64,000 nucleotides of DNA from an uncultured Maricaulis sp. Its GTDB lineage: Bacteria > Pseudomonadota > Alphaproteobacteria > Caulobacterales > Maricaulaceae. Shown here one piece after another: positions 1 through 64,000 of the stretch (its first letter is position 1; every line of letters starts with the position of its first letter). The notes below the pieces were generated by a model. The model was given only the letters and a program-made list of their open reading frames with translations. It searched no databases and was not told the DNA's origin. Where the stretch lies: assembly GCF_947259345.1 (NCBI RefSeq), contig NZ_CAMYLS010000020.1, forward strand, positions 124,001-188,000, read 5' to 3'. The translations under genes were made by a program, and so were the position numbers.

Positions 1-488
1 CCGGGTCCGGTTTCGAGCCGGTATTTCATGAAGATCTCACCGTCATATGTGATGGTATCGACGACGCTGGCCCCCAGGCGTTCCAGCCCGCGCACATGTT
101 TGCGTGTCGGTGGTAGCAGGAATGTGACGTAGGGGATCCGGTCATCGCTGCGGGCAAATGCGAGCGCCTTGCGCGTGAGGGCAATCCCGAGTCCGAAATA
201 TTGCGGCCGCAGGACGAGGCCGAAATCCCAATCCAGGCCCTCCTTCTGGAATCCGCCCCAGCCGACATAGTCACCGTTGGCCATAAAGGCCCAATGTCCC
301 AATCCGTCGCGATCCCAGCAGGCTTCCTTGGCCGAGATGAAGGCCTCGCACCGCGCGCGGTCCCAGTCGCCGTGCAGGAGCGGCATGTGCTCGGCCAGGC
401 GCGGATCCGACATGTGACGGGAGATCGCGTCGCGTGAGATCTCGCTCAGGCGTACGAAGGCGAGGTGTGTGGGCGCGGGGCGAGGCAT
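1..488 (-). CDS. GNAT-family N-acetyltransferase, C-terminus cut by the window edge
   Basis: Translating the minus strand from the ATG at 488 gives 162 codons that stay open to the window edge, so the C-terminus is missing. The protein resembles acetyltransferases of the RimJ/RimL type, which move an acetyl group from acetyl-CoA to an amine. The acetyl-CoA loop of the family (R/Q-x-x-G-x-G/A) is visible as RPQYFGLGIA at residues 94-103. It is followed by a helix and a late stretch, GLERLGASVVD, where family members have their final strands. The substrate cannot be read from the sequence. It is not obviously in an operon with the SDR gene, which starts 121 bp further along on the same strand. 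The fold assignment is fairly secure; the biological role is unknown. Confidence 0.72.
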   Translation of the reverse strand, partial: MPRPAPTHLAFVRLSEISRDAISRHMSDPRLAEHMPLLHGDWDRARCEAFISAKEACWDRDGLGHWAFMANGDYVGWGGFQKEGLDWDFGLVLRPQYFGLGIALTRKALAFARSDDRIPYVTFLLPPTRKHVRGLERLGASVVDTITYDGEIFMKYRLETGP

Positions 489-609
489 ATTCAAGTGATC
501 CGGGTGACCGCAGGCGGGAGGGCCGGTTTAGCTCTGCCTGACCGGTTCGCCCAGACCGAAGATGCGGGTCAAACGCGAAGGTGAAGTCGCGTGAAGGTGG
601 CGGAGCGGC

Positions 610-1326
610 TCAGCCCTCGAACTTCACGGTTTCGCCATTGCGCGTGCAGTCCGGAGCGACCAATTCGGCGATGGTCGGCCACAGCGCTCTCGGTTCTGAC
701 AGGTCGTTCGGGTTCTCGCCCGGGAAAGCCTTGGCCCGCATCTGGGTACGCAAGGCCCCCGGATAGACCGTGTTGATCCGAAGCTTCGGATTATTCACAT
801 GCTCATTGGCCCAGCTCTCGACGAGTGCGTCCAGACCCGCCTTGGAGGCGGCATACGGTGCCCAGAAGGCGCGACGGGAGGCGGCAGCGCCTGAGGAGAT
901 GAAGACAGCGCGACCGGCGTCCGAGGCCAGCAGGAGCGGTTCGAAGGCCCGGATCATGCGGGCGGGGGCCATCAGATTGACACCGATTACTTCATGCCAG
1001 GTCTTGGACTTCACCTGCGAGGCCGGAGTCAGCACGCCTAGCGCACCGGCATTGGCCAGGAGGATGTCCAGCTTTTCCCAGCGTTCCGTGATGATCCCGC
1101 CGAGCTTTTCGATTCCGTCCTGGCTCATCAGATCGAGCGGAACGAGCGTGCAGCTGCCGCCGGCCGAGGTGATGTCGTCATCCAGCTCTTCCAGGCCACC
1201 CGTGGTGCGCGCGGTTGCGATGACGTGGGCGCCCGCCTTGGCAAGTTCGAGCGCCATGGCTCGGCCAATACCGCGTGACGCCCCGCTCACCAGAGCGAGG
1301 CGGCCTTTAAGATCGATCTGGGTCAT
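610..1326 (-). CDS. SDR-family NAD(P)-dependent oxidoreductase
   Basis: A 238-residue classical short-chain dehydrogenase/reductase. The cofactor-binding turn GASRGIG lies at residues 15-21, the structural NAG at 92-94, a serine pair at 144-145 and the catalytic YxxxK (YAASK) at 158-162, so the enzyme looks complete. The length of about 240 residues is typical. The substrate is not evident. Its ATG overlaps the purF stop codon by 4 bp (ATGA), so it is probably the last cistron of the radA/cvpA/purF group and translationally coupled to purF. Family assignment is secure; the specific function is unknown and a link to purine synthesis should not be assumed. Confidence 0.9.
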   Translation of the reverse strand: MTQIDLKGRLALVSGASRGIGRAMALELAKAGAHVIATARTTGGLEELDDDITSAGGSCTLVPLDLMSQDGIEKLGGIITERWEKLDILLANAGALGVLTPASQVKSKTWHEVIGVNLMAPARMIRAFEPLLLASDAGRAVFISSGAAASRRAFWAPYAASKAGLDALVESWANEHVNNPKLRINTVYPGALRTQMRAKAFPGENPNDLSEPRALWPTIAELVAPDCTRNGETVKFEG

Positions 1327-2804
1327 GCGTCCACCAGGAAGGAGAGCTGGAATTCCTTGGCCGAGAGGTCACGGTCGTGATCGGCCAGTATGGTCGGGTA
1401 TTCACCCGTGAAATAGTGATCCGCCAATTGTGGCGCCTTGTCATTGCGCGGCGCGCCGATTACGGCCTGGTAGAGGCCGTTGACGGTCAGGAAGCCGAGA
1501 CTGTCAGCCTCAAGCTTCGCAGCCATGTCCTCGACCGACATGTTGGCGGCGATTAATTCCTTCTGACCGGCCATGTCGATGCCGTAGAAATCCGGGAATT
1601 TGATCGGCGGACAGGCGGAGCGGAAATGAACCTCCGAGGCGCCAGCCTCGCGCATCATGCGGACAATCTTCAGCGAGGTCGTGCCGCGCACGATCGAATC
1701 GTCGATCAGAAGGACGCGCTTGCCGCGCACAACGGCCGCATTGGCCGCGTGCTTGCGACGGACCGAGAGATCGCGACGGTCCTGGGTCGGCTGAATGAAA
1801 GTCCGGCCGACGAAGTGCGACCGGATAATGCCCAGCTCGAAGGGAATGCCCGAGGCTTCGGAGTAGCCGATCGCGGCAGGCACGCCACTATCGGGTACCG
1901 GAATGATGACATCGACATCGGCCGGGGTTTCCAGCGCCAGCTGCCGACCCATCTCCTTGCGCGCCTCATAGACACTGCGGCCTTCAATGACCGAGTCGGG
2001 ACGGGCGAAATAGATGTATTCAAACGCGCAGGGCTGAGCCTTGCGGGCCGGGGCAAAGCGTTCCGAACGGATGCCCTGCTCATTGACCACCAGGGCCTCG
2101 CCGGGCTCGATTTCGCGCACGAAGGTCGCGCCGACCATGTCGAGGGCGCAGGTCTCCGAGGCGAAGATATAGGCCTCACCGAGACGGCCCATGACCAGCG
2201 GACGAATGCCGAACGGGTCGCGCGCCACGATCAGCCGGTCATTGACGACGGCAACAAAGGCGAAGGCGCCCTGGACCTGTTTGAGGGCGGAGAGCACACG
2301 ATTGGTCAGCTTGTTCTTTTTCGACAGGGCGGCGAGGTGGAGGACCACTTCACTGTCCGAAGTCGACTGGAAGATCTGGCCGTGATTGACCAATTCCTCG
2401 CGCAGGACGCGGGCATTGGTGAGATTGCCGTTATGCGCCAGGGCAATGCCGCCACCGCGGACATCCGCGAAGAGCGGCTGGACATTGCGCAAGACCGATG
2501 CACCCTGCGTGGAATAGCGGGCATGGCCGATCGCGACACGGCCCGGCAGGCGCTGCGGCATGTCGGGCGAGGTGAAATTCTCCCCGACCAGGCCGAGATA
2601 GCGCTCGATGTGAAAACGCGATCCGTCATGGGTCGCGATCCCGCACGCTTCCTGGCCCCGATGCTGGAGAGCGTGGAGGCCGAGCGCGGTCAGGATGGCA
2701 GCGTCGTCGGCGCCATATACGGCAAAAACACCGCACTCTTCCTGGGGGCGATCACTCTCCGGATCGTAAGTCAGTGTGGCGGGAATGGCGTGTTGGTCGC
2801 TCAT
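1323..2804 (-). CDS. purF: Amidophosphoribosyltransferase PurF
   Basis: 493 residues. It catalyses the first committed step of purine synthesis, PRPP + glutamine to 5-phosphoribosylamine, in the cytoplasm. The N-terminal nucleophile glutaminase begins at Cys24 (ECGVFAVYG) after a propeptide of about 23 residues that should be cleaved. The PRPP loop VLLIDDSIVRGTT lies at 364-376. The subtype signature EYIYFARPDS near 262 is of the Bacillus kind, but the C-terminal CxxC that helps ligate the [4Fe-4S] cluster in that subtype is replaced by the stretch ADHYFTGEYP, so no complete cluster site is seen. It overlaps cvpA upstream and the SDR gene downstream by 4 bp each, as in a coupled operon. Confidence 0.97.
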   Translation of the reverse strand: MSDQHAIPATLTYDPESDRPQEECGVFAVYGADDAAILTALGLHALQHRGQEACGIATHDGSRFHIERYLGLVGENFTSPDMPQRLPGRVAIGHARYSTQGASVLRNVQPLFADVRGGGIALAHNGNLTNARVLREELVNHGQIFQSTSDSEVVLHLAALSKKNKLTNRVLSALKQVQGAFAFVAVVNDRLIVARDPFGIRPLVMGRLGEAYIFASETCALDMVGATFVREIEPGEALVVNEQGIRSERFAPARKAQPCAFEYIYFARPDSVIEGRSVYEARKEMGRQLALETPADVDVIIPVPDSGVPAAIGYSEASGIPFELGIIRSHFVGRTFIQPTQDRRDLSVRRKHAANAAVVRGKRVLLIDDSIVRGTTSLKIVRMMREAGASEVHFRSACPPIKFPDFYGIDMAGQKELIAANMSVEDMAAKLEADSLGFLTVNGLYQAVIGAPRNDKAPQLADHYFTGEYPTILADHDRDLSAKEFQLSFLVDA

Positions 2805-3445
2805 CCATCGTCTTCCTGGTCATCCGTGGTCGAACCGATGAGGTCATCTAGTCGGTTTCGGTCGCGTCTGCCATAGGACGTGTCATTATTTCTTATTGTT
2901 TCTGCAATCGGGTCATTTGTGCTGCCCGGCAGGGGCGCGCTGGAACCGATGCGTGAGCTCTCCGGCGCGAGGGTCTGCAGGGCGCGGGCGGTCGCATTCA
3001 CCAGCGGATAGATTCGGGCTTGCGTAATGCTCTCGGGCGGGCGGCCATTTTCACCGAACGTCGCCGCCATGAAGATGACACCGAGACCCAAAAGGACGAG
3101 GCCGCGGACGAGGCCAAAGGCAAAGCCCAGCGTGCGATCGACGACATTGACATCCTCCCCCTTGGCCAAGCCACGCGAGAGTGAGCTCGTGACGAAGGTC
3201 ACCGCCAGATAGATGATGATGAAGACGATGGCGCCAATCGCCAGCGGCGCCAGCCAGTCCGGATCGATCATGTCGCGCGCCGGACCGATGAAGGCGGGCA
3301 GAGCCCATAGCGTCGCCAGGGAGGCTGCGACGAAGGCCGTCACGGACAGGGCCTCGCGCACGAAACCGCGGACCAGAGCCAAAAGGCCGGAGGCCAGAAG
3401 AATGGTCAGACCGATGCCGTCAAAGGCGGTCAGTGAGGATTCCAT
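2801..3445 (-). CDS. cvpA: CvpA family membrane protein
   Basis: 214 residues with about four hydrophobic helices in the first 150 residues and a polar, Asp/Arg-rich C-terminal tail. The pattern near the N-terminus, LLALVRGFVREALS, is the CvpA family signature. In Escherichia coli cvpA (colicin V production) is also found next to purF, and the protein is an inner-membrane protein of uncertain mechanism linked to envelope stress and colicin V export. Its stop overlaps the purF start by 4 bp and it begins 14 bp after radA, so the order radA-cvpA-purF is probably one transcript. Family call is good; the biochemical activity is not known. Confidence 0.88.
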   Translation of the reverse strand: MESSLTAFDGIGLTILLASGLLALVRGFVREALSVTAFVAASLATLWALPAFIGPARDMIDPDWLAPLAIGAIVFIIIYLAVTFVTSSLSRGLAKGEDVNVVDRTLGFAFGLVRGLVLLGLGVIFMAATFGENGRPPESITQARIYPLVNATARALQTLAPESSRIGSSAPLPGSTNDPIAETIRNNDTSYGRRDRNRLDDLIGSTTDDQEDDG

Positions 3446-3459
3446 GGGCGCGACACTCC

Positions 3460-4836
3460 CTATTCGCCCGCCATTGCCCTGAGAGACTGCACCAATTCGA
3501 GTGCGGTGGCCACGCCATCGACCCGGACCGGAGCGGTCTCGTCGGCAGCAGCCTGGGGGGCGATGGCCCGCGTGAAGCCGAGCTTGGCAGCTTCCTTGAG
3601 GCGCGAATCACTGCGTCCGACCGGACGAACATCGCCGGAAAGACTGATTTCTCCGTAAACGACACCATCGGCCGGCAGGGCGACATCCAGCGCCGAGGAG
3701 ACGATGGCCGCCGCGACGGCCAGATCGGCGGCCGGTTCGGATATCTTCAAGCCGCCGGCGACATTGAGAAAGATGTCCCGCCCGGCCAATTCCACGCCGC
3801 AGCGTGCCTCAAGAACGGCCAACACCATGGCCAGTCGGCCGCTATCCCAACCCACCACGGCCCGCCTGGGTGTGCCGAAGGCGGCAGGCGCGACCAGGGC
3901 CTGGATTTCCGACAGGACAGGCCGTGTGCCCTCCATACCGGCGAAAACGGCGGCGCCGGGCGTGTCGCCACCACGCCCGTCAAGAAAGAGGGAGGACGGG
4001 TTCATCACCTCGTCCAGCCCCTTGTCGCCCATCTCGAAGACACCGATTTCGTCGGTCGGGCCGAAGCGGTTCTTCACCGCACGCAGGATACGAAATTGGT
4101 GCGAGCGCTCGCCCTCGAAATAGAGCACCGCATCGACCATGTGTTCGACGACGCGCGGCCCGGCGATCTGACCATCCTTGGTGACATGGCCGACCAGGAT
4201 GACCGTGCAATTGCTCTTCTTGGCAAAGCGGACCAGTTCCTGGGCGCAGGCGCGGACCTGGGCCACCGTTCCCGGCGCGGCCGCCAGCTGATCGGACCAG
4301 ACCGTCTGGATGGAGTCGATCACGACAATGTCCGGCTTTTCCGACTTCAGCCCGTCGAGAATATTGTTGAGCGAGGTCTCCGAAGCGAGCGAAACCGGTG
4401 CGTCGGCAAGCCCGAGCCGTTTGGCCCGGCGCCGGACCTGGTCGATGGCCTCTTCGCCGGAGACATAGATCGTGCGGGCGTCCGAACGTGCGATCTGGGC
4501 CATCATCTGCAGGAGCAAGGTCGATTTGCCGATCCCCGGATCACCGCCGACCAGGATGGCCGAGCCCGGCACCAGGCCGCCGCCGCAGACCCGGTCGAGC
4601 TCGCTGATGCCCGATTGCAGGCGAGCGGGCTCCGGACTTTCCGATCCGAGGTCGACCAGATCAAGGCGCGCGGCGCGCCCACTGCGCTTGGGCTTGCTGG
4701 CCTGGGTCCCGAGCGGGGCGGAAGGCGTTTCCTCGACCAGCGTGTTCCACTGCCCGCAGGAATCGCAGCGGCCTGCCCATTTGGAATGAACACCGCCGCA
4801 GGACTGGCAGACATAGATGGTTTCGGCACGCGCCAT
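3460..4836 (-). CDS. radA: DNA repair protein RadA
   Basis: 458 residues, the usual length. RadA (Sms) is a RecA-like, DnaB-like ATPase that drives branch migration of recombination intermediates. The order of parts is complete: an N-terminal C4 zinc finger (Cys10, 13, 24, 27), Walker A GGDPGIGKST at 97-106, Walker B VVIDSIQ at 171-177, the RadA-specific KNRFG motif at 255-259 and a C-terminal Lon-like domain (from about 290, including ALVAPAAFGTPRRA). It is the first gene of the radA-cvpA-purF-SDR run. The ATG at 4836 is preceded by a 73-bp gap to the next gene. Confidence 0.97.
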   Translation of the reverse strand: MARAETIYVCQSCGGVHSKWAGRCDSCGQWNTLVEETPSAPLGTQASKPKRSGRAARLDLVDLGSESPEPARLQSGISELDRVCGGGLVPGSAILVGGDPGIGKSTLLLQMMAQIARSDARTIYVSGEEAIDQVRRRAKRLGLADAPVSLASETSLNNILDGLKSEKPDIVVIDSIQTVWSDQLAAAPGTVAQVRACAQELVRFAKKSNCTVILVGHVTKDGQIAGPRVVEHMVDAVLYFEGERSHQFRILRAVKNRFGPTDEIGVFEMGDKGLDEVMNPSSLFLDGRGGDTPGAAVFAGMEGTRPVLSEIQALVAPAAFGTPRRAVVGWDSGRLAMVLAVLEARCGVELAGRDIFLNVAGGLKISEPAADLAVAAAIVSSALDVALPADGVVYGEISLSGDVRPVGRSDSRLKEAAKLGFTRAIAPQAAADETAPVRVDGVATALELVQSLRAMAGE

Positions 4837-4909
4837 ACGAATCGAGTCCAGATTGCTTCAGGGAAACAAAACCGGAACTTTCGGGCCCGTGCAAGGGGCA
4901 TTTACGGTG

Positions 4910-5473
4910 CTATCCGATCCGGGTTGCGGTCATGCGATACGTGCCGATCTGCCAGTCTGATTCGGTGTCGGGCCGATAGTCCACACGCATCTCGAACCGG
5001 TCTGCCGTAATGTTGGAATAGGTGAAGCGCACCTCGCCCTGATCCACCTGGAAGAGTTCACCGCGCTGGATGAAGCTGACACTCCCTTCGCTGATCGTGA
5101 CATCCCGCCATTTGCGATTACCCAGCGTGTTGTGGGAAATGCCGCGCCATTCGCCGCTCGACGGTTCAAGGACGTAGAGTGTGATGTCCTCGAAATAGCG
5201 GATGTCAAAAGGGCTACCCGTGTCGGCCGAGTCTGGCACGCTTTGGGTTCGCACCATCACGGATGGTGTGTCACTGCCTCGAAAGGCACGCTCGCCGGTT
5301 AGAACCCCCGAATTGCGAGACCAGCTGCCATCCTCGAGCGGAATGCCGCCTTCGGTCCTCCACACGCCCAGAAAGAAGTCGAGCGCATGTCGTGTGTCGG
5401 TGCGGCTCTCCTGTGCCCAGGCCGGCGCGCCAAGGCTCATGGCAAGGAAAAGCGTGATCAGGACGTATCTCAT
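4910..5473 (-). CDS. Conserved secreted protein of unknown function
   Basis: 187 residues starting with a clear Sec signal peptide (MRYVLITLFLAMSLGAPAWA, predicted cut after AWA). The mature part has the sequence HALDFFLGVWRTEGGI, a pattern of small beta-barrel or lipocalin-like proteins related to the DUF1579 type, which are of unknown function. The rest is rich in beta-strand-like segments and ends in a short conserved-looking R-M-T-A-T-R tail. No catalytic motif is seen. It stands alone between alr and radA, with 125 bp upstream. The DUF1579-like comparison is a resemblance only and needs a profile search. Confidence 0.7.
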   Translation of the reverse strand: MRYVLITLFLAMSLGAPAWAQESRTDTRHALDFFLGVWRTEGGIPLEDGSWSRNSGVLTGERAFRGSDTPSVMVRTQSVPDSADTGSPFDIRYFEDITLYVLEPSSGEWRGISHNTLGNRKWRDVTISEGSVSFIQRGELFQVDQGEVRFTYSNITADRFEMRVDYRPDTESDWQIGTYRMTATRIG

Positions 5474-5598
5474 ACCGGCCTCTCGTGACGTAACCCCGGA
5501 ACAGGTGAGTCGGTAGTGTCCGGTTCGGCAAGCGCATTGGGACGAGTGCGGCGAGGCGAGGGATGAAGGCGGTCAGGCGATTGCCCGGAGCCGGTCAT

Positions 5599-6690
5599 TC
5601 AGTCGCGCTGATAGACCCGGTCGAAGCGAATGCCGAGGCGGACCAGGAATTCATACGAGATCGTGGCGGCCGCCTGCGCGATTTCGTCGAGATGCTCGCC
5701 CAGAAAGCTGATGCAGTCGCCCGGTTCCACGGCAGCGTCGATGGCGCTGAGGTCGACGGCGATGAGATCCATCGAAACCCGGCCCAGAATGGGGGTGCGG
5801 ATGGCGCCGAAATAGCCGGCCCCGCCCTGGGCACTGGCCCAGAGCAGACCGTCCGCATAGCCCGCCGCAACCGTTGCAATCCGCATGGGACGGTCGGCCT
5901 GCCAGGTCGCGCCATAGCCCAGCGTGTCACCCGCCCTGAGGTCGCGGATTTGCAGGATCGGGGCGTCGACTCGAACGACCGGTTCGAAGGGCGAGGTTTC
6001 GCCCGGGGCCGGATTGCCGCCATAAAGGGCCAAGCCCGGCCGCAGGACGTCGAAGTGATAATCCGGCCCGAGAAGCACGCCGGCGGAATTGGCCAGGCTG
6101 GCCGGGATATCCGGAAAGGCCGCGCGAATGCGGGCAAAGCGGGCTTGCTGCTGCGCATTCTGGGGATGGGCAGGGTCATCGCCGCAAGCGAGATGGCTCA
6201 TGATCTGTCGCACATCCAGCCCATCAAGGCGGGAGGGATCGGCAATCAGTGTTTCGGTCTCATTGCTGTCGAGGCCGAGCCGGTTCATGCCGGTGTCCAG
6301 ATGGATGGCACAGGGCAGGTCCGGCGCGTGCGCGCGCAAACTGTCCAGCTGCGCCAGCGTGTTCACAACCGGGATCAGGCGCGCCGCGCGCAGGGCCGGC
6401 AATTCCGACGGCCAGAATCCGTTGAAGACATAAATCTCCGCCACATGATCGCCGAGCGCTTCGCGGGCTTCGACCCCTTCGGCGGTGTGAGCGGTGTAGA
6501 AATGCCGACAGCCAACTTCGGCCAGGGCCGGGACGACTTCGGTCGCGCCCAGCGCATAGGCATTGGCTTTCACAACGGCGCCGACCTGGGCGTCCGGCGC
6601 AAGCGCCTGCAGGCGCGCGTAATTGCGTTGGATCGCGGCGAGGCTGATGATCAGGCGCGGTGCCGGATGAGCCAGGCCCGAGGCCGGCAT
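5599..6690 (-). CDS. alr: Alanine racemase
   Basis: 363 residues. The PLP enzyme interconverts L- and D-alanine for peptidoglycan. The PLP lysine is Lys41 in AVVKANAYALG, and the second catalytic base Tyr259 lies in DTLGYGATW. The pattern RPGLALYGG (217-225) is family-typical. A longer frame would begin at a TTG at 6714 inside dnaB. The ATG at 6690 is preferred because it gives the normal N-terminus, is preceded by a GAG-rich site and lies just after the dnaB stop at 6695. The dnaB-alr order is also that of Escherichia coli, and the two are probably co-transcribed. Confidence 0.95.
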   Translation of the reverse strand: MPASGLAHPAPRLIISLAAIQRNYARLQALAPDAQVGAVVKANAYALGATEVVPALAEVGCRHFYTAHTAEGVEAREALGDHVAEIYVFNGFWPSELPALRAARLIPVVNTLAQLDSLRAHAPDLPCAIHLDTGMNRLGLDSNETETLIADPSRLDGLDVRQIMSHLACGDDPAHPQNAQQQARFARIRAAFPDIPASLANSAGVLLGPDYHFDVLRPGLALYGGNPAPGETSPFEPVVRVDAPILQIRDLRAGDTLGYGATWQADRPMRIATVAAGYADGLLWASAQGGAGYFGAIRTPILGRVSMDLIAVDLSAIDAAVEPGDCISFLGEHLDEIAQAAATISYEFLVRLGIRFDRVYQRD

Positions 6691-6694
6691 GGGC

Positions 6695-8179
6695 TCACTC
6701 GTGCGGGTCGTCAAAACGGGTTTCCAGATCGGTAAACTTGGTCAGCATGCCGTCGAAGGCGAGCTTCGCGGTGCCGATCGGACCGTGACGCTGCTTGCCG
6801 ATAATGACTTCGGCGACGCGTTCGATGCGGCGGAACTCCTCTTCCCAGGCCAGGTATTCCGGCGTGTCCTCACGCGGCTTTTCGCGCTCCTTGTAGTAGG
6901 CTTCGCGATACACGAAGAGCACCACGTCGGCGTCCTGCTCGATCGAGCCGGATTCACGCAGATCGGACAATTGCGGCTTCTTGTCTTCCCGGTTCTCGAC
7001 CTGGCGGGAGAGCTGGGAGAGGGCGATCACCGGGACCGACAATTCCTTGGCCAGTGCCTTGAGGTTCTGCGTCACCTCGGAGACCTCTTCCACACGTGAG
7101 CCGCCATTGCCGGCCTTGGTCGAGGTGATGAGCTGGAGATAGTCGACCACGATCAGGTCAAGGCCATGCGTCCGCTTCAGGCGTCGCGCCCGGGCGGCGA
7201 GGGCGGAAATGGGCAGGCCACCCGTGTCATCGATAAAGAGCGGCAGGCCCTGGATTTCCAGCACACCGTCGCGGATTTCCTCATACTGGGTCGCGTCGAT
7301 CGTGCCCTGGCGGATCATGTAGCCGGGAATGGAGGTATGGTCGGCAATCAGACGCGTGGCGAGCTGCTCGGCCGACATTTCCAGCGAGTAGAAGCCCACG
7401 ACACCGCCCTTTGTGGTCTTCTTCGTACCATCCGGCTGGGTCTCGTACTCATAAGCCTTGGCCACATTGAACGCGATATTGGTGGCCAGTGAAGTTTTGC
7501 CCATGGACGGGCGACCGGCCAGAATGATGAGGTCAGACGGGTGCATGCCGCCCAGCTTGCGATCAAGCTCCATAAGGCCGGAGGAAATCCCGGCCAGGCC
7601 GCCATCACGTTCATAGGCCGCCGCGGCAGACTCGACGGACTCGGTTAGCGCCTGCTTGAAGGAAACGAAGCCGCGTGAGGCAGAGCCTTCCTCGGCCAGG
7701 TTGAAGAGCTTCTGCTCGATTGCCTGGATCAGCTCGCGGGCATGGACATCGGTGTCCGCCGTTGCCGAATTGGACAGGTCATTGCCGATCCGGATCAGTT
7801 CGCGGCGCAGGGCCAGTTCATAGATGATCTTGGCATATTCGACGGCGGCATTGCCGGTCGCGGCGCCTTCCATCAGGACGGCGAGATAGGTGGTCCCGCC
7901 AATATCCTTCAGCCCGTCATCGCGGTCGAAATGGCTTTTCAGGACGACCGCATCGGCCAGCGAGCCGCGCCCGATCAGGTCGGTCGCAGTCTCGAAGATG
8001 CGGCCATGCACCGGATCATAGAAATGCTCGACCTTCAGCCAGTCGGCGACCCGGTGATACATCTCATTGTCATACAGCAGCGCCCCCAGGAAGGCCTGTT
8101 CGGCATCGAGATTGTGCGGGGCCGAATCCAGCTCGGCGACGGAGGATTCGTCTTCGTAGGGCAGGAGCGCTGTGGTCAT
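6695..8179 (-). CDS. dnaB: Replicative DNA helicase DnaB
   Basis: 494 residues. The hexameric 5'-3' helicase unwinds the fork and recruits primase. An N-terminal DnaB domain (about 22-125) is followed by a linker and the RecA-like domain with Walker A AGRPSMGKTS at 221-230, then VVGFYSLEMS, the Walker B region LIVVDYLQL and the QLSRQVENR motif. A short Asp/Lys-rich insertion (about 245-258) sits between Walker A and the SLEMS motif, as in other alphaproteobacteria. No intein is present. It is separated from the ribosomal operon upstream by a terminator, so it must have its own promoter in 8180-8311, where DnaA boxes lie. alr follows directly. Confidence 0.98.
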   Translation of the reverse strand: MTTALLPYEDESSVAELDSAPHNLDAEQAFLGALLYDNEMYHRVADWLKVEHFYDPVHGRIFETATDLIGRGSLADAVVLKSHFDRDDGLKDIGGTTYLAVLMEGAATGNAAVEYAKIIYELALRRELIRIGNDLSNSATADTDVHARELIQAIEQKLFNLAEEGSASRGFVSFKQALTESVESAAAAYERDGGLAGISSGLMELDRKLGGMHPSDLIILAGRPSMGKTSLATNIAFNVAKAYEYETQPDGTKKTTKGGVVGFYSLEMSAEQLATRLIADHTSIPGYMIRQGTIDATQYEEIRDGVLEIQGLPLFIDDTGGLPISALAARARRLKRTHGLDLIVVDYLQLITSTKAGNGGSRVEEVSEVTQNLKALAKELSVPVIALSQLSRQVENREDKKPQLSDLRESGSIEQDADVVLFVYREAYYKEREKPREDTPEYLAWEEEFRRIERVAEVIIGKQRHGPIGTAKLAFDGMLTKFTDLETRFDDPHE

Positions 8180-8239
8180 GGCTCTGGGATACTAAAGGCG
8201 GGCCGGGGATACACCCCCCTGAAACCGCGCAGGCTGTCA

Positions 8240-8282
8240 TTGCCCACAGTTGAATGGGCGTGCTGTGGACAAGTGTGGATAA
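8240..8282. promoter_or_regulatory. Cluster of DnaA-box-like sites upstream of dnaB
   Basis: Three matches to the DnaA box consensus TTWTNCACA lie 61-103 bp before the dnaB start. At 8274-8282 is TGTGGATAA, the perfect complement of the high-affinity box TTATCCACA. At 8264-8272 is TGTGGACAA, one mismatch, in the same orientation and exactly 10 bp away. At 8240-8248 is TTGCCCACA, two mismatches, on the opposite strand. The close pair on one face of the helix suggests cooperative DnaA binding and direct control of dnaB expression. Binding itself is inferred. Confidence 0.55.
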
Positions 8283-8311
8283 CTTGCCAGCGCCCGACAC
8301 CGGACCCGACC

Positions 8312-8343
8312 AAAGAAAAAGGGCGGACCTTGCGGCCCGCCCG
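8312..8343 (-). terminator. Rho-independent terminator after rplI
   Basis: Read on the minus strand this is a 9-bp G+C-rich stem (GGGCGGGCC pairing with GGTCCGCCC, one G:T pair) closed by a GCAA tetraloop and followed by TTTTTCTTT. It ends the rpsF-rpsR-rplI transcript and separates it from dnaB. Confidence 0.85.
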
Positions 8344-8374
8344 TTTCCCGTAAAAGCATTGAAGCATCCAAAGC

Positions 8375-9010
8375 TTAGGCTTCGGTTTCTTCGCTTTCCT
8401 CTTCGCCGGTCGCGGCCTCTTCTTCGCCTTCGCGTTGGGCAGCCAGTTCCTGGCCTTCCTCGCTGGCTTCGAAGAGTTCGGCCGCCTGGGCTTCGGCGAT
8501 GGCGCGATCTTCATCGGCCTGGGCCGCGATCACGTCTTCACCGGCCGCCTGGCGTTCGGCTTCGTCCTGCGAGCGGGCGATGTTGATCGTCACGGTCACG
8601 GAGACGTCAGCGTGCAGCTTGATTTTCAGCTCGTGCAGACCAAGCGTTTTGATCGGCGCGTTCAGAGCAACCTGCGAGCGGACAACCTTGGTGCCGCTTT
8701 CCGAAACGGTCTCGGCGATGTCACGCGAGGTGACAGAACCGTAGAGCTGACCACTTTCGCCGGCCTGACGGATCATGATGAAGCTTTCGCCATCGATCGT
8801 CTTGCCGGATTCGGCGGCTTCCGCTGCCCGTTCGGCATTGCGCTTTTCGAGGAGCTCGCGCTCGACTTCAAAGCGGGCCATATTGGCTTCGGTTGCGCGC
8901 AGCGCCTTGCCTTGCGGCAGGAGGAAGTTGCGGGCGAAGCCGGGGCGGACCGTCACGACGTCACCGATGACGCCGAGATTTTCCACGCGTTCAAGAAGAA
9001 CCAGTTTCAT
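8375..9010 (-). CDS. rplI: 50S ribosomal protein L9 with long acidic tail
   Basis: 211 residues. The first 150 residues are a normal L9: N-terminal MKLVLLERVENLGVIGDVV, the FLLPQGKAL segment, then the long connecting helix and the C-terminal domain. After about residue 150 comes a tail of some 60 residues rich in Glu, Ala and Gln (for example EEGQELAAQ and a final EEESEETEA) that Escherichia coli L9 lacks; related alphaproteobacteria have shorter versions. L9 binds 23S rRNA at the base of the L1 stalk and affects reading-frame maintenance. It is the last gene of the rpsF-rpsR-rplI operon, 13 bp after rpsR. Confidence 0.97.
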   Translation of the reverse strand: MKLVLLERVENLGVIGDVVTVRPGFARNFLLPQGKALRATEANMARFEVERELLEKRNAERAAEAAESGKTIDGESFIMIRQAGESGQLYGSVTSRDIAETVSESGTKVVRSQVALNAPIKTLGLHELKIKLHADVSVTVTINIARSQDEAERQAAGEDVIAAQADEDRAIAEAQAAELFEASEEGQELAAQREGEEEAATGEEESEETEA

Positions 9011-9023
9011 TGTTCAGTCCTCC

Positions 9024-9278
9024 TCAATCGACCACATAGGGGAGCAGGGCCAGCTGGCGGGCGCGCTTGATCGCACGGGCCAGTTCACGCTGCTTCTTGG
9101 CCGACACCGCGGTGATGCGGGACGGGACGATCTTGCCACGCTCGGACATGTAGCGAAGCAGGAGCTTGGGGTCCTTGAAATCGATCGCCGGTGCATTCTC
9201 ACCGGAGAAAGGGCAGACCTTGCGGCGACGCATGAACGGACGGCGCGCCGGCAGATTCGAGATATTGCCTGAAGACAT
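9024..9278 (-). CDS. rpsR: 30S ribosomal protein S18
   Basis: 84 residues of standard S18. The motif [11 protein letters not shown] is followed by the YKDxxLL-like [19 protein letters not shown] and ends in the basic helix [15 protein letters not shown]18 sits on the platform of the small subunit, where it forms a heterodimer with S6, whose gene is immediately upstream (11-bp gap). The ATG at 9278 gives the expected N-terminus. Confidence 0.98.
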
Positions 9279-9289
9279 CGTTCGTTCTC

Positions 9290-9643
9290 CTAGTTCCGCT
9301 CGCGACGACCGCGGCGATCATCCTTTTTTGTGAGGATGGCCGACGGCTCTTCGGTGTGGGCTTCAACGCGCAGGGTCATGTAGCGGATGACGTCTTCCGA
9401 CAGACGCTGCAGGCGCTCCAGCTCGTCGATCACGTCAGCCGGGGCGTCGATGTCGATGAGGCCGTAATGGCCCTTGCGGGATTTGTTGATGCGGTAAGCA
9501 AGATTGCGCAGACCCCAGTATTCGGTCTTGCCGGCCTTGCCGCCCTTTTCTTCGATAAGGGCTTTGGTCTCTTCAAGAAGAGATTCCATCTGCGCCGGCG
9601 AAACGTCCGGGCGCACGATGAAGATGTGCTCGTAAAGTGCCAT
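9290..9643 (-). CDS. rpsF: 30S ribosomal protein S6
   Basis: 117 residues beginning [15 protein letters not shown]. It binds the central domain of 16S rRNA with S18. The reading frame is open further upstream to an ATG at 9733, but the start at 9643 is chosen because it gives the family N-terminus and is preceded by a strong GAAGGGAG ribosome-binding site. It is the first gene of the rpsF-rpsR-rplI operon. Its promoter should lie in the 242-bp divergent region shared with fabD. A short charged tail, [12 protein letters not shown], ends the protein. Confidence 0.97.
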
Positions 9644-9885
9644 GATGGCTCCCTTCGATAGCGGTTGCGGCGCAGACCATGCCGAAGGGTCGGGCAGGTC
9701 TGCGGCGGCTCTCCAATTCGGATGAAACACCATGCTTCAACGCCATGAACGGGAGACCGCAACCAAGCGAAGCGCGGGCCATAGCCCATACCGCCTGCAT
9801 GTGCAAGCCGCATGAGCCCTTGCGCCCGGCCCGTGACAGGCGCTAGTCAGCCCCCAACACAAATCTTCATGGGGGAGGGAACGCC

Positions 9886-10839
9886 ATGAAATTCGCTTTT
9901 GTCTTTCCCGGACAGGGCAGTCAGGCCGTCGGCATGGCGCAGGAACTGGCCGGACAGTTTGCCTCGGCCCGGGCTGTGCTTGACGAGGTCGATGCCGCGC
10001 TGGACCAGAAACTCGGCGCGCTGATGGCCGAAGGGCCGATCGAGACCCTCACCCTGACCGAGAATGCCCAGCCGGCGCTGATGGCCTCGAGCCTTGCCGT
10101 GATGGCGGTGCTGGAGCGTGAGTTTGACGTAAAGGTCAATACCGCCGACTTCGTGGCCGGTCACAGTCTTGGCGAGTATTCAGCCTTGGCGGCGGCGGGC
10201 GCCCTGTCCATCTCGGATGCGGCCAAATTGCTCAAACTGCGTGGTCTGGCCATGCAGAAGGCCGTGCCGGTCGGCGAGGGTACGATGGCGGCGCTTCTGG
10301 GCGCGGACGAAGAGCTTGCTGCTGCTGCCGTCTCGGCGGGTGAAGCTGCCGGCGTGTGCGCGATTGCCAATGACAATGCACCCGGCCAGATCGTGATCTC
10401 CGGTTCCACGGCTGCCATCGATGCGGCGATCGCCAAGGCCGGCGAGTTGGGCCTGAAGAAGGCAATGAAGCTGCCCGTATCCGCGCCCTTCCATTGCCCG
10501 ATGATGCAGGCCGCCGCAGACGCCATGGCTGAAGCGCTCGCTGCTGCGACCATCAATGCGCCTTCGGTGCCGGTTGTCGCCAATGTCACCGCGCGGCCGA
10601 CCGATGATGTCGAGACGATCCGCAAGCAATTGGTCGAGCAGGTCACCGGCCGTGTCCGCTGGCGTGAAAGCGTTTTGTGGATGGTCGAGGAAGCCGGCAT
10701 TACGACGCTCGCGGAAGCGGGCTCCGGCAAGGTGCTCTCGACCATGCTCAAGCGCACGACCAAGGAGGCGACCGGCGTCCCGCTCAACACGGCGGCGGAT
10801 CTGGAAGCCTTCGCGGCCAGCCTCAAGGCGGAGGTCTGA
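9886..10839 (+). CDS. fabD: Malonyl-CoA:ACP transacylase FabD
   Basis: 317 residues. It loads malonyl groups from CoA onto acyl carrier protein for fatty acid elongation. The GQGSQ motif is at 9-13, the nucleophile Ser94 in GHSLGEYSA, and the catalytic His falls in SAPFHCPMM near residue 204. The ATG at 9886 follows a GGGGGAGGGA ribosome-binding site. It is the first gene of a fab cluster on this strand and is divergent from rpsF. Confidence 0.97.
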   Translation: MKFAFVFPGQGSQAVGMAQELAGQFASARAVLDEVDAALDQKLGALMAEGPIETLTLTENAQPALMASSLAVMAVLEREFDVKVNTADFVAGHSLGEYSALAAAGALSISDAAKLLKLRGLAMQKAVPVGEGTMAALLGADEELAAAAVSAGEAAGVCAIANDNAPGQIVISGSTAAIDAAIAKAGELGLKKAMKLPVSAPFHCPMMQAAADAMAEALAAATINAPSVPVVANVTARPTDDVETIRKQLVEQVTGRVRWRESVLWMVEEAGITTLAEAGSGKVLSTMLKRTTKEATGVPLNTAADLEAFAASLKAEV

Positions 10840-10842
10840 GGC

Positions 10843-11127
10843 TTGAGCGAAGGTGAGCCCAGGGCCTATTCCAGGGGCGCGATCCTGGATCGCTTGCGCC
10901 AGGCGCGAAAGTCGCGCGAAGGCGAGATCGTGTGGTTGGGCTGGGGGCTTGATGCCGCTGCGATCTTTGTCCTGATCGCCTTTGGCTGGACTTTGGGCTC
11001 AATTCTCGTCTTCGTGGGCGCGCGCGTCGCGGTCCGGGTGCCGACGCTGATCGGCTGGGGTTATCTGGCCGCGCTTGTGGGTTTCATCGTCGTGCCAATG
11101 CTGTTTCTGTTCTTTAATACGCCCTGA
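10843..11127 (+). CDS. Small two-helix membrane protein between fabD and fabG
   Basis: 94 residues if the TTG at 10843 is the start; it follows a GGAGG-containing site that overlaps the end of fabD. The first 30 residues are charged (Arg/Glu rich). Then come two long hydrophobic helices (about 33-56 and 65-90) joined by a short Arg-Val-Pro linker, and the protein ends soon after the second. No known domain is recognised. It lies tightly between fabD (stop at 10839) and fabG (ATG at 11143) and must be part of the same transcript. That suggests an envelope or lipid-related role, but this rests on position alone. Confidence 0.72.
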   Translation: MSEGEPRAYSRGAILDRLRQARKSREGEIVWLGWGLDAAAIFVLIAFGWTLGSILVFVGARVAVRVPTLIGWGYLAALVGFIVVPMLFLFFNTP

Positions 11128-11142
11128 GTGGAGGGAAATCGA

Positions 11143-11880
11143 ATGTTCGATCTGACTGGCAAGAATGCCCTCGTGACCGGTGCCACCGGCGGGCTGGGCA
11201 ATGCGATTGCGCGCAAGCTGCACGCCCAGGGCGCCACTGTGGCGCTGTCCGGCACCCGCGAAAACGTGCTGCAGGACCTGGCCGATGATCTGGGCGAACG
11301 CGTCCATGTGCTGCCGTGCAACCTGTCGGATGGCGCCGCCGTGGACGCGCTGCCGAAACAGGCGGCCGAAGCGATGGGCTCGATGGATATCCTGGTCGCC
11401 AATGCCGGCATCACCAAGGACCAGCTCCTCATGCGCATGAAGGATGAGGACTGGGACACGGTCATCAAGGTCAATCTGGAAAGTTATTTCCGTCTGACCC
11501 GTGCGGCCCTGCGCGGCATGATGAAGGCGCGGTGGGGCCGGATTGTCGGCATCACCTCCGTGGTCGGCGTTACCGGTAATCCGGGCCAGGCCAATTATTG
11601 CGCCTCCAAGGCGGGCATGATCGGCTTCTCCAAGTCGCTGGCCCAGGAAGTCGCCGCCCGCGGCGTCACCGTGAATTGCGTCGCACCCGGTTTCATCGCC
11701 TCGCCGATGACCGATGTGCTCAATGAGGATCAACGCGCGACCATCCTGGCCAAGATTCCGGCTGGTGATCTGGGCTCGGGCGATGATATTGCCAATGCTG
11801 TTGTTTATCTTGCCAGTGCAGAGGCCGGTTACGTCACCGGTCAGACGCTGCACGTGAATGGTGGCATGGCGATGATTTAA
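11143..11880 (+). CDS. fabG: 3-oxoacyl-ACP reductase FabG
   Basis: 245 residues. It reduces 3-oxoacyl-ACP with NADPH in fatty acid elongation. The SDR features are complete: TGATGGLG at 12-19, NAGI at 87-90, Ser139, and Tyr152/Lys156 in YCASK. The end GYVTGQTLHVNGGMAM is characteristic of FabG. A GTG at 11128 is also in frame, but the ATG at 11143 has a good GGAGGG site upstream and gives the usual N-terminus. Neighbours fabD, acpP and fabF confirm the pathway. Confidence 0.96.
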   Translation: MFDLTGKNALVTGATGGLGNAIARKLHAQGATVALSGTRENVLQDLADDLGERVHVLPCNLSDGAAVDALPKQAAEAMGSMDILVANAGITKDQLLMRMKDEDWDTVIKVNLESYFRLTRAALRGMMKARWGRIVGITSVVGVTGNPGQANYCASKAGMIGFSKSLAQEVAARGVTVNCVAPGFIASPMTDVLNEDQRATILAKIPAGDLGSGDDIANAVVYLASAEAGYVTGQTLHVNGGMAMI

Positions 11881-12039
11881 CTGCCGAACTTGAACCTGCG
11901 GGTATGGTTTCCCATTCTGGTCTTGCCAGGGGAAACATGCTAACTGCCCGCGCATCCCGGGAATGGCCCACTGTTTCGCCGCTTCCCGTCCTGTCCTGCA
12001 CCGCTATTATGGCGCGGTGAATCACTATGAGGGTCTGAA

Positions 12040-12276
12040 ATGTCTGACGTTCTCGAGCGCGTTACCAAAATTGTCATTGAGCATCTTGATGTCGAGGCCG
12101 AAAAGGTCACCGACAAAGCCAGCTTCATCGACGATCTGGGCGCCGACTCCCTGGATAATGTCGAACTCGTTATGGCGTTCGAAGAAGAATTCGACATCGA
12201 AATTCCGGATGACGCTGCCGAGCACATCCAGACGGTCGGTGATGCCGTGAAATTCATCTCCGAGAAGGTGGGCTAA
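12040..12276 (+). CDS. acpP: Acyl carrier protein
   Basis: 78 acidic residues. Ser37 in [11 protein letters not shown] is the site to which 4'-phosphopantetheine is attached; the protein then carries growing acyl chains. The flanking sequence ([12 protein letters not shown]) is the family signature and the length is standard. The 159-bp gap from fabG, with a TATTAT at 12005-12010, may hold a separate promoter, as expected for a highly expressed protein. fabF follows 9 bp after the stop codon. Confidence 0.98.
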
Positions 12277-12285
12277 CACCCCCTC

Positions 12286-13569
12286 ATGCGCCGCGTCGTC
12301 GTCACCGGTATCGGGCTCGTCACGCCGCTGGGCTGCGGGCGGGAAGTCGTTTGGGAACGTCTTCTCGCCGGTCAGTCCGGTCTGGGCTCCATCGAGCATT
12401 TCGAGACGGAGGATCTGGCTTGCCGTGTGGCAGGGCTGGTCCCGCGCAAGGACGGACGTGGCGGCGGACGCGCTGGCGAGGCCGGGGTCTTTGACCCCGA
12501 CACCGTCATGAGCCCGCGCGATCAGCGCCGGGTGGATGATTTCATCCTCTACGGAATCGCGGCGGCCGATGAGGCCATCGCCGATTCAGGCTGGGTCCCG
12601 CAGTCCGAAGAGGACAAATACCGGGCCGGCGTCATGATCGGGTCGGGCATTGGTGGCCTGGAGACCACTTATGACGCCTCGATCCTGCTTCACGAGAAGG
12701 GGCCGCGCCGCCTCTCTCCCTTTGTCATTCCAGGCATGCTGATCAATCTCGCCTCTGGCCAGGTTTCGATCAAGCATGGTCTGAAAGGCCCCAATCACGC
12801 CGTCGTCACGGCTTGTTCCACCGGTGCCCACGCCATCGGCGACGCGGCCCGCCTGGTCTCGCGTGGCGATGCCGATCTGATGGTGGCCGGCGGCGCCGAA
12901 GCCACGGTCTGCCGTCTCGGCGTGGCGTCCTTCATCGCCTGCAAGGCGTTGTCCACAGGTTTCAACGACACGCCCGAGCGGGCCTCGCGCCCTTATGACA
13001 AGGACCGCGACGGTTTTGTCATGGGCGAGGGGGCCGGCGTCGTCGTGCTGGAAGAATACGAGCATGCCAAGGCGCGTGGCGCGACCATCTATGCCGAGGT
13101 GAAGGGCTATGGCCTGTCCGGCGATGCCTATCACATTACCGCCCCGGCCGAGGATGGTGACGGCGGTTTCCGCTCCATGTCGGCTGCGCTTCGTGATGCC
13201 GGCCTGACGCCCGCGGATATCGACTACGTCAATGCGCACGGGACCTCGACCCCCAAGGGTGACGAGATCGAGCTGCGCGCGGTCGAGCGCCTGTTTGGGG
13301 AGGCGGCGGGGCATGCGGTCATGTCGTCGACCAAATCCGCGATTGGCCACCTTCTGGGAGCAGCTGGAGCTGTCGAGGCAATCTTCTCCATCCTGGCCAT
13401 CCGGGACGGCCAGTGTCCGCCGACGCTCAATCTCGACAATCCGTCGGTCGAGACTGCGCTCAACCTGGCGCCGCTCAAGGCGGTGACGCGGCCGGTAAAG
13501 GCGGCGCTGTCAAACTCATTCGGATTCGGCGGCACCAATGCGTCCGTGGTATTTGTCGCGGCTGAGTAA
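12286..13569 (+). CDS. fabF: 3-oxoacyl-ACP synthase II (FabF)
   Basis: 427 residues of thiolase-fold condensing enzyme that extends acyl-ACP with malonyl-ACP. The catalytic triad is visible: Cys177 in VVTACSTGAHAIG, His318 in NAHGTSTPKGD and His355 in SAIGHLLGAAGA. The C-terminal SNSFGFGGTNAS loop is also present. A short Gly/Arg-rich insertion, KDGRGGGRAGEAG (55-67), is slightly unusual. It follows acpP closely, and mltG follows after 21 bp. Confidence 0.97.
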   Translation: MRRVVVTGIGLVTPLGCGREVVWERLLAGQSGLGSIEHFETEDLACRVAGLVPRKDGRGGGRAGEAGVFDPDTVMSPRDQRRVDDFILYGIAAADEAIADSGWVPQSEEDKYRAGVMIGSGIGGLETTYDASILLHEKGPRRLSPFVIPGMLINLASGQVSIKHGLKGPNHAVVTACSTGAHAIGDAARLVSRGDADLMVAGGAEATVCRLGVASFIACKALSTGFNDTPERASRPYDKDRDGFVMGEGAGVVVLEEYEHAKARGATIYAEVKGYGLSGDAYHITAPAEDGDGGFRSMSAALRDAGLTPADIDYVNAHGTSTPKGDEIELRAVERLFGEAAGHAVMSSTKSAIGHLLGAAGAVEAIFSILAIRDGQCPPTLNLDNPSVETALNLAPLKAVTRPVKAALSNSFGFGGTNASVVFVAAE

Positions 13570-13590
13570 CGCGTTTTCGGGGATTTCATC

Positions 13591-14637
13591 ATGAGCGACG
13601 CGCCTGCGCCCAAGGCCAAGGCCAAATCCGGCCTGCTCCGCATTCTTCTCTGGCTGGTCGTCGTGCTCTTGGTGCTCGCTCTCGCGGCGGCCGGAACCGT
13701 CTATGGCGGCTATAAATGGGTTCAGGCCGAGTTTGCTGCACCCGGTCCGGCCGCCGAGGAAACCGTTATCCTCCTGCCGCGCGGTGCCGGACTGATCTCG
13801 ATTGCCAATCAGCTAGAGTCCGAAGGCCTGATCTCGGACCGCCGCATCTTTCGCGCGATGGTCACGTTGGATGGCGGTGAGGGCGTTTTGCGCGCGGGTG
13901 AATATCGCATTCCGGCGGGCGCTTCCATGGCGCAGATTTATGAGCAATTGCGGGTCGGCCAGACGGTGCAATACCCGGTCACCTTCGCCGAGGGCCTGAC
14001 CAGTGCCATGATCGTCGACACGCTGAACGCGGTTGAGGTTCTGACGGGTGAGATTGCCGCCATCCCGGCGGAGGGCACCCTGCTCCCGGAAACCTATCTC
14101 GTTACCCGCGGGACGTCCCGCCAGGATGTTCTCGATCGCATGGCGGCCGCCCAAGACGCCCTGCTTGATGAGCTTTGGCAATCGCGTGCGGAAGACCTGC
14201 CAATCGAGACGCGTGAGGAGGCGATCATCCTCGCCTCGGTGGTCGAGAAGGAAACGGGCGTCGGTGCCGAACGCCCCGAGGTCGCCGCCGTCTTCGTCAA
14301 TCGTCTGCGCCGCGGCATGCGTCTGGAGAGCGACCCGACCATTATCTACGGGATTTCGCAGGGGGAACCGCTCGGACGCGGTCTGCGGCGCTCGGAAATC
14401 GACAATGCCGAGAACGCCTGGAACACTTATCAGATCCCGCGTCTGCCACCGACGCCGATCGCCAATCCCGGCTCGGAATCAATCGCGGCGGTGCTGAATC
14501 CGGCCGAGAGTAGCGCGCTCTTCTTTGTCGCCGACGGGACAGGCGGGCATGCCTTTGCCGATACTTATGCCGAGCACCTGCGCAATGTCGCGAACTGGCG
14601 CCGTATCGAGCGTCAGCGGCGCAATGGGGGCAATTGA
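13591..14637 (+). CDS. mltG: Endolytic transglycosylase MltG
   Basis: 348 residues. A cytoplasmic N-terminus with Ala/Lys repeats is followed by one membrane helix (about 17-36), a LysM-like region and the YceG catalytic domain. The catalytic glutamate is Glu219 in ASVVEKETG, and the conserved LRRGMRLESDPTIIYG follows. The enzyme cuts nascent glycan strands and helps set their length. It lies between fabF and yicC, the order known from many Proteobacteria (acpP-fabF-mltG). Confidence 0.94.
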   Translation: MSDAPAPKAKAKSGLLRILLWLVVVLLVLALAAAGTVYGGYKWVQAEFAAPGPAAEETVILLPRGAGLISIANQLESEGLISDRRIFRAMVTLDGGEGVLRAGEYRIPAGASMAQIYEQLRVGQTVQYPVTFAEGLTSAMIVDTLNAVEVLTGEIAAIPAEGTLLPETYLVTRGTSRQDVLDRMAAAQDALLDELWQSRAEDLPIETREEAIILASVVEKETGVGAERPEVAAVFVNRLRRGMRLESDPTIIYGISQGEPLGRGLRRSEIDNAENAWNTYQIPRLPPTPIANPGSESIAAVLNPAESSALFFVADGTGGHAFADTYAEHLRNVANWRRIERQRRNGGN

Positions 14638-14638
14638 G

Positions 14639-15520
14639 ATGGGCGTCCTGTCGGGCATGACCGGGTTTGCGCGGACGGACGGCCAGGTGCCGGGCTGGCG
14701 CTGGACCTGGGAAGCTCGCAGCGTCAATGGCAAGGGGCTGGAAGCACGTTTCCGCTTGCCGACCGGCTTCGAGCGGCTGGAAGTGAAGGCCCGGGAGCAG
14801 GCCAAGGCCCGTTTCACCCGCGGCAATGTCAATGCCACGCTCAATCTGCGTCGCGAAACCGAGGCGAGTGGCGCGCGGATCGATATGGCGCGCCTGCGCA
14901 GCCTGCTCGATCAGGCCGCTCCGCTTCTGGAAAGCGGTGAGGTGACGCGGCCGTCTCTCGACGGCCTGCTTGCCCTGCCGGGCATGATCGATAGTGAGCA
15001 GGCTGATGATGCCGATGACAGCAAGGCCCTCGACGCGGCTTTGCTGGATAGTCTGGGCTCGGCGCTTGATGCGCTGGTGGCAGCGCGGCGCGAGGAGGGC
15101 AAGTCCCTTGCCGCAGTCCTGTCCGGTCATATGGACGACATCGCGCGCCTGACTTTCGACGCGACCAGCCATGCTGCCACCCGAACCGACGCCATTCGCG
15201 ACCGCGTGGCCGCCAAGTTCGCTGAGCTTCTCCCCGAGGGGCTGGAGGCTGACCGCCTCGCCACCGAGGCGGCCGCACTGGCGGTGAAGCTGGACGTGCG
15301 CGAGGAGCTCGACCGCCTGGACGCCCATATCATTGCGGCGCGGGAGCTGCTTGCCCAGGGCTCGCCCGTTGGCCGCAAGCTCGACTTCCTGTCACAGGAG
15401 TTTAATCGCGAGGCGAACACTCTATGCTCGAAGTCCGCCGATTCTTCGCTGACCGCGATCGGGCTTTCGCTCAAGAACACGGTCGACCAGTTCAGGGAGC
15501 AAATACAGAATGTCGAGTGA
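14639..15520 (+). CDS. yicC: YicC/YloC family endoribonuclease
   Basis: 293 residues beginning MGVLSGMTGFAR, the conserved N-terminal SMTGFAR-type signature. It ends with the C-terminal family pattern (GRKLDFLSQEFNREANTLCSK and KNTVDQFREQIQNVE). Members are endoribonucleases that act on structured or small RNAs. The ATG at 14639 is one base after the mltG stop. Another in-frame ATG at 14624 would overlap mltG, and the choice between the two is not certain. The end overlaps the gmk start by 11 bp; yicC next to gmk is a common arrangement. Confidence 0.93.
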   Translation: MGVLSGMTGFARTDGQVPGWRWTWEARSVNGKGLEARFRLPTGFERLEVKAREQAKARFTRGNVNATLNLRRETEASGARIDMARLRSLLDQAAPLLESGEVTRPSLDGLLALPGMIDSEQADDADDSKALDAALLDSLGSALDALVAARREEGKSLAAVLSGHMDDIARLTFDATSHAATRTDAIRDRVAAKFAELLPEGLEADRLATEAAALAVKLDVREELDRLDAHIIAARELLAQGSPVGRKLDFLSQEFNREANTLCSKSADSSLTAIGLSLKNTVDQFREQIQNVE

Positions 15521-16166
15521 CGGCTATAACGCGCCTATCTTTCGTGGCCGTCGCCGCGGTGTTCTGCTCGCCCTGTCGAGCCCGTCCGGGGCCGGCAAAA
15601 CGACGCTCTCCAAGCGCCTGCTGAGCCAGAATCCCGACGTCGTCCTGTCCGTATCCGCGACCACGCGCAAGCCGCGTCCGGGCGAGGTTGATGGTCAGGA
15701 CTACCACTTCATCTCGGTTGACGAGTTCAAGGCCAAGATCGAGGATGATGAATTCTTCGAATGGGCCGAGGTCTTCGGGCGCTATTATGGCACGCCGAAA
15801 TCACCCGTCATGGAGGCGGTCGAGGATGGCCGTGACGTGGTTTTCGATATCGACTGGCAGGGTGCCCAGGCGCTGGCGGCGGCCGCGCCGGAGGATGCCG
15901 TGCGCGTCTTCATCCTGCCGCCGTCATTGGCTTTGCTGGAAGACCGTTTGCGCAAGCGCGGGCAGGACAGCCCGGATATCATCAAGGACCGCATGGCGCG
16001 GGCCAAGGACGAGATTTCACATTGGCATGAATACGACTATGTCATCGTCAATGATGATTTCGCGCGGGCGCTGGAGAAGCTAAACGAAATTCTCCACGCT
16101 GAACGCCTCAAGCGCCAGCGCCATCCCTGGCTGGAAGAATTCGTCGACGCCATCATGGACCAATAG
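15510..16166 (+). CDS. gmk: Guanylate kinase
   Basis: 218 residues. It phosphorylates GMP to GDP with ATP. The P-loop SSPSGAGKTT is at 23-32, followed by the GMP-binding TTRKPRPGEVDGQDYHF segment and VFDIDWQGAQAL. Its ATG lies within the last codons of yicC. It ends 12 bp before the convergent rsmA gene, so this is the 3' end of the fab/mltG strand run. Confidence 0.96.
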   Translation: MSSDGYNAPIFRGRRRGVLLALSSPSGAGKTTLSKRLLSQNPDVVLSVSATTRKPRPGEVDGQDYHFISVDEFKAKIEDDEFFEWAEVFGRYYGTPKSPVMEAVEDGRDVVFDIDWQGAQALAAAAPEDAVRVFILPPSLALLEDRLRKRGQDSPDIIKDRMARAKDEISHWHEYDYVIVNDDFARALEKLNEILHAERLKRQRHPWLEEFVDAIMDQ

Positions 16167-16178
16167 GTCCGGCGCGCC

Positions 16179-17048
16179 TCAGGCGCGGGCCGCTTGATAA
16201 GCGGTGCGCCAAGCAATCGCCAGCGTCTGAAATCCAGGAATATCAATAACTTCAGCGCGCGCGCCGGGGTCGATTCCGGCTGCTTCGAGCAGCGCATCGG
16301 CGCTGGTCGACGCCTGACCGGCCGCCTGGGCGAGGCTGCGGCGCAAGGTCTTGCGGCGCTGGCCGAAGGCCGAGGCGGTGATCCGTTCCAGCGCGATCAC
16401 ATCCTTGAACTGCTGCGTCTCCGGCAGCGGATCGAGCACTACGACTGCTGATTCGACCTTGGGCGGCGGGGTGAAGGCGCGGGCCGGTATTTTCAGGGCG
16501 AGGCGTGCCTGGCAGCGCGACTGGGCGATCACGGCTAGCCGGCCATAGGCCTTGTCGCCCGGCTGGGCGACAACGCGGTCGGCGACTTCGCGTTGGAACA
16601 TCAGCACGGCCCGTCGCCACCAGATCGGCTCGGCCTGCAGCCATTTGATAAGCAATTGGGTGCCGACATTATACGGCAGGTTGGACAGGATGACCTTGTC
16701 GCCCGGGCCGGTCAGAAGGTCGGTTTCATCAACCTCCAGCGCATCGGCCTGCTCGACTGTCAAACGTCCACCCGACGCGGCATTGATCTCGGCCAAGGCA
16801 TCGAGGAAGCGCGAATCCTTCTCCACGGCCAGCAGGGATCCGGCACCTTCCGCGAGAATGGCGCGGGTCAGCCCGCCCGGACCGGGGCCGACCTCGATTG
16901 CCTGGTCCCGGCTCATATCACCGGCGAGGCGGGCGATCTTGGCGGTCAGGTTGAGGTCGAGGAGGAAATGTTGCCCGAAGGCCTTCTTGGCGCCGAGATC
17001 ATGGCTGGTGATGACATCACGCAGCGGCGGCAGGTCGTCGAGGCTCAT
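16179..17048 (-). CDS. rsmA: 16S rRNA dimethyladenosine transferase RsmA (KsgA)
   Basis: 289 residues. It dimethylates A1518 and A1519 of 16S rRNA with S-adenosylmethionine. The motif KKAFGQHFLLD is followed by the SAM-binding VGPGPGGLT (53-61) and the catalytic NLPY at 123-126. The start at 17048 overlaps the pdxA stop (ATGA); a longer frame from 17072 would lie inside pdxA. The gene order surA-pdxA-rsmA is also that of Escherichia coli. Confidence 0.96.
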   Translation of the reverse strand: MSLDDLPPLRDVITSHDLGAKKAFGQHFLLDLNLTAKIARLAGDMSRDQAIEVGPGPGGLTRAILAEGAGSLLAVEKDSRFLDALAEINAASGGRLTVEQADALEVDETDLLTGPGDKVILSNLPYNVGTQLLIKWLQAEPIWWRRAVLMFQREVADRVVAQPGDKAYGRLAVIAQSRCQARLALKIPARAFTPPPKVESAVVVLDPLPETQQFKDVIALERITASAFGQRRKTLRRSLAQAAGQASTSADALLEAAGIDPGARAEVIDIPGFQTLAIAWRTAYQAARA

Positions 17049-18067
17049 CCCCGGCACTCCGCGATCGCGCAAGCCTGGTCGAGGGCTGCCAGAAGACTGT
17101 CCGGCCGGGCTTCGCCCCGTCCGGCAATATTGAAGGCCGTGCCGTGATCGGGCGAGGTTCGCACAATGGGCAGGCCGAGCGTGATGTTCACGCCGCCATG
17201 GAAATCGAGGGTCTTCACAGGGATCAGGCCTTGGTCATGATAGAGGCAGATTGCGGCGTCATAGTCGGCGCGTGCCTCGGCATGGAACATGGTGTCCGGC
17301 GGCAGCGCGTCGGTAATGTCCACTCCGTCCGCACGAAGACGCTCGGCCAGCGGGTCGAGTATATCGCGCTCCTCCTCACCCAGGGCCCCACCTTCGCCAG
17401 CGTGTGGGTTGAGGCCGGCCAGGGCCAGGCGCGGCTGCGCAATCCCGAAGTCCCGCTGCAGCGCTGCATGGCAGAGGCGAGCGATGGATTCGACCCGTTC
17501 AGGCGTGATCAACGAGATGGCGCGCGCGAGCGGCTCGTGGATTGTCACGAGAACGACCCGCAACCCGCCGCCGGCGAGCATCATGGCCGGGCCGCGCGGG
17601 GTCTGCATCGGGTGCTCGGCGCACAGTTCGGCGAGAAACTCGGTATGACCTGGAAAGCTGAAGCCCGCATCATACATGACGGCTTTCGCGATGGGCGCCG
17701 TCACGAGCGCGCGAGCCTGGTCGTCCAGGCAGAGCCGGACGCCGGTTTCGATTGCAGCCTTGATACAGGCGGCATTGGCAGCGTCCGGCTTACCGGGGGT
17801 GGCGGGCGCATCCAGATTGATGCCCACTTCAAAGACAGGGAGGCCGCCTGGCTGTGTATCTGCGGCGGCCGATGGCGTACCGACGACGCGCGGAGTCGGC
17901 AGTCCCAGTGCGTGGGCCGTCGTCTCGAAGGCGGCGGGATCGCCTAGCGCAAGCAGAGGCGGAACGCCGGCGCGGTCGCGCCAGATGGTCCATGCCTTGA
18001 GGATGATCTCGGGGCCGATACCGGCCGGATCACCCATCGACACGACGACGGGTGATGGGTGGGTCAT
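17045..18067 (-). CDS. pdxA: 4-hydroxythreonine-4-phosphate dehydrogenase PdxA
   Basis: 340 residues. It oxidises 4-phosphohydroxy-L-threonine in pyridoxal phosphate synthesis. Family motifs visible are the N-terminal SMGDPAGIGPEI, the metal-binding PGHTEFLAELC, LAGLNPHAGEGG and the end segment YHDQGLIPVKTLDF, which carry the His residues of the metal site. The ATG shares bases with the surA stop (TGATG), so translation is probably coupled. The length of 340 is usual. Confidence 0.96.
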   Translation of the reverse strand: MTHPSPVVVSMGDPAGIGPEIILKAWTIWRDRAGVPPLLALGDPAAFETTAHALGLPTPRVVGTPSAAADTQPGGLPVFEVGINLDAPATPGKPDAANAACIKAAIETGVRLCLDDQARALVTAPIAKAVMYDAGFSFPGHTEFLAELCAEHPMQTPRGPAMMLAGGGLRVVLVTIHEPLARAISLITPERVESIARLCHAALQRDFGIAQPRLALAGLNPHAGEGGALGEEERDILDPLAERLRADGVDITDALPPDTMFHAEARADYDAAICLYHDQGLIPVKTLDFHGGVNITLGLPIVRTSPDHGTAFNIAGRGEARPDSLLAALDQACAIAECRG

Positions 18068-19347
18068 CAGTTACGAATCTCGACCGTGGAGTCGCGGCGC
18101 AGGTCACGCAGCCAGCGGCGCGAGAGCAGCGATAATTGCTGTCCCCGCAATTGGCCTTCCAGGTCGTCGCGGGTCGGAACGCCCGGACCGGCGATGGTCC
18201 GGTCACAGACAATCAGGGCCTGCAGGCCGCTGCCCGATTGCATAACGCCGGTATTCTCGCCTTCATCCAGCGGCTGGAGCGCATCGCGCACGGCCGGCAG
18301 GACGGCCTCGGCTGAAATACTGCCGAGCGGGGTATAGATCGCACCATTGATGCGCCCGGCCACGGTCTCCGCCTGTGAACAGGTCGGGTTGTCTGCCAGT
18401 TCGCGTTGGAAATTCGTGCGTGTGGCGTCGGTGACTGCGCTGGTCGGGACCGAGATCTGGACCAGGTCATATTGCAGCGTGGTCGTGCCGTCGCGAGCGC
18501 CGACGAGGGCGATGACCATGAAACCGCCGGGCACCTCGATCGGGTTCGACAGGGCACCGCGACCACCGCTTTGCTGATATTGTTGGCGCATTTGCGGCAT
18601 GATGGCCGCAACTTCCGGCTGGAGTTCCGAAGCGGTAATCCAGCCAATATCGCCGCCATTGGCCGCAGACGGAGCGTCGGAGAACTGGCGGGCCAATTCC
18701 GGGAAGGTCGCACCCTGCTGGAGCTGGTTCATGACGGTAATGACGCGCTGGACAGTTTGTTCTTCCTGACCAGCGGCGGGCACTTCGAAGAGCATTTCAA
18801 AGATGCGATATTGCGGTTGGGAGGCGCTGGCGGCGAGGCGTTCGAGCGCAAGCTCGATCTGCTGCTCGGAAATCCGGATGCGCGAGCCATAACGACCATT
18901 GACGATGATCTGCCAGGCAATCTCTGCTTCCAGCTGATGGCGAAGCGTCGAGACATCTACACCGGAATTGCGCAGGTCCTGCACGATGACGTCGACCGTC
19001 GTATTATTGCGGTCCGCCAGATCGAGCAGGGAGTTGGTTATTTCTTCGTCTGAAACCTCAATCTCGTAATCGGCAGCAGCCTGCAGCTGGAGGTGCTCAT
19101 CGATCAGGCCGCGCATGGCCTGGTCCTGGATTCGCACCAGCGTGGCTTCGTCGATTTGCGACATGCCGGTCGACGCGATGATGAGGCGCATCCGGTTACG
19201 CACATCGACCGTGGTAATCGGTTCGTCATTGACCAGTGCGGCCACGCCTTCGGTGGTCTGGGCGTACGCGGACGCGGTACCCAGAGTCAGGGCGCAGGCA
19301 AGCAGGGAAAGGACAATTCGTTTGGCGCAGGTCATCAGCAATCGCAT
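18067..19347 (-). CDS. surA: SurA-type periplasmic chaperone / peptidyl-prolyl isomerase
   Basis: 426 residues. It escorts outer-membrane proteins such as LptD through the periplasm. It has a signal peptide (MRLLMTCAKRIVLSLLACAL, cut after AYA), a SurA N-terminal domain (about 34-145, starting GVAALVNDEPIT) and one parvulin domain (about 180-275, ending in the GGDIGWITASEL and ALSNPIEVPGGF patterns), followed by a divergent C-terminal region. A longer open frame runs back to 19644, but the signal peptide marks the ATG at 19347. It follows lptD, its client, by 76 bp. Confidence 0.9.
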   Translation of the reverse strand: MRLLMTCAKRIVLSLLACALTLGTASAYAQTTEGVAALVNDEPITTVDVRNRMRLIIASTGMSQIDEATLVRIQDQAMRGLIDEHLQLQAAADYEIEVSDEEITNSLLDLADRNNTTVDVIVQDLRNSGVDVSTLRHQLEAEIAWQIIVNGRYGSRIRISEQQIELALERLAASASQPQYRIFEMLFEVPAAGQEEQTVQRVITVMNQLQQGATFPELARQFSDAPSAANGGDIGWITASELQPEVAAIMPQMRQQYQQSGGRGALSNPIEVPGGFMVIALVGARDGTTTLQYDLVQISVPTSAVTDATRTNFQRELADNPTCSQAETVAGRINGAIYTPLGSISAEAVLPAVRDALQPLDEGENTGVMQSGSGLQALIVCDRTIAGPGVPTRDDLEGQLRGQQLSLLSRRWLRDLRRDSTVEIRN

Positions 19348-19423
19348 ATCGGTTCGGCGCGGAACATTACCCAAACTCGGCCGCGGCGCAATCGCCGGAC
19401 ACTGTAGAGCAGGTGATTGTAAC

Positions 19424-21598
19424 TTAATCGGGCGCCACACTTCCCAAGGTGAAGAGCGTAACACGGAATTGGATCGACTCGGATGGTCCCAGATCACGGA
19501 TTCCCAGGATTTCTCGCTGATACACAATATCAAATTGCGCGCAGTCATCCTCAAACCGGATTCCAAAATCCTGACGCCGGGTAACTTCACTATCAAGATC
19601 ACGCAATACGCGGCCAATCGCACTCCAGTTTCCAGCGATGGCAAGCTCGAAATTCATCGCCAATTCGCGCTGGGCGCCTTGGGTTACGTTGACATCGCTG
19701 ATATCGAGATAGCGAACGGCGGTCGATAAGCGCTCGCCGGTATAGCCGAGTTCCACGCTCAGTCGGTTGCTGGCATAGGTATCGGGATCGATCCGGGCGG
19801 ACACTTCCGCGTCGAAATCGGCGATCTCGATGGAGCCGGCGACAACATAATCCGACTGGTCGGCCAAGAGCCCGCTGGAGGCATTGAAAACCGGCGATCC
19901 ATCGAGCCGGTTGCTTTGGCCGATGAAGAGTCGGGCTTGCCCGGTTTCACCCCAATACGCGGTGGTACGGACGCCGTAGCTCAGGCGCTGACCGTCCTCC
20001 CATAGATCGAAGCCGGGCGCGCGGACGGGTTGGAAGAGCATGCTCTCGTCAAGGTCGATCGAGAGGCTGTCCTCGTTGATGACTCGAGCCGCGTCTTCGT
20101 CGTCGGACGCTGCGATAAGGGACACGACCGGTTCGACAATCATGTCGACAGAGTCGCCAGCGCGGAAAAAGGGCCAGCTGACGTCGGCTCCCGCAAGGCC
20201 GAGCGCGCGATTGACCGTGTTCGACGTTCCGGCCTGTGCGTCCTCGAACCGGTAGGCATCTGTGCGCGCGTAAACAAAGGGTGAGACAAGGACGCCGCCC
20301 GGTGTGGTCCAGCGTGTGCGCCAGTCTACGCTGGCTGTTGCCCTGTCATAATTGACGCCCACGTCACGCCGCAGGCTCGTTGCATCGATACTGGTTTCGA
20401 TACGGCCCCAGGACTCCGGCGCCGTAAAGACACGCGTATAGCTCGCGATCGGGGCGACGGTCGGGACGATATCATCGTCGGCATCGGTCGCGAGTGTCTG
20501 GAATTCGGCAAAGGCAATCAGGCCTGCCGAATTCTGTGTCCGTCCATCTACATAGAGCTGACTGACGAGCTGGCGACGCTGCGGTGTGATCGGAGCGCCA
20601 CGATCCTTGTCTTCCTCACTGAAGTCATAGCGTCGAAGGTGGAGATTGTCCGAAGCCCGCTGTACGCCGAATCCCCAGCGCCAGTCCGGATTGATCGCCC
20701 ATTCGCCGCCACCGAAGACGTGCCAGCGATCCGCTTCCTCGCCAAAGAGTTCCCCATCACTGTCGATGTCGAGTTCGCGCGTAAAGCTGGCTTCCAATTC
20801 CACGAATCCTGACCAGAAGCGCTTGCGGTATTCGCCATAGATTAGCGGGTTCACATTGCCCATGACGCGTGGTGCGATGATCAGGTCCTGGGACGGCGAT
20901 ATCGTCCAGTAATAGGGCTGCTGGTAGGTGAAGCCCAATCGGGACGAAACGCCTACTTTCGGGAAAAGGAAGCCGGAGCGGCGCTCGGATGACGGGTCGG
21001 CATGGGCGAAAACCGGAGCGTAGAGGACCGGGACGCCGCCGATTTCCAAGCGTGCGCCCCGATAGTAGATCATCTGCTCTTCAGCGTCCTGAACAACCTC
21101 GCGAGCGCGCAAGCGCCAGGTTGGTGCGCCTTCGCCATCTTCACACAGCTCGCAGGCTGTATAGTAGGCGTCTTCCAGCTGAAGGGAGCCATTTTCCCGG
21201 CGAATCGCGGTTGCGGCCGCCACCCGCCCCCTGTTCTCAAGCATGGTTGCAAACCCAAGCGCCACACCCGTAGCCAATTGGCTGTCGAGCTCTACCTCGT
21301 CGGCGTATTGAGCGAAGGGGCCCTGACCCAGAATGATGACATGCCCCCGGGCCACGACCCGGTTCTGATCCGGGTGGTACTCGATCTCGTCTGCGAGCAG
21401 CGTGCGCGGATCCTGCCGCACACGGACATTGCCCCGAGCGATATATCCGGTACCGCCCTCAATGTCCTGGATCTGATCGGCCTCCAGATAAATCGGTGCG
21501 TTTTCAGTGGCACCGACCTGGCCCAAAGCTGGTGCCGTCAGGGCGAGTGCCGATGTACTCAGCAAGATTGCCGCTAGGCGGCGAAATTGCGACGCCAT
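19424..21598 (-). CDS. lptD: LPS-assembly protein LptD
   Basis: 724 residues with a signal peptide (cut after ALGQ), an N-terminal OstA-like jellyroll (about 35-160, starting IYLEADQIQD) and a large C-terminal beta-barrel. It places lipopolysaccharide in the outer leaflet together with LptE. Cysteines occur in ACELCEDGEG (about 160-170) and near the C-terminus in FEDDCAQFDIVYQRE, the expected positions for the inter-domain disulfides. The start at 21598 is set by AAGGAG eight bases upstream and by the signal peptide. It follows lptG, with surA behind it. Confidence 0.95.
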   Translation of the reverse strand: MASQFRRLAAILLSTSALALTAPALGQVGATENAPIYLEADQIQDIEGGTGYIARGNVRVRQDPRTLLADEIEYHPDQNRVVARGHVIILGQGPFAQYADEVELDSQLATGVALGFATMLENRGRVAAATAIRRENGSLQLEDAYYTACELCEDGEGAPTWRLRAREVVQDAEEQMIYYRGARLEIGGVPVLYAPVFAHADPSSERRSGFLFPKVGVSSRLGFTYQQPYYWTISPSQDLIIAPRVMGNVNPLIYGEYRKRFWSGFVELEASFTRELDIDSDGELFGEEADRWHVFGGGEWAINPDWRWGFGVQRASDNLHLRRYDFSEEDKDRGAPITPQRRQLVSQLYVDGRTQNSAGLIAFAEFQTLATDADDDIVPTVAPIASYTRVFTAPESWGRIETSIDATSLRRDVGVNYDRATASVDWRTRWTTPGGVLVSPFVYARTDAYRFEDAQAGTSNTVNRALGLAGADVSWPFFRAGDSVDMIVEPVVSLIAASDDEDAARVINEDSLSIDLDESMLFQPVRAPGFDLWEDGQRLSYGVRTTAYWGETGQARLFIGQSNRLDGSPVFNASSGLLADQSDYVVAGSIEIADFDAEVSARIDPDTYASNRLSVELGYTGERLSTAVRYLDISDVNVTQGAQRELAMNFELAIAGNWSAIGRVLRDLDSEVTRRQDFGIRFEDDCAQFDIVYQREILGIRDLGPSESIQFRVTLFTLGSVAPD

Positions 21599-21681
21599 CC
21601 GCGTCACTCCTTCTGGTCTCCCGGCCCCCGCAGGCGGGTCTTGTTTATGACTAGCCGAAGCCGGCGGCGGCGTCCACGCCG

Positions 21682-22779
21682 TCAACCGTCTTCGGTCGAG
21701 GCGATATAAATGAGTGCGAGCAAGGCCGTTAGCGCAGGCGCCGACCAGGCTGCGGTGGCTGGCGGCAGGGCACCGGAAATGCCGAACGAGCTCAGCATCT
21801 CCTGAAAGAAGAACATCACGAAGCCGGCAATGCCCCCCGCCATCGCAAACGCAGCGGCGCCGCCCAGGCGGTGAAGGCGGAGCGTCGCGGCTGCGGCGAT
21901 CAGAGTGGCGGCCAGAAGGGTGAGCGGTAGGGCCAGGAGCCCGTGCAGCCGCAATTCGTAGCGCCGGGTCGCGAGTCCGGCTTCCTGCGCGGAATTGATG
22001 AGGCGTGGCAGGTCCCAGAAGGCGACCCCATCGGCCGATCGTGCCCGCTCGAAGAGCGCCTGGCGATTGATCGATGTGGGCATGGTGATGGTGCCAAGCT
22101 CGAGGCGGGATGGCATCGGTGTCCGTTCCACCGCGCCTGTCACCTCCCAGAAACCTGATCGCAATTCGGCGGTCTCCGCATCGATCCGGCGCTCAAGCCG
22201 CGGTGTACCGTCATCGCTGGACGTAAACTGGAAGAAGACCGGATCCTGCAGGACTTGCCGTTGCTCCTCGAGCTGGGTCGCCGCGATGACCGTGAAGCCG
22301 TCCAGGTTGGCTTCGCGCAACCAGACAGGTTGTTCCATTCCCTCCACGCGCCGCACATTCATCAGGTTGTCGCGGCGCGCCTCGAACTCAGCGTTGAGAT
22401 TCGCGGCAAGCGGGTTGAGGCCTGTCGCACCGATGATTCCGACCGTGACCGCGAGAATCATGGGCGCCGCCAGGATGCGCCAGCCGGAGACACCGGAAGC
22501 GCGCATCACAATCAATTCCGACGAGCGATTGAGGCGGAAGAGGGCCGTAAGCGTGCCGAACAGGAACACGAAGGGCAGCGTGCTTTCCAGCAAGGCGGGC
22601 GCCCGCAGCAGGGTCAGGCCCAGCAGGTCGAGTGTGGAAACATCGACCCGCGTGCCGACAGCCCGCGATTGCTCGACGAAATCGACCAGGATGATCACGG
22701 TAGCAATCGTCAGGAAGGCGAGCAGAAGCCCGCCGGCTGTCTGACTGGCCATATACCGGTTCAGGCGTCCGCCGATCAT
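21682..22779 (-). CDS. lptG: LPS export ABC transporter permease LptG
   Basis: 365 residues with about six membrane helices (three N-terminal, three C-terminal) around a periplasmic beta-jellyroll. The N-terminus has the LptG/YjgQ pattern LNRYMASQTAGGLLLAF. With LptF and the ATPase LptB it extracts lipopolysaccharide from the inner membrane. Its ATG overlaps the lptF stop by 4 bp. lptB is not in this window. Confidence 0.95.
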   Translation of the reverse strand: MIGGRLNRYMASQTAGGLLLAFLTIATVIILVDFVEQSRAVGTRVDVSTLDLLGLTLLRAPALLESTLPFVFLFGTLTALFRLNRSSELIVMRASGVSGWRILAAPMILAVTVGIIGATGLNPLAANLNAEFEARRDNLMNVRRVEGMEQPVWLREANLDGFTVIAATQLEEQRQVLQDPVFFQFTSSDDGTPRLERRIDAETAELRSGFWEVTGAVERTPMPSRLELGTITMPTSINRQALFERARSADGVAFWDLPRLINSAQEAGLATRRYELRLHGLLALPLTLLAATLIAAAATLRLHRLGGAAAFAMAGGIAGFVMFFFQEMLSSFGISGALPPATAAWSAPALTALLALIYIASTEDG

Positions 22780-23897
22780 GCCGCGGCCTCGTTCGGCTGG
22801 GAGTATTCCGGTTTGGTCCGAGCGGGCCAGTAAATCACGGCGATCGCGCCGACCATGCCGAGAATGGGGACGAGATATTGGGCGATATTCATGGCCGCAT
22901 CATCGGCACTTGCTGATTGCATCGCGAAGCCGATGAGGCGCAGCGTCAGCCCGGCGCCGACGGCGATTATAACACGCCGCCCATAGCCCATGCGTGAATG
23001 GTCTCCCGCGAGGAAGGCCGCGGCTGCGATCAGTGCGAATGCCAGATTGTACAGCGGCGCGGCGAGCCGGTAATGCGCCTCGGCCCAGGCCCGCTCCGGC
23101 CCGTTGGTCCGGGCGATCTCGGCGGCCGACGGCCACAGCAATTCATGCAGGAAACGATCGGACTCCTTGAAGAACATGGCGTCGACCGGTCCGACAAATT
23201 CGCCGAGGTCGAATTCATACCGATCGAAATTGGCGTAGTAGAGTTCGCCGGCCGAATCGATCTGCTGGAGATTGCCGTCGATCAGCACCATGGCGGAGCG
23301 GTCGCCGGAGCGCACGACCACCCCTTCGCGTGCAGAATAGGTCGAGGCCTCATCCTGGCCGCGGCTGTCATGGATCAGGATGTCCTGCATGCGGCCATCG
23401 CGACCGCGCTCGCGGGCATAGATCGTGACGCCCTGGCCGAGCTGGGAGAAGGCCCCCGGCGTCACGAGGCTGGCAGCGACGTCAGAGCGCAGATCATGCA
23501 GCGAGCGCCGCATTTCCCTGTAGGCCACCGGTTGGACGACCAAGTTCACAAGGAGATTGGCCAGCAGGACATAGACACCCAGTCGCATCACAGGCGAAAG
23601 CAGGCCAAAACGACTCACACCGGCCGCCGAAGCAATCACGGTCTCACTGTCATTTGTCAGCCGGTTGAGTCCGGACAGGACGGCAACAAAGAGGGCGATC
23701 GGGACCAGGAGGGCGGTGAGGTGAGGCAGCGCCAGCGCCGTGACCTTGATGAAGGTGAGCGCGGTTTCAGAATAGCCCGACACCAGGTCGACATTGGACA
23801 GGCTCTGCGTCAACAGGGCCAGCCCGGCGAAGGCCGCGGTCGCCGCCATGAATGGCCAGAGCAATTGATTGAAGAAGTACCGCTGAACGAGAATCAT
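22776..23897 (-). CDS. lptF: LPS export ABC transporter permease LptF
   Basis: 373 residues, the LptF/YjgP partner of LptG, starting MILVQRYFFNQLLWPF. Predicted helices flank a periplasmic domain, with the conserved RLTNDSETVIASAAGVS near residue 80. It is the first gene of the lptF-lptG-lptD-surA-pdxA-rsmA run and is divergent from pepA. The 142-bp gap between the two starts should hold both promoters, and the same divergent pair is found in Escherichia coli. Confidence 0.94.
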   Translation of the reverse strand: MILVQRYFFNQLLWPFMAATAAFAGLALLTQSLSNVDLVSGYSETALTFIKVTALALPHLTALLVPIALFVAVLSGLNRLTNDSETVIASAAGVSRFGLLSPVMRLGVYVLLANLLVNLVVQPVAYREMRRSLHDLRSDVAASLVTPGAFSQLGQGVTIYARERGRDGRMQDILIHDSRGQDEASTYSAREGVVVRSGDRSAMVLIDGNLQQIDSAGELYYANFDRYEFDLGEFVGPVDAMFFKESDRFLHELLWPSAAEIARTNGPERAWAEAHYRLAAPLYNLAFALIAAAAFLAGDHSRMGYGRRVIIAVGAGLTLRLIGFAMQSASADDAAMNIAQYLVPILGMVGAIAVIYWPARTKPEYSQPNEAAA

Positions 23898-24039
23898 GAA
23901 GCCGGCTTGTGCTGCGCGTTCCGCCTTCTATCTCACGTCGTGATCGGATACCACTTCCGCGACACAAGTTTTCGGCACCGGGTACACACCCGCGATCAGC
24001 CGGACTGCCACCCATTGCGACTGGATGAGAGGGAAGACC

Positions 24040-25524
24040 ATGAAAATCGAATTCGCTGCCGCTCCGAACGCTGCCGGCGCGATCGCCGTGCCCGTCTATG
24101 AGGATGCCACCCTGTCGCCGGCGGCCGCCGCGCTCGACTCGGCCTCCAATGGTGCGATCAAGCGGGCCATCACCGGCTCGCGCTTCACCGGCAAGCCGGC
24201 TCAGACGCTGGACATCATCGCGCCGACCGGCAGCGAAGCCAGCCGAATCGTCCTGTTTGGTCTCGGTGCCAAGGACAAGCGTACCGGGTCGACCCTGGAA
24301 AAGGCTGCTGCGGCCGTGGTCGCCAAGCTCCTTTTGAGCGGCGAGACGACCCTGTCGATCCAGTTTGACGGTGAGACCGATGGCGAGGGCGCGGCCCGTT
24401 CCGGCCTTGGTGCCCGTCTGGCCTCCTACCGCTATGACCAGTTCCGCACCAAGCTGAAGGACGACCAGAAGCCGTCCCTCACCGAGCTGACCATCGCTGT
24501 CAGCGATGTCGATGGGGCCAAGGCGGCCTGGCAAGCCTGGGGCGCGGTCGCCGATGGTGTCGACCTGGCGCGGGAAGTCACCAATCTTCCGCCGAATATT
24601 CTCAACCCGGAGACCTATGCCAAGAAGATCGAGGGCATGGCCGAGCACGGGCTCGAGATCGAGATCCTCGATGAAGTCCAGATGACCGAGCTCGGCATGG
24701 GCGCGCTTCTGGGTGTCGGCCAGGCCTCGGAATTCGAAAGCAAGATCGCCATCATGAAGTGGAGCGGCGGGCCGGAAGGCGAAAAACCGCTTCTCTTCGT
24801 CGGCAAGGGCCTGACCTTCGACAGTGGCGGCATCTCCTTGAAGCCGGGTGCCGGTATGGACGAGATGCGCGGTGACATGGGCGGCTCGGCCGCCGTGGTC
24901 GGCCTGATGCGCGCTCTGGCGGGCCGCAAGGCAAAGGTCAATGCGATCGGCATTGTCGGCCTGGTCGAGAACATGCCCGACGGCAACGCCCAGCGCCCGG
25001 GTGACATCGTCACGGCGATGTCCGGTACGACGATCGAGATTCTCAATACGGACGCGGAAGGCCGCCTCGTTCTGGCCGACGTGCTCTGGTACAGTCAGGA
25101 CCGCTTCGATCCCAAGCTGATCATCGACCTGGCGACTCTCACGGGCGCCATCCTGATCGGTCTCGGCAATACCCGCGCCGGCATTTTCACGAATTCCGAT
25201 GATATCGCCGCCCAGCTGTCCTCGGCCGGTGATGCCTCCGACGAGCCGGTTTGGCGTCTGCCGCTCGGTCCGGACTATGAAAAGCATATCGAGACCAAGA
25301 ATGCTGACATCAAGAATGTTGGCGAAGGCCGTCTCGCCGGTTCGATCTCGGCGGCGGAATTCCTCAAATGCTTCGTCAATGACAAGCCGTGGTGCCATAT
25401 CGACATCGCCGGTACCGCCATGGGCGGCATGGGTGGCAAGGACGATCCGCGCCAGCCGAGCTGGGGCACGGGCTGGGGTGTGCGCATCCTCGACCGTTTC
25501 GTCCGCGACAACTACGAGGGCTAG
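24040..25524 (+). CDS. pepA: Leucyl aminopeptidase PepA
   Basis: 494 residues. An M17 two-metal aminopeptidase that trims peptides in the cytoplasm and, in some bacteria, also binds DNA. The metal and catalytic motifs are present: FVGKGLTFDSGGIS with the catalytic Lys, DMGGSAAVVG, and NTDAEGRLVLAD with the catalytic Arg. A frame open from 24025 has an earlier ATG, but 24040 gives the usual MKIEF N-terminus and has GAGAGGG upstream. A terminator follows, and holC lies behind it as in Escherichia coli. Confidence 0.96.
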   Translation: MKIEFAAAPNAAGAIAVPVYEDATLSPAAAALDSASNGAIKRAITGSRFTGKPAQTLDIIAPTGSEASRIVLFGLGAKDKRTGSTLEKAAAAVVAKLLLSGETTLSIQFDGETDGEGAARSGLGARLASYRYDQFRTKLKDDQKPSLTELTIAVSDVDGAKAAWQAWGAVADGVDLAREVTNLPPNILNPETYAKKIEGMAEHGLEIEILDEVQMTELGMGALLGVGQASEFESKIAIMKWSGGPEGEKPLLFVGKGLTFDSGGISLKPGAGMDEMRGDMGGSAAVVGLMRALAGRKAKVNAIGIVGLVENMPDGNAQRPGDIVTAMSGTTIEILNTDAEGRLVLADVLWYSQDRFDPKLIIDLATLTGAILIGLGNTRAGIFTNSDDIAAQLSSAGDASDEPVWRLPLGPDYEKHIETKNADIKNVGEGRLAGSISAAEFLKCFVNDKPWCHIDIAGTAMGGMGGKDDPRQPSWGTGWGVRILDRFVRDNYEG

Positions 25525-25540
25525 GCCCTGCAGGTGATGA

Positions 25541-25565
25541 GGGCGGCCGGAGCGGCCGCCCTTTT
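25541..25565 (+). terminator. Rho-independent terminator after pepA
   Basis: A perfect 8-bp stem, GGGCGGCC with GGCCGCCC, and a 5-base loop are followed by TTTT. It lies 16 bp after the pepA stop and 23 bp before holC, so it should at least reduce read-through into holC. The T-run is short, so termination may be partial. Confidence 0.72.
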
Positions 25566-25588
25566 CATGTCAGGCAAGAGGTGAGGGC

Positions 25589-26041
25589 ATGAGCGGCGAT
25601 CTCTGGTTCTACCATCTCGAGCGATCCTCGCTGGACGAGGTCCTGCCCGAATTGCTGGAGAAGACGCTGGCGCGGGGCTGGCGGGCTCTGGTGCGTTCGC
25701 CCGACGCCAAGCGTCGCGAAACACTCGATCAGCTCCTGTGGTCCTGGCGTCCCGACAGCTTCCTGCCGCATGCCCAGGCCGAGGCCGGGGATGCCGAGCG
25801 CCAGCCGGTTCTGATCGCCGAGGATGAAGCCAATCCCAATCGAGCCCAGTGCCTCTTCCTGCTGGATGGTGCCGAACCCGAAAATCCGTCATCCTTTGAC
25901 CGCATGATCGTCATGTTTGACGGGCAGGACGAGATGGCGGTGAACGACGCCCGCGCCTTGTGGAAGAAAGCCTCGGGGCAGGGCTGTACAGTATCCTACT
26001 GGCGCCAGTCGCCGGAAGGCCGATGGGAGAAGAAGGCATGA
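25589..26041 (+). CDS. holC: DNA polymerase III chi subunit HolC
   Basis: 150 residues with the chi-family patterns WFYHLERSSLDEVLPELLEK at the N-terminus, then LLWSWRPDSFLPH and a late QAEAGDAERQPVLI segment. Chi links the clamp loader to SSB at the replication fork. The placement just after pepA is the same as in gammaproteobacteria and supports the call. The stop overlaps the next ATG by 4 bp, tying translation of the I78 lipoprotein to holC. Confidence 0.93.
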   Translation: MSGDLWFYHLERSSLDEVLPELLEKTLARGWRALVRSPDAKRRETLDQLLWSWRPDSFLPHAQAEAGDAERQPVLIAEDEANPNRAQCLFLLDGAEPENPSSFDRMIVMFDGQDEMAVNDARALWKKASGQGCTVSYWRQSPEGRWEKKA

Positions 26042-26373
26042 CACGTTTTTTGTTGATCGCACTGGCCGGACTGGCAGTCACGGCTTGCTCGACGGGCGGA
26101 CATCCGATTGATGGTGGCGACACAATGATGCCGGAGCCTGATTTCTCCGGCGAAGTGGACAACGGCGAGCCGACGGACCCGGACGCTTTCTGCGGCGCCA
26201 ATGCGATGAGCTATTTGGTCGGCCAGTCGGTCGACGAGGTCGATCTGGGCACCCTGCACGGCAATATCCGCCTGATCTATCCGGATACCGCCGTCACCCG
26301 TGATTATCGCCGTGAACGCCTCAATCTTGACCTCTCCGAAGCCGGTGTCATCCTGCGGCCCTGGTGTGGTTGA
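26038..26373 (+). CDS. Lipoprotein with I78-type peptidase inhibitor domain (first copy)
   Basis: 111 residues. The N-terminus is a lipoprotein signal with lipobox VTAC (Cys17). The domain resembles the I78 family of small serine-protease inhibitors: a first Cys in AFCGANAMSYLVGQ, the central strand PDTAVTRDYRRERLN and a final Cys-Gly (PWCG). The two cysteines would form the disulfide that holds the inhibitor fold. The start at 26038 overlaps the holC stop. It is followed 13 bp later by a second, divergent copy of the same kind. Target proteases are unknown. Confidence 0.85.
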   Translation: MTRFLLIALAGLAVTACSTGGHPIDGGDTMMPEPDFSGEVDNGEPTDPDAFCGANAMSYLVGQSVDEVDLGTLHGNIRLIYPDTAVTRDYRRERLNLDLSEAGVILRPWCG

Positions 26374-26386
26374 GCGAGTTCCTGTC

Positions 26387-26734
26387 ATGAAGATGCGTGT
26401 GATCCTTTTGAGCTGTCTCGTTGCCGGGTGCGCGCTGACAACACGAGGGCCTGCGCCTGCAACCCAGCCTGCATCGGCAGGTGAGCTGCCGCCATTGGGA
26501 GCGGCCGAGGATGTGGATGGCAGTGAGGTTCGCGCGCCGATCACCGGCACATGCGGCATGGAAGACCTGCAGCATTTTGTCGGTCAGCCGCGTGTCAGTG
26601 TGCCGCGCTCGGCCGTGCCGGAGAATTACCGGGTCGTCGGTCCCAATTCGGTGGTGACCATGGATTACCGACCGGATCGTCTGACCATTCGCGTCGACGA
26701 GAATGACGTGGTCGAAAGCCTGGCCTGCGGTTGA
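26387..26734 (+). CDS. Lipoprotein with I78-type peptidase inhibitor domain (second copy)
   Basis: 115 residues, lipobox LVAGC (Cys13 if the first ATG is used; a second ATG lies two codons downstream). After a Pro/Ala-rich spacer of about 50 residues comes the inhibitor domain: GTCGMEDLQHFVGQP, then VVTMDYRPDRLTIRVDEND and a terminal ACG. It matches the I78 consensus more closely than its neighbour, with which it shares the FVGQ and DYRxxRL segments but little else. It is probably expressed with the first copy and holC. Confidence 0.87.
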   Translation: MKMRVILLSCLVAGCALTTRGPAPATQPASAGELPPLGAAEDVDGSEVRAPITGTCGMEDLQHFVGQPRVSVPRSAVPENYRVVGPNSVVTMDYRPDRLTIRVDENDVVESLACG

Positions 26735-26746
26735 CGGCCTTTTTCG

Positions 26747-27061
26747 CTAGGCGATGAAGAGATGCTGCAGACGGGCCGCGTGATGGCTGGTCAATGAGCG
26801 TGTGTGCCGTGCCAGCCAGGCGCCGAGTGCCTGCGCCGTCTCTATCGCGGCCTCACGATTGAGCAAATCCCCGTCGGCAGCCTGCGGGTTGTCAGGTGCG
26901 TCATGGGAGTCCGGATCCGGCGGCAACACGATATCGACCCGGATCTCGTCCGGGCTGTGATAGCTGTCATCGGGGCGTGGGGCCGGCTGTTTCGGTGCCG
27001 TGGGCGAACCGGTCTTGCGGGCGGGAAGCGGGCGCGACGGCGGTATGGCATCGATCTTCAT
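26747..27061 (-). CDS. Small proline-rich protein of unknown function
   Basis: 104 residues. The first 65 residues are low in order-forming residues and rich in Pro, Asp and Lys/Arg (for example PPSRPLPARKTGS and VLPPDPDSHDAPDNPQ). A helical C-terminal part follows (NREAAIETAQALGAWLARHT). There is no signal peptide or membrane helix. The ATG follows a strong GGAGG site and overlaps the stop of a 49-codon ORF upstream by 4 bp, so the two are probably translated together. No family recognised. It is convergent with the I78 genes (13-bp gap). Confidence 0.65.
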   Translation of the reverse strand: MKIDAIPPSRPLPARKTGSPTAPKQPAPRPDDSYHSPDEIRVDIVLPPDPDSHDAPDNPQAADGDLLNREAAIETAQALGAWLARHTRSLTSHHAARLQHLFIA

Positions 27062-27207
27062 GACAGGCCTCCGGCGCGGGCGAGAACCCGAACAGGAAAA
27101 GTGCCGGACCCGATAGGTCCGGCCTCGGCCAGATCAGCCAGTTTTTCTACCGCCGGTCGGTCACCCTTTTGGTAGATGACGCCCGGCAGTGCGCCTGCGG
27201 ATCTCAT
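27058..27207 (-). CDS. Short 49-residue ORF coupled to the next gene
   Basis: An ATG at 27207 with AAGGTGG eight bases upstream opens a 49-codon frame (MRSAGALPGVIYQKGDRPA...) whose TGA overlaps the ATG of the proline-rich gene. The product would be a soluble peptide with a short amphipathic middle (VEKLADLAEAG) and a basic end, RVLARAGGLS. No family is recognised. The ribosome-binding site, the 4-bp overlap and the promoter-like palindrome upstream support a real gene, but chance cannot be ruled out for so short a frame. Confidence 0.5.
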   Translation of the reverse strand: MRSAGALPGVIYQKGDRPAVEKLADLAEAGPIGSGTFPVRVLARAGGLS

Positions 27208-27232
27208 TGATCCATCCACCTTGTTCTAAGGA

Positions 27233-27249
27233 GCTCATATTATATGAGC
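27233..27249. promoter_or_regulatory. Perfect palindrome overlapping a TATAAT box
   Basis: GCTCATAT, one central base, then ATATGAGC: an unbroken 17-bp dyad. Read on the minus strand its centre contains TATAAT, 26 bp upstream of the 49-residue ORF, so a repressor bound here would cover a -10 box. No good -35 was found. Confidence 0.45.
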
Positions 27250-27328
27250 GCAATTACGAATGGTTTCTTAACGGGACGAGGGCGGCGCAATAATGCGGCA
27301 AGCAATCGTCATAAAACAGGAATGGGCT

Positions 27329-29209
27329 CTACCCCGCCTGCGCCGCTTCCAGCTTTTCTTCCGCTTCCAGCCAGCTCATCTCCGCCGCATCCAGAAGCTC
27401 GACGGCTTTGGCGCGCTTGATCTGGAGGTCGGTCGCGGTCTTGGGGTCTTTCTGGTAGAGGCCCGGCGCGGCGAGGGCCTTGTCGATGACGTCGATGATG
27501 CCGCGCAGGCGGTCGGCTTCCTTGTCCCAGCGGGCGATCTCGTCGCGCAGGGGTTTGAGGGCCTTGCGCTGGTCCGCGGCGGAGCGGCGGGCGACGGTCT
27601 TTTCGTCCATCGCGGCGGTCTTTTTTTTCGGGCCATCCTTCGGGGCGCGGCCGAGTAGAGACTGTCGATAGGTCTCGATATCCTCGTCATAGGGTTTGAC
27701 CGTGCCATCACCGACCACCCAGAGCCGGTCGACACAGCTCTCGATGAGATGCCGGTCGTGCGAGATCAGGACGACGGCGCCCTCATACTCATTGATCGCC
27801 TGGATGAGGGCGGCGCGGCTGTCCATGTCGAGATGGTTGGTCGGTTCATCGAGGATGAGGAGGTGCGGGCCCTCAAAGGTGATGAGGTTGAACAGGAGGC
27901 GCGCCTTCTCGCCGCCGGACAGCGTGTCGGCCGGAGTTTCCTGACGGTCCCCGGGCAGGCCAAATGTCGCCAGCCGGGCGCGGCGCTGGGCCTCGGTGGC
28001 GTCCGGCATCAGCTCGATAATGTGCTGATAGGCCGACATGTCCGGTGACAGGCTGTCGATCTGGTGCTGGGCGAAATAGGCGATCTGCATCTTCTTGTGC
28101 TTGCGCAGATGCCCCTCGAGCGGAACGAGCCGGTCGCACAGGAGTTTGGCCATGGTCGACTTGCCGGCGCCATTGCGGCCGAGAATGCCGATCCGGTCCT
28201 CGGTGTCGATGTTGAGATTGACGTCGCGCAGGACCGGCTTGCCCGGCGCATAGCCGGCCTGGAGATTGACAATGCGCACAATCGGCGGGGCCATGCGGCG
28301 TTGCGGGCTGGGGAAGTTGAAGGGCGCCACCGGGTCCTCGACCTGGGTCGCCACGATCTGCATCTTCTCCAGCCGCTTGACCCGCGACTGGGCCTGTTTG
28401 GCCTTGGACGCCTTGGCCTTGAAGCGGTCGACGAAGGATTGCAGATGGCGCCGCTCGACCTCCTGCTTTTCGACCATTTTCATCTGCAAGCGTTGCCGCT
28501 CCGCCAGCGCCTTCTCGAAATCATCATAGCCGCCATCCCAGACGGTCAGCTTGCCCTGCTTGAGATGAGCGATCTTCTGCATGGCGCCGTTGAGCAGGTC
28601 GCGGTCGTGCGAGATGACCAGGGCGGCGCCGGGGAAGGTCTTGAGATAGGCCTGCAGCCACATCACGCCTTCCAGATCGAGATAGTTGGTCGGCTCGTCC
28701 AGCAGAAGGAGGTCGGGCCGGGCGAACAGGGTGGCGGCCAGGGCCACCCGCATGCGCCAGCCGCCGGAAAATTCGCGACAGGGGCGGCGTTGTTCCTCAC
28801 CCGTAAAACCCAGCCCGGCCAGGATCGACCCGGCGCGAGCTTCGGCGGTGTGGCTGTCGATATCGGCCAGTCGGGTCTGGATCTCGGCGATGCGATTGGG
28901 TTCGGTTGCCGTTTCCGCTTCGGCCAGCAGGGCAGCGCGTTCGGTATCGGCGGCCATCACCACATCGATCAGGCTGTCATCACCGCCCGGCGCTTCCTGG
29001 GCCACCGAGCCGACGCGGGCACCCTTTTGCACGCGCGCCTCACCGCCCTCGGTCGCCGCCTCGCCACGGATCAGCCGGAACAGGGTCGATTTGCCTGTCC
29101 CGTTGCGACCGACCAGACCCATCTTGGTCTTGGCCGGCAGGAAGAGCGTCGCCTGATCAAAGAGCATCCGCCCTTCAATGCGATAGGTGAGGTCATTGAT
29201 GTGCAACAT
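27329..29209 (-). CDS. ABC-F family ATP-binding protein (YheS/ABCF3-like)
   Basis: 626 residues with two ABC cassettes and no membrane part. Walker A sequences are VGRNGTGKST (about 34-43) and LGRNGAGKST (about 348), with signatures FSGGWRMR and LSGGEKAR. A charged inter-domain linker (about 240-300) rich in Lys/Gln/Arg precedes NFPSPQRRMAPPIV. The C-terminus carries a coiled coil (about 545-626). ABC-F proteins act on the ribosome's E site, rescuing or tuning translation; the layout is closest to the YheS/ABCF3 subgroup. It is a single gene with its own upstream region. Antibiotic resistance is not suggested by anything seen here. Confidence 0.9.
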   Translation of the reverse strand: MLHINDLTYRIEGRMLFDQATLFLPAKTKMGLVGRNGTGKSTLFRLIRGEAATEGGEARVQKGARVGSVAQEAPGGDDSLIDVVMAADTERAALLAEAETATEPNRIAEIQTRLADIDSHTAEARAGSILAGLGFTGEEQRRPCREFSGGWRMRVALAATLFARPDLLLLDEPTNYLDLEGVMWLQAYLKTFPGAALVISHDRDLLNGAMQKIAHLKQGKLTVWDGGYDDFEKALAERQRLQMKMVEKQEVERRHLQSFVDRFKAKASKAKQAQSRVKRLEKMQIVATQVEDPVAPFNFPSPQRRMAPPIVRIVNLQAGYAPGKPVLRDVNLNIDTEDRIGILGRNGAGKSTMAKLLCDRLVPLEGHLRKHKKMQIAYFAQHQIDSLSPDMSAYQHIIELMPDATEAQRRARLATFGLPGDRQETPADTLSGGEKARLLFNLITFEGPHLLILDEPTNHLDMDSRAALIQAINEYEGAVVLISHDRHLIESCVDRLWVVGDGTVKPYDEDIETYRQSLLGRAPKDGPKKKTAAMDEKTVARRSAADQRKALKPLRDEIARWDKEADRLRGIIDVIDKALAAPGLYQKDPKTATDLQIKRAKAVELLDAAEMSWLEAEEKLEAAQAG

Positions 29210-29303
29210 GGCGAGACGCGGTTAGCGCGGAGCGGCAGGGCGCGCAAGCAGGTCTTACTCTTGCCATAAAGGCTGCCCAGCTTCGCGATGGGGAGAGAAT
29301 GCG

Positions 29304-30182
29304 ATGGCTTTGCGTCTTGTGGCGAGTTTGGCGATTGTCTTGTTCACCGCAGGGCCGGGACAGGCGCAGGAAGCGCTGGCCGACTCGCAGCGCGAATTCA
29401 TTGCCCGTTTCCAGGCGGCGACTGCGCCGGCCCGCAGCTCAAGCCGTGAGCGCGGCGCCGCTGCTGACTTTCTGATGGCGGAGATCGAGCGCCGGGGTCT
29501 GACGGCTGAGCGAAAGCCTTATCGCGCACCCAATGTCCATCCGCTGCTGGATCTGATCATGCCGCCCTTCAGCGGGGTGAATGTGACCGCGACGATCCCG
29601 GCCACGCTCGACGATGCTCCGGTTGTCATCCTTGGCGCCCACTATGACAGCGAAGCCGGCAGTCCGGGGGCCGACGACAATGCCAGTGGCATTGCGGCCA
29701 TGCTGAGTATTGCCGAGGCGATCGCTGCGGAGCCGAGGCGGGACTACACCGTGATCCTCGTTTTCTTTGACCAGGAAGAGGAGGGCAAGATCGGCAGTGC
29801 GGCGTTTGCGCGCCAGTTGGTGAATGCCGGCGAAGACATTCATTCCATGCACTCCATCGACATGGCAGGCTGGGACAGTGATGGCGACCGGGCAATCGAG
29901 ATTGATGCCCCGGACAGCTGGTACCCGCGCTATGAGCGGGCCGCGCGGGAGATGGATATTCCCATCACGCGTGTGACCTATGATTCCAGCGATCACGTCT
30001 CTTTTCGGGATCGCGGCATTGATGCCGTCTGTCTGGGCGAAGCTTTTCGCTTGCGCGATTCCTCGCCGCACCGACACCGGTCTACCGACACGGCCGACAC
30101 GCTCAATCACGCCTATCTGGCTCGCAATACGCGCCTCATGCAGGGTGTCTTGTTGAGATTGATGCGGGGGCAGGCGTCATGA
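29304..30182 (+). CDS. Secreted M28-family metallopeptidase
   Basis: 292 residues with a signal peptide cut near GQA (20-21). The M28 zinc ligands are visible: His113 and Asp115 in GAHYDSEAGS, Asp124 in PGADDNASG, the catalytic Glu in FFDQEEEGKIGS (about 156-161), an Asp in IDMAGWDSDGD and the last His in SSDHVSFRDRG. Such enzymes are di-zinc aminopeptidases, here acting in the periplasm or outside. The preceding ATG context GGGGAGAGA is a good ribosome-binding site. It overlaps the next gene by 4 bp. Confidence 0.92.
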   Translation: MALRLVASLAIVLFTAGPGQAQEALADSQREFIARFQAATAPARSSSRERGAAADFLMAEIERRGLTAERKPYRAPNVHPLLDLIMPPFSGVNVTATIPATLDDAPVVILGAHYDSEAGSPGADDNASGIAAMLSIAEAIAAEPRRDYTVILVFFDQEEEGKIGSAAFARQLVNAGEDIHSMHSIDMAGWDSDGDRAIEIDAPDSWYPRYERAAREMDIPITRVTYDSSDHVSFRDRGIDAVCLGEAFRLRDSSPHRHRSTDTADTLNHAYLARNTRLMQGVLLRLMRGQAS

Positions 30183-30556
30183 GGTTGTCGCTACCTGTTG
30201 GCGTTCTGGCTCTGACCTTGGCTGCCTTCACGGTGCGGGCCGTCATCTACGCCCTGATTGGTTCTCCCCTGCCATTGGTCTTCATCTTCGCTGTCTCACT
30301 CGCCTTGATCACAGCTCATTTGGCCGGGCGTGGTGCCGGACGTGTAGCTGTGCGTGTCTGGGCGCTATGGCTTGTGATTTACGGGGTGTTCCGGCTCGGC
30401 CTCGCCGGCCTGCTTGTCGTCGCCCCGGTCAGCTCGCCGCACGCGATCGCGAATACGGGGTGGGTCTTCATGCTCGTTTCTGCGCTTTATCTGCTTGCCG
30501 GGGCCTATCTTGTTGCCGCCTGGCGCAAGCCCGTCGAACCGGCCGTGACCGGATAA
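30179..30556 (+). CDS. Small integral membrane protein, partner of the M28 peptidase gene
   Basis: 125 residues with about four hydrophobic helices (roughly 4-24, 27-47, 60-82, 92-115) joined by very short loops. It has almost no soluble part. The ATG overlaps the stop of the M28 peptidase gene (ATGA), so the two are coupled. No family is recognised. A role with the peptidase, for example in the membrane next to it, is only suggested by position. Confidence 0.75.
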
Positions 30557-30662
30557 CACTCTGCCGCTTTTCAAGAGGACGGCGGACCGCTATAAGCCGC
30601 GCGAATCCACAGGCCGGGTGTGTGCCCGGACAATCACAGTTTCAGTCTCAAGGACTTCTCCC

Positions 30663-31085
30663 ATGGCGATCCAACGCACCTTCTCCATCATCAAGCCTGA
30701 CGCCACTGCCCGTAACCTTACCGGCGCCATCAACGCCAAGATCGAGGAAGCCGGCCTGCGCATCATCGCCCAGAAGCGCATCCGTTTGTCGCGCGAGCAG
30801 GCTGAAGGCTTCTACGGCGTCCACAAGGAGCGTCCCTTCTTCAACGACCTCGTCACCTTCATGATTTCCGGCCCGGTCGTCGTCCAGGTCCTGGAAGGCG
30901 AAGACGCCATCGCCAAATACCGCACCGTGATGGGCGCGACGAACCCGGAACAGGCCGATGCCGGCACGATCCGCAAGGAGTTCGCCGAGTCGATCGAAGC
31001 CAATTCCGTGCACGGTTCCGACGCGCCGGAAACCGCCGCCGAGGAAATCCCCTTCTTCTTCTCCGACGACGAGATCGTCGGCTAG
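30663..31085 (+). CDS. ndk: Nucleoside diphosphate kinase
   Basis: 140 residues, standard length. It moves the gamma-phosphate of ATP to NDPs through a phosphohistidine in the [12 protein letters not shown] motif near residue 117. The start [14 protein letters not shown] and the KERPFF segment are family hallmarks. The ATG at 30663 has AAGGA upstream and is chosen over an in-frame ATG at 30618. It is a single gene bounded by a strong terminator. Confidence 0.98.
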
Positions 31086-31110
31086 GGCATACGCCTGATC
31101 GAGCTTGACA

Positions 31111-31138
31111 GGCCCGGCGGAAACGTCGGGCCTTTTTT
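31111..31138 (+). terminator. Rho-independent terminator after ndk
   Basis: A 9-bp stem (GGCCCGGCG with CGTCGGGCC, one G:T pair) closed by a GAAA tetraloop and followed by six T residues, 25 bp after the ndk stop. Confidence 0.9.
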
Positions 31139-31244
31139 GTTGGCTGAAGACGCGGTGGCAGCTGTCCTGGTGATCGCAGGAAACGGATTGCGCGGGATCG
31201 CGGGCGACCCTAACTGGCAATCCTGACTTTATGCGGGGACGTGT

Positions 31245-31865
31245 ATGGATATCGCGCTCTGGTTCAGCCTGGTGGGCTTCGTTTGCGCGATGTCCTACAC
31301 GCCCGGACCCAATAATCTCATGGTGATGTCGTCGAGCGCTTTGTTTGGCATCCGCCGGACGCTGCCGCACTGGCTGGGCGTGAATATCGGCTTCAACCTT
31401 TTGCTTGTCGCCAGCGTCTTCGGGCTCGGTGAGCTGGTGCAGCGCTATCCGGTCGCCTTGCTTGTGGTGAAGATCGGCGGCGCGCTCTGGCTCACCTGGA
31501 TGGCGAGCCAGTTTGTTCGAGCGGCGGTCCATCCCCTGCCGGCCGCCCAGCGTGCCAAGGGGAAAACGCGCACGCGCCCCTTCAAGGTCCATGAGGCGGC
31601 ACTCTTCCAGATCATCAATCCGAAGGCGCTGATGATGACGATCTCGGCGGCGGGCGCCTATGTTGCCCTGGCCGAGACCGCCCCCGAGCGGGCATTGATC
31701 ATGGTGGTGACCTTCATCATTTTCGGCTCGCCCGGCGGGTTGGCCTGGATGTTTGCCGGCGGGACGCTGAAACGTTTCCTGGGCGACCCCCGCTGGGCCC
31801 GAATACTCAATGCGGGGATTGCCCTGATCATTGTCGCGACCATCGCGATGGTCCTCGTCAGCTAG
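31245..31865 (+). CDS. LysE/RhtB family amino-acid exporter
   Basis: 206 residues with five or six membrane helices. The family N-terminal motif SYTPGPNNLMV lies at 17-27, and the internal INPKALMMTISA segment (about 125) is also typical. LysE proteins export amino acids or small metabolites; the substrate cannot be read. The ATG at 31245 follows a GGGGA site. It ends 4 bp into the 3' end of the convergent S41 peptidase gene. Confidence 0.88.
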   Translation: MDIALWFSLVGFVCAMSYTPGPNNLMVMSSSALFGIRRTLPHWLGVNIGFNLLLVASVFGLGELVQRYPVALLVVKIGGALWLTWMASQFVRAAVHPLPAAQRAKGKTRTRPFKVHEAALFQIINPKALMMTISAAGAYVALAETAPERALIMVVTFIIFGSPGGLAWMFAGGTLKRFLGDPRWARILNAGIALIIVATIAMVLVS

Positions 31866-33319
31866 TCCTCGGCGAGGCGGGCCAGCAATGCGTCCAGCAT
31901 CACATCATCAGCGCCGCGCACAGTCGGAGCGGGCAGGCTGACATCCGGCGTTACCGGATGGGTCTCTTGCTCGCCATTGGGGCGGATGATGTGGGCCTTG
32001 GCATAGCCGACACGGAAACCGGAATGGGGCAGGGTGAAATATTCCATCGCGCCGAAGGTCGTCGCCATGTCCCGCGTGGTTTCGCCATAAATCGTGCCGA
32101 AACTGTAGTCCTGGATCAGGGCCGCCGTGGTCACCGCGTTGGAGAAACTGTTGCGGTTGACCAGGACATGGACATTGCCGGTGAATTGTTGGCCGTGGCG
32201 AGGCTGAGCATAGGGCAGGTCGTAGGAGACGAGGTCGCCGGGTTCGGTGTTGGCGAACAATTCGATCAGGTCCCGCGAGACGTCATGGTCGCCGTCCGGG
32301 TTGGCATCAATCCGCGCCTGGATGGACGCGGCGGTCTGTGCGCTCACGCGAACCCGGAAGTCCGATGCGAACCGGAACGGTTCGTCGGCAAACCACGCGA
32401 CCACCGGATCGGAAAATGAGATATCACCGCCCGGATTGTCGCGCAGGTCGAGGATGAGGTCGGTCGCGCCGGTCTCAATAAAGCGCTCGAAAGCCGCATC
32501 GATAAAGCCCGTAAAACGCTGCACCGCTGCCGGCGCATAGGCCTGGTCCGGTGTCTCGGCGTCGACATCGAAGAAGGGACCGGGACGCAGATAGGCGGTC
32601 GTCGTGGTCAACATGCTCGCTTCGCGGCCGACCAGTGAAAAACCCGGCTCGATTTCTTCCAGCTCCCACATGGATTCGGCGGGAATGGCATCCAGGGTGA
32701 GGGTCTGCGCGACACCCTCTCGCTCGATCTCGACGGTGAAATTGTCGCGGACACCGTATTCCAGCCACACATAGTAAAACTCGCCCTGGCTGAGGATTGA
32801 GTAGGCGAGGGCCGGAGTGTCGGCAGAGACATGCTGTGTCAGGCGTTGCAGCCAGACCGGATTGGGCTCGCCGTTCAGGGCGAGTAACCGGTCGCCCGGC
32901 TGCACCGCACTGCCCTGCGGGGCGGCGGAGACGATCACCTCACCATGAGCGACCTGGAAACGTAGCGGAAAGATCGGGCCGCCCCGGGAGAAGAAAGCCG
33001 GCCAGCCGGGGCTGAGACCGTCCATCCGGTTATGGGATTGGCGCGCCAGGGCGGTGAAGCGCTGAAAGTCCGTGTAGAGGGCGTGCGGCGTGATCGGGGC
33101 GTCATAGCCCGCGCGCATTTCCTGGTAGCGGGCCTCGAACACGGATTCGGGCGTTTCCGAATAGAGGTCAGCGGCGGAAGCGCGTAGGCCGTGATAAAGA
33201 TGGTCCAGGTCTTCGCGCGCTTGTTGCGCGGTGACGTGGTCCTCCTGGGCGCAGGCCTGGGTGGACAGGGTCAGCAAGGCCGCAGCGAGGGCGCAGACGG
33301 GTTGGGCAAGCAGGCGCAT
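31862..33319 (-). CDS. Secreted S41-family peptidase
   Basis: 485 residues. A signal peptide (cut near ACA, about 22-24) leads into a helical N-terminal part, a PDZ-like region (about 115-160, GDRLLALNGEPNP) and the tail-specific protease core. The S41 signature LILDLRDNPGGDIS is at 288-301, and the nucleophile is in VNRNSFSNAV (388-396, Ser391 most likely). The length and order fit periplasmic S41 peptidases (CtpA-related). It is divergent from a membrane-bound transcription regulator, with 126 bp between the two starts, which suggests joint control. Confidence 0.88.
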   Translation of the reverse strand: MRLLAQPVCALAAALLTLSTQACAQEDHVTAQQAREDLDHLYHGLRASAADLYSETPESVFEARYQEMRAGYDAPITPHALYTDFQRFTALARQSHNRMDGLSPGWPAFFSRGGPIFPLRFQVAHGEVIVSAAPQGSAVQPGDRLLALNGEPNPVWLQRLTQHVSADTPALAYSILSQGEFYYVWLEYGVRDNFTVEIEREGVAQTLTLDAIPAESMWELEEIEPGFSLVGREASMLTTTTAYLRPGPFFDVDAETPDQAYAPAAVQRFTGFIDAAFERFIETGATDLILDLRDNPGGDISFSDPVVAWFADEPFRFASDFRVRVSAQTAASIQARIDANPDGDHDVSRDLIELFANTEPGDLVSYDLPYAQPRHGQQFTGNVHVLVNRNSFSNAVTTAALIQDYSFGTIYGETTRDMATTFGAMEYFTLPHSGFRVGYAKAHIIRPNGEQETHPVTPDVSLPAPTVRGADDVMLDALLARLAED

Positions 33320-33445
33320 GGGTTACCTTCCATATTGCGGGGTGCGGCTTTACGAAAGCGCCGGCTCGTGTAGGAAAGCCATGACCGGGGGGTCCTGAAG
33401 TTCTGACCTTTTTATTTTTACCCCTGAATTCGCAAGAGGCAGCAC

Positions 33446-34660
33446 ATGCTGGGCAAGCGCGTGACAATCGGGGAATGGCTGGTTGATGCGACCGCCAACC
33501 GGATCTCCGGCGAGGCGGGGGAGATCGAGCTGGAGCCGCGCGTCATGGACTTGTTGATGCTGTTCGCCGGGCAACCGGGCGAGGTGATCAGCAAGGACGA
33601 GATCGCGGCGGCCCTTTGGGGCGAGGTTCATGTCAATGACGATGCGCTGACCCGGACAGTCTTCAAATTGCGCAAGGCGCTGGGGGATGATGCCCGCAAT
33701 GCGCGCTATATCGCGACCGTACCCAAGCGCGGCTATCGCCTGGTGGCAGAGGTCTCGACCCCGGTTGACCGGCTTGCCGCGAGCGCAGAAAGCTGGCGGC
33801 GGGGCTTCGGCGTGATGGCCGTGACCCTGGCGGTTCTTTTCGTGGCGATGCTGGGCTGGGGCTTGATGTTCGGCGAGGGAAGCGCGCCCGCCAATCATGC
33901 CGCCAGTGACCGCTTGGCCCGTGCCGACGGCTTCTACCATCAGTATACCCGCGCCGATAATGAAGCCGCGCTGCGCCTCTATGAAAGCGTGCTGGATGAC
34001 GACGCTGACAATGCGGCCGCCCTGGCCGGTCTCGCCAATGCGTTGACCCAGCGCCTGATCCGCTTCCAGGGCTCTGAGAGCGAGGGCAATGTGCGAAGCT
34101 CGCTCAGCCAGGCGCTGGAAGAAGGCTGGCTGGAGAGCGAGGCCGCGCGCGCCGGTCTCGAGCGCGCGGTGGCCATGGCCCGGCGTGCAACCGAGCTTGA
34201 TCCCTCTCATGCGCGAGCCTGGCGGGCGCTGGGGCTCGCCGTCTCTGCGGCCGGCGAGTTCAGCTGGGCCGAGCGCAGCTATGAGCGCGCCCTGGTCATC
34301 GATCCGGATGATTGGGGGACGATGATCAATCTGTCTGGACTCCACCGCCTCATGGGCCAGCCGGAGCGCTCGACCCCCTATCTGGAACAGGCCTGGATAT
34401 CCATGGAGCGGCGATACGCCCGTGACCCGGTCGAGATCCGGCCCTGGCATTCCAGCGTCGGATTGTCGGTCGCCGAAGCGAAGCTCGCGGACGGGGCACC
34501 GGAAGAGGCCGAGCTCTGGTATCGACGTGTGCTGACGCTGGACCCGTTCAATGCGCGGGCGGTGCGGGGCCTGGCCGCCTTGCTGGAACAGTCGGGCAAT
34601 GCAGCCGATGCAGCGGCGCTATGTGACGGGCTGGCACGCTCAACCGACGCGACCTGCTGA
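33446..34660 (+). CDS. ToxR/CadC-like membrane-anchored transcriptional regulator with TPRs
   Basis: 404 residues. An OmpR-type winged helix (about 1-105, ending in the typical ARYIATVPKRGYRLVAEV) has no receiver domain before it. A single membrane helix follows (about 118-140), then a periplasmic part with tetratricopeptide-like repeats (about 160-400). This is the layout of ToxR and CadC, which sense envelope signals directly. It is divergent from the S41 peptidase gene across 126 bp, so regulation of that gene is plausible. The target and signal are inferred. Confidence 0.85.
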   Translation: MLGKRVTIGEWLVDATANRISGEAGEIELEPRVMDLLMLFAGQPGEVISKDEIAAALWGEVHVNDDALTRTVFKLRKALGDDARNARYIATVPKRGYRLVAEVSTPVDRLAASAESWRRGFGVMAVTLAVLFVAMLGWGLMFGEGSAPANHAASDRLARADGFYHQYTRADNEAALRLYESVLDDDADNAAALAGLANALTQRLIRFQGSESEGNVRSSLSQALEEGWLESEAARAGLERAVAMARRATELDPSHARAWRALGLAVSAAGEFSWAERSYERALVIDPDDWGTMINLSGLHRLMGQPERSTPYLEQAWISMERRYARDPVEIRPWHSSVGLSVAEAKLADGAPEEAELWYRRVLTLDPFNARAVRGLAALLEQSGNAADAAALCDGLARSTDATC

Positions 34661-34695
34661 ACCGGCTGCCACGCTTGCGCCAACCGGCGAGCTGA

Positions 34696-35757
<1,062 letters not shown>

Positions 35758-35866
35758 CGTCAATTCGCTTGCCGATCCGGGGTTTCAGTCTAACACTGAT
35801 TTCCACGGGTGGATTTGCACGACACTGGGTCGTCTCGACGCGTCATCGAAACGGTCAGGATATCCC

Positions 35867-37225
35867 ATGTTGTTGAATATTTTGCAGGTATCGGCGAGGT
35901 CGCTCGTCGCCATTCTGGCTGGCATGAGCCTGTGCGGAGCCACAGTCTCGGGTCAGAATGCTTTGCCACGACGGGCCTATCCGCAAGGGGCTCAACATCT
36001 CACCCACGATGACCTCATTGCTCGGATTTATGCGCTGGATTGCGACTTTCTGGTCAATACCGCTCCCGGGCCCTACGAAAACAGGCTCGGCATCTACCGC
36101 AGCAACCGTCTCGCCGAGCCAGGCCAGTGTGTTGCTGAGCGGCGTATGGCCGAAGCGCGCGCGGCTGCTGTCCACCGCGAAGGTGGCGCCTGCCGCCGCT
36201 GCGATTTCCGAAACTGGAACGGCGCTCCGATCGGTGGCGATTTCGATTTCTCCGAGAGCGTTTTCAGCCGAGCCCAACTGGCCAATGACGACTTCGCGAA
36301 TGCCAATCTGACGCGCGCGGTGTTCGACTATGCCAACCTCACTGGCGCCAGCCTGGCCGGCGCCAATCTGAGTCAAGCCAATCTGTCGAACGCGGACTTT
36401 TCGGGCGCGAATCTCACCGGTGCGAATCTCACCGGTGCCAATCTGACGGATGCCAATCTGACCGGTGCCATCCTGCGCGGTGCCCAGCTTGGTGGTGCCA
36501 ATCTGCAGCGCGTCAATTTACAGCGTGCTCAAATGGACATGAACACGCGGCTCGATGCCTGGACCGGCCTCGACCTGCGCGGTGCCAGCCTCACGCGGAT
36601 GCACTTCCTGCAGGAAGATTTTCGTGGGGCACGATTGAGCAATGTTGATTTCAGCGGCTCCATACTGACAGGCGCTAATTTTGCCGGCGCTGATCTCTCC
36701 GGCGCCAATTTCAGCGGCGCCAATCTTCGGTCGACGATTTTTGTCGGAGCGAATCTGACGGGCGCTGATCTGCACCAGCAATGGCTCAATGATACCCAGT
36801 TCGGGAACACCAATCTGACGCGCGCCAACCTGAATGAGGTGACACTCGGCAATAATCAGCTGATGCGGCTTGAGATGACCCGCGCCACCCTGGTCGGGGC
36901 CAATCTCAGCGGAGCGAATTTCTTCCGAGCCAACCTGTCCGGTGCTGATTTCAGCCGCGCCAATCTGAACCGTGCCGATATGTCGAGCACCACCCTGATC
37001 GAAACCAATTTTACGGGCGCTACCCTGACCGGGGCGATCTTCGGTCATGCCGATATGAGCCGTGCCAATATCGCTGATGCTGACCTGACGGGTGCCAATC
37101 TCATGGCCGTTCGGAACATAGCCAGCATCCTGATGAGCGAGCAGACAATTTTCTGTCGCACAATCGGCTATGATGGAAGTGTCTTCAGCTATACCTGTCC
37201 GAATGCCGAAATTGACGTGAGATAG
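35867..37225 (+). CDS. Exported pentapeptide-repeat protein with CxxC motif (452 residues)
   Basis: A signal peptide (about 1-30) is followed by about 75 residues of non-repeat sequence, then a CRRCDF motif (about 108) and some 50 A(N/D)LxX pentapeptide repeats through residue 425, broken once near 225-240. A short tail with two cysteines (IFCRTIG and YTCPN) ends the protein. Pentapeptide repeats form a right-handed square beta-helix. The cysteine pair before the repeats and the two at the end are shared in kind with the proteins at 56640-58022 and 58131-58619. Function unknown; no gyrase-protecting (Qnr) role is implied, because this one is exported. Confidence 0.85.
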   Translation: MLLNILQVSARSLVAILAGMSLCGATVSGQNALPRRAYPQGAQHLTHDDLIARIYALDCDFLVNTAPGPYENRLGIYRSNRLAEPGQCVAERRMAEARAAAVHREGGACRRCDFRNWNGAPIGGDFDFSESVFSRAQLANDDFANANLTRAVFDYANLTGASLAGANLSQANLSNADFSGANLTGANLTGANLTDANLTGAILRGAQLGGANLQRVNLQRAQMDMNTRLDAWTGLDLRGASLTRMHFLQEDFRGARLSNVDFSGSILTGANFAGADLSGANFSGANLRSTIFVGANLTGADLHQQWLNDTQFGNTNLTRANLNEVTLGNNQLMRLEMTRATLVGANLSGANFFRANLSGADFSRANLNRADMSSTTLIETNFTGATLTGAIFGHADMSRANIADADLTGANLMAVRNIASILMSEQTIFCRTIGYDGSVFSYTCPNAEIDVR

Positions 37226-37274
37226 GCGACTGGACGCGCTGGACGCTTAGCCCTCGACGGTTGACTCTCAGCAC

Positions 37275-37694
37275 TCAGTCCTCGGAGCCAGGCCGCTTGC
37301 GCAAGGATTTTCTCTGCGACTTCTGGGCCTTGGCCGTCTTCACGCGTTTCATCGAGGCGAGGGAGGGCCGCGCCTTCTTGCGCGGTTTTGGCGCGATCAG
37401 CGCCTGTTCGATCAGTTTTCGAAGCCGGTCTCTCGCCTCGGCCCGATTGCGCTCGCGTTCGCGATGGGTGTCGGCGCGCAGGACCAGGGCGCCGTCCTTG
37501 GTCATGCGCGAGCCAGCAAGGCGCACCAGGCGCCGTTTCGCGACTTCGGGCAGGGTGGTGTTGCCGGCGAGGTCAAAGCGAAGCTGGACGGCGCTTTCCG
37601 TCTTGTTGACATGCTGACCACCGGGACCAGAGGCGCGGATGAAACGCTCCTCGATCTCTGCCTCGTCAATCAGAATAGTGTCGGCGATCAACAT
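37275..37694 (-). CDS. arfB: Peptidyl-tRNA hydrolase ArfB (ribosome rescue)
   Basis: 139 residues. The class I release-factor catalytic loop RASGPGGQHVNKTES contains the GGQ that cleaves peptidyl-tRNA. There is no codon-recognition domain, which separates it from RF1 and RF2. The basic C-terminal tail (KPRKKARPSLASM... and a Lys/Arg-rich end) is the part that enters the empty mRNA channel of stalled ribosomes. Length and layout match ArfB/YaeJ. It stands alone, convergent with the pentapeptide gene. Confidence 0.94.
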   Translation of the reverse strand: MLIADTILIDEAEIEERFIRASGPGGQHVNKTESAVQLRFDLAGNTTLPEVAKRRLVRLAGSRMTKDGALVLRADTHRERERNRAEARDRLRKLIEQALIAPKPRKKARPSLASMKRVKTAKAQKSQRKSLRKRPGSED

Positions 37695-37761
37695 GTCCGG
37701 CCTCGCGAGTGCGCCCCTACTTGCCGTGTTTTCAGGCGCGCTCGCAAGGCCTTGCCCTCAC

Positions 37762-38238
37762 TCACGCGGCAGACGCCATGAGGAAACAGACACAACTGAT
37801 CATGGCACCCAGCGTGCGGACATGATTCCACCCGGTCCAGCGGCTGACATAGTCGGGCCAATAGGTGGCGCTGCCCAGCGCATCGCTGGCGAGGTTTTCG
37901 AGCCGGGTATTCATCGGCACATTGCGGGTCAGTGTCGCCAACATGACGAGTGCGATATGGCTGACGGCCCCGAAGCCGAGCCAGGCCGCCATGTCGGAAC
38001 GATCCAGCAGGAATGCCGCTCCCGCTGCAGCCAGGGCCAGCAGCGGCAAGGCTTGCAGCATGAGCAGGAATTTCGAGCCGTAGACGGTATGGTTGAGGCC
38101 ACGCATGGCCGCCGCCCCGGCATCGGCGCCAGCCAAAGCCAGACCGCGCATGACGAAGTCGGAGAAGGCGAGGAAAATACCGGCGACCAGCCCGGCCATG
38201 AGGCCTAGCCCGAGAGCGGCGAGGGTGAGGATACTCAT
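37762..38238 (-). CDS. DUF1772 family membrane protein
   Basis: 158 residues with four predicted membrane helices (about 5-25, 50-75, 80-100, 135-155). The segment NVPMNTRLENL before the last helix and the WTGWNHVRTLGAM pattern are features of the DUF1772 (anthrone oxygenase-like) family, whose biochemistry is poorly known. Its ATG overlaps the stop of the NmrA-like gene upstream (ATGA), so both belong to the same operon, under the divergent TetR. Confidence 0.85.
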   Translation of the reverse strand: MSILTLAALGLGLMAGLVAGIFLAFSDFVMRGLALAGADAGAAAMRGLNHTVYGSKFLLMLQALPLLALAAAGAAFLLDRSDMAAWLGFGAVSHIALVMLATLTRNVPMNTRLENLASDALGSATYWPDYVSRWTGWNHVRTLGAMISCVCFLMASAA

Positions 38239-39095
38239 GCCGCCGACTCTGTCTCGGTTGGTGCTGGCATCCAGACAGTCTCCGGCAGCGAGGCCACGAA
38301 ATCTGCGAAGCTGCGGGGCTTGCGGCCCAGCGCGCGCTCGACCCCGTCGGTGGTGACCGCATTGCGGCCGTCCAGGACCGTGCTGAACAGATAGTCGAGC
38401 AGCCAGACATGGTCTGCGGGCAGGCCGGCCTGGCGGGCACCGTGCAAAAAGTCGGCATGAGGGATGTCGATATGGGCAACAGGTTTGCCGACGTGCGCGG
38501 AGATCAACTTAGCGACCGCGCCAAATGTGAGCGCTTGCGGGCCTGTGACTTCATAGAGCTCGTCGTCATGCTCTACGCTGGTCAGTGCGGCGACCGCGAT
38601 ATCGGCAATGTCCCGCGCGTCGATAAAGGGCTCGGGTGTCTGACCGACCGGGAGGGGAAGTTCACCGGCGGCGACCATGGGCTGGAAGGCGCCTTCGGAA
38701 AAATTCTGGAAAAACCAGCTGGCCCGGATGATCGTCCAGCGCAGCCCGCTCGTCATGACGATCTCTTCGCTGGCTTGCGCTTCGGCTTCGCCGCGTCCCG
38801 AGAGCAGGACGAGCTGCTCGACGCCGGCTTGCCGGGCAGCTTCGACGAATGCGGCGATATCCGCTTGTGCGCCCGGTACGGCCAAGTCCGGTGCATAGGC
38901 GATATAGGCGGCGCGGACATTTTGCAGCGCATCGGGCCAGCCCTCGCGATCCTGCCAACTAAAAGGCCGTTCGGCCTGGCGCGAGCCAATCCGCACCGAA
39001 TGATGCGCGGCCTGCAGCTGTTGAACGATATGGCGGCCGGTCTTGCCGGTTGCGCCGATGATGAGGGTTTCGGTCGGGGTGGTTGTGTGAGGCAT
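38235..39095 (-). CDS. NmrA-like NAD(P)-binding protein
   Basis: 286 residues of the atypical short-chain dehydrogenase group. The cofactor turn is GATGKTG (14-20); an aromatic Tyr-containing segment AAYIAYAPDLAVPG follows; a catalytic YxxxK is not evident. The sequence SGLRWTIIRASWFFQNF is typical of NmrA/quinone-reductase-like proteins that sense redox state or reduce quinones. It is the first gene of an operon with DUF1772 and lies opposite a TetR gene, across a region with two dyads. The actual reaction is unknown. Confidence 0.85.
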   Translation of the reverse strand: MPHTTTPTETLIIGATGKTGRHIVQQLQAAHHSVRIGSRQAERPFSWQDREGWPDALQNVRAAYIAYAPDLAVPGAQADIAAFVEAARQAGVEQLVLLSGRGEAEAQASEEIVMTSGLRWTIIRASWFFQNFSEGAFQPMVAAGELPLPVGQTPEPFIDARDIADIAVAALTSVEHDDELYEVTGPQALTFGAVAKLISAHVGKPVAHIDIPHADFLHGARQAGLPADHVWLLDYLFSTVLDGRNAVTTDGVERALGRKPRSFADFVASLPETVWMPAPTETESAA

Positions 39096-39108
39096 CGAAA
39101 TCTCCGTG

Positions 39109-39168
39109 ACTTGACGTGATGTAAAGTTTACATCGCGTCAAGTGACACGACCTTGACATAGTGTCAAG
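39109..39168. promoter_or_regulatory. Two dyads between the NmrA-like gene and tetR (probable TetR operators)
   Basis: A long dyad at 39109-39143 has 17-bp arms (ACTTGACGTGATGTAAA and TTTACATCGCGTCAAGT) around one base, with a single mismatch. A second at 39152-39168 is CTTGACA, three bases, TGTCAAG, perfect. Both share the TTGAC half-site. The region is 134 bp between divergent genes, the usual operator position for a TetR repressor controlling itself and its neighbour. The second dyad also contains a TTGACA that may serve as a -35. Confidence 0.7.
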
Positions 39169-39229
39169 TGATATCAGACTGGCGGACGCTCACCCGGCGG
39201 ACGGGTCGTGGAAGCGGGGAGATGCGCAG

Positions 39230-39820
39230 ATGGCGGATGACAGGAGGTCAACGCGGGACCGGATCCTGCAGGCGTGCTGGCGATTGCTCGAAGAGGGTGA
39301 TGGCGGCCAAACCCGAATGAGCGATGTCGCGAAGGCAGCCGGCGTCAGCCGCCAGGCGGTCTATCTGCATTTCTCCAACCGGGCCGAGCTGCTGGTCGCG
39401 GTGACCCGTTTTATCGATGCGCGTAGCGAGATTGATGCGCGGCTGGCTGCCAGCCGGCAGGCGTCATGCGGTCTGGAACGCCTGGACGCGTTCATCGAGG
39501 CATGGGGCAATTACATTCCGGTCGTCCATCCGGTTTGCCGCGCACTGCTGGAGATGGCGCCCGGTGACGAGGCCGCACGCCTGGCCTGGGACGACCGGAT
39601 GACGGCTTTGCGGGAAGGCTGCGAGGCGGCAGTCAACGCCCTTGCGAGTGACAATGAGCTGTCAGCTCAGCATCCCGCTTCTGCCGCGACCGATCTGCTT
39701 TGGACACTGCTGTCCATACGCAACTGGGAACAGCTCGTAGAGGGCTGTGGCTGGGCGCAAGTGGCTTATGTCGCTGAAATGAAACGTCTGGCGCGTTTGG
39801 CGATTACAAAGCCGTCCTGA
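39230..39820 (+). CDS. TetR/AcrR family transcriptional regulator
   Basis: 196 residues. The N-terminal helix-turn-helix contains MSDVAKAAGVSRQAVYLHFS and the following RAELLVAV. The C-terminal ligand domain (about 75-190) has no recognisable family. The start at 39230 is set by GGGAG upstream; a frame open from 39161 would begin inside the operator region. It is divergent from the NmrA-like/DUF1772 operon and probably represses it and itself. The inducer is unknown. Confidence 0.92.
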   Translation: MADDRRSTRDRILQACWRLLEEGDGGQTRMSDVAKAAGVSRQAVYLHFSNRAELLVAVTRFIDARSEIDARLAASRQASCGLERLDAFIEAWGNYIPVVHPVCRALLEMAPGDEAARLAWDDRMTALREGCEAAVNALASDNELSAQHPASAATDLLWTLLSIRNWEQLVEGCGWAQVAYVAEMKRLARLAITKPS

Positions 39821-39854
39821 GTGTGAGTTGCGCGAGACGCCGCGGGCCCGATAA

Positions 39855-40505
39855 TCAATCGTGCGGGTTCATCAGCAATTCGGCACCGAATTCGCGGACC
39901 TGGAGGCGCACGCGTTCGCCCGCGACGCGCGCCTTGCCGGAGCAGGCCAGAGCCACGCATTGCGGGTAGAGCTTGTGTTCGGCCTGCAGGACGCGCTCGG
40001 CCAGCGTTTCTGGCGTATCTCCCGGCAAGACCGGCACGGCGGCTTGGCCGATAATCGGGCCGTCATCCATTTCCGGGCGCACATAATGCACTGTACAGCC
40101 ATGGATGCGGACGCCCGCTTCCAGCGCCCGCTCATGCGTGTGAAGGCCCTTGAAGGCCGGCAGGAGGGAGGGGTGGATATTGATCAACAGATCGCGCCAG
40201 CGCTCGGTGAATGAGGGCGTCAGGATGCGCATGAAGCCCGCCAGGCAGACAATGCGCGCGCCATAGAGTTTGATGGTCGCGTCCAGCGCTTCCTCGAAAG
40301 CCTCGCGGTCATCGAAGTCGCGATGATTGACGACATCGATCTCGATGCCCGCGGCGCGGGCAATCTCGAGGCCCGGTGAGTCGGGATTATTGGACACGAC
40401 AACCACAATCTCCGCCGGAAAATTCTCGTCCCGCGTGGCGTCAATCAGAGCCTGCATATTGGAACCGCGCCCGGAGATGAGCACGGCGATCTTGGTCTTC
40501 GCCAT
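39855..40505 (-). CDS. purN: Phosphoribosylglycinamide formyltransferase PurN
   Basis: 216 residues. It moves a formyl group from 10-formyl-THF to GAR in purine synthesis. The motif VLISGRGSNMQAL is at the N-terminus, the catalytic part HPSLLPAFKGLHTHERAL falls near 115, and a later GCTVHYV carries the active-site His. It begins 16 bp after the purM stop, so the order is purM-purN in one operon. Confidence 0.96.
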   Translation of the reverse strand: MAKTKIAVLISGRGSNMQALIDATRDENFPAEIVVVVSNNPDSPGLEIARAAGIEIDVVNHRDFDDREAFEEALDATIKLYGARIVCLAGFMRILTPSFTERWRDLLINIHPSLLPAFKGLHTHERALEAGVRIHGCTVHYVRPEMDDGPIIGQAAVPVLPGDTPETLAERVLQAEHKLYPQCVALACSGKARVAGERVRLQVREFGAELLMNPHD

Positions 40506-40521
40506 TTGGGTGCTCCTCGCG

Positions 40522-41562
40522 TCAGGCCGGTTTGAGTTCGCCGATGATCATGGCGGTCTCGCCGGTCAGCGCAAGCGCTTCCATCGCCGCATCCACATTC
40601 TGCGGGCTGACCGCGAGCAGCATGCCGACACCGCAGTTGAAGGTGCGGTGCATCTCGTGAGCGGAAATGCCACCGGTCTCTGCCAGCCACTGGAAGACGG
40701 GCGGCAGGGTGAAGGCGTCATAGTCGATATGCGGCACCAGATGATCCGGCGTCATGCGCGGTGGATTCTCGACCAGGCCACCGCCAGTGATGTGGGCCAG
40801 GCCGGTCAACAGCCCCGACTTGATCAGCGGCAGGCAGGCTTTCACATAGAGACGCGTCGGCGCGAGGAAGGCCTCCCCCAGTGTCTGGCCCGGCGCGAAG
40901 GGCGCCTCGTCGGACCAGTCCAGCCCGGCCAGTTCGACAACCTTGCGGACCAGCGAGAAGCCGTTCGAATGGACGCCGGAAGAGGCAAGCCCGATCAGGA
41001 CATCACCGGCGGCCATGGCGTCATGGTCCGGCAGGAGACGGCCGCGTTCGGCGGCCCCGACGACAAAACCGGCCAGATCGAAATCATCGCCCTCATACAT
41101 GCCCGGCATTTCCGCCGTTTCGCCACCGATCAGCGCGCAGCCGCTTTCCTTGCAGCCGGCCGCAATGCCGGAAACAATGGCTTCGCCGCGAGCCGGATCG
41201 AGCTTCGAGCAGGCCAGGTAGTCGAGGAAGAAGAGCGGTTCGGCCCCCTGGGCCAGCACGTCATTGACGCACATCGCGACCAGATCGATGCCGACCGTGT
41301 CGACCTTGCCGGTGGCAATCGCCAGCTTGAGCTTGGTGCCGACACCGTCCGTGCCGGAAATCAGGATGGGATCGGTGTAGCCTGCCGCCTTGAGATCAAA
41401 TGCGCCGCCGAATCCGCCGAGGTCGGCTGCGGCGCCCGCGCGGCGCGTCATTGCGGCCAGCGGCTTGATGCGGTCGACCAACGCGTCGCCGGCATCGATG
41501 GAGACGCCGCTGTCGGCATAGGTCAGCCCGTTCGGGCGATCGTCGTTTCCGGTTCCGGACAT
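40522..41562 (-). CDS. purM: Phosphoribosylformylglycinamidine cyclo-ligase PurM
   Basis: 346 residues. AIR synthetase closes the imidazole ring of the purine precursor with ATP. The patterns [32 protein letters not shown] and GGETAEMPG are all characteristic. An open frame runs back to 41622, but the ATG at 41562 with a GGGG site upstream gives the usual length. purN follows. It is divergent from the DUF2066 gene across 130 bp. Confidence 0.96.
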
Positions 41563-41692
41563 GCCGTTTCCCCAGTCTGTAAAATCAGGCGCGGTGTATG
41601 TCGAAACACGCCCCGGACGCAAGCCGCGGGCTTCACGCCCGACAGCGGGTCGTTATAGTGCGCCCAAAGCCCAAGTTACAGGAGTCGCCACC

Positions 41693-42790
41693 GTGCGTTT
41701 CATTCTCGCCGTGCTTAGCCTGAGCCTCGCCTGCCTTCCGGCGGCCCGGGCGGAAGACCCCTACACTGTCACCGGGGTCGAAATCGATGCCACTGCCGGG
41801 AATGCCCTCCAGGCCCAGACGGCCGCGATGCGGCAGGGGCAACTGGATGCCGCCCGGCGCCTGGTTGAGCGCCTGACACTGGCCGAGGACCGCGCCGGAA
41901 CCGCGCTGGAGCTTGAGGCCCATCTCTCTGAAACCGGAGAGATGGTTTCCGGCCTGGCGCTGGACGACGCGCTCATCGCCGAGATGATTGCCGGACTGGA
42001 GATTTCGAACGAGCAGCGCAGCGCCACGCGCTACCTGGCGGAACTGGACGTTACCTTCGATCCGCGTGCGGTTCGCCGGGTCATGGCCGCCTACGGCGTG
42101 CCCTATGTCGAGTCGCAGTCGCGGCCGCTCCTCGTCTTGCCTGTGCATGAGGGTGAGAGCGGGTTCTCGCTGTGGGAAAACAATCCTTGGCGCGCCGCGT
42201 TTTCGGACCAGAATTTCAGCCACGCGCTGACCCCGGTCATCGTGCCGTCGCGTTCTGGCAATTCCGTGCCCATTTCCGCCCGTCAGGCCTTGCAACTGGA
42301 CGAGATGGCGCTGCGCGATACGGCCGCCATGTTTGGCCTCAATCGGATTGCGGTTCTGCGCGCTGGGGAGCGCGATGGTATCCGCCGCTTCGGTGGCTAT
42401 CTGGTTTCGATCGAGACGGACGGCGAACTGGTAGTCGATACATGGGGGCCGCAAACGGTTTACGGTGGCTGGCGCGACGCGGCCCGGAGTTTTGTCACGG
42501 ACCGAGAGGAGGACTGGAAGCGCCGCTCTGTCGTGCGCGATTTCGAGACGACCTCAATGCGCGTGACCGTTCTCTATGGTGGCCTGGAAGAATGGCGGCG
42601 TCTGCAGGACGCACTCAGCCGTGCTTCGCTGGTCGAAGGCGCCCAGCTGGATGCCATGTCGCGCGATGGTGCGCGCATGGTGGTGGACTATCGCGGGCAG
42701 CTGGATCAGCTGGTCTCGGAGCTTGCCGAGCGCGGTGCGACGCTGGAAGAACATCCCGGACTGGGCTGGGTGGTCCTGTCCGAGCAATAG
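41693..42790 (+). CDS. DUF2066 domain-containing secreted protein
   Basis: 365 residues, read from a GTG at 41693 that has AGGAG ten bases upstream. It begins with a signal peptide (VRFILAVLSLSLACLPAARA) and then a domain of the DUF2066 type, whose members are often beside purM and hda in Proteobacteria. Repeated patterns AARRLVERLTL and VRRVMAAYGVPYVESQSRPLLVLPV are typical. The protein is periplasmic; function unknown. hda begins 21 bp downstream, so the two are probably co-transcribed. Confidence 0.85.
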   Translation: MRFILAVLSLSLACLPAARAEDPYTVTGVEIDATAGNALQAQTAAMRQGQLDAARRLVERLTLAEDRAGTALELEAHLSETGEMVSGLALDDALIAEMIAGLEISNEQRSATRYLAELDVTFDPRAVRRVMAAYGVPYVESQSRPLLVLPVHEGESGFSLWENNPWRAAFSDQNFSHALTPVIVPSRSGNSVPISARQALQLDEMALRDTAAMFGLNRIAVLRAGERDGIRRFGGYLVSIETDGELVVDTWGPQTVYGGWRDAARSFVTDREEDWKRRSVVRDFETTSMRVTVLYGGLEEWRRLQDALSRASLVEGAQLDAMSRDGARMVVDYRGQLDQLVSELAERGATLEEHPGLGWVVLSEQ

Positions 42791-42810
42791 GGCATGCGAC
42801 GGCTGATGCC

Positions 42811-43497
42811 ATGGCGATGACACCGCAAATGGCGCTGGACCTTCCGGCGCGCGAGGACTTCTCCGAGGCCGCCTTCATGCTTGGCCCGTCGAATGCCGCT
42901 GCCCGCGATGTCCTGTCCCGTTCTGACGACTGGCCGCGCAATGTGATGGCACTGATCGGGCCGGAAGGGGCCGGGAAATCCCACCTTGCGGCGATCTGGG
43001 CCTTGCAGAACCAGGCCCTCATCCTGCCCGCGGCGGCGCTCGCCGGTCAGATGAGCACGCTGGCGGCGGACGCCTTGCTGGTGATCGAGGATGTCGATCG
43101 CGGGGTCGACGAGGATGCGCTCTTTCATCTGCTCAATCGGGCTGCAGAGGGTGATATACCCGCCTTGCTCCTGACCGCGCGAACCTTGCCGGTGTACTGG
43201 CCGGCCAGACTGCCGGATCTGGCCTCGCGCCTGCGGGCCTTGGTGCATGTCGATCTCAATGAGGCCGATGATGCGCTTTTGACCCGGATGATGGAAAAAC
43301 AATTGGCCGACAGGGGCGCGCCGGTTCGCCCGGGCGTGATAGACTATCTCTTGCCACGAATGGAACGCTCCGTCGCGGCAGTGCGCGTCTTGGCCGAACG
43401 CATGGACAAGCTGGCCCTGGTCAAGAAGACCCCGATCACCCGCGCCATTGCGCGCGAAATCCTGGACAGTTGGTCCGAAACTGGAGACGCGGCATGA
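42811..43497 (+). CDS. hda: DnaA-homologous inactivator of initiation (Hda/HdaA)
   Basis: 228 residues. Hda binds the beta clamp and makes DnaA hydrolyse its ATP after initiation. The clamp-binding motif is visible as QMALDLP at residues 6-12, and the AAA+ domain has Walker A GPEGAGKS (50-57) and a Walker B-like [11 protein letters not shown]. There is no DNA-binding domain IV, so it is Hda and not DnaA. A much longer frame runs back to 42172 inside DUF2066; the ATG at 42811 is chosen because it puts the clamp motif at the N-terminus. The TGA overlaps the ppk ATG. Confidence 0.9.
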
Positions 43498-45668
43498 ATG
43501 TTCCCGTGGGCGAATTCGCCGAGACGGAAAGTTTGATGGAAACGCCCGAGCGGTTCCTGAACCGCGAACTGTCCTGGGTGCGTTTCAACATGCGGGTACT
43601 GGACGAGGCCGCCAATCCCAACCACCCCGTGTTCGAGCGCCTGCGTTTCCTCTCGATCTCGGCCAGCAATCTGGACGAGTTCTACATGGTCCGTGTGGCC
43701 GGCCTGCGGGCGCAGGTCCACAATGGCGTCTCCTCGACCAGTATTGATGGCCTGACGCCGGCGGAGCAGCTGGAAAAGATCCATGCGCTCGCCGGCGAGT
43801 TGATGATCCGCCAGCAAGTCCTGTGGCGCGCCCTCAAAACCGAGATCGGCAAGGTTGGCGTCAAGGTGCTTGAGCCCAGCCAGGTGTCGAAGACCGACGA
43901 GGCCTGGTTGCGTGGTGATTTCCTGAAACACACCCTTCCGGTGATCACGCCGCTGGCGATCGATCCCGCGCATCCCTTTCCCTTCATCCCCAATCTCGGC
44001 TTCGCGCTGGCCTTGCAGCTGCGCAAAAAGGGCACGGGCAAGTTGATGAATGCATTGATTCCACTGCCCAGTGGTGTGAAGCGCTTCGTCGAACTGCCCA
44101 CACGTCCCGCCAAGGATGGGGGGCGCCCATCGAGGCGCTTCATGACGCTTGAGAGCGTGTTGACCATGTTCGTCGACGCGCTTTTCCCGGGGCATGAGGT
44201 CGTTGGCAAGGGCAGTTTCCGGGTGATCCGCGACAGCGATATCGAGGTGGAGGAAGAATCCGAAGACCTCATGCTGGAGTTTGAAAACCTGCTCAAGCAG
44301 CGCCGTCGCGGCGTTGTGGTCCGGCTGACGCTGGATGAGGGAATGTCACCGGCCCTGCGTGATCTGATTGTCCAGCACCTGCATGCCGGACCGCAGGACA
44401 TTGTTCCGGTCTCCGGCTTGCTGGGCCTGTCGCAAGTCTCGCAGCTGATCCCGGACGACCGTGCCGAGCATAAATTCACGCCCTATGAGCCACGCTATCC
44501 GGAACGGATTCGCGACCATGGCGGCGATTGCTTCTCGGCCATTCGCGAGAAGGACATCATCGTCCATCACCCCTATGAGAGTTTCGATGTGGTGGTGGAA
44601 TTCCTGCGCCAGGCGGCGGCGGATCCGGACGTTATCGCGATCAAGCAGACGCTCTATCGGACCTCCAAGGACAGTCCGATCGTGGCGGCGTTGATCGAGG
44701 CGGCGGAAAGCGGAAAAAATGTCACCGCCCTGGTCGAGCTCAAGGCGCGCTTTGACGAGGAAGCCAATCTGAAATGGGCCCGCGACCTCGAGCGCGCCGG
44801 CGTCCAGGTCGTCTATGGCTTCATCGAATACAAGACCCACGCCAAGATCTCGCTCGTGGTTCGCCGGGAGGGCTCCGACCTGCGCACCTACGCCCATTTC
44901 GGCACCGGCAATTACCATCCGATCACGGCGCGGATTTACACGGATTTGTCGCTCTTCACCGCCGATCCGGCCTTTGGCCGCGATGCCGGCCGGGTGTTCA
45001 ACTATGTCACCGGTTATGCCCGGCCCGACAATCTCGAGCGTCTGGCGGTGTCGCCGATCGGCATGAAGGAAACCATTCTCGAGCATATCGAACAGGAAAT
45101 CGTCAATGCGGGCGAGGGCCTGCCGGCGGCGGTCTGGGCCAAGCTGAACTCGCTGGTTCATCCGGAGATTATCGACGCGCTCTACCGGGCCAGCCAGGCC
45201 GGTGTGCGGGTCGAGCTGGTCGTTCGCGGGATCTGCTGTCTGCGCCCCGGCATTCCGGGCCTGTCGGACAATATCCGGGTCAAATCCATCGTCGGGCGTT
45301 TTCTCGAGCATTCTCGCATTGTTTGCTTTGCCAATGGCAAGGCGATGCCGTCACCGGCGGCCAAACTCTATATCTCCTCGGCCGACTGGATGCCCCGCAA
45401 TCTCGACCGGCGCGTCGAGCATCTCTGCCCGATCCAGAACCCGACCGTGCATCGCCAGGTGCTCGACCAGATCATGGTCGCCAACATCAATGATACTGAC
45501 CAGTCCTGGTATATGGATGGCGAGGGCGATTATCGGCGCGTGGACACGGCCAATGTCGATAAGCCTTTTAGTGCACACGCCTATTTCATGACAAACCCAT
45601 CCCTGTCGGGACGCGGCCATGCCCTCAAGCATGACCAGCCACCTGTCCTGACGGACAGTAATGGCTGA
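43494..45668 (+). CDS. ppk: Polyphosphate kinase 1
   Basis: 724 residues. It makes polyphosphate from ATP at the membrane. The start [21 protein letters not shown] is the family N-terminal signature. Phosphohistidine-bearing motifs [16 protein letters not shown] and [15 protein letters not shown] are both present. The ATG at 43494 overlaps the hda stop by 4 bp. The gene that follows, 6 bp on, is ppx, which breaks down the same polymer. Confidence 0.97.
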
Positions 45669-45674
45669 CCGGAA

Positions 45675-47222
45675 TTGACCAGCCCGCCACTGCCTTCTGA
45701 CTTCGTGGCCGAGCAGGCCATTCACCGCGATATCGCGGTCATTGATGTCGGCTCCAACTCGGTGCGCCTGGTTCATTTCCGGGTCGAGGGACGCTCGCTC
45801 TGGCCGATTTTCAACGAGAAGGTCATGGCCGGGCTGGGGCGCGGCGTGCATGACACGGGCAAGCTGCATCCGGAAGGCCGCGAAATCGCCCTGCGGGCTC
45901 TCAAGCGTTTCCAGCGCCTGCTGGACGCCAAGGGTGTCAGCGACCGCCATGTCGTCGCCACCGCTGCGGTGCGCAATGCCAGTGACGGACCTGATTTCAT
46001 CGAGGCCGTCGCTGAACGCACGGGTCTGACCGTCCGCGTCCTCTCCGGCGAGGATGAGGCCCGCCTGTCGGCGGCGGGGGTAGGCGCGGGAATCCCCGAT
46101 GCCCAGGGTCTTATGGGGGATCTGGGCGGATCAAGCCTCGAATTGACCGTGATGAATGATGGCCTGTCGGGCCGCGGTGTCAGCACGGCCCTGGGGCCGC
46201 AGGAAATGCTTGGCGATGGCGCGATGGACGAGCCGACCCTGATCGCGTCGATTGATGCGGTGCTGGGCGCGACCGGTCAACTGACCGGGCAGGGTGGTGC
46301 CTTCTACGCCGTCGGCGGGGCCTGGCGCGCGCTGGGGCAGCTGGCCTTTGCGCGCTTTGGCTACCCGCTCAATGTGGTCCATGAATTTTCGCTCAATGCC
46401 CGGCAGACCGATGAGCTGGTGCGGCTGGCGACACAGCTCAGCCCGGCCTCCCTGCGCGGCACGCCCGGCGTCTCGTCGCGCCGTGTCGCGACACTGCCCT
46501 ATGCGGCCCTCCTGCTGCGCCGGATCATGCAGTTGGGCCAATTCAAGCGCCTGGTCTTCTCTGCTTTCGGAGTGCGCGAAGGTGTCCTGGCATCCGGCTT
46601 GCCGCCAGCCCTCCTGGCCCAGGACCCGCTGATTGCCGGCGCCGAGGCGATGGCCTTGCCAAACGCCCCCACGCCGGATTTCGGACGGGCGCTCGCGCGC
46701 TGGCTTGTTCCGGCCTTTGGAGCGCTGGAGACGGCCTTCAGCGCGGCGCGCGATCGTGTCCTGCATGAGGCTGCGACGCGCCTGACCGATCTGGGCGCCC
46801 GCCACCACCCCGATCACCGCGCCGATCTTGCGCGCGACAGCGTCCTCTATGCGCCCTTTGCCGGGGTCACGCATGCCGAGCGGGTCTACCTCGCGGCCGC
46901 CATCCATTATCGCTATGCCGGCAAGCGCGGCGTGCTGGAGGATAACCCCATTTTCCACCTGATCAGCGAGGACCAGCACAATCTCGCCCAGATGCTCGGC
47001 CTGTCCCTGCGCCTGGGCGCCAAGCTGTCAGGGCGGTCACCGGCCCTGCTGGACCGCTATGCCCTGAGCGTGGATGCCAATGTCATCCGCTTGGAAGTCG
47101 ATGAGAGCGTGCGCGACCTCTATGTCGAACGCTCGGTCTCCCTGCTCGACCAGCTTGCCGCCGCCGTCGGGCGGACGGGTGAGGTGGTTTATGTGACGGG
47201 GCGGGGTGCCGCAGCGCGGTGA
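45675..47222 (+). CDS. ppx: Exopolyphosphatase (Ppx/GppA family)
   Basis: 515 residues of ASKHA fold. The phosphate-binding motif IDVGSNSVRLV is near residue 25, and GDLGGSSLELTV near 155. The C-terminal HD-like part is about 300-515. It removes terminal phosphates from polyphosphate, or the 5' phosphate of pppGpp. No ATG is near the start: a TTG at 45675 is used, with weak support, and a GTG about 10 codons later is an alternative. It lies immediately after ppk. Confidence 0.92.
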   Translation: MTSPPLPSDFVAEQAIHRDIAVIDVGSNSVRLVHFRVEGRSLWPIFNEKVMAGLGRGVHDTGKLHPEGREIALRALKRFQRLLDAKGVSDRHVVATAAVRNASDGPDFIEAVAERTGLTVRVLSGEDEARLSAAGVGAGIPDAQGLMGDLGGSSLELTVMNDGLSGRGVSTALGPQEMLGDGAMDEPTLIASIDAVLGATGQLTGQGGAFYAVGGAWRALGQLAFARFGYPLNVVHEFSLNARQTDELVRLATQLSPASLRGTPGVSSRRVATLPYAALLLRRIMQLGQFKRLVFSAFGVREGVLASGLPPALLAQDPLIAGAEAMALPNAPTPDFGRALARWLVPAFGALETAFSAARDRVLHEAATRLTDLGARHHPDHRADLARDSVLYAPFAGVTHAERVYLAAAIHYRYAGKRGVLEDNPIFHLISEDQHNLAQMLGLSLRLGAKLSGRSPALLDRYALSVDANVIRLEVDESVRDLYVERSVSLLDQLAAAVGRTGEVVYVTGRGAAAR

Positions 47223-47406
47223 GTTGTGGGGCGCCAGGCGCACCAATGCCTCCTACCCGGGTCGGCCACGGGTTTACGCCGAGGAACAACTGGCACCCGG
47301 TGCGAATTATCTAAATTTGTTAGTGAAATAACTACACGATGAAAGTGCATTGAAATATGTGGAGTCGGTAGGGATTGGTATATACTCGTTCCGCGATGGA
47401 GGGGTG

Positions 47407-47781
47407 ATGGGCATGTACTATACAGATGGTGTGCGTGTTTATAGTAAAAGCGAGAAACTGGAGCCGGCTGATAAGGCAGGCAATTTGTTTAAAGAACTGG
47501 TTCCAAGTCGATCCATTTTTGTGGTCGGTTTGATTGGTCTGAATGTTCTAGGCCTGAGTGCTATCATATATGGTGCCTCCGCCCTCGCCACAATGGCCTC
47601 TCTCGGGTTGGTAGTTGGACTGAATTTCCGTAAATCAGGGACCGAAATTTCAACACCCAAAGTACCAGTGCGGTCTATCTGGCTGTCTGCTGGCATGCAG
47701 CTCGCCGGAGTTCTGTTCGGTATTGTTCTTGTAAAGTTCGTATTGGACCAAACATCGCTTGCCGGAGGTTTCGGCCTTTGA
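47407..47781 (+). CDS. AT-richer membrane protein of unknown origin
   Basis: 124 residues from the ATG at 47407, which has GGAGGGGTG just upstream (an in-frame TTG at 47350 would add 19 residues, with less support). There are two predicted membrane helices (about 36-72 and 93-115) around a short basic loop. A hand count over 47401-47760 gives about 48% G+C against more than 60% in the flanking genes, so the segment may have come by transfer or be a young gene. No family recognised. A 12-bp direct repeat, CGAAACGGCGGG, follows at 47801-47827. Confidence 0.6.
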   Translation: MGMYYTDGVRVYSKSEKLEPADKAGNLFKELVPSRSIFVVGLIGLNVLGLSAIIYGASALATMASLGLVVGLNFRKSGTEISTPKVPVRSIWLSAGMQLAGVLFGIVLVKFVLDQTSLAGGFGL

Positions 47782-47978
47782 GCTGACCAACACCACAGTT
47801 CGAAACGGCGGGGCACGAAACGGCGGGACAGGCACAATTCAGCTGGCGCGGCACAGGCACTCTGTGCAAACCCCACCTCAACCCGTTGCTGACCAACGAT
47901 CTAGGGGCCGCTCCGCGCGCGGTGCCGATCTTTCCAGATGATTTACCTGACGGATCCGAGGGGCCGAGCGCCCGCCCT

Positions 47979-49139
47979 TTAGCCCTTCGTCTCCACCACC
48001 ACGACCTTGCCGTCCTTCAGCGCCAGCGCCATCTCGCCGCGCTTGAGCTTGAGGGCGGGGACTCCGAAAACGTCCCGGCGCCAGCCTTTCATCGCGGCCA
48101 CATCGGCCTGGTCATCGGCGGCGATCTTTTCGAGATCGGGCACGGTGGCGATCAGGCGCGGGGCAACATCGCGATCGTCGGCGACGAGTTTGAGATAAAC
48201 TTTCAGGAGCTCGACTGTCGGACCCAGACCCTGGGGGGGCGGGGCCGGCTTTTCGACCTTGGGGGCATAGGCCTCCGGGTCGGCGAGGGCTTCGGCCATC
48301 TTGTCGAACAGGCGGCGCGCGGCGCTGGAGCGTTCAAAACCCTTGGGCACGGCACGCAGGCCGCTCAGTTGTTCCGGCGTGGTCGGGGCGACACCGGCGA
48401 TCTCGTAGAGCGCATCATCCTTCATGACGCGCTGACGCGGCATATCGCGGGTCTGGGCCTCGGTCTCGCGCCAGGCGGCAGCGGCGCGCAAAGCGGCAAC
48501 CCATTTCGGCGTCGTCTTGCGCAGCTTCATGCGGCGCCAGCTCTCTTCCGGGTCAAGCTGATAGGTGGACGGGCTGGTGAGGGTCTTCATTTCCTCGGCG
48601 AGCCATCCCGTGCGCCCCTTCTTCTCCAGCCGCTCGACCATGATCGGATAGAGATCGCGCAAATGGGTGACATCGGCGATGGCGTAAGTGGTCTGGGCCT
48701 CGGAGAGCGGTCGGCGCGACCAGTCGGTAAAGCGAGGACCCTTGTCGATGGGACGATTGAGCAAGGTGCGGACAAGCGCGTCATAGGCGATGGAGTCGCC
48801 GAGGCCGAGCGCCATGGCGGCGACCTGGCTGTCGAACATCGGATGCGGGATCAGCGCGTCGCCGCCCTGGTGGAAGAAGATTTCCAGATCCTGGCGCGCA
48901 GCGTGGAAGACCTTGATGATGCGCTCGTCCGCCATCAGCTCCCAGAAGGGCTCAAGATCGATGCCCTCGGCGAGTGGATCGATGATGACTTCGGTCTCGC
49001 CGGCTGCCGCCTGGATCAGGCAGAGCTGTGGCCAGTAGACCGTCTCGCGCATGAATTCGGTATCAACGGCCACAAAGGGATGTTGGAGAAGGGCGTCACA
49101 GGCCGCTTCGAGGGCCTTTGTCGTGGTAATCATGTTCAT
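47979..49139 (-). CDS. rnd: Ribonuclease D
   Basis: 386 residues. A 3'-5' exoribonuclease of tRNA processing. The DEDD residues are visible: Asp and Glu in VAVDTEFMRE (about 25-33), an Asp in FHAARQDLEIF (about 85) and an Asp in YAIADVTHL. One HRDC domain (about 220-290) follows. Length and layout match Rnd. A shorter start at 49133 exists (MITTTK). It is transcribed away from the MFS gene upstream and is convergent with the orphan membrane gene. Confidence 0.95.
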   Translation of the reverse strand: MNMITTTKALEAACDALLQHPFVAVDTEFMRETVYWPQLCLIQAAAGETEVIIDPLAEGIDLEPFWELMADERIIKVFHAARQDLEIFFHQGGDALIPHPMFDSQVAAMALGLGDSIAYDALVRTLLNRPIDKGPRFTDWSRRPLSEAQTTYAIADVTHLRDLYPIMVERLEKKGRTGWLAEEMKTLTSPSTYQLDPEESWRRMKLRKTTPKWVAALRAAAAWRETEAQTRDMPRQRVMKDDALYEIAGVAPTTPEQLSGLRAVPKGFERSSAARRLFDKMAEALADPEAYAPKVEKPAPPPQGLGPTVELLKVYLKLVADDRDVAPRLIATVPDLEKIAADDQADVAAMKGWRRDVFGVPALKLKRGEMALALKDGKVVVVETKG

Positions 49140-49241
49140 GAAACGGCCCTTTAGCGCGGACCGGGTGATTTGGCTATCGTTTCGGCCAGCCAGGCGTCGC
49201 TTTCCGGCTGGCCGATGCGAACGCGGCGCAGCGTCCAGGGT

Positions 49242-50549
49242 TCAGACTTTTGCGCCGCGGCGCAGGTTGAGGCGCCAGCCGATGAAGAGCACGGCAAGGG
49301 CCGAGACGAAGGCGATCATCAGGAAGGCCATCTGGATCGGCAACTGGATCAGGGCGATTCCGGCCAGGGTGAACTGGCCCAGCGTCGCCGTGGCCGCATT
49401 CATGATCCCGCCCGCGGCCAGCAGGCGACCGCGCAGCTCGGCCGGCGCCCGGCGCTGGGCCATGGCCTGGAGCGGCACCACGAAGAGACCGGCGGAGATC
49501 GCCGCCAGACCCAGATCGATCAGGATGCGCCAATTGGACCTGTCGGCGAGGAAGGTGTCCGCAGCGATGAGGACAGCGCCCTCGGGCACGAGGGGATTGC
49601 CCCAGGTGGTCATGGCGACATCGGTCGTGAAGACGACCAGGCCGATCGCGCCGGCGATAGAGAAGGCCAGGGCATCGCCCTCGCCGGACAGGGCACCGCA
49701 CAGCAGGGCACCAATCGCCGCGCCGATCGTGAAGAGGGCGCTGAACAGCAGGACGACACTTTCATCGGCACCCAGCACGGACGCGGTGAAGACTGGCATC
49801 AGCGTGATGATCGCGGCAGCCAGCATCCAGAACCAGGCCGTTCCGAGCAGCGGGCGCAAGACCTGCGGGGCATTGAAGGCAAAAGCCAGGACGCGGAACG
49901 TCTCGCCGATGAAGTTGAGGCTCAGCGACATGCTCGGCTGCGCGGCGCGCGCCTCGGGCAATTGGCGGGCGGCCAGCCAGCCCAGTACCGCCATAAAAAC
50001 CAGACCCATGCCGACCATTTCCGGACCGAAGTCACGCATGACCAGCCAGGTGCCCAGGCCGATCCCGACCAAGACGGATACATTGAGCAGGCCCGACAAC
50101 ATGGCATTGGCCGGCACCAGTTCGCGCGAGGTCAAAAGGGTCGGCAGGGCCGAATTCTTGGCTGGCGTGAAGAAGGCGGACTGGGTGCCCATCAGGAAGA
50201 GGGCAATCATCAGCAGGAGAGGTTGTTCGAGGAAGAAGCCCTGCGCCACGATCAGCATCAGCCAGATTTCGGCAAACTTGGCAAAACGCATGATCCGGGT
50301 CCGGTCGAACTTGTCCGCCATGCGTCCGGCAATCGCGGAGAAAAGAAAGATCGGCACTGTGAAGAGCGATGCCGCGATCGGGACCATCATGTCGCGCTCG
50401 ATGTCGAACAAGGTGAGGCCTCCGAAGGTGACAAGGGTGACCAGGGAATAGCGGAAGAAATTATCGTTGAAGGCGCCGAGCGACTGCGCGAGCAGAAGCG
50501 GCAGGAAGCGGCGCTGGGTGACCAGCTGGGCGGCGATCTTGGCACTCAT
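49242..50549 (-). CDS. MFS transporter, LplT/Aas-type lysophospholipid flippase-like
   Basis: 435 residues with twelve predicted helices. The N-terminal LLAQSLGAFNDNFFRYSLV and GRMADKFDRTRIMRFAKFAEI are characteristic of the lysophospholipid transporter LplT and of the N-terminal half of Aas fusions. Such transporters flip lysophospholipid inward for re-acylation. Here the acyltransferases are separate genes upstream (50546-52079), the first of which overlaps it by 4 bp. Substrate is inferred from family and context. Confidence 0.85.
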   Translation of the reverse strand: MSAKIAAQLVTQRRFLPLLLAQSLGAFNDNFFRYSLVTLVTFGGLTLFDIERDMMVPIAASLFTVPIFLFSAIAGRMADKFDRTRIMRFAKFAEIWLMLIVAQGFFLEQPLLLMIALFLMGTQSAFFTPAKNSALPTLLTSRELVPANAMLSGLLNVSVLVGIGLGTWLVMRDFGPEMVGMGLVFMAVLGWLAARQLPEARAAQPSMSLSLNFIGETFRVLAFAFNAPQVLRPLLGTAWFWMLAAAIITLMPVFTASVLGADESVVLLFSALFTIGAAIGALLCGALSGEGDALAFSIAGAIGLVVFTTDVAMTTWGNPLVPEGAVLIAADTFLADRSNWRILIDLGLAAISAGLFVVPLQAMAQRRAPAELRGRLLAAGGIMNAATATLGQFTLAGIALIQLPIQMAFLMIAFVSALAVLFIGWRLNLRRGAKV

Positions 50550-51271
50550 GAGCGGGCCTCCTTGTGGGCCTGACCCTCAGCTTCGAGGGCGCGGGTGCGG
50601 GTTTCGATGGTCAGTTTCAAACGGGGCAGGAAATCGTCACGCGGCAGGCCGGGCGGGATTGGGGCGAGGAATTCGACCACGGCCGGTCCCGATTGCTTTT
50701 GCCAGCGGTTCTGCGGCCAGCGCAGGCCGGTATTGGTGGCGACCGGGATGACGGTCCGCCCGAGCGTTTCGTACATCAGGTGGACGCCCTTGCGATAACG
50801 ATAGCTCTCGCCGACTTCCGGCAGCCGGCCCTCCGGATAGATCAGAAGCGGGCGTGGATCATCGCCGGCGGCGTCGATGGCAGCCTGCAGAGCGCCCTGG
50901 GCTCCGGTCAGGCCGGGCGAATTGACCATGGTCGCGCCGGCGGTGCGAACGATGCGGCCGACCAAGGGGAATTTGCCGATCTCATTGCCGATCACGAAAT
51001 TGATGTCACCCATGATCGCCATCATCAGGAAGCCGTCCGCCCAGGACTGGTGCTTGGCGGCTATGATGACGGGCTGACCGGTCGGCGGCGTGCCCCGAAC
51101 TTCGATGGGCGCGCCGAGCAGTGTCGCCATCAGGCCGCGCACACTCCGGCAGGCGGCGCGCATGACGGCTTTGAGGCCACGGCGCCAGCCGGTGAGAGCG
51201 ATCAGCCAGGCAAGGATGGCGAAAACAGCCAGCACTGGCCAGAAGGCGAGATTGAACAAGGTCGAACGCAT
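50546..51271 (-). CDS. PlsC-type 1-acylglycerol-3-phosphate acyltransferase (second in operon)
   Basis: 241 residues with one N-terminal membrane helix (about 8-30). The acyltransferase H(x)4D motif is HQSWAD (about 75-80), preceded by Lys where most PlsC proteins have Asn, and the acceptor-binding YPEGRLPEVG follows near 145. It probably acylates lysophosphatidic acid or lysophospholipid at the inner face of the membrane. It is a paralogue of the 51306-52079 gene, shares the GTPP-x-x-QPV(I/V)I-x-AKHQSW stretch with it, and overlaps the LplT-like gene by 4 bp. Confidence 0.88.
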   Translation of the reverse strand: MRSTLFNLAFWPVLAVFAILAWLIALTGWRRGLKAVMRAACRSVRGLMATLLGAPIEVRGTPPTGQPVIIAAKHQSWADGFLMMAIMGDINFVIGNEIGKFPLVGRIVRTAGATMVNSPGLTGAQGALQAAIDAAGDDPRPLLIYPEGRLPEVGESYRYRKGVHLMYETLGRTVIPVATNTGLRWPQNRWQKQSGPAVVEFLAPIPPGLPRDDFLPRLKLTIETRTRALEAEGQAHKEARS

Positions 51272-51305
51272 CGGATCCTCCCCGGATCGTCAAGGCGGCT
51301 GCGTC

Positions 51306-52079
51306 TTACGCGCAGATCCGGGCCTCGTCCGTGGTGCTGACGGTGTCACCCTGCGACGCTTTGTGGCGCGGGGCAAATTCGGCCTCGAGCTGGCGCGAGC
51401 GGGTTTCCACCCGGCGTTCAAGCGTGGCCAGGGCGAGATCGCGGTCATCGCCGGGCATAATCGGCTGGAGGAATTCGATCACGGCCGTGCCCTTGAATTT
51501 GGACCATTTCTGCTGCGGCCAGCACTGACCCAGATTGGTCGCGACCGGGATGATGGGGCGCTCCAGGGCGCGGGCCATGTGCCAGACACCGGAGCGATAG
51601 CGCATTCCGGTCCCAACAGGCGTCAGATGGCCCTCCGGATAGATCAGGACCGGGCGCGGGCGGCCTTCGCCCTGCGAGCGGACAATCCCGTCCATCAGGC
51701 TCTCGCGCGCCGCCGTGCCGCCCTGGTTGGACAGGACGATGGCGCCGCAACGCTTCAGCACCCAGCCGATTAGCGGGAATTTCAGCATGTGGTCACCGCA
51801 GACGAAATTCACATCGCCGCACTTGGCCATCATCACGATGCCATCGCCCCAGGACTGGTGCTTGGCGCCGATCACGACCGGCTGGTCCTTGGGCGGCGTG
51901 CCGCGCACTTCGACCTTGATGCCGCAGATCCAGCGCATGAGGTGCAGGGTAGCGCGGGAATAGGAGCGCAGGCCGTGCATCAGCACGGTGCGGCCGGGAA
52001 AGAGCGCCAAGGCGGCGCAGACGATGGCGTAGACGCCGGAGACGGACCAATAAGCGATATTGAAGATGAAAGAGCGCAT
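51306..52079 (-). CDS. PlsC-type acyltransferase (first in operon)
   Basis: 257 residues. Membrane helix about 8-30, H(x)4D motif HQSWGD with Lys before it, and YPEGHLTPVG as the second acyltransferase block. The middle and C-terminal parts (RRVETRSRQLEAEFAPR) parallel the other copy closely, so the two arose by duplication. There may be different chain specificity or lysolipid acceptors, but none is deducible. The gap to the next gene is 34 bp, and to the TetR gene upstream 42 bp. Confidence 0.88.
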   Translation of the reverse strand: MRSFIFNIAYWSVSGVYAIVCAALALFPGRTVLMHGLRSYSRATLHLMRWICGIKVEVRGTPPKDQPVVIGAKHQSWGDGIVMMAKCGDVNFVCGDHMLKFPLIGWVLKRCGAIVLSNQGGTAARESLMDGIVRSQGEGRPRPVLIYPEGHLTPVGTGMRYRSGVWHMARALERPIIPVATNLGQCWPQQKWSKFKGTAVIEFLQPIMPGDDRDLALATLERRVETRSRQLEAEFAPRHKASQGDTVSTTDEARICA

Positions 52080-52121
52080 GACGATTGTCCTGTCTTTCTC
52101 GGGAAAAGGGGGTGAGGGCGC

Positions 52122-52745
52122 CTAGGAGCGCAGCACGGCCATGATGCCGCGGGTGAATTCGTCGATATGGGCCGAAAGCGGGCGCGCAATCCGGCCATAG
52201 AGGCTGTATTCGGCAGCTTGCATGACCACGCCCAGCGCCATGGCCGAGCGCAATTCCGGATCACCTTGCGGGATCTCGCCGCGCTCCATCGCCTGGGCGA
52301 TGCAGTCGGTCATCAAATCCGACGGGTCGGCGCCGCCATCACCGGAGGCGGCGATGAAATAATTGCGATGGGTCAGGTGGTAGGTGAATTGCGCCGGGTC
52401 TTCGTCGGCCAGGGTGCAATAGGCAGTGACCAGGGCGCGCGCGATCTCTTCCAGCGAGGCGTTGGGCTTGAGATGGCTGGCGACCATGCCCAGCAGGGTC
52501 TTGTGGATCGCCTCGAACATCAGCCGGGCCAGTGCGTCCTTGGATTTGAAATGACGATACATGGCGCCATCGGAAATCGTGCAGGCTTCGGCGATCTGCT
52601 TGATCGAGACTCCGTCCATGCCGTGCCGGGCGAAGAGCTGCAGCGCGGCCCGCTCGATCCGCGCCTTGGTGGTGCCGGTCTTGGCCGTCACACCGATATT
52701 CGGATTGGTGCCTTCGAACAGGTCTTCACGAAGCATTCCGGTCAT
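52122..52745 (-). CDS. TetR-family regulator of the acyltransferase operon
   Basis: 207 residues from the ATG at 52745, which has GGGAGGG seven bases upstream; the frame is also open from 52781, inside the operator. Helix-turn-helix: IKQIAEACTISDGAMYRHFKS. The C-terminal domain has features of the AcrR group, with no match to a known ligand type. It is the first gene of the operon TetR-PlsC-PlsC-LplT and lies beside two identical-type dyads. By analogy with FabR or PsrA it may sense acyl-CoA or acyl-ACP, but this is a guess. Confidence 0.9.
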   Translation of the reverse strand: MTGMLREDLFEGTNPNIGVTAKTGTTKARIERAALQLFARHGMDGVSIKQIAEACTISDGAMYRHFKSKDALARLMFEAIHKTLLGMVASHLKPNASLEEIARALVTAYCTLADEDPAQFTYHLTHRNYFIAASGDGGADPSDLMTDCIAQAMERGEIPQGDPELRSAMALGVVMQAAEYSLYGRIARPLSAHIDEFTRGIMAVLRS

Positions 52746-52765
52746 GTCCCATCCCTCCCAGGGCT

Positions 52766-52834
52766 GTAAGTGAATGATCATTTACATGCCGTATAGCGAG
52801 GGTGGGATGTGGATGCAAGTGAATAGTTACTTAC
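52766..52834. promoter_or_regulatory. Two copies of an operator dyad before the TetR-acyltransferase operon
   Basis: At 52766-52785 is GTAAGTGAATGATCATTTAC and at 52815-52834 is GCAAGTGAATAGTTACTTAC. Both are 8-bp arms around a 4-base centre, of the form GTAAGTGA-N4-TCAYTTAC with one or two mismatches, 49 bp apart centre to centre. The first lies just upstream of the regulator's start. The repeated form makes an operator for this TetR protein likely. The remainder of 52835-53142 up to the flagellin gene holds no convincing gene and no sigma-54 promoter. Confidence 0.72.
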
Positions 52835-53142
52835 AACGCCAACTTTCTGATGCACTGGCCTTCAAGCAGGCGACTGCCGGCGCGAAATTCTGCCAGGGCG
52901 CAGCTCTGAGCGAGATGAAACCGGGCTTAATTCGATGGGCCGGGTACTGGCTCAAGGCCCTGAAAGCGTGTCCTGAATTCAAATATTCCCTTGCCAGCAA
53001 GGACAATCCGACCGGCTGATTAGCGAATAATTTAATATTACCGGGTAGCTTGATCGTACCGAACGGCATTCGAGACCAACCGAAAACAGGTTGGCCAGGC
53101 CGGATCCGGTGGTGGAATGCAGAAAGCGTGGGGAGCCAAGAA

Positions 53143-53967
53143 ATGGCGACGATCAACACGAATGCGGGGGCCATGGTCGCCCTGCAAAGTCTCAATCAGA
53201 CCAATCGGGATCTGGAAACCGTCCAGGCCCGGATCAATACCGGCCTGGCCGTTGGCTCGGCCAAGGATAATGGTGGCGTCTATGCCATCGCCCAGTCGAT
53301 GCGCGCTGATGTCCGTGGCTATAGCGCTGTGGCGCAGTCGCTGGACCTGTCGGCCTCGACCGTCGATGTCGCGCTGGCCGGCGGCGAAGCGATCTCCGAT
53401 ATTCTCGTCGAGATGAAGGAAAAGGCGCTGGCGGCGTCGGACACCTCATTGGATCAATCTTCGCGCGATGCCCTGAACGAAGATTTCAAGGCCTTGCGCG
53501 ATCAGATTGGCAAGATTGTCGAGACAGCCGAATTCAACGGCACCAATCTCGTCAATGGCTCGATGTCCCAGATCTCGGCCCTGGCCAATGCCTCCGGCAC
53601 CTCGACTCTGACCATCGCAGGGGAAGACTTGTCACTCGGCGGGGCCATTGTGACCGTGTCCGCAACCTCATCCTTCGCCTCGGCCGGGGATGCCAGCACG
53701 CTGGTCGGGACAATCGAATCCTCGCTCGATAATCTCAACGCCTCGCTGGCGCGGCTGGGAACCGGCTCGAAGTCGCTGGGTGTGCACAAGGCCTTCGTGG
53801 GCAAGTTGTCTGACGCGCTGGAGAAGGGGATCGGCAATCTTGTCGATGCCGACCTGGCCAAGGAAAGCGCTAATCTCCAATCCCTCCAGGTCAAGCAGCA
53901 GCTCGGAGTGCAGGCGCTCTCCATCGCCAATTCCGCACCGGCGACCATTCTGGGGTATTTCCGCTGA
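53143..53967 (+). CDS. Flagellin
   Basis: 274 residues, the short length of Caulobacter-type flagellins. The start MATINTNAGAMVALQSLNQT and the C-terminal stretch ending in NSAPATILGYFR are the conserved helices that pack in the filament core (D0/D1). The central region (about 170-205) is short and lacks the large D2/D3 domains. The ATG at 53143 is chosen for its GGGAG site and for the family N-terminus; a longer frame from 53050 is not. No other flagellar genes are nearby. A strong terminator follows. Confidence 0.94.
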   Translation: MATINTNAGAMVALQSLNQTNRDLETVQARINTGLAVGSAKDNGGVYAIAQSMRADVRGYSAVAQSLDLSASTVDVALAGGEAISDILVEMKEKALAASDTSLDQSSRDALNEDFKALRDQIGKIVETAEFNGTNLVNGSMSQISALANASGTSTLTIAGEDLSLGGAIVTVSATSSFASAGDASTLVGTIESSLDNLNASLARLGTGSKSLGVHKAFVGKLSDALEKGIGNLVDADLAKESANLQSLQVKQQLGVQALSIANSAPATILGYFR

Positions 53968-54024
53968 TCAGCGGCGCAACGACAAACATCTTTCTGGTGG
54001 CGCGGCCCGCAAGGGCGTGCAACT

Positions 54025-54052
54025 GGGGGCGCTCCGGCGCCCCCTTTTTTTT
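54025..54052 (+). terminator. Rho-independent terminator after the flagellin gene
   Basis: A perfect 8-bp stem, GGGGGCGC with GCGCCCCC, a TCCG tetraloop and eight T residues, 57 bp after the flagellin stop. Confidence 0.93.
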
Positions 54053-54159
54053 GGTGGGGATGGGCTCTCAGAGCTCTGAAACAGGGGGCAGGGGCCGCTC
54101 ACCGGTCCTCGCTTGGCGGCGCAAAACCGAAAAAGCATGACCTAATCCCACACCGTGCA

Positions 54160-54275
54160 CCCCTTCCTTCTCCCTTGGGAGAAGGTGGCCGGAGGCCGGA
54201 TGAGGGGGATTTCTCCTGCGGCCACCGGGATTTACCTCCCACCCTGACCCTCTCCCAAGGGAGGGGGCAAGTGTC
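54160..54275. repeat. Intergenic repeat element with two inverted half-copies
   Basis: Two hairpin-forming palindromes flank a middle part: CCTTCTCCC-TT-GGGAGAAGG at 54166-54185 and CCCTCTCCC-AA-GGGAGGGG at 54248-54266. The adjoining segments (AGGTGGCCGGAGGCCGGATGA and CCTGACCCTCTCCC) are of a kind I recall as common in intergenic regions of Caulobacterales and relatives. Only this copy is in the window. Confidence 0.6.
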
Positions 54276-54349
54276 TCTTGAAAAAACTTATCCGCCCCTC
54301 TTCGCCCCGTTGCATAATCTTCCCGTTCCCGCGCCATCTTGAGGCTCGG

Positions 54350-54590
54350 ACCGGTTATCCGGGGCTGTGGGAGTGGCGGAGCGCATCCGGTTGTGTGGGG
54401 TTGACCACCACTCGACCCGGTGCGGCCATCGGCAGGGCTCGCGGCACAACGATTGACCGCCCTGCTCCTGCCGATTTCGATTTGGGGGCTGGAAGGCAAC
54501 CCGGGAAATCTCCGCGTGCGGGATGCTTGTCGAAGCTACCGTATTTAAATCAGCGCTTTATCGGCTTTGGCCGGCATCCCGCACTCCCTC
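54350..54590 (+). other. Stem-rich non-coding stretch, possible structured RNA
   Basis: Within the 770 bp between flagellin and aspS no gene is supported. This part has three nested or consecutive stems: GGGTTGA with TCGACCC (54398-54418), ATCGGCAGG with CCTGCCGAT (54428-54475) and TGCGGGATGC with GCATCCCGCA (54517-54583), the last two perfect. It could be an unannotated small RNA or an aspS leader. It does not resemble RNase P, tmRNA, SRP RNA or 6S RNA as far as I can tell. The strand is unknown; plus is used only because aspS lies downstream. The remaining 54591-54737 holds no stem of note. Confidence 0.35.
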
Positions 54591-54737
54591 TTTGCCAAAC
54601 CGCCAGGTGGAAACATCGTGGCGATAAAGGTCTTGCCCCCGCAACTGCGCCCGGAGCCTCGCTCTTCTTGACATTTCACCCCGCAAACCGGCACATCGCG
54701 GCAACCTGTCTAACCCCGATTTACCGGACGCTTTCCC

Positions 54738-56555
54738 ATGCACGCTTACCGCTCCCACACCTGCGCCGAATTGCGCAAGGAACATGTTGGCCAGACGGCC
54801 CGGATTTCCGGCTGGATTCATCGCAAGCGCGATCATGGCGGTCTGCTCTTCATCGACCTGCGCGATCATTACGGTCTGACCCAGGTGGTGCTTGAGCCGG
54901 AAAGCCCGCATTTTGCGACGCTGGAGCGCCTGCGCGTCGAGAGCGTGATCACGGTGACGGGCGAGGTCATTGCGCGCTCGGCCGAGACGGTGAATGCCAA
55001 TCTGCCAACCGGGGAAGTGGAAGTGCGCCTCGCCGATCTGGCCATCCAGTCGGAAGCCGAGGAGCTGCCGCTGCCGGTCTTTGGCGAGCCGGACTGGTCG
55101 GAGGAAGTGCGTCTCAAGCACCGCTATATCGATCTGCGCCGCGAGAGCCTGCACAAGCGCATCGTGCTGCGCTCGAAGATCATCGACAGCATTCGCCGCC
55201 GCATGGTCGACGAGCAATTCGTGGAATACCAGACGCCGATCCTGACCGCGTCATCGCCGGAAGGTGCGCGTGACTTCCTGGTGCCGAGCCGTGTTCATCC
55301 GGGCAAATTCTACGCCCTGCCGCAGGCGCCGCAGCAGTTCAAACAGCTGATCATGGTCTCCGGCTTCGACCGCTATTTCCAGATCGCCCCGTGTTTCCGC
55401 GACGAAGATGCCCGCGCCGACCGTGCGCCGGGTGAATTCTACCAGCTCGACATGGAAATGAGCTTCGCCACCCAGCAGGACGTGTTCGACGTGATCGAGC
55501 CGGTCATGAAGGGCCTGTTTGACGAGTTCGCCGATGGCCGCACCGTGCCGGACGAGCCTTTCGTGCAGATCGCCTATCATGATGCGATGCGCTGGTATGG
55601 GTCCGACAAGCCGGATCTGCGCAACCCGATCAAGATGTCGGACGCGTCAGACACCTTCCGCGGTTCCGGTTTCAAGGTCTTTGCCGGCATGCTGGAGCGC
55701 AATCCGAAGGTTCAGGTCTGGGCGATCCCGGCCAAGACCGGTGGTAGCCGCGCTTTTTGTGACCGAATGAATTCCTGGGCCCAGAAAGAGGGCCAGCCCG
55801 GCATGGGCTATATCTTCTGGCGCGAGGCCGAAAACGGCCTGGAAGCGGCCGGTCCGATCGCCAAGAATATCGGCGAGGAGCGGACCGAGGCGCTGCGCAC
55901 CGAGCTGGGCCTGCAAGCCGGCGATGCCGTCTTCTTCGCCGCCGGTGATCCCAAGGAATTTGCTGGCTTTGCCGGGCGCGCCCGCGATGTCGTCGGGGCC
56001 GAGCTGGATCTTTGCGAGAAAGATACATTCCGTTTTTGCTGGATCGTCGATTTCCCGATGTATGAGTGGGATGAGGACAACAAGAAGGTCGACTTCTCGC
56101 ACAACCCGTTCTCCATGCCGCAGATCGACCCGGATGATTTCCTCAAGCTGGACGCGGGCACGGATGCCGACACGCTGCTTGGCCTGAAGGCCTTCCAGTA
56201 TGACATCGTCTGCAATGGCGTGGAGCTGTCGTCGGGTGCCGTGCGGAATCACCGTCCGGACGTGATGCTCAAGGCCTTTGCATTTGCCGGATATGATGCC
56301 GAGACGGTCGAGGAAGAGTTTGGTGGCATGCTTAATGCCTTCCGCTATGGTGCCCCGCCGCACGCGGGTATTGCGCCCGGCGTCGACCGCATCGTCATGC
56401 TGTTGGCCGGCGTCGAGAATCTCCGCGAAGTGGTGATGTTCCCGAAGGACCAGCAGGCCCGCGACTTGATGATGAATGCGCCGGCCGAGGTCGAAATGAA
56501 GCAATTGCGCGAGCTGCACATTCGCACGGTAGTGCCGGACGCCAAGAAGGGCTGA
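54738..56555 (+). CDS. aspS: Aspartyl-tRNA synthetase
   Basis: 605 residues of bacterial-type AspRS. The anticodon-binding OB fold is at about 1-110 ([21 protein letters not shown]), then class II motif 2 ([10 protein letters not shown]), the bacterial GAD insertion (about 290-420) and motif 3 ([15 protein letters not shown]). It charges tRNA-Asp and, where an AsnRS is absent, may also charge tRNA-Asn; which applies here cannot be told. It is a single gene with a terminator. Confidence 0.97.
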
Positions 56556-56577
56556 TCTGCTCTCATTCCCTAAAAAG

Positions 56578-56607
56578 AAGGCCGGTCCCGAGGGGGCCGG
56601 CCTTTTT
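56578..56607 (+). terminator. Rho-independent terminator after aspS
   Basis: Stem AAGGCCGGTCCC with GGGGCCGGCCTT (one G:T pair), a 3-base loop and five T residues, 22 bp after the aspS stop. The convergent pentapeptide gene ends 32 bp further on; the symmetric A/T flanks could let it serve both strands. Confidence 0.85.
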
Positions 56608-56639
56608 ATTGTATCTGGAGCGATGCCCCCTGAAAGCGC

Positions 56640-58022
56640 TCAGTGGGGTGTGTGCCCATCCGGCTCCGGCACGCTATCGGGTCCGCGATCCGGGAGGGGC
56701 GGAGGTGCTGGCGGGGCGGGTGGAACTTCGTTGCGCGGCAGAGGTCCGATCCGACGAACCGTGTTATCGTGTTCGTCAAAGACCCATACACCGTCCGTAT
56801 CCGTGTTCGGCAGATCGATAATGACAACCCCGTCGTCGGTCTCGATCCGGGCCGTGGCGCTGCCCGCAGTCCGCACAACGGTGCGGGTTCGCTCGCGCAA
56901 GGCATCTCGTGCCGCGCGGTTGGCGTCCATGGCGTCCCGGCGGGCATTTTCGATAATGCGTCGACGCTCCTCGCTGATGGCCCGGCGCTGGGTCTCGCGT
57001 TCACGCTCAATGCGCCGCAATTCGCGTTCGGCGCGGGCAATTTCGCGCATGGCGTCATTGGTCGCCTCGCGGATCGCGTCCTGGTCAAGCTCGGTCGAAT
57101 GAACCTGCAGGGCGGCCCCGATCTCGGAGAGAATCTCGATCCGGGCATTTTCAAGTGCTTGCAGTTCAATGATGCGACCGGTTCGTTCCGGTGCCGAAAA
57201 GCGCAGCGCGTAGTCGAAGCGCGCACTCTCTGACTCGAGGTGGGGCAGACTGTCACAGGTTGGCAGAGAGACTGCGCCGCCCAGATTGGTTGCTTCATCG
57301 CCGCAGGCGCCGCTGAGACTCTCCTTGCTCAGGCCGACTACGTCGTTGAACTCGGCACCTGAGAAGTTCGCCCCGACCAGAATGGCCCCCGTGAAGTCGA
57401 CATCATGGAGCTCGGCATGCTCGAAATTGGCGCCGGTGAGGTCCGCATCCTGAAAGTTTACATCGCCGCCACTCACTTCCGCGAAATTGGCGCGTCTCAA
57501 TTCGGCGCCGCGGAAAATGGTGTCGCGTAGCTCGGCGCGCAGGAAATTGACCTGGCGGAGCCGGCTCTCGGCAAACAGGGTTTCGGTCAGGGATGATCCG
57601 ATGAAGGTTACGAAGACCATCTGCGAGCCCGTGAAGTCGGTCCCGTTTAGTTCCGCAGCCGAAAAGTTCACCCGCTCGATCACCGAATTGGGCATCAGCG
57701 CGCCACTCATGTCGGCGCGGGAAAACGTCACGCCCGTGAGGCGCGCATTGACCATGATCGTGTCGCTGAAATCGGTATCGTTGAACCGGCTCTCGATCAT
57801 CGTGACCGAGGGCAGTTCGGAATCGACGAAGCTGGTGCCCTCGAAGTTTGCGCCGATGAAGACCGCGTTGGCGAGATTCTTGTCGGAGAAGTCGCACTCA
57901 TTGCATTCACCGCCGATCGCGAGACCGCGCCGCGGGTGATCATCACCCCCCGCGAAAACGGGCGAAGCCGCGGCGACGAGGAGTGCGGTGGTACAGGCGA
58001 ATGTCTTCAAACTGTTCCGCAT
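56640..58022 (-). CDS. Exported pentapeptide-repeat protein with coiled-coil tail (460 residues)
   Basis: Signal peptide (cut after VFA, about 24), then CNECDF (about 39-44) and pentapeptide repeats through about residue 230, ending in LSGACGDEATNLGGAVSLPTC. The second half is different: a long coiled coil (about 285-370, REIARAERELRRIERERETQ and more), a short beta segment (GVVIIDLPNTDTDGVW) and a Pro-rich C-terminus. This layout suggests a beta-helix head on a rod, outside the inner membrane. It is upstream of, and on the opposite strand to, aspS. Function unknown. Confidence 0.83.
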   Translation of the reverse strand: MRNSLKTFACTTALLVAAASPVFAGGDDHPRRGLAIGGECNECDFSDKNLANAVFIGANFEGTSFVDSELPSVTMIESRFNDTDFSDTIMVNARLTGVTFSRADMSGALMPNSVIERVNFSAAELNGTDFTGSQMVFVTFIGSSLTETLFAESRLRQVNFLRAELRDTIFRGAELRRANFAEVSGGDVNFQDADLTGANFEHAELHDVDFTGAILVGANFSGAEFNDVVGLSKESLSGACGDEATNLGGAVSLPTCDSLPHLESESARFDYALRFSAPERTGRIIELQALENARIEILSEIGAALQVHSTELDQDAIREATNDAMREIARAERELRRIERERETQRRAISEERRRIIENARRDAMDANRAARDALRERTRTVVRTAGSATARIETDDGVVIIDLPNTDTDGVWVFDEHDNTVRRIGPLPRNEVPPAPPAPPPLPDRGPDSVPEPDGHTPH

Positions 58023-58130
58023 GGCCTCACGGATAAGCCAGAGACCCCGGCAAATCGACTTAAATCACGGTAACCCGTAGGTATATCCTATGAGTGGTCG
58101 GCCCGGCTGGCCAGCTGTCTGAGTGGGTGT

Positions 58131-58619
58131 CTATCGGCACGCCGGGACGGTGAGCCCCCTCGGCAGCTGGGTGGACGCGTCACCGCAGGCGGATGACAAT
58201 TGGCTTTGGGTCAGCCCGCGCGCGCTACCCAATTCTGCGCCGGACAGAGTCGCGCCGTTCAGGTTTGCGCCGGCGAAGTTGGCACTGCCAAAATGGGCGC
58301 CAACGAGATTCGCGCGGGTCAGATTGGCATTGCGGAAACTGGCGCCGGTGAAGCGGCCACCGAACAAGTTGCTGATCGACAGGTCCGTGCCGTCGAAGCG
58401 GGCGTGATTCATGGTGACCAGGGCCAGATTGGCCTGGCGCAGGCGGGCGCCTGAAACGTCGATGCCGGGAAGGTCGAGATAGGCCAAATCAGCTTGGAAC
58501 AGGTTGCAGCCAGGGCAAGATTGCCCGGCCTGCACGCGGGCGATCTGTCCGGCGTCCTGGGCGGCGGCAAGATCGCTGAAACAGGCCGCGAAGGCGAGGG
58601 CAGCAAGGATGCGTATCAT
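58131..58619 (-). CDS. Exported pentapeptide-repeat protein, short form (162 residues)
   Basis: A signal peptide (cut after AAA, about 20) is followed by CPGCNLF (about 35), some 15 pentapeptide units, and the C-terminal cap LSSACGDASTQLPRGLTVPAC. The cap is nearly the same as in the 460-residue protein just downstream, so the two are related and probably duplicated. The ATG at 58619 has GGAG upstream; the frame is open to 58658 but the signal peptide sets the start. It is 63 bp downstream of the NrdJ-like gene and 108 bp from the next gene. Function unknown. Confidence 0.85.
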   Translation of the reverse strand: MIRILAALAFAACFSDLAAAQDAGQIARVQAGQSCPGCNLFQADLAYLDLPGIDVSGARLRQANLALVTMNHARFDGTDLSISNLFGGRFTGASFRNANLTRANLVGAHFGSANFAGANLNGATLSGAELGSARGLTQSQLSSACGDASTQLPRGLTVPACR

Positions 58620-58682
58620 TTTGGCGCTCCGGAACGGTCTCGGCGCCTTGCGTCGCAAAAGCCGTGCCGCACGCGGCCACGG

Positions 58683-61622
58683 CTAGCCGCCGGACCAGCC
58701 GCAGGCATCGCATTTCTGGCCGGTGCTCTCGTCTTCCACCACCGTGAAATGACCGCATTCGGGGCAGGGCGCGCCATTGTAGACGGAGATGTCGCGTGAG
58801 GCCGGACGGCTCCGGCGCTGATCTTCGAGCTCATAGTGACCGGATTGATCATCCTTGCCGTCTGCGGAGGCGACCTTTTTCGGGGCGTTGGCGAACATCA
58901 GGATATTGTCGGGCACCTGGCCACGCGAGAAGCCGCGTGAAATGAATTTGGCCGCGGCTTCCTGGGCCAGTTTCTCCTGCTCTACACCATGACCCAGATC
59001 ACCGGCATCCGTCTTGTCCGGCGAGATCTCGGCCAGGTCGTTCCGTCCGAGATAGGAGACTCCGAGCTCGCGGAAGAGATAGTCCAGAATCGAGGTCGCA
59101 TGCTGGATGGAGTCATTGCCCTCGACTTCGCCCGCCGGTTCGAACCGCGTGTAAACGAAGGCATCGACAAATTCCTCCAGTGGCACGCCGTATTGCAGGC
59201 CGATCGAGATCGCGATGGCGAAATTATTCATCAGGGACCGGAAAGCGGCACCTTCCTTGTGCATGTCGATGAAAATCTCGCCGAGCTCGCCATCATCGAA
59301 CTCGCCAGTATGCAGGTAGACCTTGTGGCCGCCCACGGTGGCTTTCTGGATATAGCCCTTGCGGCGGTCGGGTAGTTTGCGACGGGCAGCCGGCTTCTCG
59401 ACCACGCGCTCCACGGTGCGCTCGACAATGCGTTCGGCCGGCGGCACGTCCGCCGCATAATCACCCTTGTCGAAATCAATGGCGGGCAGGAGATCAAACA
59501 GGCCGGATGCTGTGCGTCTGATCGCGAGGTCGCGCAGGCCGAGCTCCCCTCCGAGATCAATCAGGCCGGCGACGTCATCGATGGTCGCGTCACCATCCAG
59601 CGCGATCGCGGTCCGGCAGCACCCCTCGATCTGGGCTTCGATCTCGGCCGCCATCAACATCTGGTCCTGTGGCGCGGGCGTCTCGAACACTCGCCGCGAG
59701 GTGGCAGACAGATCCGGCGCGCTCGCGAGATCGCCCGTTCCGTGGGCATGGGCGTCGGCGGCGCGAATATCGTCCTCGGTATAACCGATGGCGTGGCACA
59801 GAGAGCTGCCATGACGGGCAATTACATCACCCGTCAGTCCCAGCGCATCCCGGCAGGTCCGGTCACCCAGCGTCCAGCGATTGAGGGCGTGACGAACCGA
59901 AGCGCCTTCAGCGATCGAATCCTCGAGCCGTTCCAGTGCATCGAGCGGGACGCCGCGCGCCATCAGGTCTTCCAGGGAAATCCCGGGCGCACCGCGCAGA
60001 CTGCCATGCCCGGCGGCGTGATCCTCGGCCCGCTCGACTTCAGTTACCGTACAGCCCAGCGCCAGCAGGCCGGCGCGCGCGCAGTCGCGCAGTCGCTGTC
60101 CGCCGGCCATGTCGGCATCGCTTGTAATGGCTGCGTGAACGGGCGCTGCACCGAAGCTGTCTGAATCGAAGAGTGCGGCGATGTCGTCGTCCGGCGCGCG
60201 ACAGATCAGCGTAGGGCCCGGGCGGGCCAGCGCGGCTTTGGGCAGGAACGGGGCGGGCGTTGCCGATAACCGCTCTGCAACCAGAGCAAACGCACCCGGC
60301 AGCGAGTGGAGTGGCGGTGTATCGGACAGGCCTGGTGCAGCGGCGCCGGTCTCCATGGCGACATCCCGCAAGGTGCGCGTCGCCAGATTGGAGAGAGCCG
60401 CGAGGCTTTGACGCGCGGCTTCGTCGCCATAGGGCAGACCGGCGCTCATCAGCAGGGCGCCTACGCCAGTCAGGGCAATTGACCCCGCCGAGCTGGCGCC
60501 CTTGGGCGCGCTGAGAGTGAGAGCAATGGCCCAATAGCGGACGCAGTCGGTGAACAGGTCTGCCTGAAAGCCATGATCGCCGTCGAGGAAGGCCGGAAGG
60601 TTGATGTGGACGGTTGGGCCGGTCACGACCGGGCTGGCGTGGAAGGCGAGGCTAGGTGTTCCGAAGCTCCAGATGGTGCGGGCTATTCCGGTCCGGAAGT
60701 CGCGAGCGCGGACAGCGCCGCCATCCTGTTCGAAGGTCCAGGATTCGTCCTCCGTCACCGCCTGACTGAAGGCGCGCGGAACATGAAGCGTGGCTGGACG
60801 GGTCTCGACCGCATCCGGGATCAGAGCCGAGAGCGCGTCATCATCCGTGCCCTGGCGCGCCAGGGCAAGGGCACGCTCGACCGCCTCTTCCGGCACGCCA
60901 TCCTTCAAGGCCCGGCGCATGGCTCGGGCGAGGGCGGCATTGCGGCGCGGGTCGAAGCATTCCTCGACATCGCCCGAGCAGCGACGCACGGCTTCGCCTA
61001 TGGCTTCAAGCCGATCTCGGGTCACGCGGGCTCCAACGTCCAGAACGGACGCTCGCAGCGCGGCTTCGGCGACGCGCCGTAATTGGCCTGGCGCCTGACG
61101 CGAGTCGGCGCGGATGGTGAGTGGCGACGACGGCACTGGCGTTTCCGCGGCAGGATCGCCATAAGCCCAGTCAACCCCGCCTGTACGGATCAGGTCACTG
61201 TCCGGAACGACGAGGCGGCCGGTCAAGCTGGCCGACAATTCGGCGGCAAAGCGCTCGGCTTCGGTGTGGTCGGCGAAAGCTCCCTGGCGTGCGGCCGACC
61301 AGGCCAGTGATCCGGAGAGACGCGCAGCGACCACCGGGAGGCCATTCTCAAGTTGGCGTTCCGTGCCCTGGGCGGTCGCTGGTTGAAGCCCGCCGAACCG
61401 CTTCGCCGTATCGCGAGGCTGAGTGGTAGTTGGCCGGGGCGTGTCCAGGAGGTCGGCGAGCGCCTGCGCGGCTGTCAGACTCCAATCGGCGGGGACTGTG
61501 ATGTCACGCGCCGGCGCGGTGTCTCCGTCCAGCGAGTCGAAAGCTGACAGCCTGCGTGTTTCCGGGGCGCCGCCTGAGGCTGTCTCGGCGATGAAATCGG
61601 CAATACGACCGAAGACCTGCAT
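58683..61622 (-). CDS. NrdJ-like protein lacking catalytic motifs (degenerate class II ribonucleotide reductase)
   Basis: 979 residues. The C-terminal third is a clear TSCPD domain, [18 protein letters not shown] then [20 protein letters not shown] and [17 protein letters not shown], followed by a zinc ribbon, CPECGHF...CDACGW. This is the end of cobalamin-dependent ribonucleotide reductase NrdJ. The middle is collinear with NrdJ ([62 protein letters not shown]). The NPCSE finger loop and the PTGTI phosphate loop are absent, as is a last cysteine of the C-terminus, so it cannot be an ordinary reductase. The length is short of the usual 1,200. Role unknown. Confidence 0.75.
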
Positions 61623-61777
61623 GCGGCTTTCCTCTCCTGGCCCGAATCGCTTGGGCAGTGTTGAAGTCTACCGCGTCGGGTGGGTCGCCTGAAACCCGCC
61701 GCGTTCAACACTGGACCCGCCCGCCGTGCGGGGGCATATAGGCCAAGCCTGCCTCGACCGACTCGGAGCCGCTGACA

Positions 61778-62194
61778 ATGTTCGGACTGATCTCAAAGAT
61801 TTTTGTGTGGTGGAAAGACGCCACGCCGGGAACCTTCCTGACGCTGCGCATGCGTGGCGCCAAACAGGTCGGCTCCGATGAGTATGGCAATCGCTATTTC
61901 GAGGAATCCGGCGTGACCGGTCCCGATGGCCAGGGCCAGAAGCGTCGCTGGGTCATCTACAAGGGCTATGCCGACGCCTCTCGCGTGCCGTCCGACTGGC
62001 ATGGCTGGCTGCATCATACGTTTGATGATGTGCCCACCGAAACGCCGCTGATGCGTCAGGCCTGGGAAAAGGATCACCATCCCAATCTCACCGGTACGGT
62101 GCACGCCTATCGCCCGACCGGCTCGCTGGTGACCAGTGACCGGCGCCAGGCGACCACGGGTGATTATCAGGCCTGGTCTCCAGACGAGACCTGA
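61778..62194 (+). CDS. NDUFA12-like accessory subunit of NADH:ubiquinone oxidoreductase
   Basis: 138 residues. Family marks are FVWWKDATPGTFLTLRM at the start, GSDEYGNRYFEE near 35, RRWVIYKGYADASRVPSDWH and the later HHTFDDVPTETPL. In mitochondria this is a late-assembled subunit of complex I, and alphaproteobacteria share it. It would sit at the inner membrane. It is divergent from the NrdJ-like gene (155-bp gap) and 42 bp before the DUF2155 gene, with which it is often linked. Confidence 0.93.
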   Translation: MFGLISKIFVWWKDATPGTFLTLRMRGAKQVGSDEYGNRYFEESGVTGPDGQGQKRRWVIYKGYADASRVPSDWHGWLHHTFDDVPTETPLMRQAWEKDHHPNLTGTVHAYRPTGSLVTSDRRQATTGDYQAWSPDET

Positions 62195-62236
62195 TCGGCC
62201 TTTACCGCGTCACAATCCCGCGACAGGGTATGCGTC

Positions 62237-62710
62237 ATGAAAACCAGTGTACTCGCTTCGCTTGCCGCGCTCCTGCTTGTTTCGCCCGTCTGGGCACAGG
62301 GTGACGGCGCTTCCGCCGCCGACACGTCGGATTCCTCTGAACTTCTGCGTCGGGATGATCCGGACAATACGCCTGAGCGTGGGCCGCTTTCATCCGAACC
62401 AGGCAGCACGGTCGTTCTGCGCGGCCTCGACAAGGTGACCGCCCGCACACGCGATTTCGAGATTGCGATTGGCGACACGGTCGATTTCGGCGCCCTGTCG
62501 ATTACCGCCCAATATTGCCGCAAGCGGCCGCCGGAAGAGACCCCGGAAACCTATGCCTTCCTGCAGATCAATGACCGTCGCACGGATGGATTTGGTGTCG
62601 ATGTGGAAGGCGAGCAAATCTTCTCCGGATGGATGTTTGCGTCGCGGCCGGCACAAAATCCGCTGGAGCATCCGGTCTATGATGTCTGGGTGATCGACTG
62701 TACGGCCTGA
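62237..62710 (+). CDS. DUF2155 domain-containing secreted protein
   Basis: 157 residues with a signal peptide (cut after VWA, about 20). The DUF2155 domain covers about 60-157: [39 protein letters not shown] and the end [12 protein letters not shown]. The two cysteines may form a disulfide. Function unknown. Its 3' end overlaps the 3' end of aat by 34 bp on the opposite strand. Neighbours NDUFA12-like, aat and accC form an order I associate with alphaproteobacteria. Confidence 0.9.
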
Positions 62711-63327
62711 TCGCCAGAAATCTCTTCCGGCAGGGCCTTGAAATCCGCCTCGAAAATCAAGGCATCAGACAAGCGCTGGTGGTAGCTGCTGCGGTCGATG
62801 GTGATCGCGCCGAAGCTTTCGAGGTGTTCTGTGGTGAATTGCGTATCCAGCAGGGAGAAATCGCCGGCCCGAAGCCGGGCGACGAGATGGACAAGCGCAA
62901 CTTTCGAGGCGTCGCGCCGGCGCGAGAACATGCTCTCGCCGAAGAAAGCGGCGCCCAGCGAGACGCCATAGAGGCCACCGACCAATTCCCCGGCAGCCCA
63001 ACACTCAATCGAGTGGGCGTAACCCGCCGTGTGCAGGTGGCTGTAAAGCCCTATGATTCCGTCATTGATCCAGGTCTCTTCGCGGCCGGGGGCCGGCTGG
63101 GCGCAGGCTGCGACCACGGCGGTGAAATCATGATCCACGGTGACCTTGAAGACGTCTTGGCGGACTGTTTTGCGCAGGCTGCGGGAGACGTGGAAGTCGT
63201 CGAGAGGAATAATGCCCCGCTCGTCCGGGTCGAGCAGATATATGCGCGGATCATCGCGACCCTCGGCCATCGGAAAGACGCCGCGGGCATAGCAATTGAG
63301 TAATTCCTCGGCACCGAAGCCGCGCAT
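62677..63327 (-). CDS. aat: Leucyl/phenylalanyl-tRNA-protein transferase
   Basis: 216 residues. It adds Leu or Phe to the N-terminal Arg or Lys of proteins, marking them for ClpAP (N-end rule). Visible motifs are [12 protein letters not shown] at the N-terminus, [15 protein letters not shown] near 95, [21 protein letters not shown], and [17 protein letters not shown], all family hallmarks. It lies downstream of accC by 29 bp, as in the same transcript, and its end overlaps the DUF2155 gene by 34 bp. Confidence 0.95.
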
Positions 63328-63356
63328 GCCAACTCCTCGTGCGGTTGGCTGACGGA

Positions 63357-64000
63357 TCAGGAATCGCGGCTAGCCAACCAGTCTTCAAGCCAGCGGATGT
63401 GATAGTTTCCGCTCACGAAATCCGCTTCCTCGAGCAGTTCGAGGAAAATCGGGATCGTGGTTTCCACGCCGCCGACGACCATTTCTTCCAGCGAACGACG
63501 CAGCCGCAGGAGCGCTTCTTCGCGCGTGCGACCATGCACGATCAGCTTGCCGATCAGGCTGTCATAATATGGCGGAATTCGATAGCCGGCATAGAGGGCC
63601 GAATCGAGGCGAACGCCGAGCCCGCCCGGAGCATGAAAGTCGCTGACCGTGCCGGGCGAGGGCGCGAAGGTGCGCGCATTCTCGGCATTGATCCGGCATT
63701 CGATAGCCCAGCCTTCGAACTTTACGTCGCTCTGCTTGATATCCAGCGGCTGGCCATCGGCGACGCGAATCTGTTCGCGCACCAGATCGATACCGGTGAT
63801 CATCTCGGTAACCGGGTGTTCGACCTGCAGGCGTGTATTCATTTCGATGAAGTAGAACTCGCCATTTTCCCACAAGAATTCGATCGTGCCGACGCCGCGA
63901 TAGCCGATCGCTTCGATAGCGCGGCGGACAACATCACCGATCTTCTTGCGGTCTTCGTCATTGAGGGCCGGCGAGGGCGCTTCTTCGAGGATTTTCTGGT
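63357..64000 (-). CDS. accC: Biotin carboxylase of acetyl-CoA carboxylase, N-terminus beyond the window
   Basis: The frame is open at 64000, and 214 residues from the C-terminal side are present. The ATP-grasp motif [17 protein letters not shown], with the catalytic Glu and Arg, is followed by AIECRINAE and the C-terminal subdomain ([20 protein letters not shown]). The residues before it ([21 protein letters not shown]) continue the domain to the edge. AccC carboxylates biotin on AccB for malonyl-CoA synthesis, the precursor used by FabD. accB is expected just upstream, outside the window. Confidence 0.96.

Follow-up and report, generated by a model that had tools for sequence, protein, structure and literature searches.

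A degenerate in-place orthologue of the class II ribonucleotide reductase NrdJ in Maricaulis retains a TSCPD tail under exceptional constraint

We analysed a window of 64,000 nucleotides from an uncultured Maricaulis sp. (contig NZ_CAMYLS010000020.1, positions 124,001 to 188,000 of the forward strand; coordinates below are those of the window), in which a preliminary description, made from the sequence alone, had recognized a protein shaped like a ribonucleotide reductase (RNR) that seemed to have lost its active site. The frame concerned begins with ATG, lies on the minus strand at the coordinates given in that description (58683–61622), and encodes 979 residues; frame 1 of the plus strand is interrupted by many stops over the same interval. 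The gene, its parts, and its neighbours are as follows, where aspS, aat, and accC are the names that we presume for the flanking genes.

54738–56555, plus strand: aspS (presumed name), syntenic flank
56640–58022, minus strand: second pentapeptide-repeat protein, syntenic downstream neighbour
58131–58658, minus strand: pentapeptide-repeat protein, syntenic downstream neighbour
58683–61622, minus strand: degenerate NrdJ orthologue, 979 residues, stop included in the coordinates (open reading frame, profile, and synteny)
58686–58772, minus strand: zinc ribbon, residues 951–979, with four zinc cysteines and without the redox pair
58899–58961, minus strand: residues 888–908 with an S[KR]GFxR motif
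59028–59390, minus strand: TSCPD domain, residues 745–865, reported as IscU-like, without cysteine, under extreme constraint
59463–61058, minus strand: eroded reductase barrel region, residues 189–720, no longer listed as PF02867
60168–60206, minus strand: 13-residue stretch, residues 473–485, where NrdJ has the PTGTI loop (alignment)
60588–60629, minus strand: 14-residue stretch, residues 332–345, just after the deletion that holds the NPCSE finger loop (alignment)
60861–60953, minus strand: helical motif like the YebC N-domain, residues 224–254, sub-threshold in Pfam
61778–62194, plus strand: NDUFA12 family protein, syntenic upstream flank
62237–62710, plus strand: DUF2155 protein, syntenic flank
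62677–63327, minus strand: aat (presumed name), syntenic flank
63357–63998, minus strand: accC (presumed name), syntenic flank, truncated by the end of the window

The 979-residue protein matched the NCBIfam model of NrdJ (NF005736) with an E value of 1e-133 and 447 bits, far under the equivalog cut-off of that model (1737 bits), and it carries the TSCPD domain expected of an NrdJ (PF12637, E 1.2e-11). Among the Pfam results up to E 1, there was no match to the reductase barrel (PF02867), and only one of five other degenerate copies scanned (L051) gave such a match, at 22.9 bits against a cut-off of 23.9. The N-terminal class II domain (PF08471) reached 15.4 bits in the protein, under the cut-off of 27, and had no match across the own genome; it was absent from 14 of 14 control genomes, a weak test when taken alone, and was found in all three genomes with a long intact NrdJ. 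One control, C. vibrioides, has a TSCPD match and no PF08471 match; CCNA_01966, which may be either a degenerate copy or a short class II reductase, is named NrdJ in the literature. An AF2 model of the whole protein (mean pLDDT 70) had as its best PDB match the NrdJ of R. sphaeroides (7b9p; Foldseek E 4.5e-27, TM 0.49 by query). A weak motif like the YebC N-domain was also present in intact NrdJ in the profile scan. Together with the motif losses described below, the NF005736 and 7b9p matches confirm the initial view of an RNR-shaped protein without an active site.

Homologues were fetched and classified at 56 loci, comprising 39 degenerate copies and 17 intact copies, the latter having both NPCSE and PTGTI; the same-genus genomes G008, G013, and G015 stand outside this count. 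The NPCSE finger loop was found in none of the 39 degenerate copies and in all 17 intact ones (16 of 16 at the aligned columns), and the PTGTI phosphate loop likewise in 0 of 39 and 17 of 17; GSGTG is deleted in all 39 degenerate copies. In the 979-residue protein, NPCSE falls inside a deletion, so that the loop is indeed missing, as had been noticed, and residues 332–345 correspond to the NrdJ stretch that follows it (..DDTACNLASLNLVKF). The perceived replacement of PTGTI also stood: the multiple alignment places PDDDI at residues 477–481 (the pairwise alignment differs by a shift of one residue). The barrel region, residues 189–720, is collinear with NrdJ as described but eroded, the barrel regions of the degenerate copies being on average 22–28% identical to intact NrdJ. 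With barrels so divergent, and with GSGTG and PTGTI, which we take to be loops that bind nucleotides, lacking throughout the 39 degenerate copies, the earlier idea that nucleotide-sensing or binding parts had been kept was not borne out.

In the tail, the TSCPD domain and the zinc ribbon are present as described, and the noted loss of a terminal redox cysteine extends to both cysteines of the redox pair; the four remaining are the zinc cysteines C953, C956, C971, and C974. The same number, four, is found in the tails of 39 of 39 degenerate copies, versus six in 15 of the 17 intact ones, the other two intact frames being without the tail. The S[KR]GFxR motif also occurs in all 39 degenerate copies. 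Roles are assigned to the six tail cysteines on the basis of S. nassauensis NrdJ, which had been modelled and mutated; of its four predicted zinc ligands, three gave less zinc on mutation (PMC5704485). As judged from the sequences, the features needed by known class II reductases appear to be gone from the 979-residue protein and the other degenerate copies. An unusual class II reductase that is still active through a relocated radical cysteine might be imagined from the RNR-like fold found by Foldseek and the 10 cysteines outside the zinc ribbon, but the loss of NPCSE, GSGTG, and PTGTI in 39 of 39 degenerate copies, the lack of an N-terminal class II domain anywhere in the own genome, the copies of family f2, in which little of the barrel is visible, and the proteins of family f87 (see below), too short for any barrel, make such an enzyme hardly credible.

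The gene occupies a slot with the order accC–aat–DUF2155–NDUFA12–[gene]–pentapeptide genes–aspS. In the own genome (99.97% complete), the query gave a single match, i.e., there is no second homologue, and all barrel matches fell in one NrdA-type frame of 679 residues with NrdB near it on the same contig, which is not the contig of the degenerate gene. A match to the query was obtained in 59 of 61 genomes, the own included. The fetched neighbourhoods of the 39 degenerate loci contained NDUFA12 in all 39 cases, a pentapeptide gene in 38, and aspS in 31 (gene order was laid out for 36 of the 39), and those of the 17 intact loci contained NDUFA12 in 7, aspS in 6, and a pentapeptide gene in 14, with none of these genes in 3. 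Named records include M. maris DSM 4734 and M. salignorans as close relatives; among 80 loci in such records, whose flanks were searched over about 4 kb, 77 were intact, and 27 of these 77 had NDUFA12; intact loci with NDUFA12 include those of Iodidimonas, Parvibaculaceae, and Methylobacterium. Since degenerate and intact copies share the slot, the degenerate gene is NrdJ at its old location, namely, an in-place orthologue of the long alphaproteobacterial NrdJ, and where intact copies are found elsewhere, the neighbours have been partly lost or the gene has partly moved. The proposal of a paralogue in the preliminary description was thus rejected, there being no second match in the own genome and a slot common to both forms.

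The two pentapeptide-repeat proteins, as read from their sequences, begin with signal-peptide-like stretches, so that a joint function with them looks unlikely.

As to whether genomes with the gene also hold a full nrdJ or nrdAB, a point raised at the outset, no degenerate copy was accompanied by a long intact NrdJ in any of the 61 relatives. All 61 had NrdA-type barrels (in pieces in G008 and G033), and 60 had strong NrdB matches; the one in G044 is weak and resembles a second, NrdB-like type found in many of the 61 genomes. Nine genomes with a degenerate copy (G003, G014, G015, G025, G037, G042, G053, G054, and G058) have an extra short class II frame of 582–828 residues. Clean loss was seen in two of the 61 relatives (G026 and G038), where the pentapeptide genes come immediately after NDUFA12 and leave the gene no space; G026 has no TSCPD match, and the TSCPD match of G038 belongs to a short class II reductase at another locus.

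The history of the gene in the window's order was examined by several trees. A neighbour-gene tree (accC, aspS, aat, and NDUFA12; 36 rows) needed three changes between the intact and degenerate states, and a second one (34 rows: 26 degenerate and 8 intact, three of the latter under half filled) needed four changes and rejected a single degenerate clade with a p-AU of 2.6e-10, a result that re-import of an intact gene would also yield. The whole-protein tree, by contrast, parts degenerate and intact copies by one branch, which could be a product of shared loss of constraint, and a TSCPD-region tree restricted to the order does not discriminate between the alternatives (p-AU 0.54). These last two trees leave room for one ancient inactivation, after which intact NrdJ was re-imported into the slot, as opposed to several losses; given the changes required by the neighbour-gene trees and the improbability that the exact slot was re-used repeatedly, we regard re-import as unlikely.

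Conservation along the protein is strikingly uneven. With (near-)invariant columns defined as those in which 15 or more of the 16 intact sequences share a residue (one partial intact sequence being excluded), the 39 degenerate copies kept 99.5% of 56 such columns in TSCPD, versus 20% of the 350 before it and 45% of the 11 after it. In the 23 degenerate copies outside Maricaulis, mean identity was 0.85 in TSCPD and 0.21–0.29 in barrel segments; the corresponding values in the intact copies were 0.76, a mean lowered by at least one outlier (minimum 0.28), and 0.54–0.67. TSCPD is thus already the best-conserved part of the intact copies, so that part of its conservation is inherited. Within Maricaulis, mean identity was 97% in TSCPD and 48–70% in the regions before it, and mean pN/pS (16 copies, 120 pairs) was 0.04 versus 0.34–0.58 in the preceding regions, with synonymous sites near saturation in many comparisons. 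Residues 189–330 are moderately conserved (70% identity in Maricaulis), and the remainder of the protein is therefore not free of constraint. Between genera, TSCPD was 87% identical, AccC 74%, and AspS 69%, and TSCPD identity exceeded that of AccC in 310 of 310 degenerate pairs, which are not independent of one another; among intact copies, the same comparison comprises one pair only.

Consistent with purifying selection, for which the preliminary description had proposed to look in relatives, eight Maricaulis comparisons with the window copy gave dN of 0.007–0.024 and dS of 0.60–0.99 for TSCPD. Frames are open in 39 of 39 degenerate copies, with dN well under dS, and no frameshifts were seen inside TSCPD in these 39 copies. 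A decaying pseudogene not yet lost would account for the barrel erosion, the length variation, and the clean losses from two of the 61 relatives, but it fits poorly with 39 open frames, with a TSCPD domain more conserved than AccC, and with the keeping of the same remnant in separate lineages; it is very improbable and was rejected on constraint. In this respect the original argument against a pseudogene held, although what it invoked, conservation over almost 1,000 codons, is true of the open frame and not of the sequence, in view of the uneven identities given above. Collectively, selection keeps the TSCPD tail, accompanied by the zinc ribbon in the window's order, and constrains the TSCPD protein sequence exceptionally even though the catalytic features are gone.

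Reduction of NrdJ was also found in other families. TSCPD was matched in 98 of 144 genomes sampled evenly from the class, and 46 had no match; these 46, together with the two clean losses, indicate that the gene is not universally needed. Of the 97 TSCPD genomes besides the own, 92 had a barrel match with E <=2e-101, an NrdJ-like level, and five had NrdA-type barrels only (one each in f12, f87, and f88 and two in f26), the barrel check being per genome and not per locus. NDUFA12 adjoins the TSCPD gene in all five. The TSCPD proteins of f12 and f87 (278 and 272 residues) contain nothing of the barrel, and those of f26 and f88 (526, 533, and 663 residues by first start; the f88 genome is 10% contaminated) have no zinc ribbon. 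In the order of the f87 genome, 78 genomes were searched (53 of f87 and 25 of its sister family f126). A TSCPD-only protein (open frames of 269–294 residues) was found in 51 of the 53 f87 genomes; the exceptions are G222, whose NDUFA12 match sits at the end of a contig, and G255, where NDUFA12 was not found, so that both absences are possibly assembly gaps. The f126 frames have 1196–1218 residues in 24 of 25 genomes, the last being a fragment, and the four f126 loci read all lie beside NDUFA12 and have NPCSE, PTGTI, and all six tail cysteines. All 10 f87 genomes tested for barrels had the NrdA type only. Across 12 f87 copies, identity was 88% in the TSCPD core versus 43% in the N-terminal part; the S[KR]GFxR motif recurs in TSCPD-only proteins as TSKGFVR or TSKGYIR. 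The f87 genomes are 1.0–1.5 Mb in size with AT-rich genes, and by inference the family is SAR11-like. In a 76-row tree of the TSCPD region, where the branches of f26 and f88 are very long, f87 fell beside f126 (support 96/84) and apart from the window's order; four state changes are needed, three of them forced by the starred branches, and a single non-intact clade is weakly rejected (p-AU 0.041). If the grouping of f87 with f126 holds, the f87 reduction would be a separate event. Thus, the slot elsewhere holds smaller remnants, TSCPD-only in f87 and other remnants in three more families.

The near-unchanged tail of a dead NrdJ suggests a second, undescribed job. For the degenerate copies, loss of the redox pair excludes a role in electron transfer; an NrdJb-like electron-delivery subunit was therefore rejected, the more so as neither the own genome nor the 10 f87 genomes tested showed an NrdJa-type partner. 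Iron–sulfur scaffolding in the manner of IscU is unlikely, since TSCPD has no cysteine in 39 of 39 degenerate copies and thus lacks cluster ligands of the IscU type. With these two set aside, binding and oligomerization remain, and TSCPD is probably a binding or oligomerizing module with a reductase-independent duty, probably in nucleotide metabolism. In one intact class II reductase, the tail is needed for tetramers, hexamers, and electron transfer (PMC5704485), and the main domain of NrdJb is reported to resemble IscU, its role being called unreported there (PMC9669993). The IscU-like fold is taken from the literature; an AF2 model of the isolated tail (36 rows, pLDDT 60.8) gave no Foldseek match at E <=0.001.

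We consider it likely that the tail has a role independent of the reductase in a gene that is the in-place NrdJ orthologue with lost chemistry. In the presence of NrdAB, the reductase chemistry of NrdJ could become dispensable; the finger loop, the PTGTI loop, the N-terminal class II domain, and the redox pair would then be lost and the barrel would erode, while the C-terminal TSCPD domain, with the zinc ribbon in the window's order, would be kept for its separate duty. TSCPD would bind a partner macromolecule and oligomerize, most likely serving nucleotide metabolism as an adaptor or regulator, e.g., one that acts on NrdAB. Its target being anything linked to NrdAB is the weakest step, a tentative guess. 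We also lean toward a bifunctional alphaproteobacterial NrdJ, whose TSCPD domain would be an autonomous cellular factor with a function apart from the reductase, the gene being pared toward it in several lineages once the catalytic half is lost, as far as the TSCPD-only proteins of SAR11-like bacteria. Of the regulator or scaffold envisaged in the preliminary description, a scaffold-like role is compatible with these results, but the parts kept for it are the TSCPD domain and the zinc ribbon only.

A narrower form of this role, in which the tail is a regulator or accessory subunit of class I NrdAB that tunes its oligomeric state or electron supply, agrees with the finding that all 61 relatives have NrdA-type barrels and 60 have strong NrdB matches, and has a precedent in NrdJb of P. 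aeruginosa, reported to be a tail on its own polypeptide that assists a reductase and mediates dithiol exchange (PMC4520616). Electron delivery in the NrdJb style would nevertheless be precluded, as all 39 degenerate copies lack the redox cysteines; the own genome has NrdA and NrdB on a different contig from the gene, and TSCPD gave no match in 46 of 144 class members, counted irrespective of NrdAB. Such a subunit is conceivable but doubtful.

The interest of the reductase-independent role lies in the fact that genomes have performed a separation experiment, in which the enzyme was removed and the tail kept, at a conservation above that of AccC. In the literature searched, we found no description of a degenerate NrdJ family or of the tail kept without its enzyme. 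The role of the IscU-like tail, unreported according to PMC9669993, is directly testable in cultured Maricaulis without a long intact NrdJ, e.g., M. maris. Moreover, the label 'vitamin B12-dependent ribonucleotide reductase' may mislead on B12 demand or dNTP supply when attached to such genes.

Several known systems invite comparison. Catalytically dead RNR large subunits exist in herpesviruses, where the RNR fold is likewise reused without catalysis; there, however, the barrel is reused, whereas here it erodes and the tail is conserved. The tail of S. nassauensis NrdJ has its zinc cysteines in the same order and at near-identical spacing, but its redox cysteines 933 and 945 are without counterpart in the 979-residue protein. 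IscU differs as an iron–sulfur scaffold in having the cysteine cluster ligands that are absent from TSCPD in 39 of 39 degenerate copies. NrdJb of P. aeruginosa, an IscU-like domain plus a zinc finger according to PMC9669993, is a separate tail polypeptide comparable to the TSCPD-only forms (PMC4520616, PMC9669993), and in that split NrdJ it serves in dithiol exchange and is reported to become necessary once class I is blocked (PMC4520616); unlike that system, the own genome and the 10 f87 genomes have no second NrdJ-type barrel, and the redox cysteines are missing. Finally, the long alphaproteobacterial NrdJ (NF005736) shares with the 979-residue protein the same locus in several genera, the TSCPD domain, the zinc-ribbon cysteines, and collinear barrel remnants, in contrast to the finger loop, PTGTI, the N-terminal class II domain, and the redox pair, which the latter lacks. 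The gene belongs to a pseudoenzyme line of NrdJ, which elsewhere ends as a free tail domain.

The barrel insert of alphaproteobacterial NrdJ, in intact and degenerate proteins alike, holds a helical motif resembling the N-domain of YebC/TACO1, which corresponds to positions 38-72 of PF20772, with a score below threshold.

60861-60953, minus strand: YebC/TACO1 N-domain-like helical motif
56640-58658, minus strand: two pentapeptide-repeat proteins, after the degenerate NrdJ gene

The profile scan also revealed this motif in the proteins of five fetched loci (L043, L048, L055, L069, and L101), the best match being that of L043 (E 7.4e-5, likewise below threshold). In 4 of the 10 other scanned proteins, including those with TSCPD only, and in the degenerate protein L051, the motif was absent or the protein was too short.

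At least one pentapeptide-repeat gene was found near 38 of the 39 degenerate and 14 of the 17 intact loci, and loss of the NrdJ gene leaves the pentapeptide genes in place (L196 and L197). By our own reading of their sequences, both proteins in the window appear to start like signal peptides.

Among the relatives, G019 has an intact NrdJ (901 residues; L033:4505-7210) that is possibly a replacement; of the genes that usually flank it, a single one was found in the surrounding sequence. The intact-type NrdJ of G028 is broken into two frames close to the zinc ribbon (L041:4780-8495), reflecting either an assembly error or a fresh break.

In the Caulobacter vibrioides control genome, the TSCPD domain was matched and the N-terminal class II domain, PF08471, was not; PF08471 matched none of the 14 controls. 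CCNA_01966 is called NrdJ in the literature, a label that may be worth re-examining.
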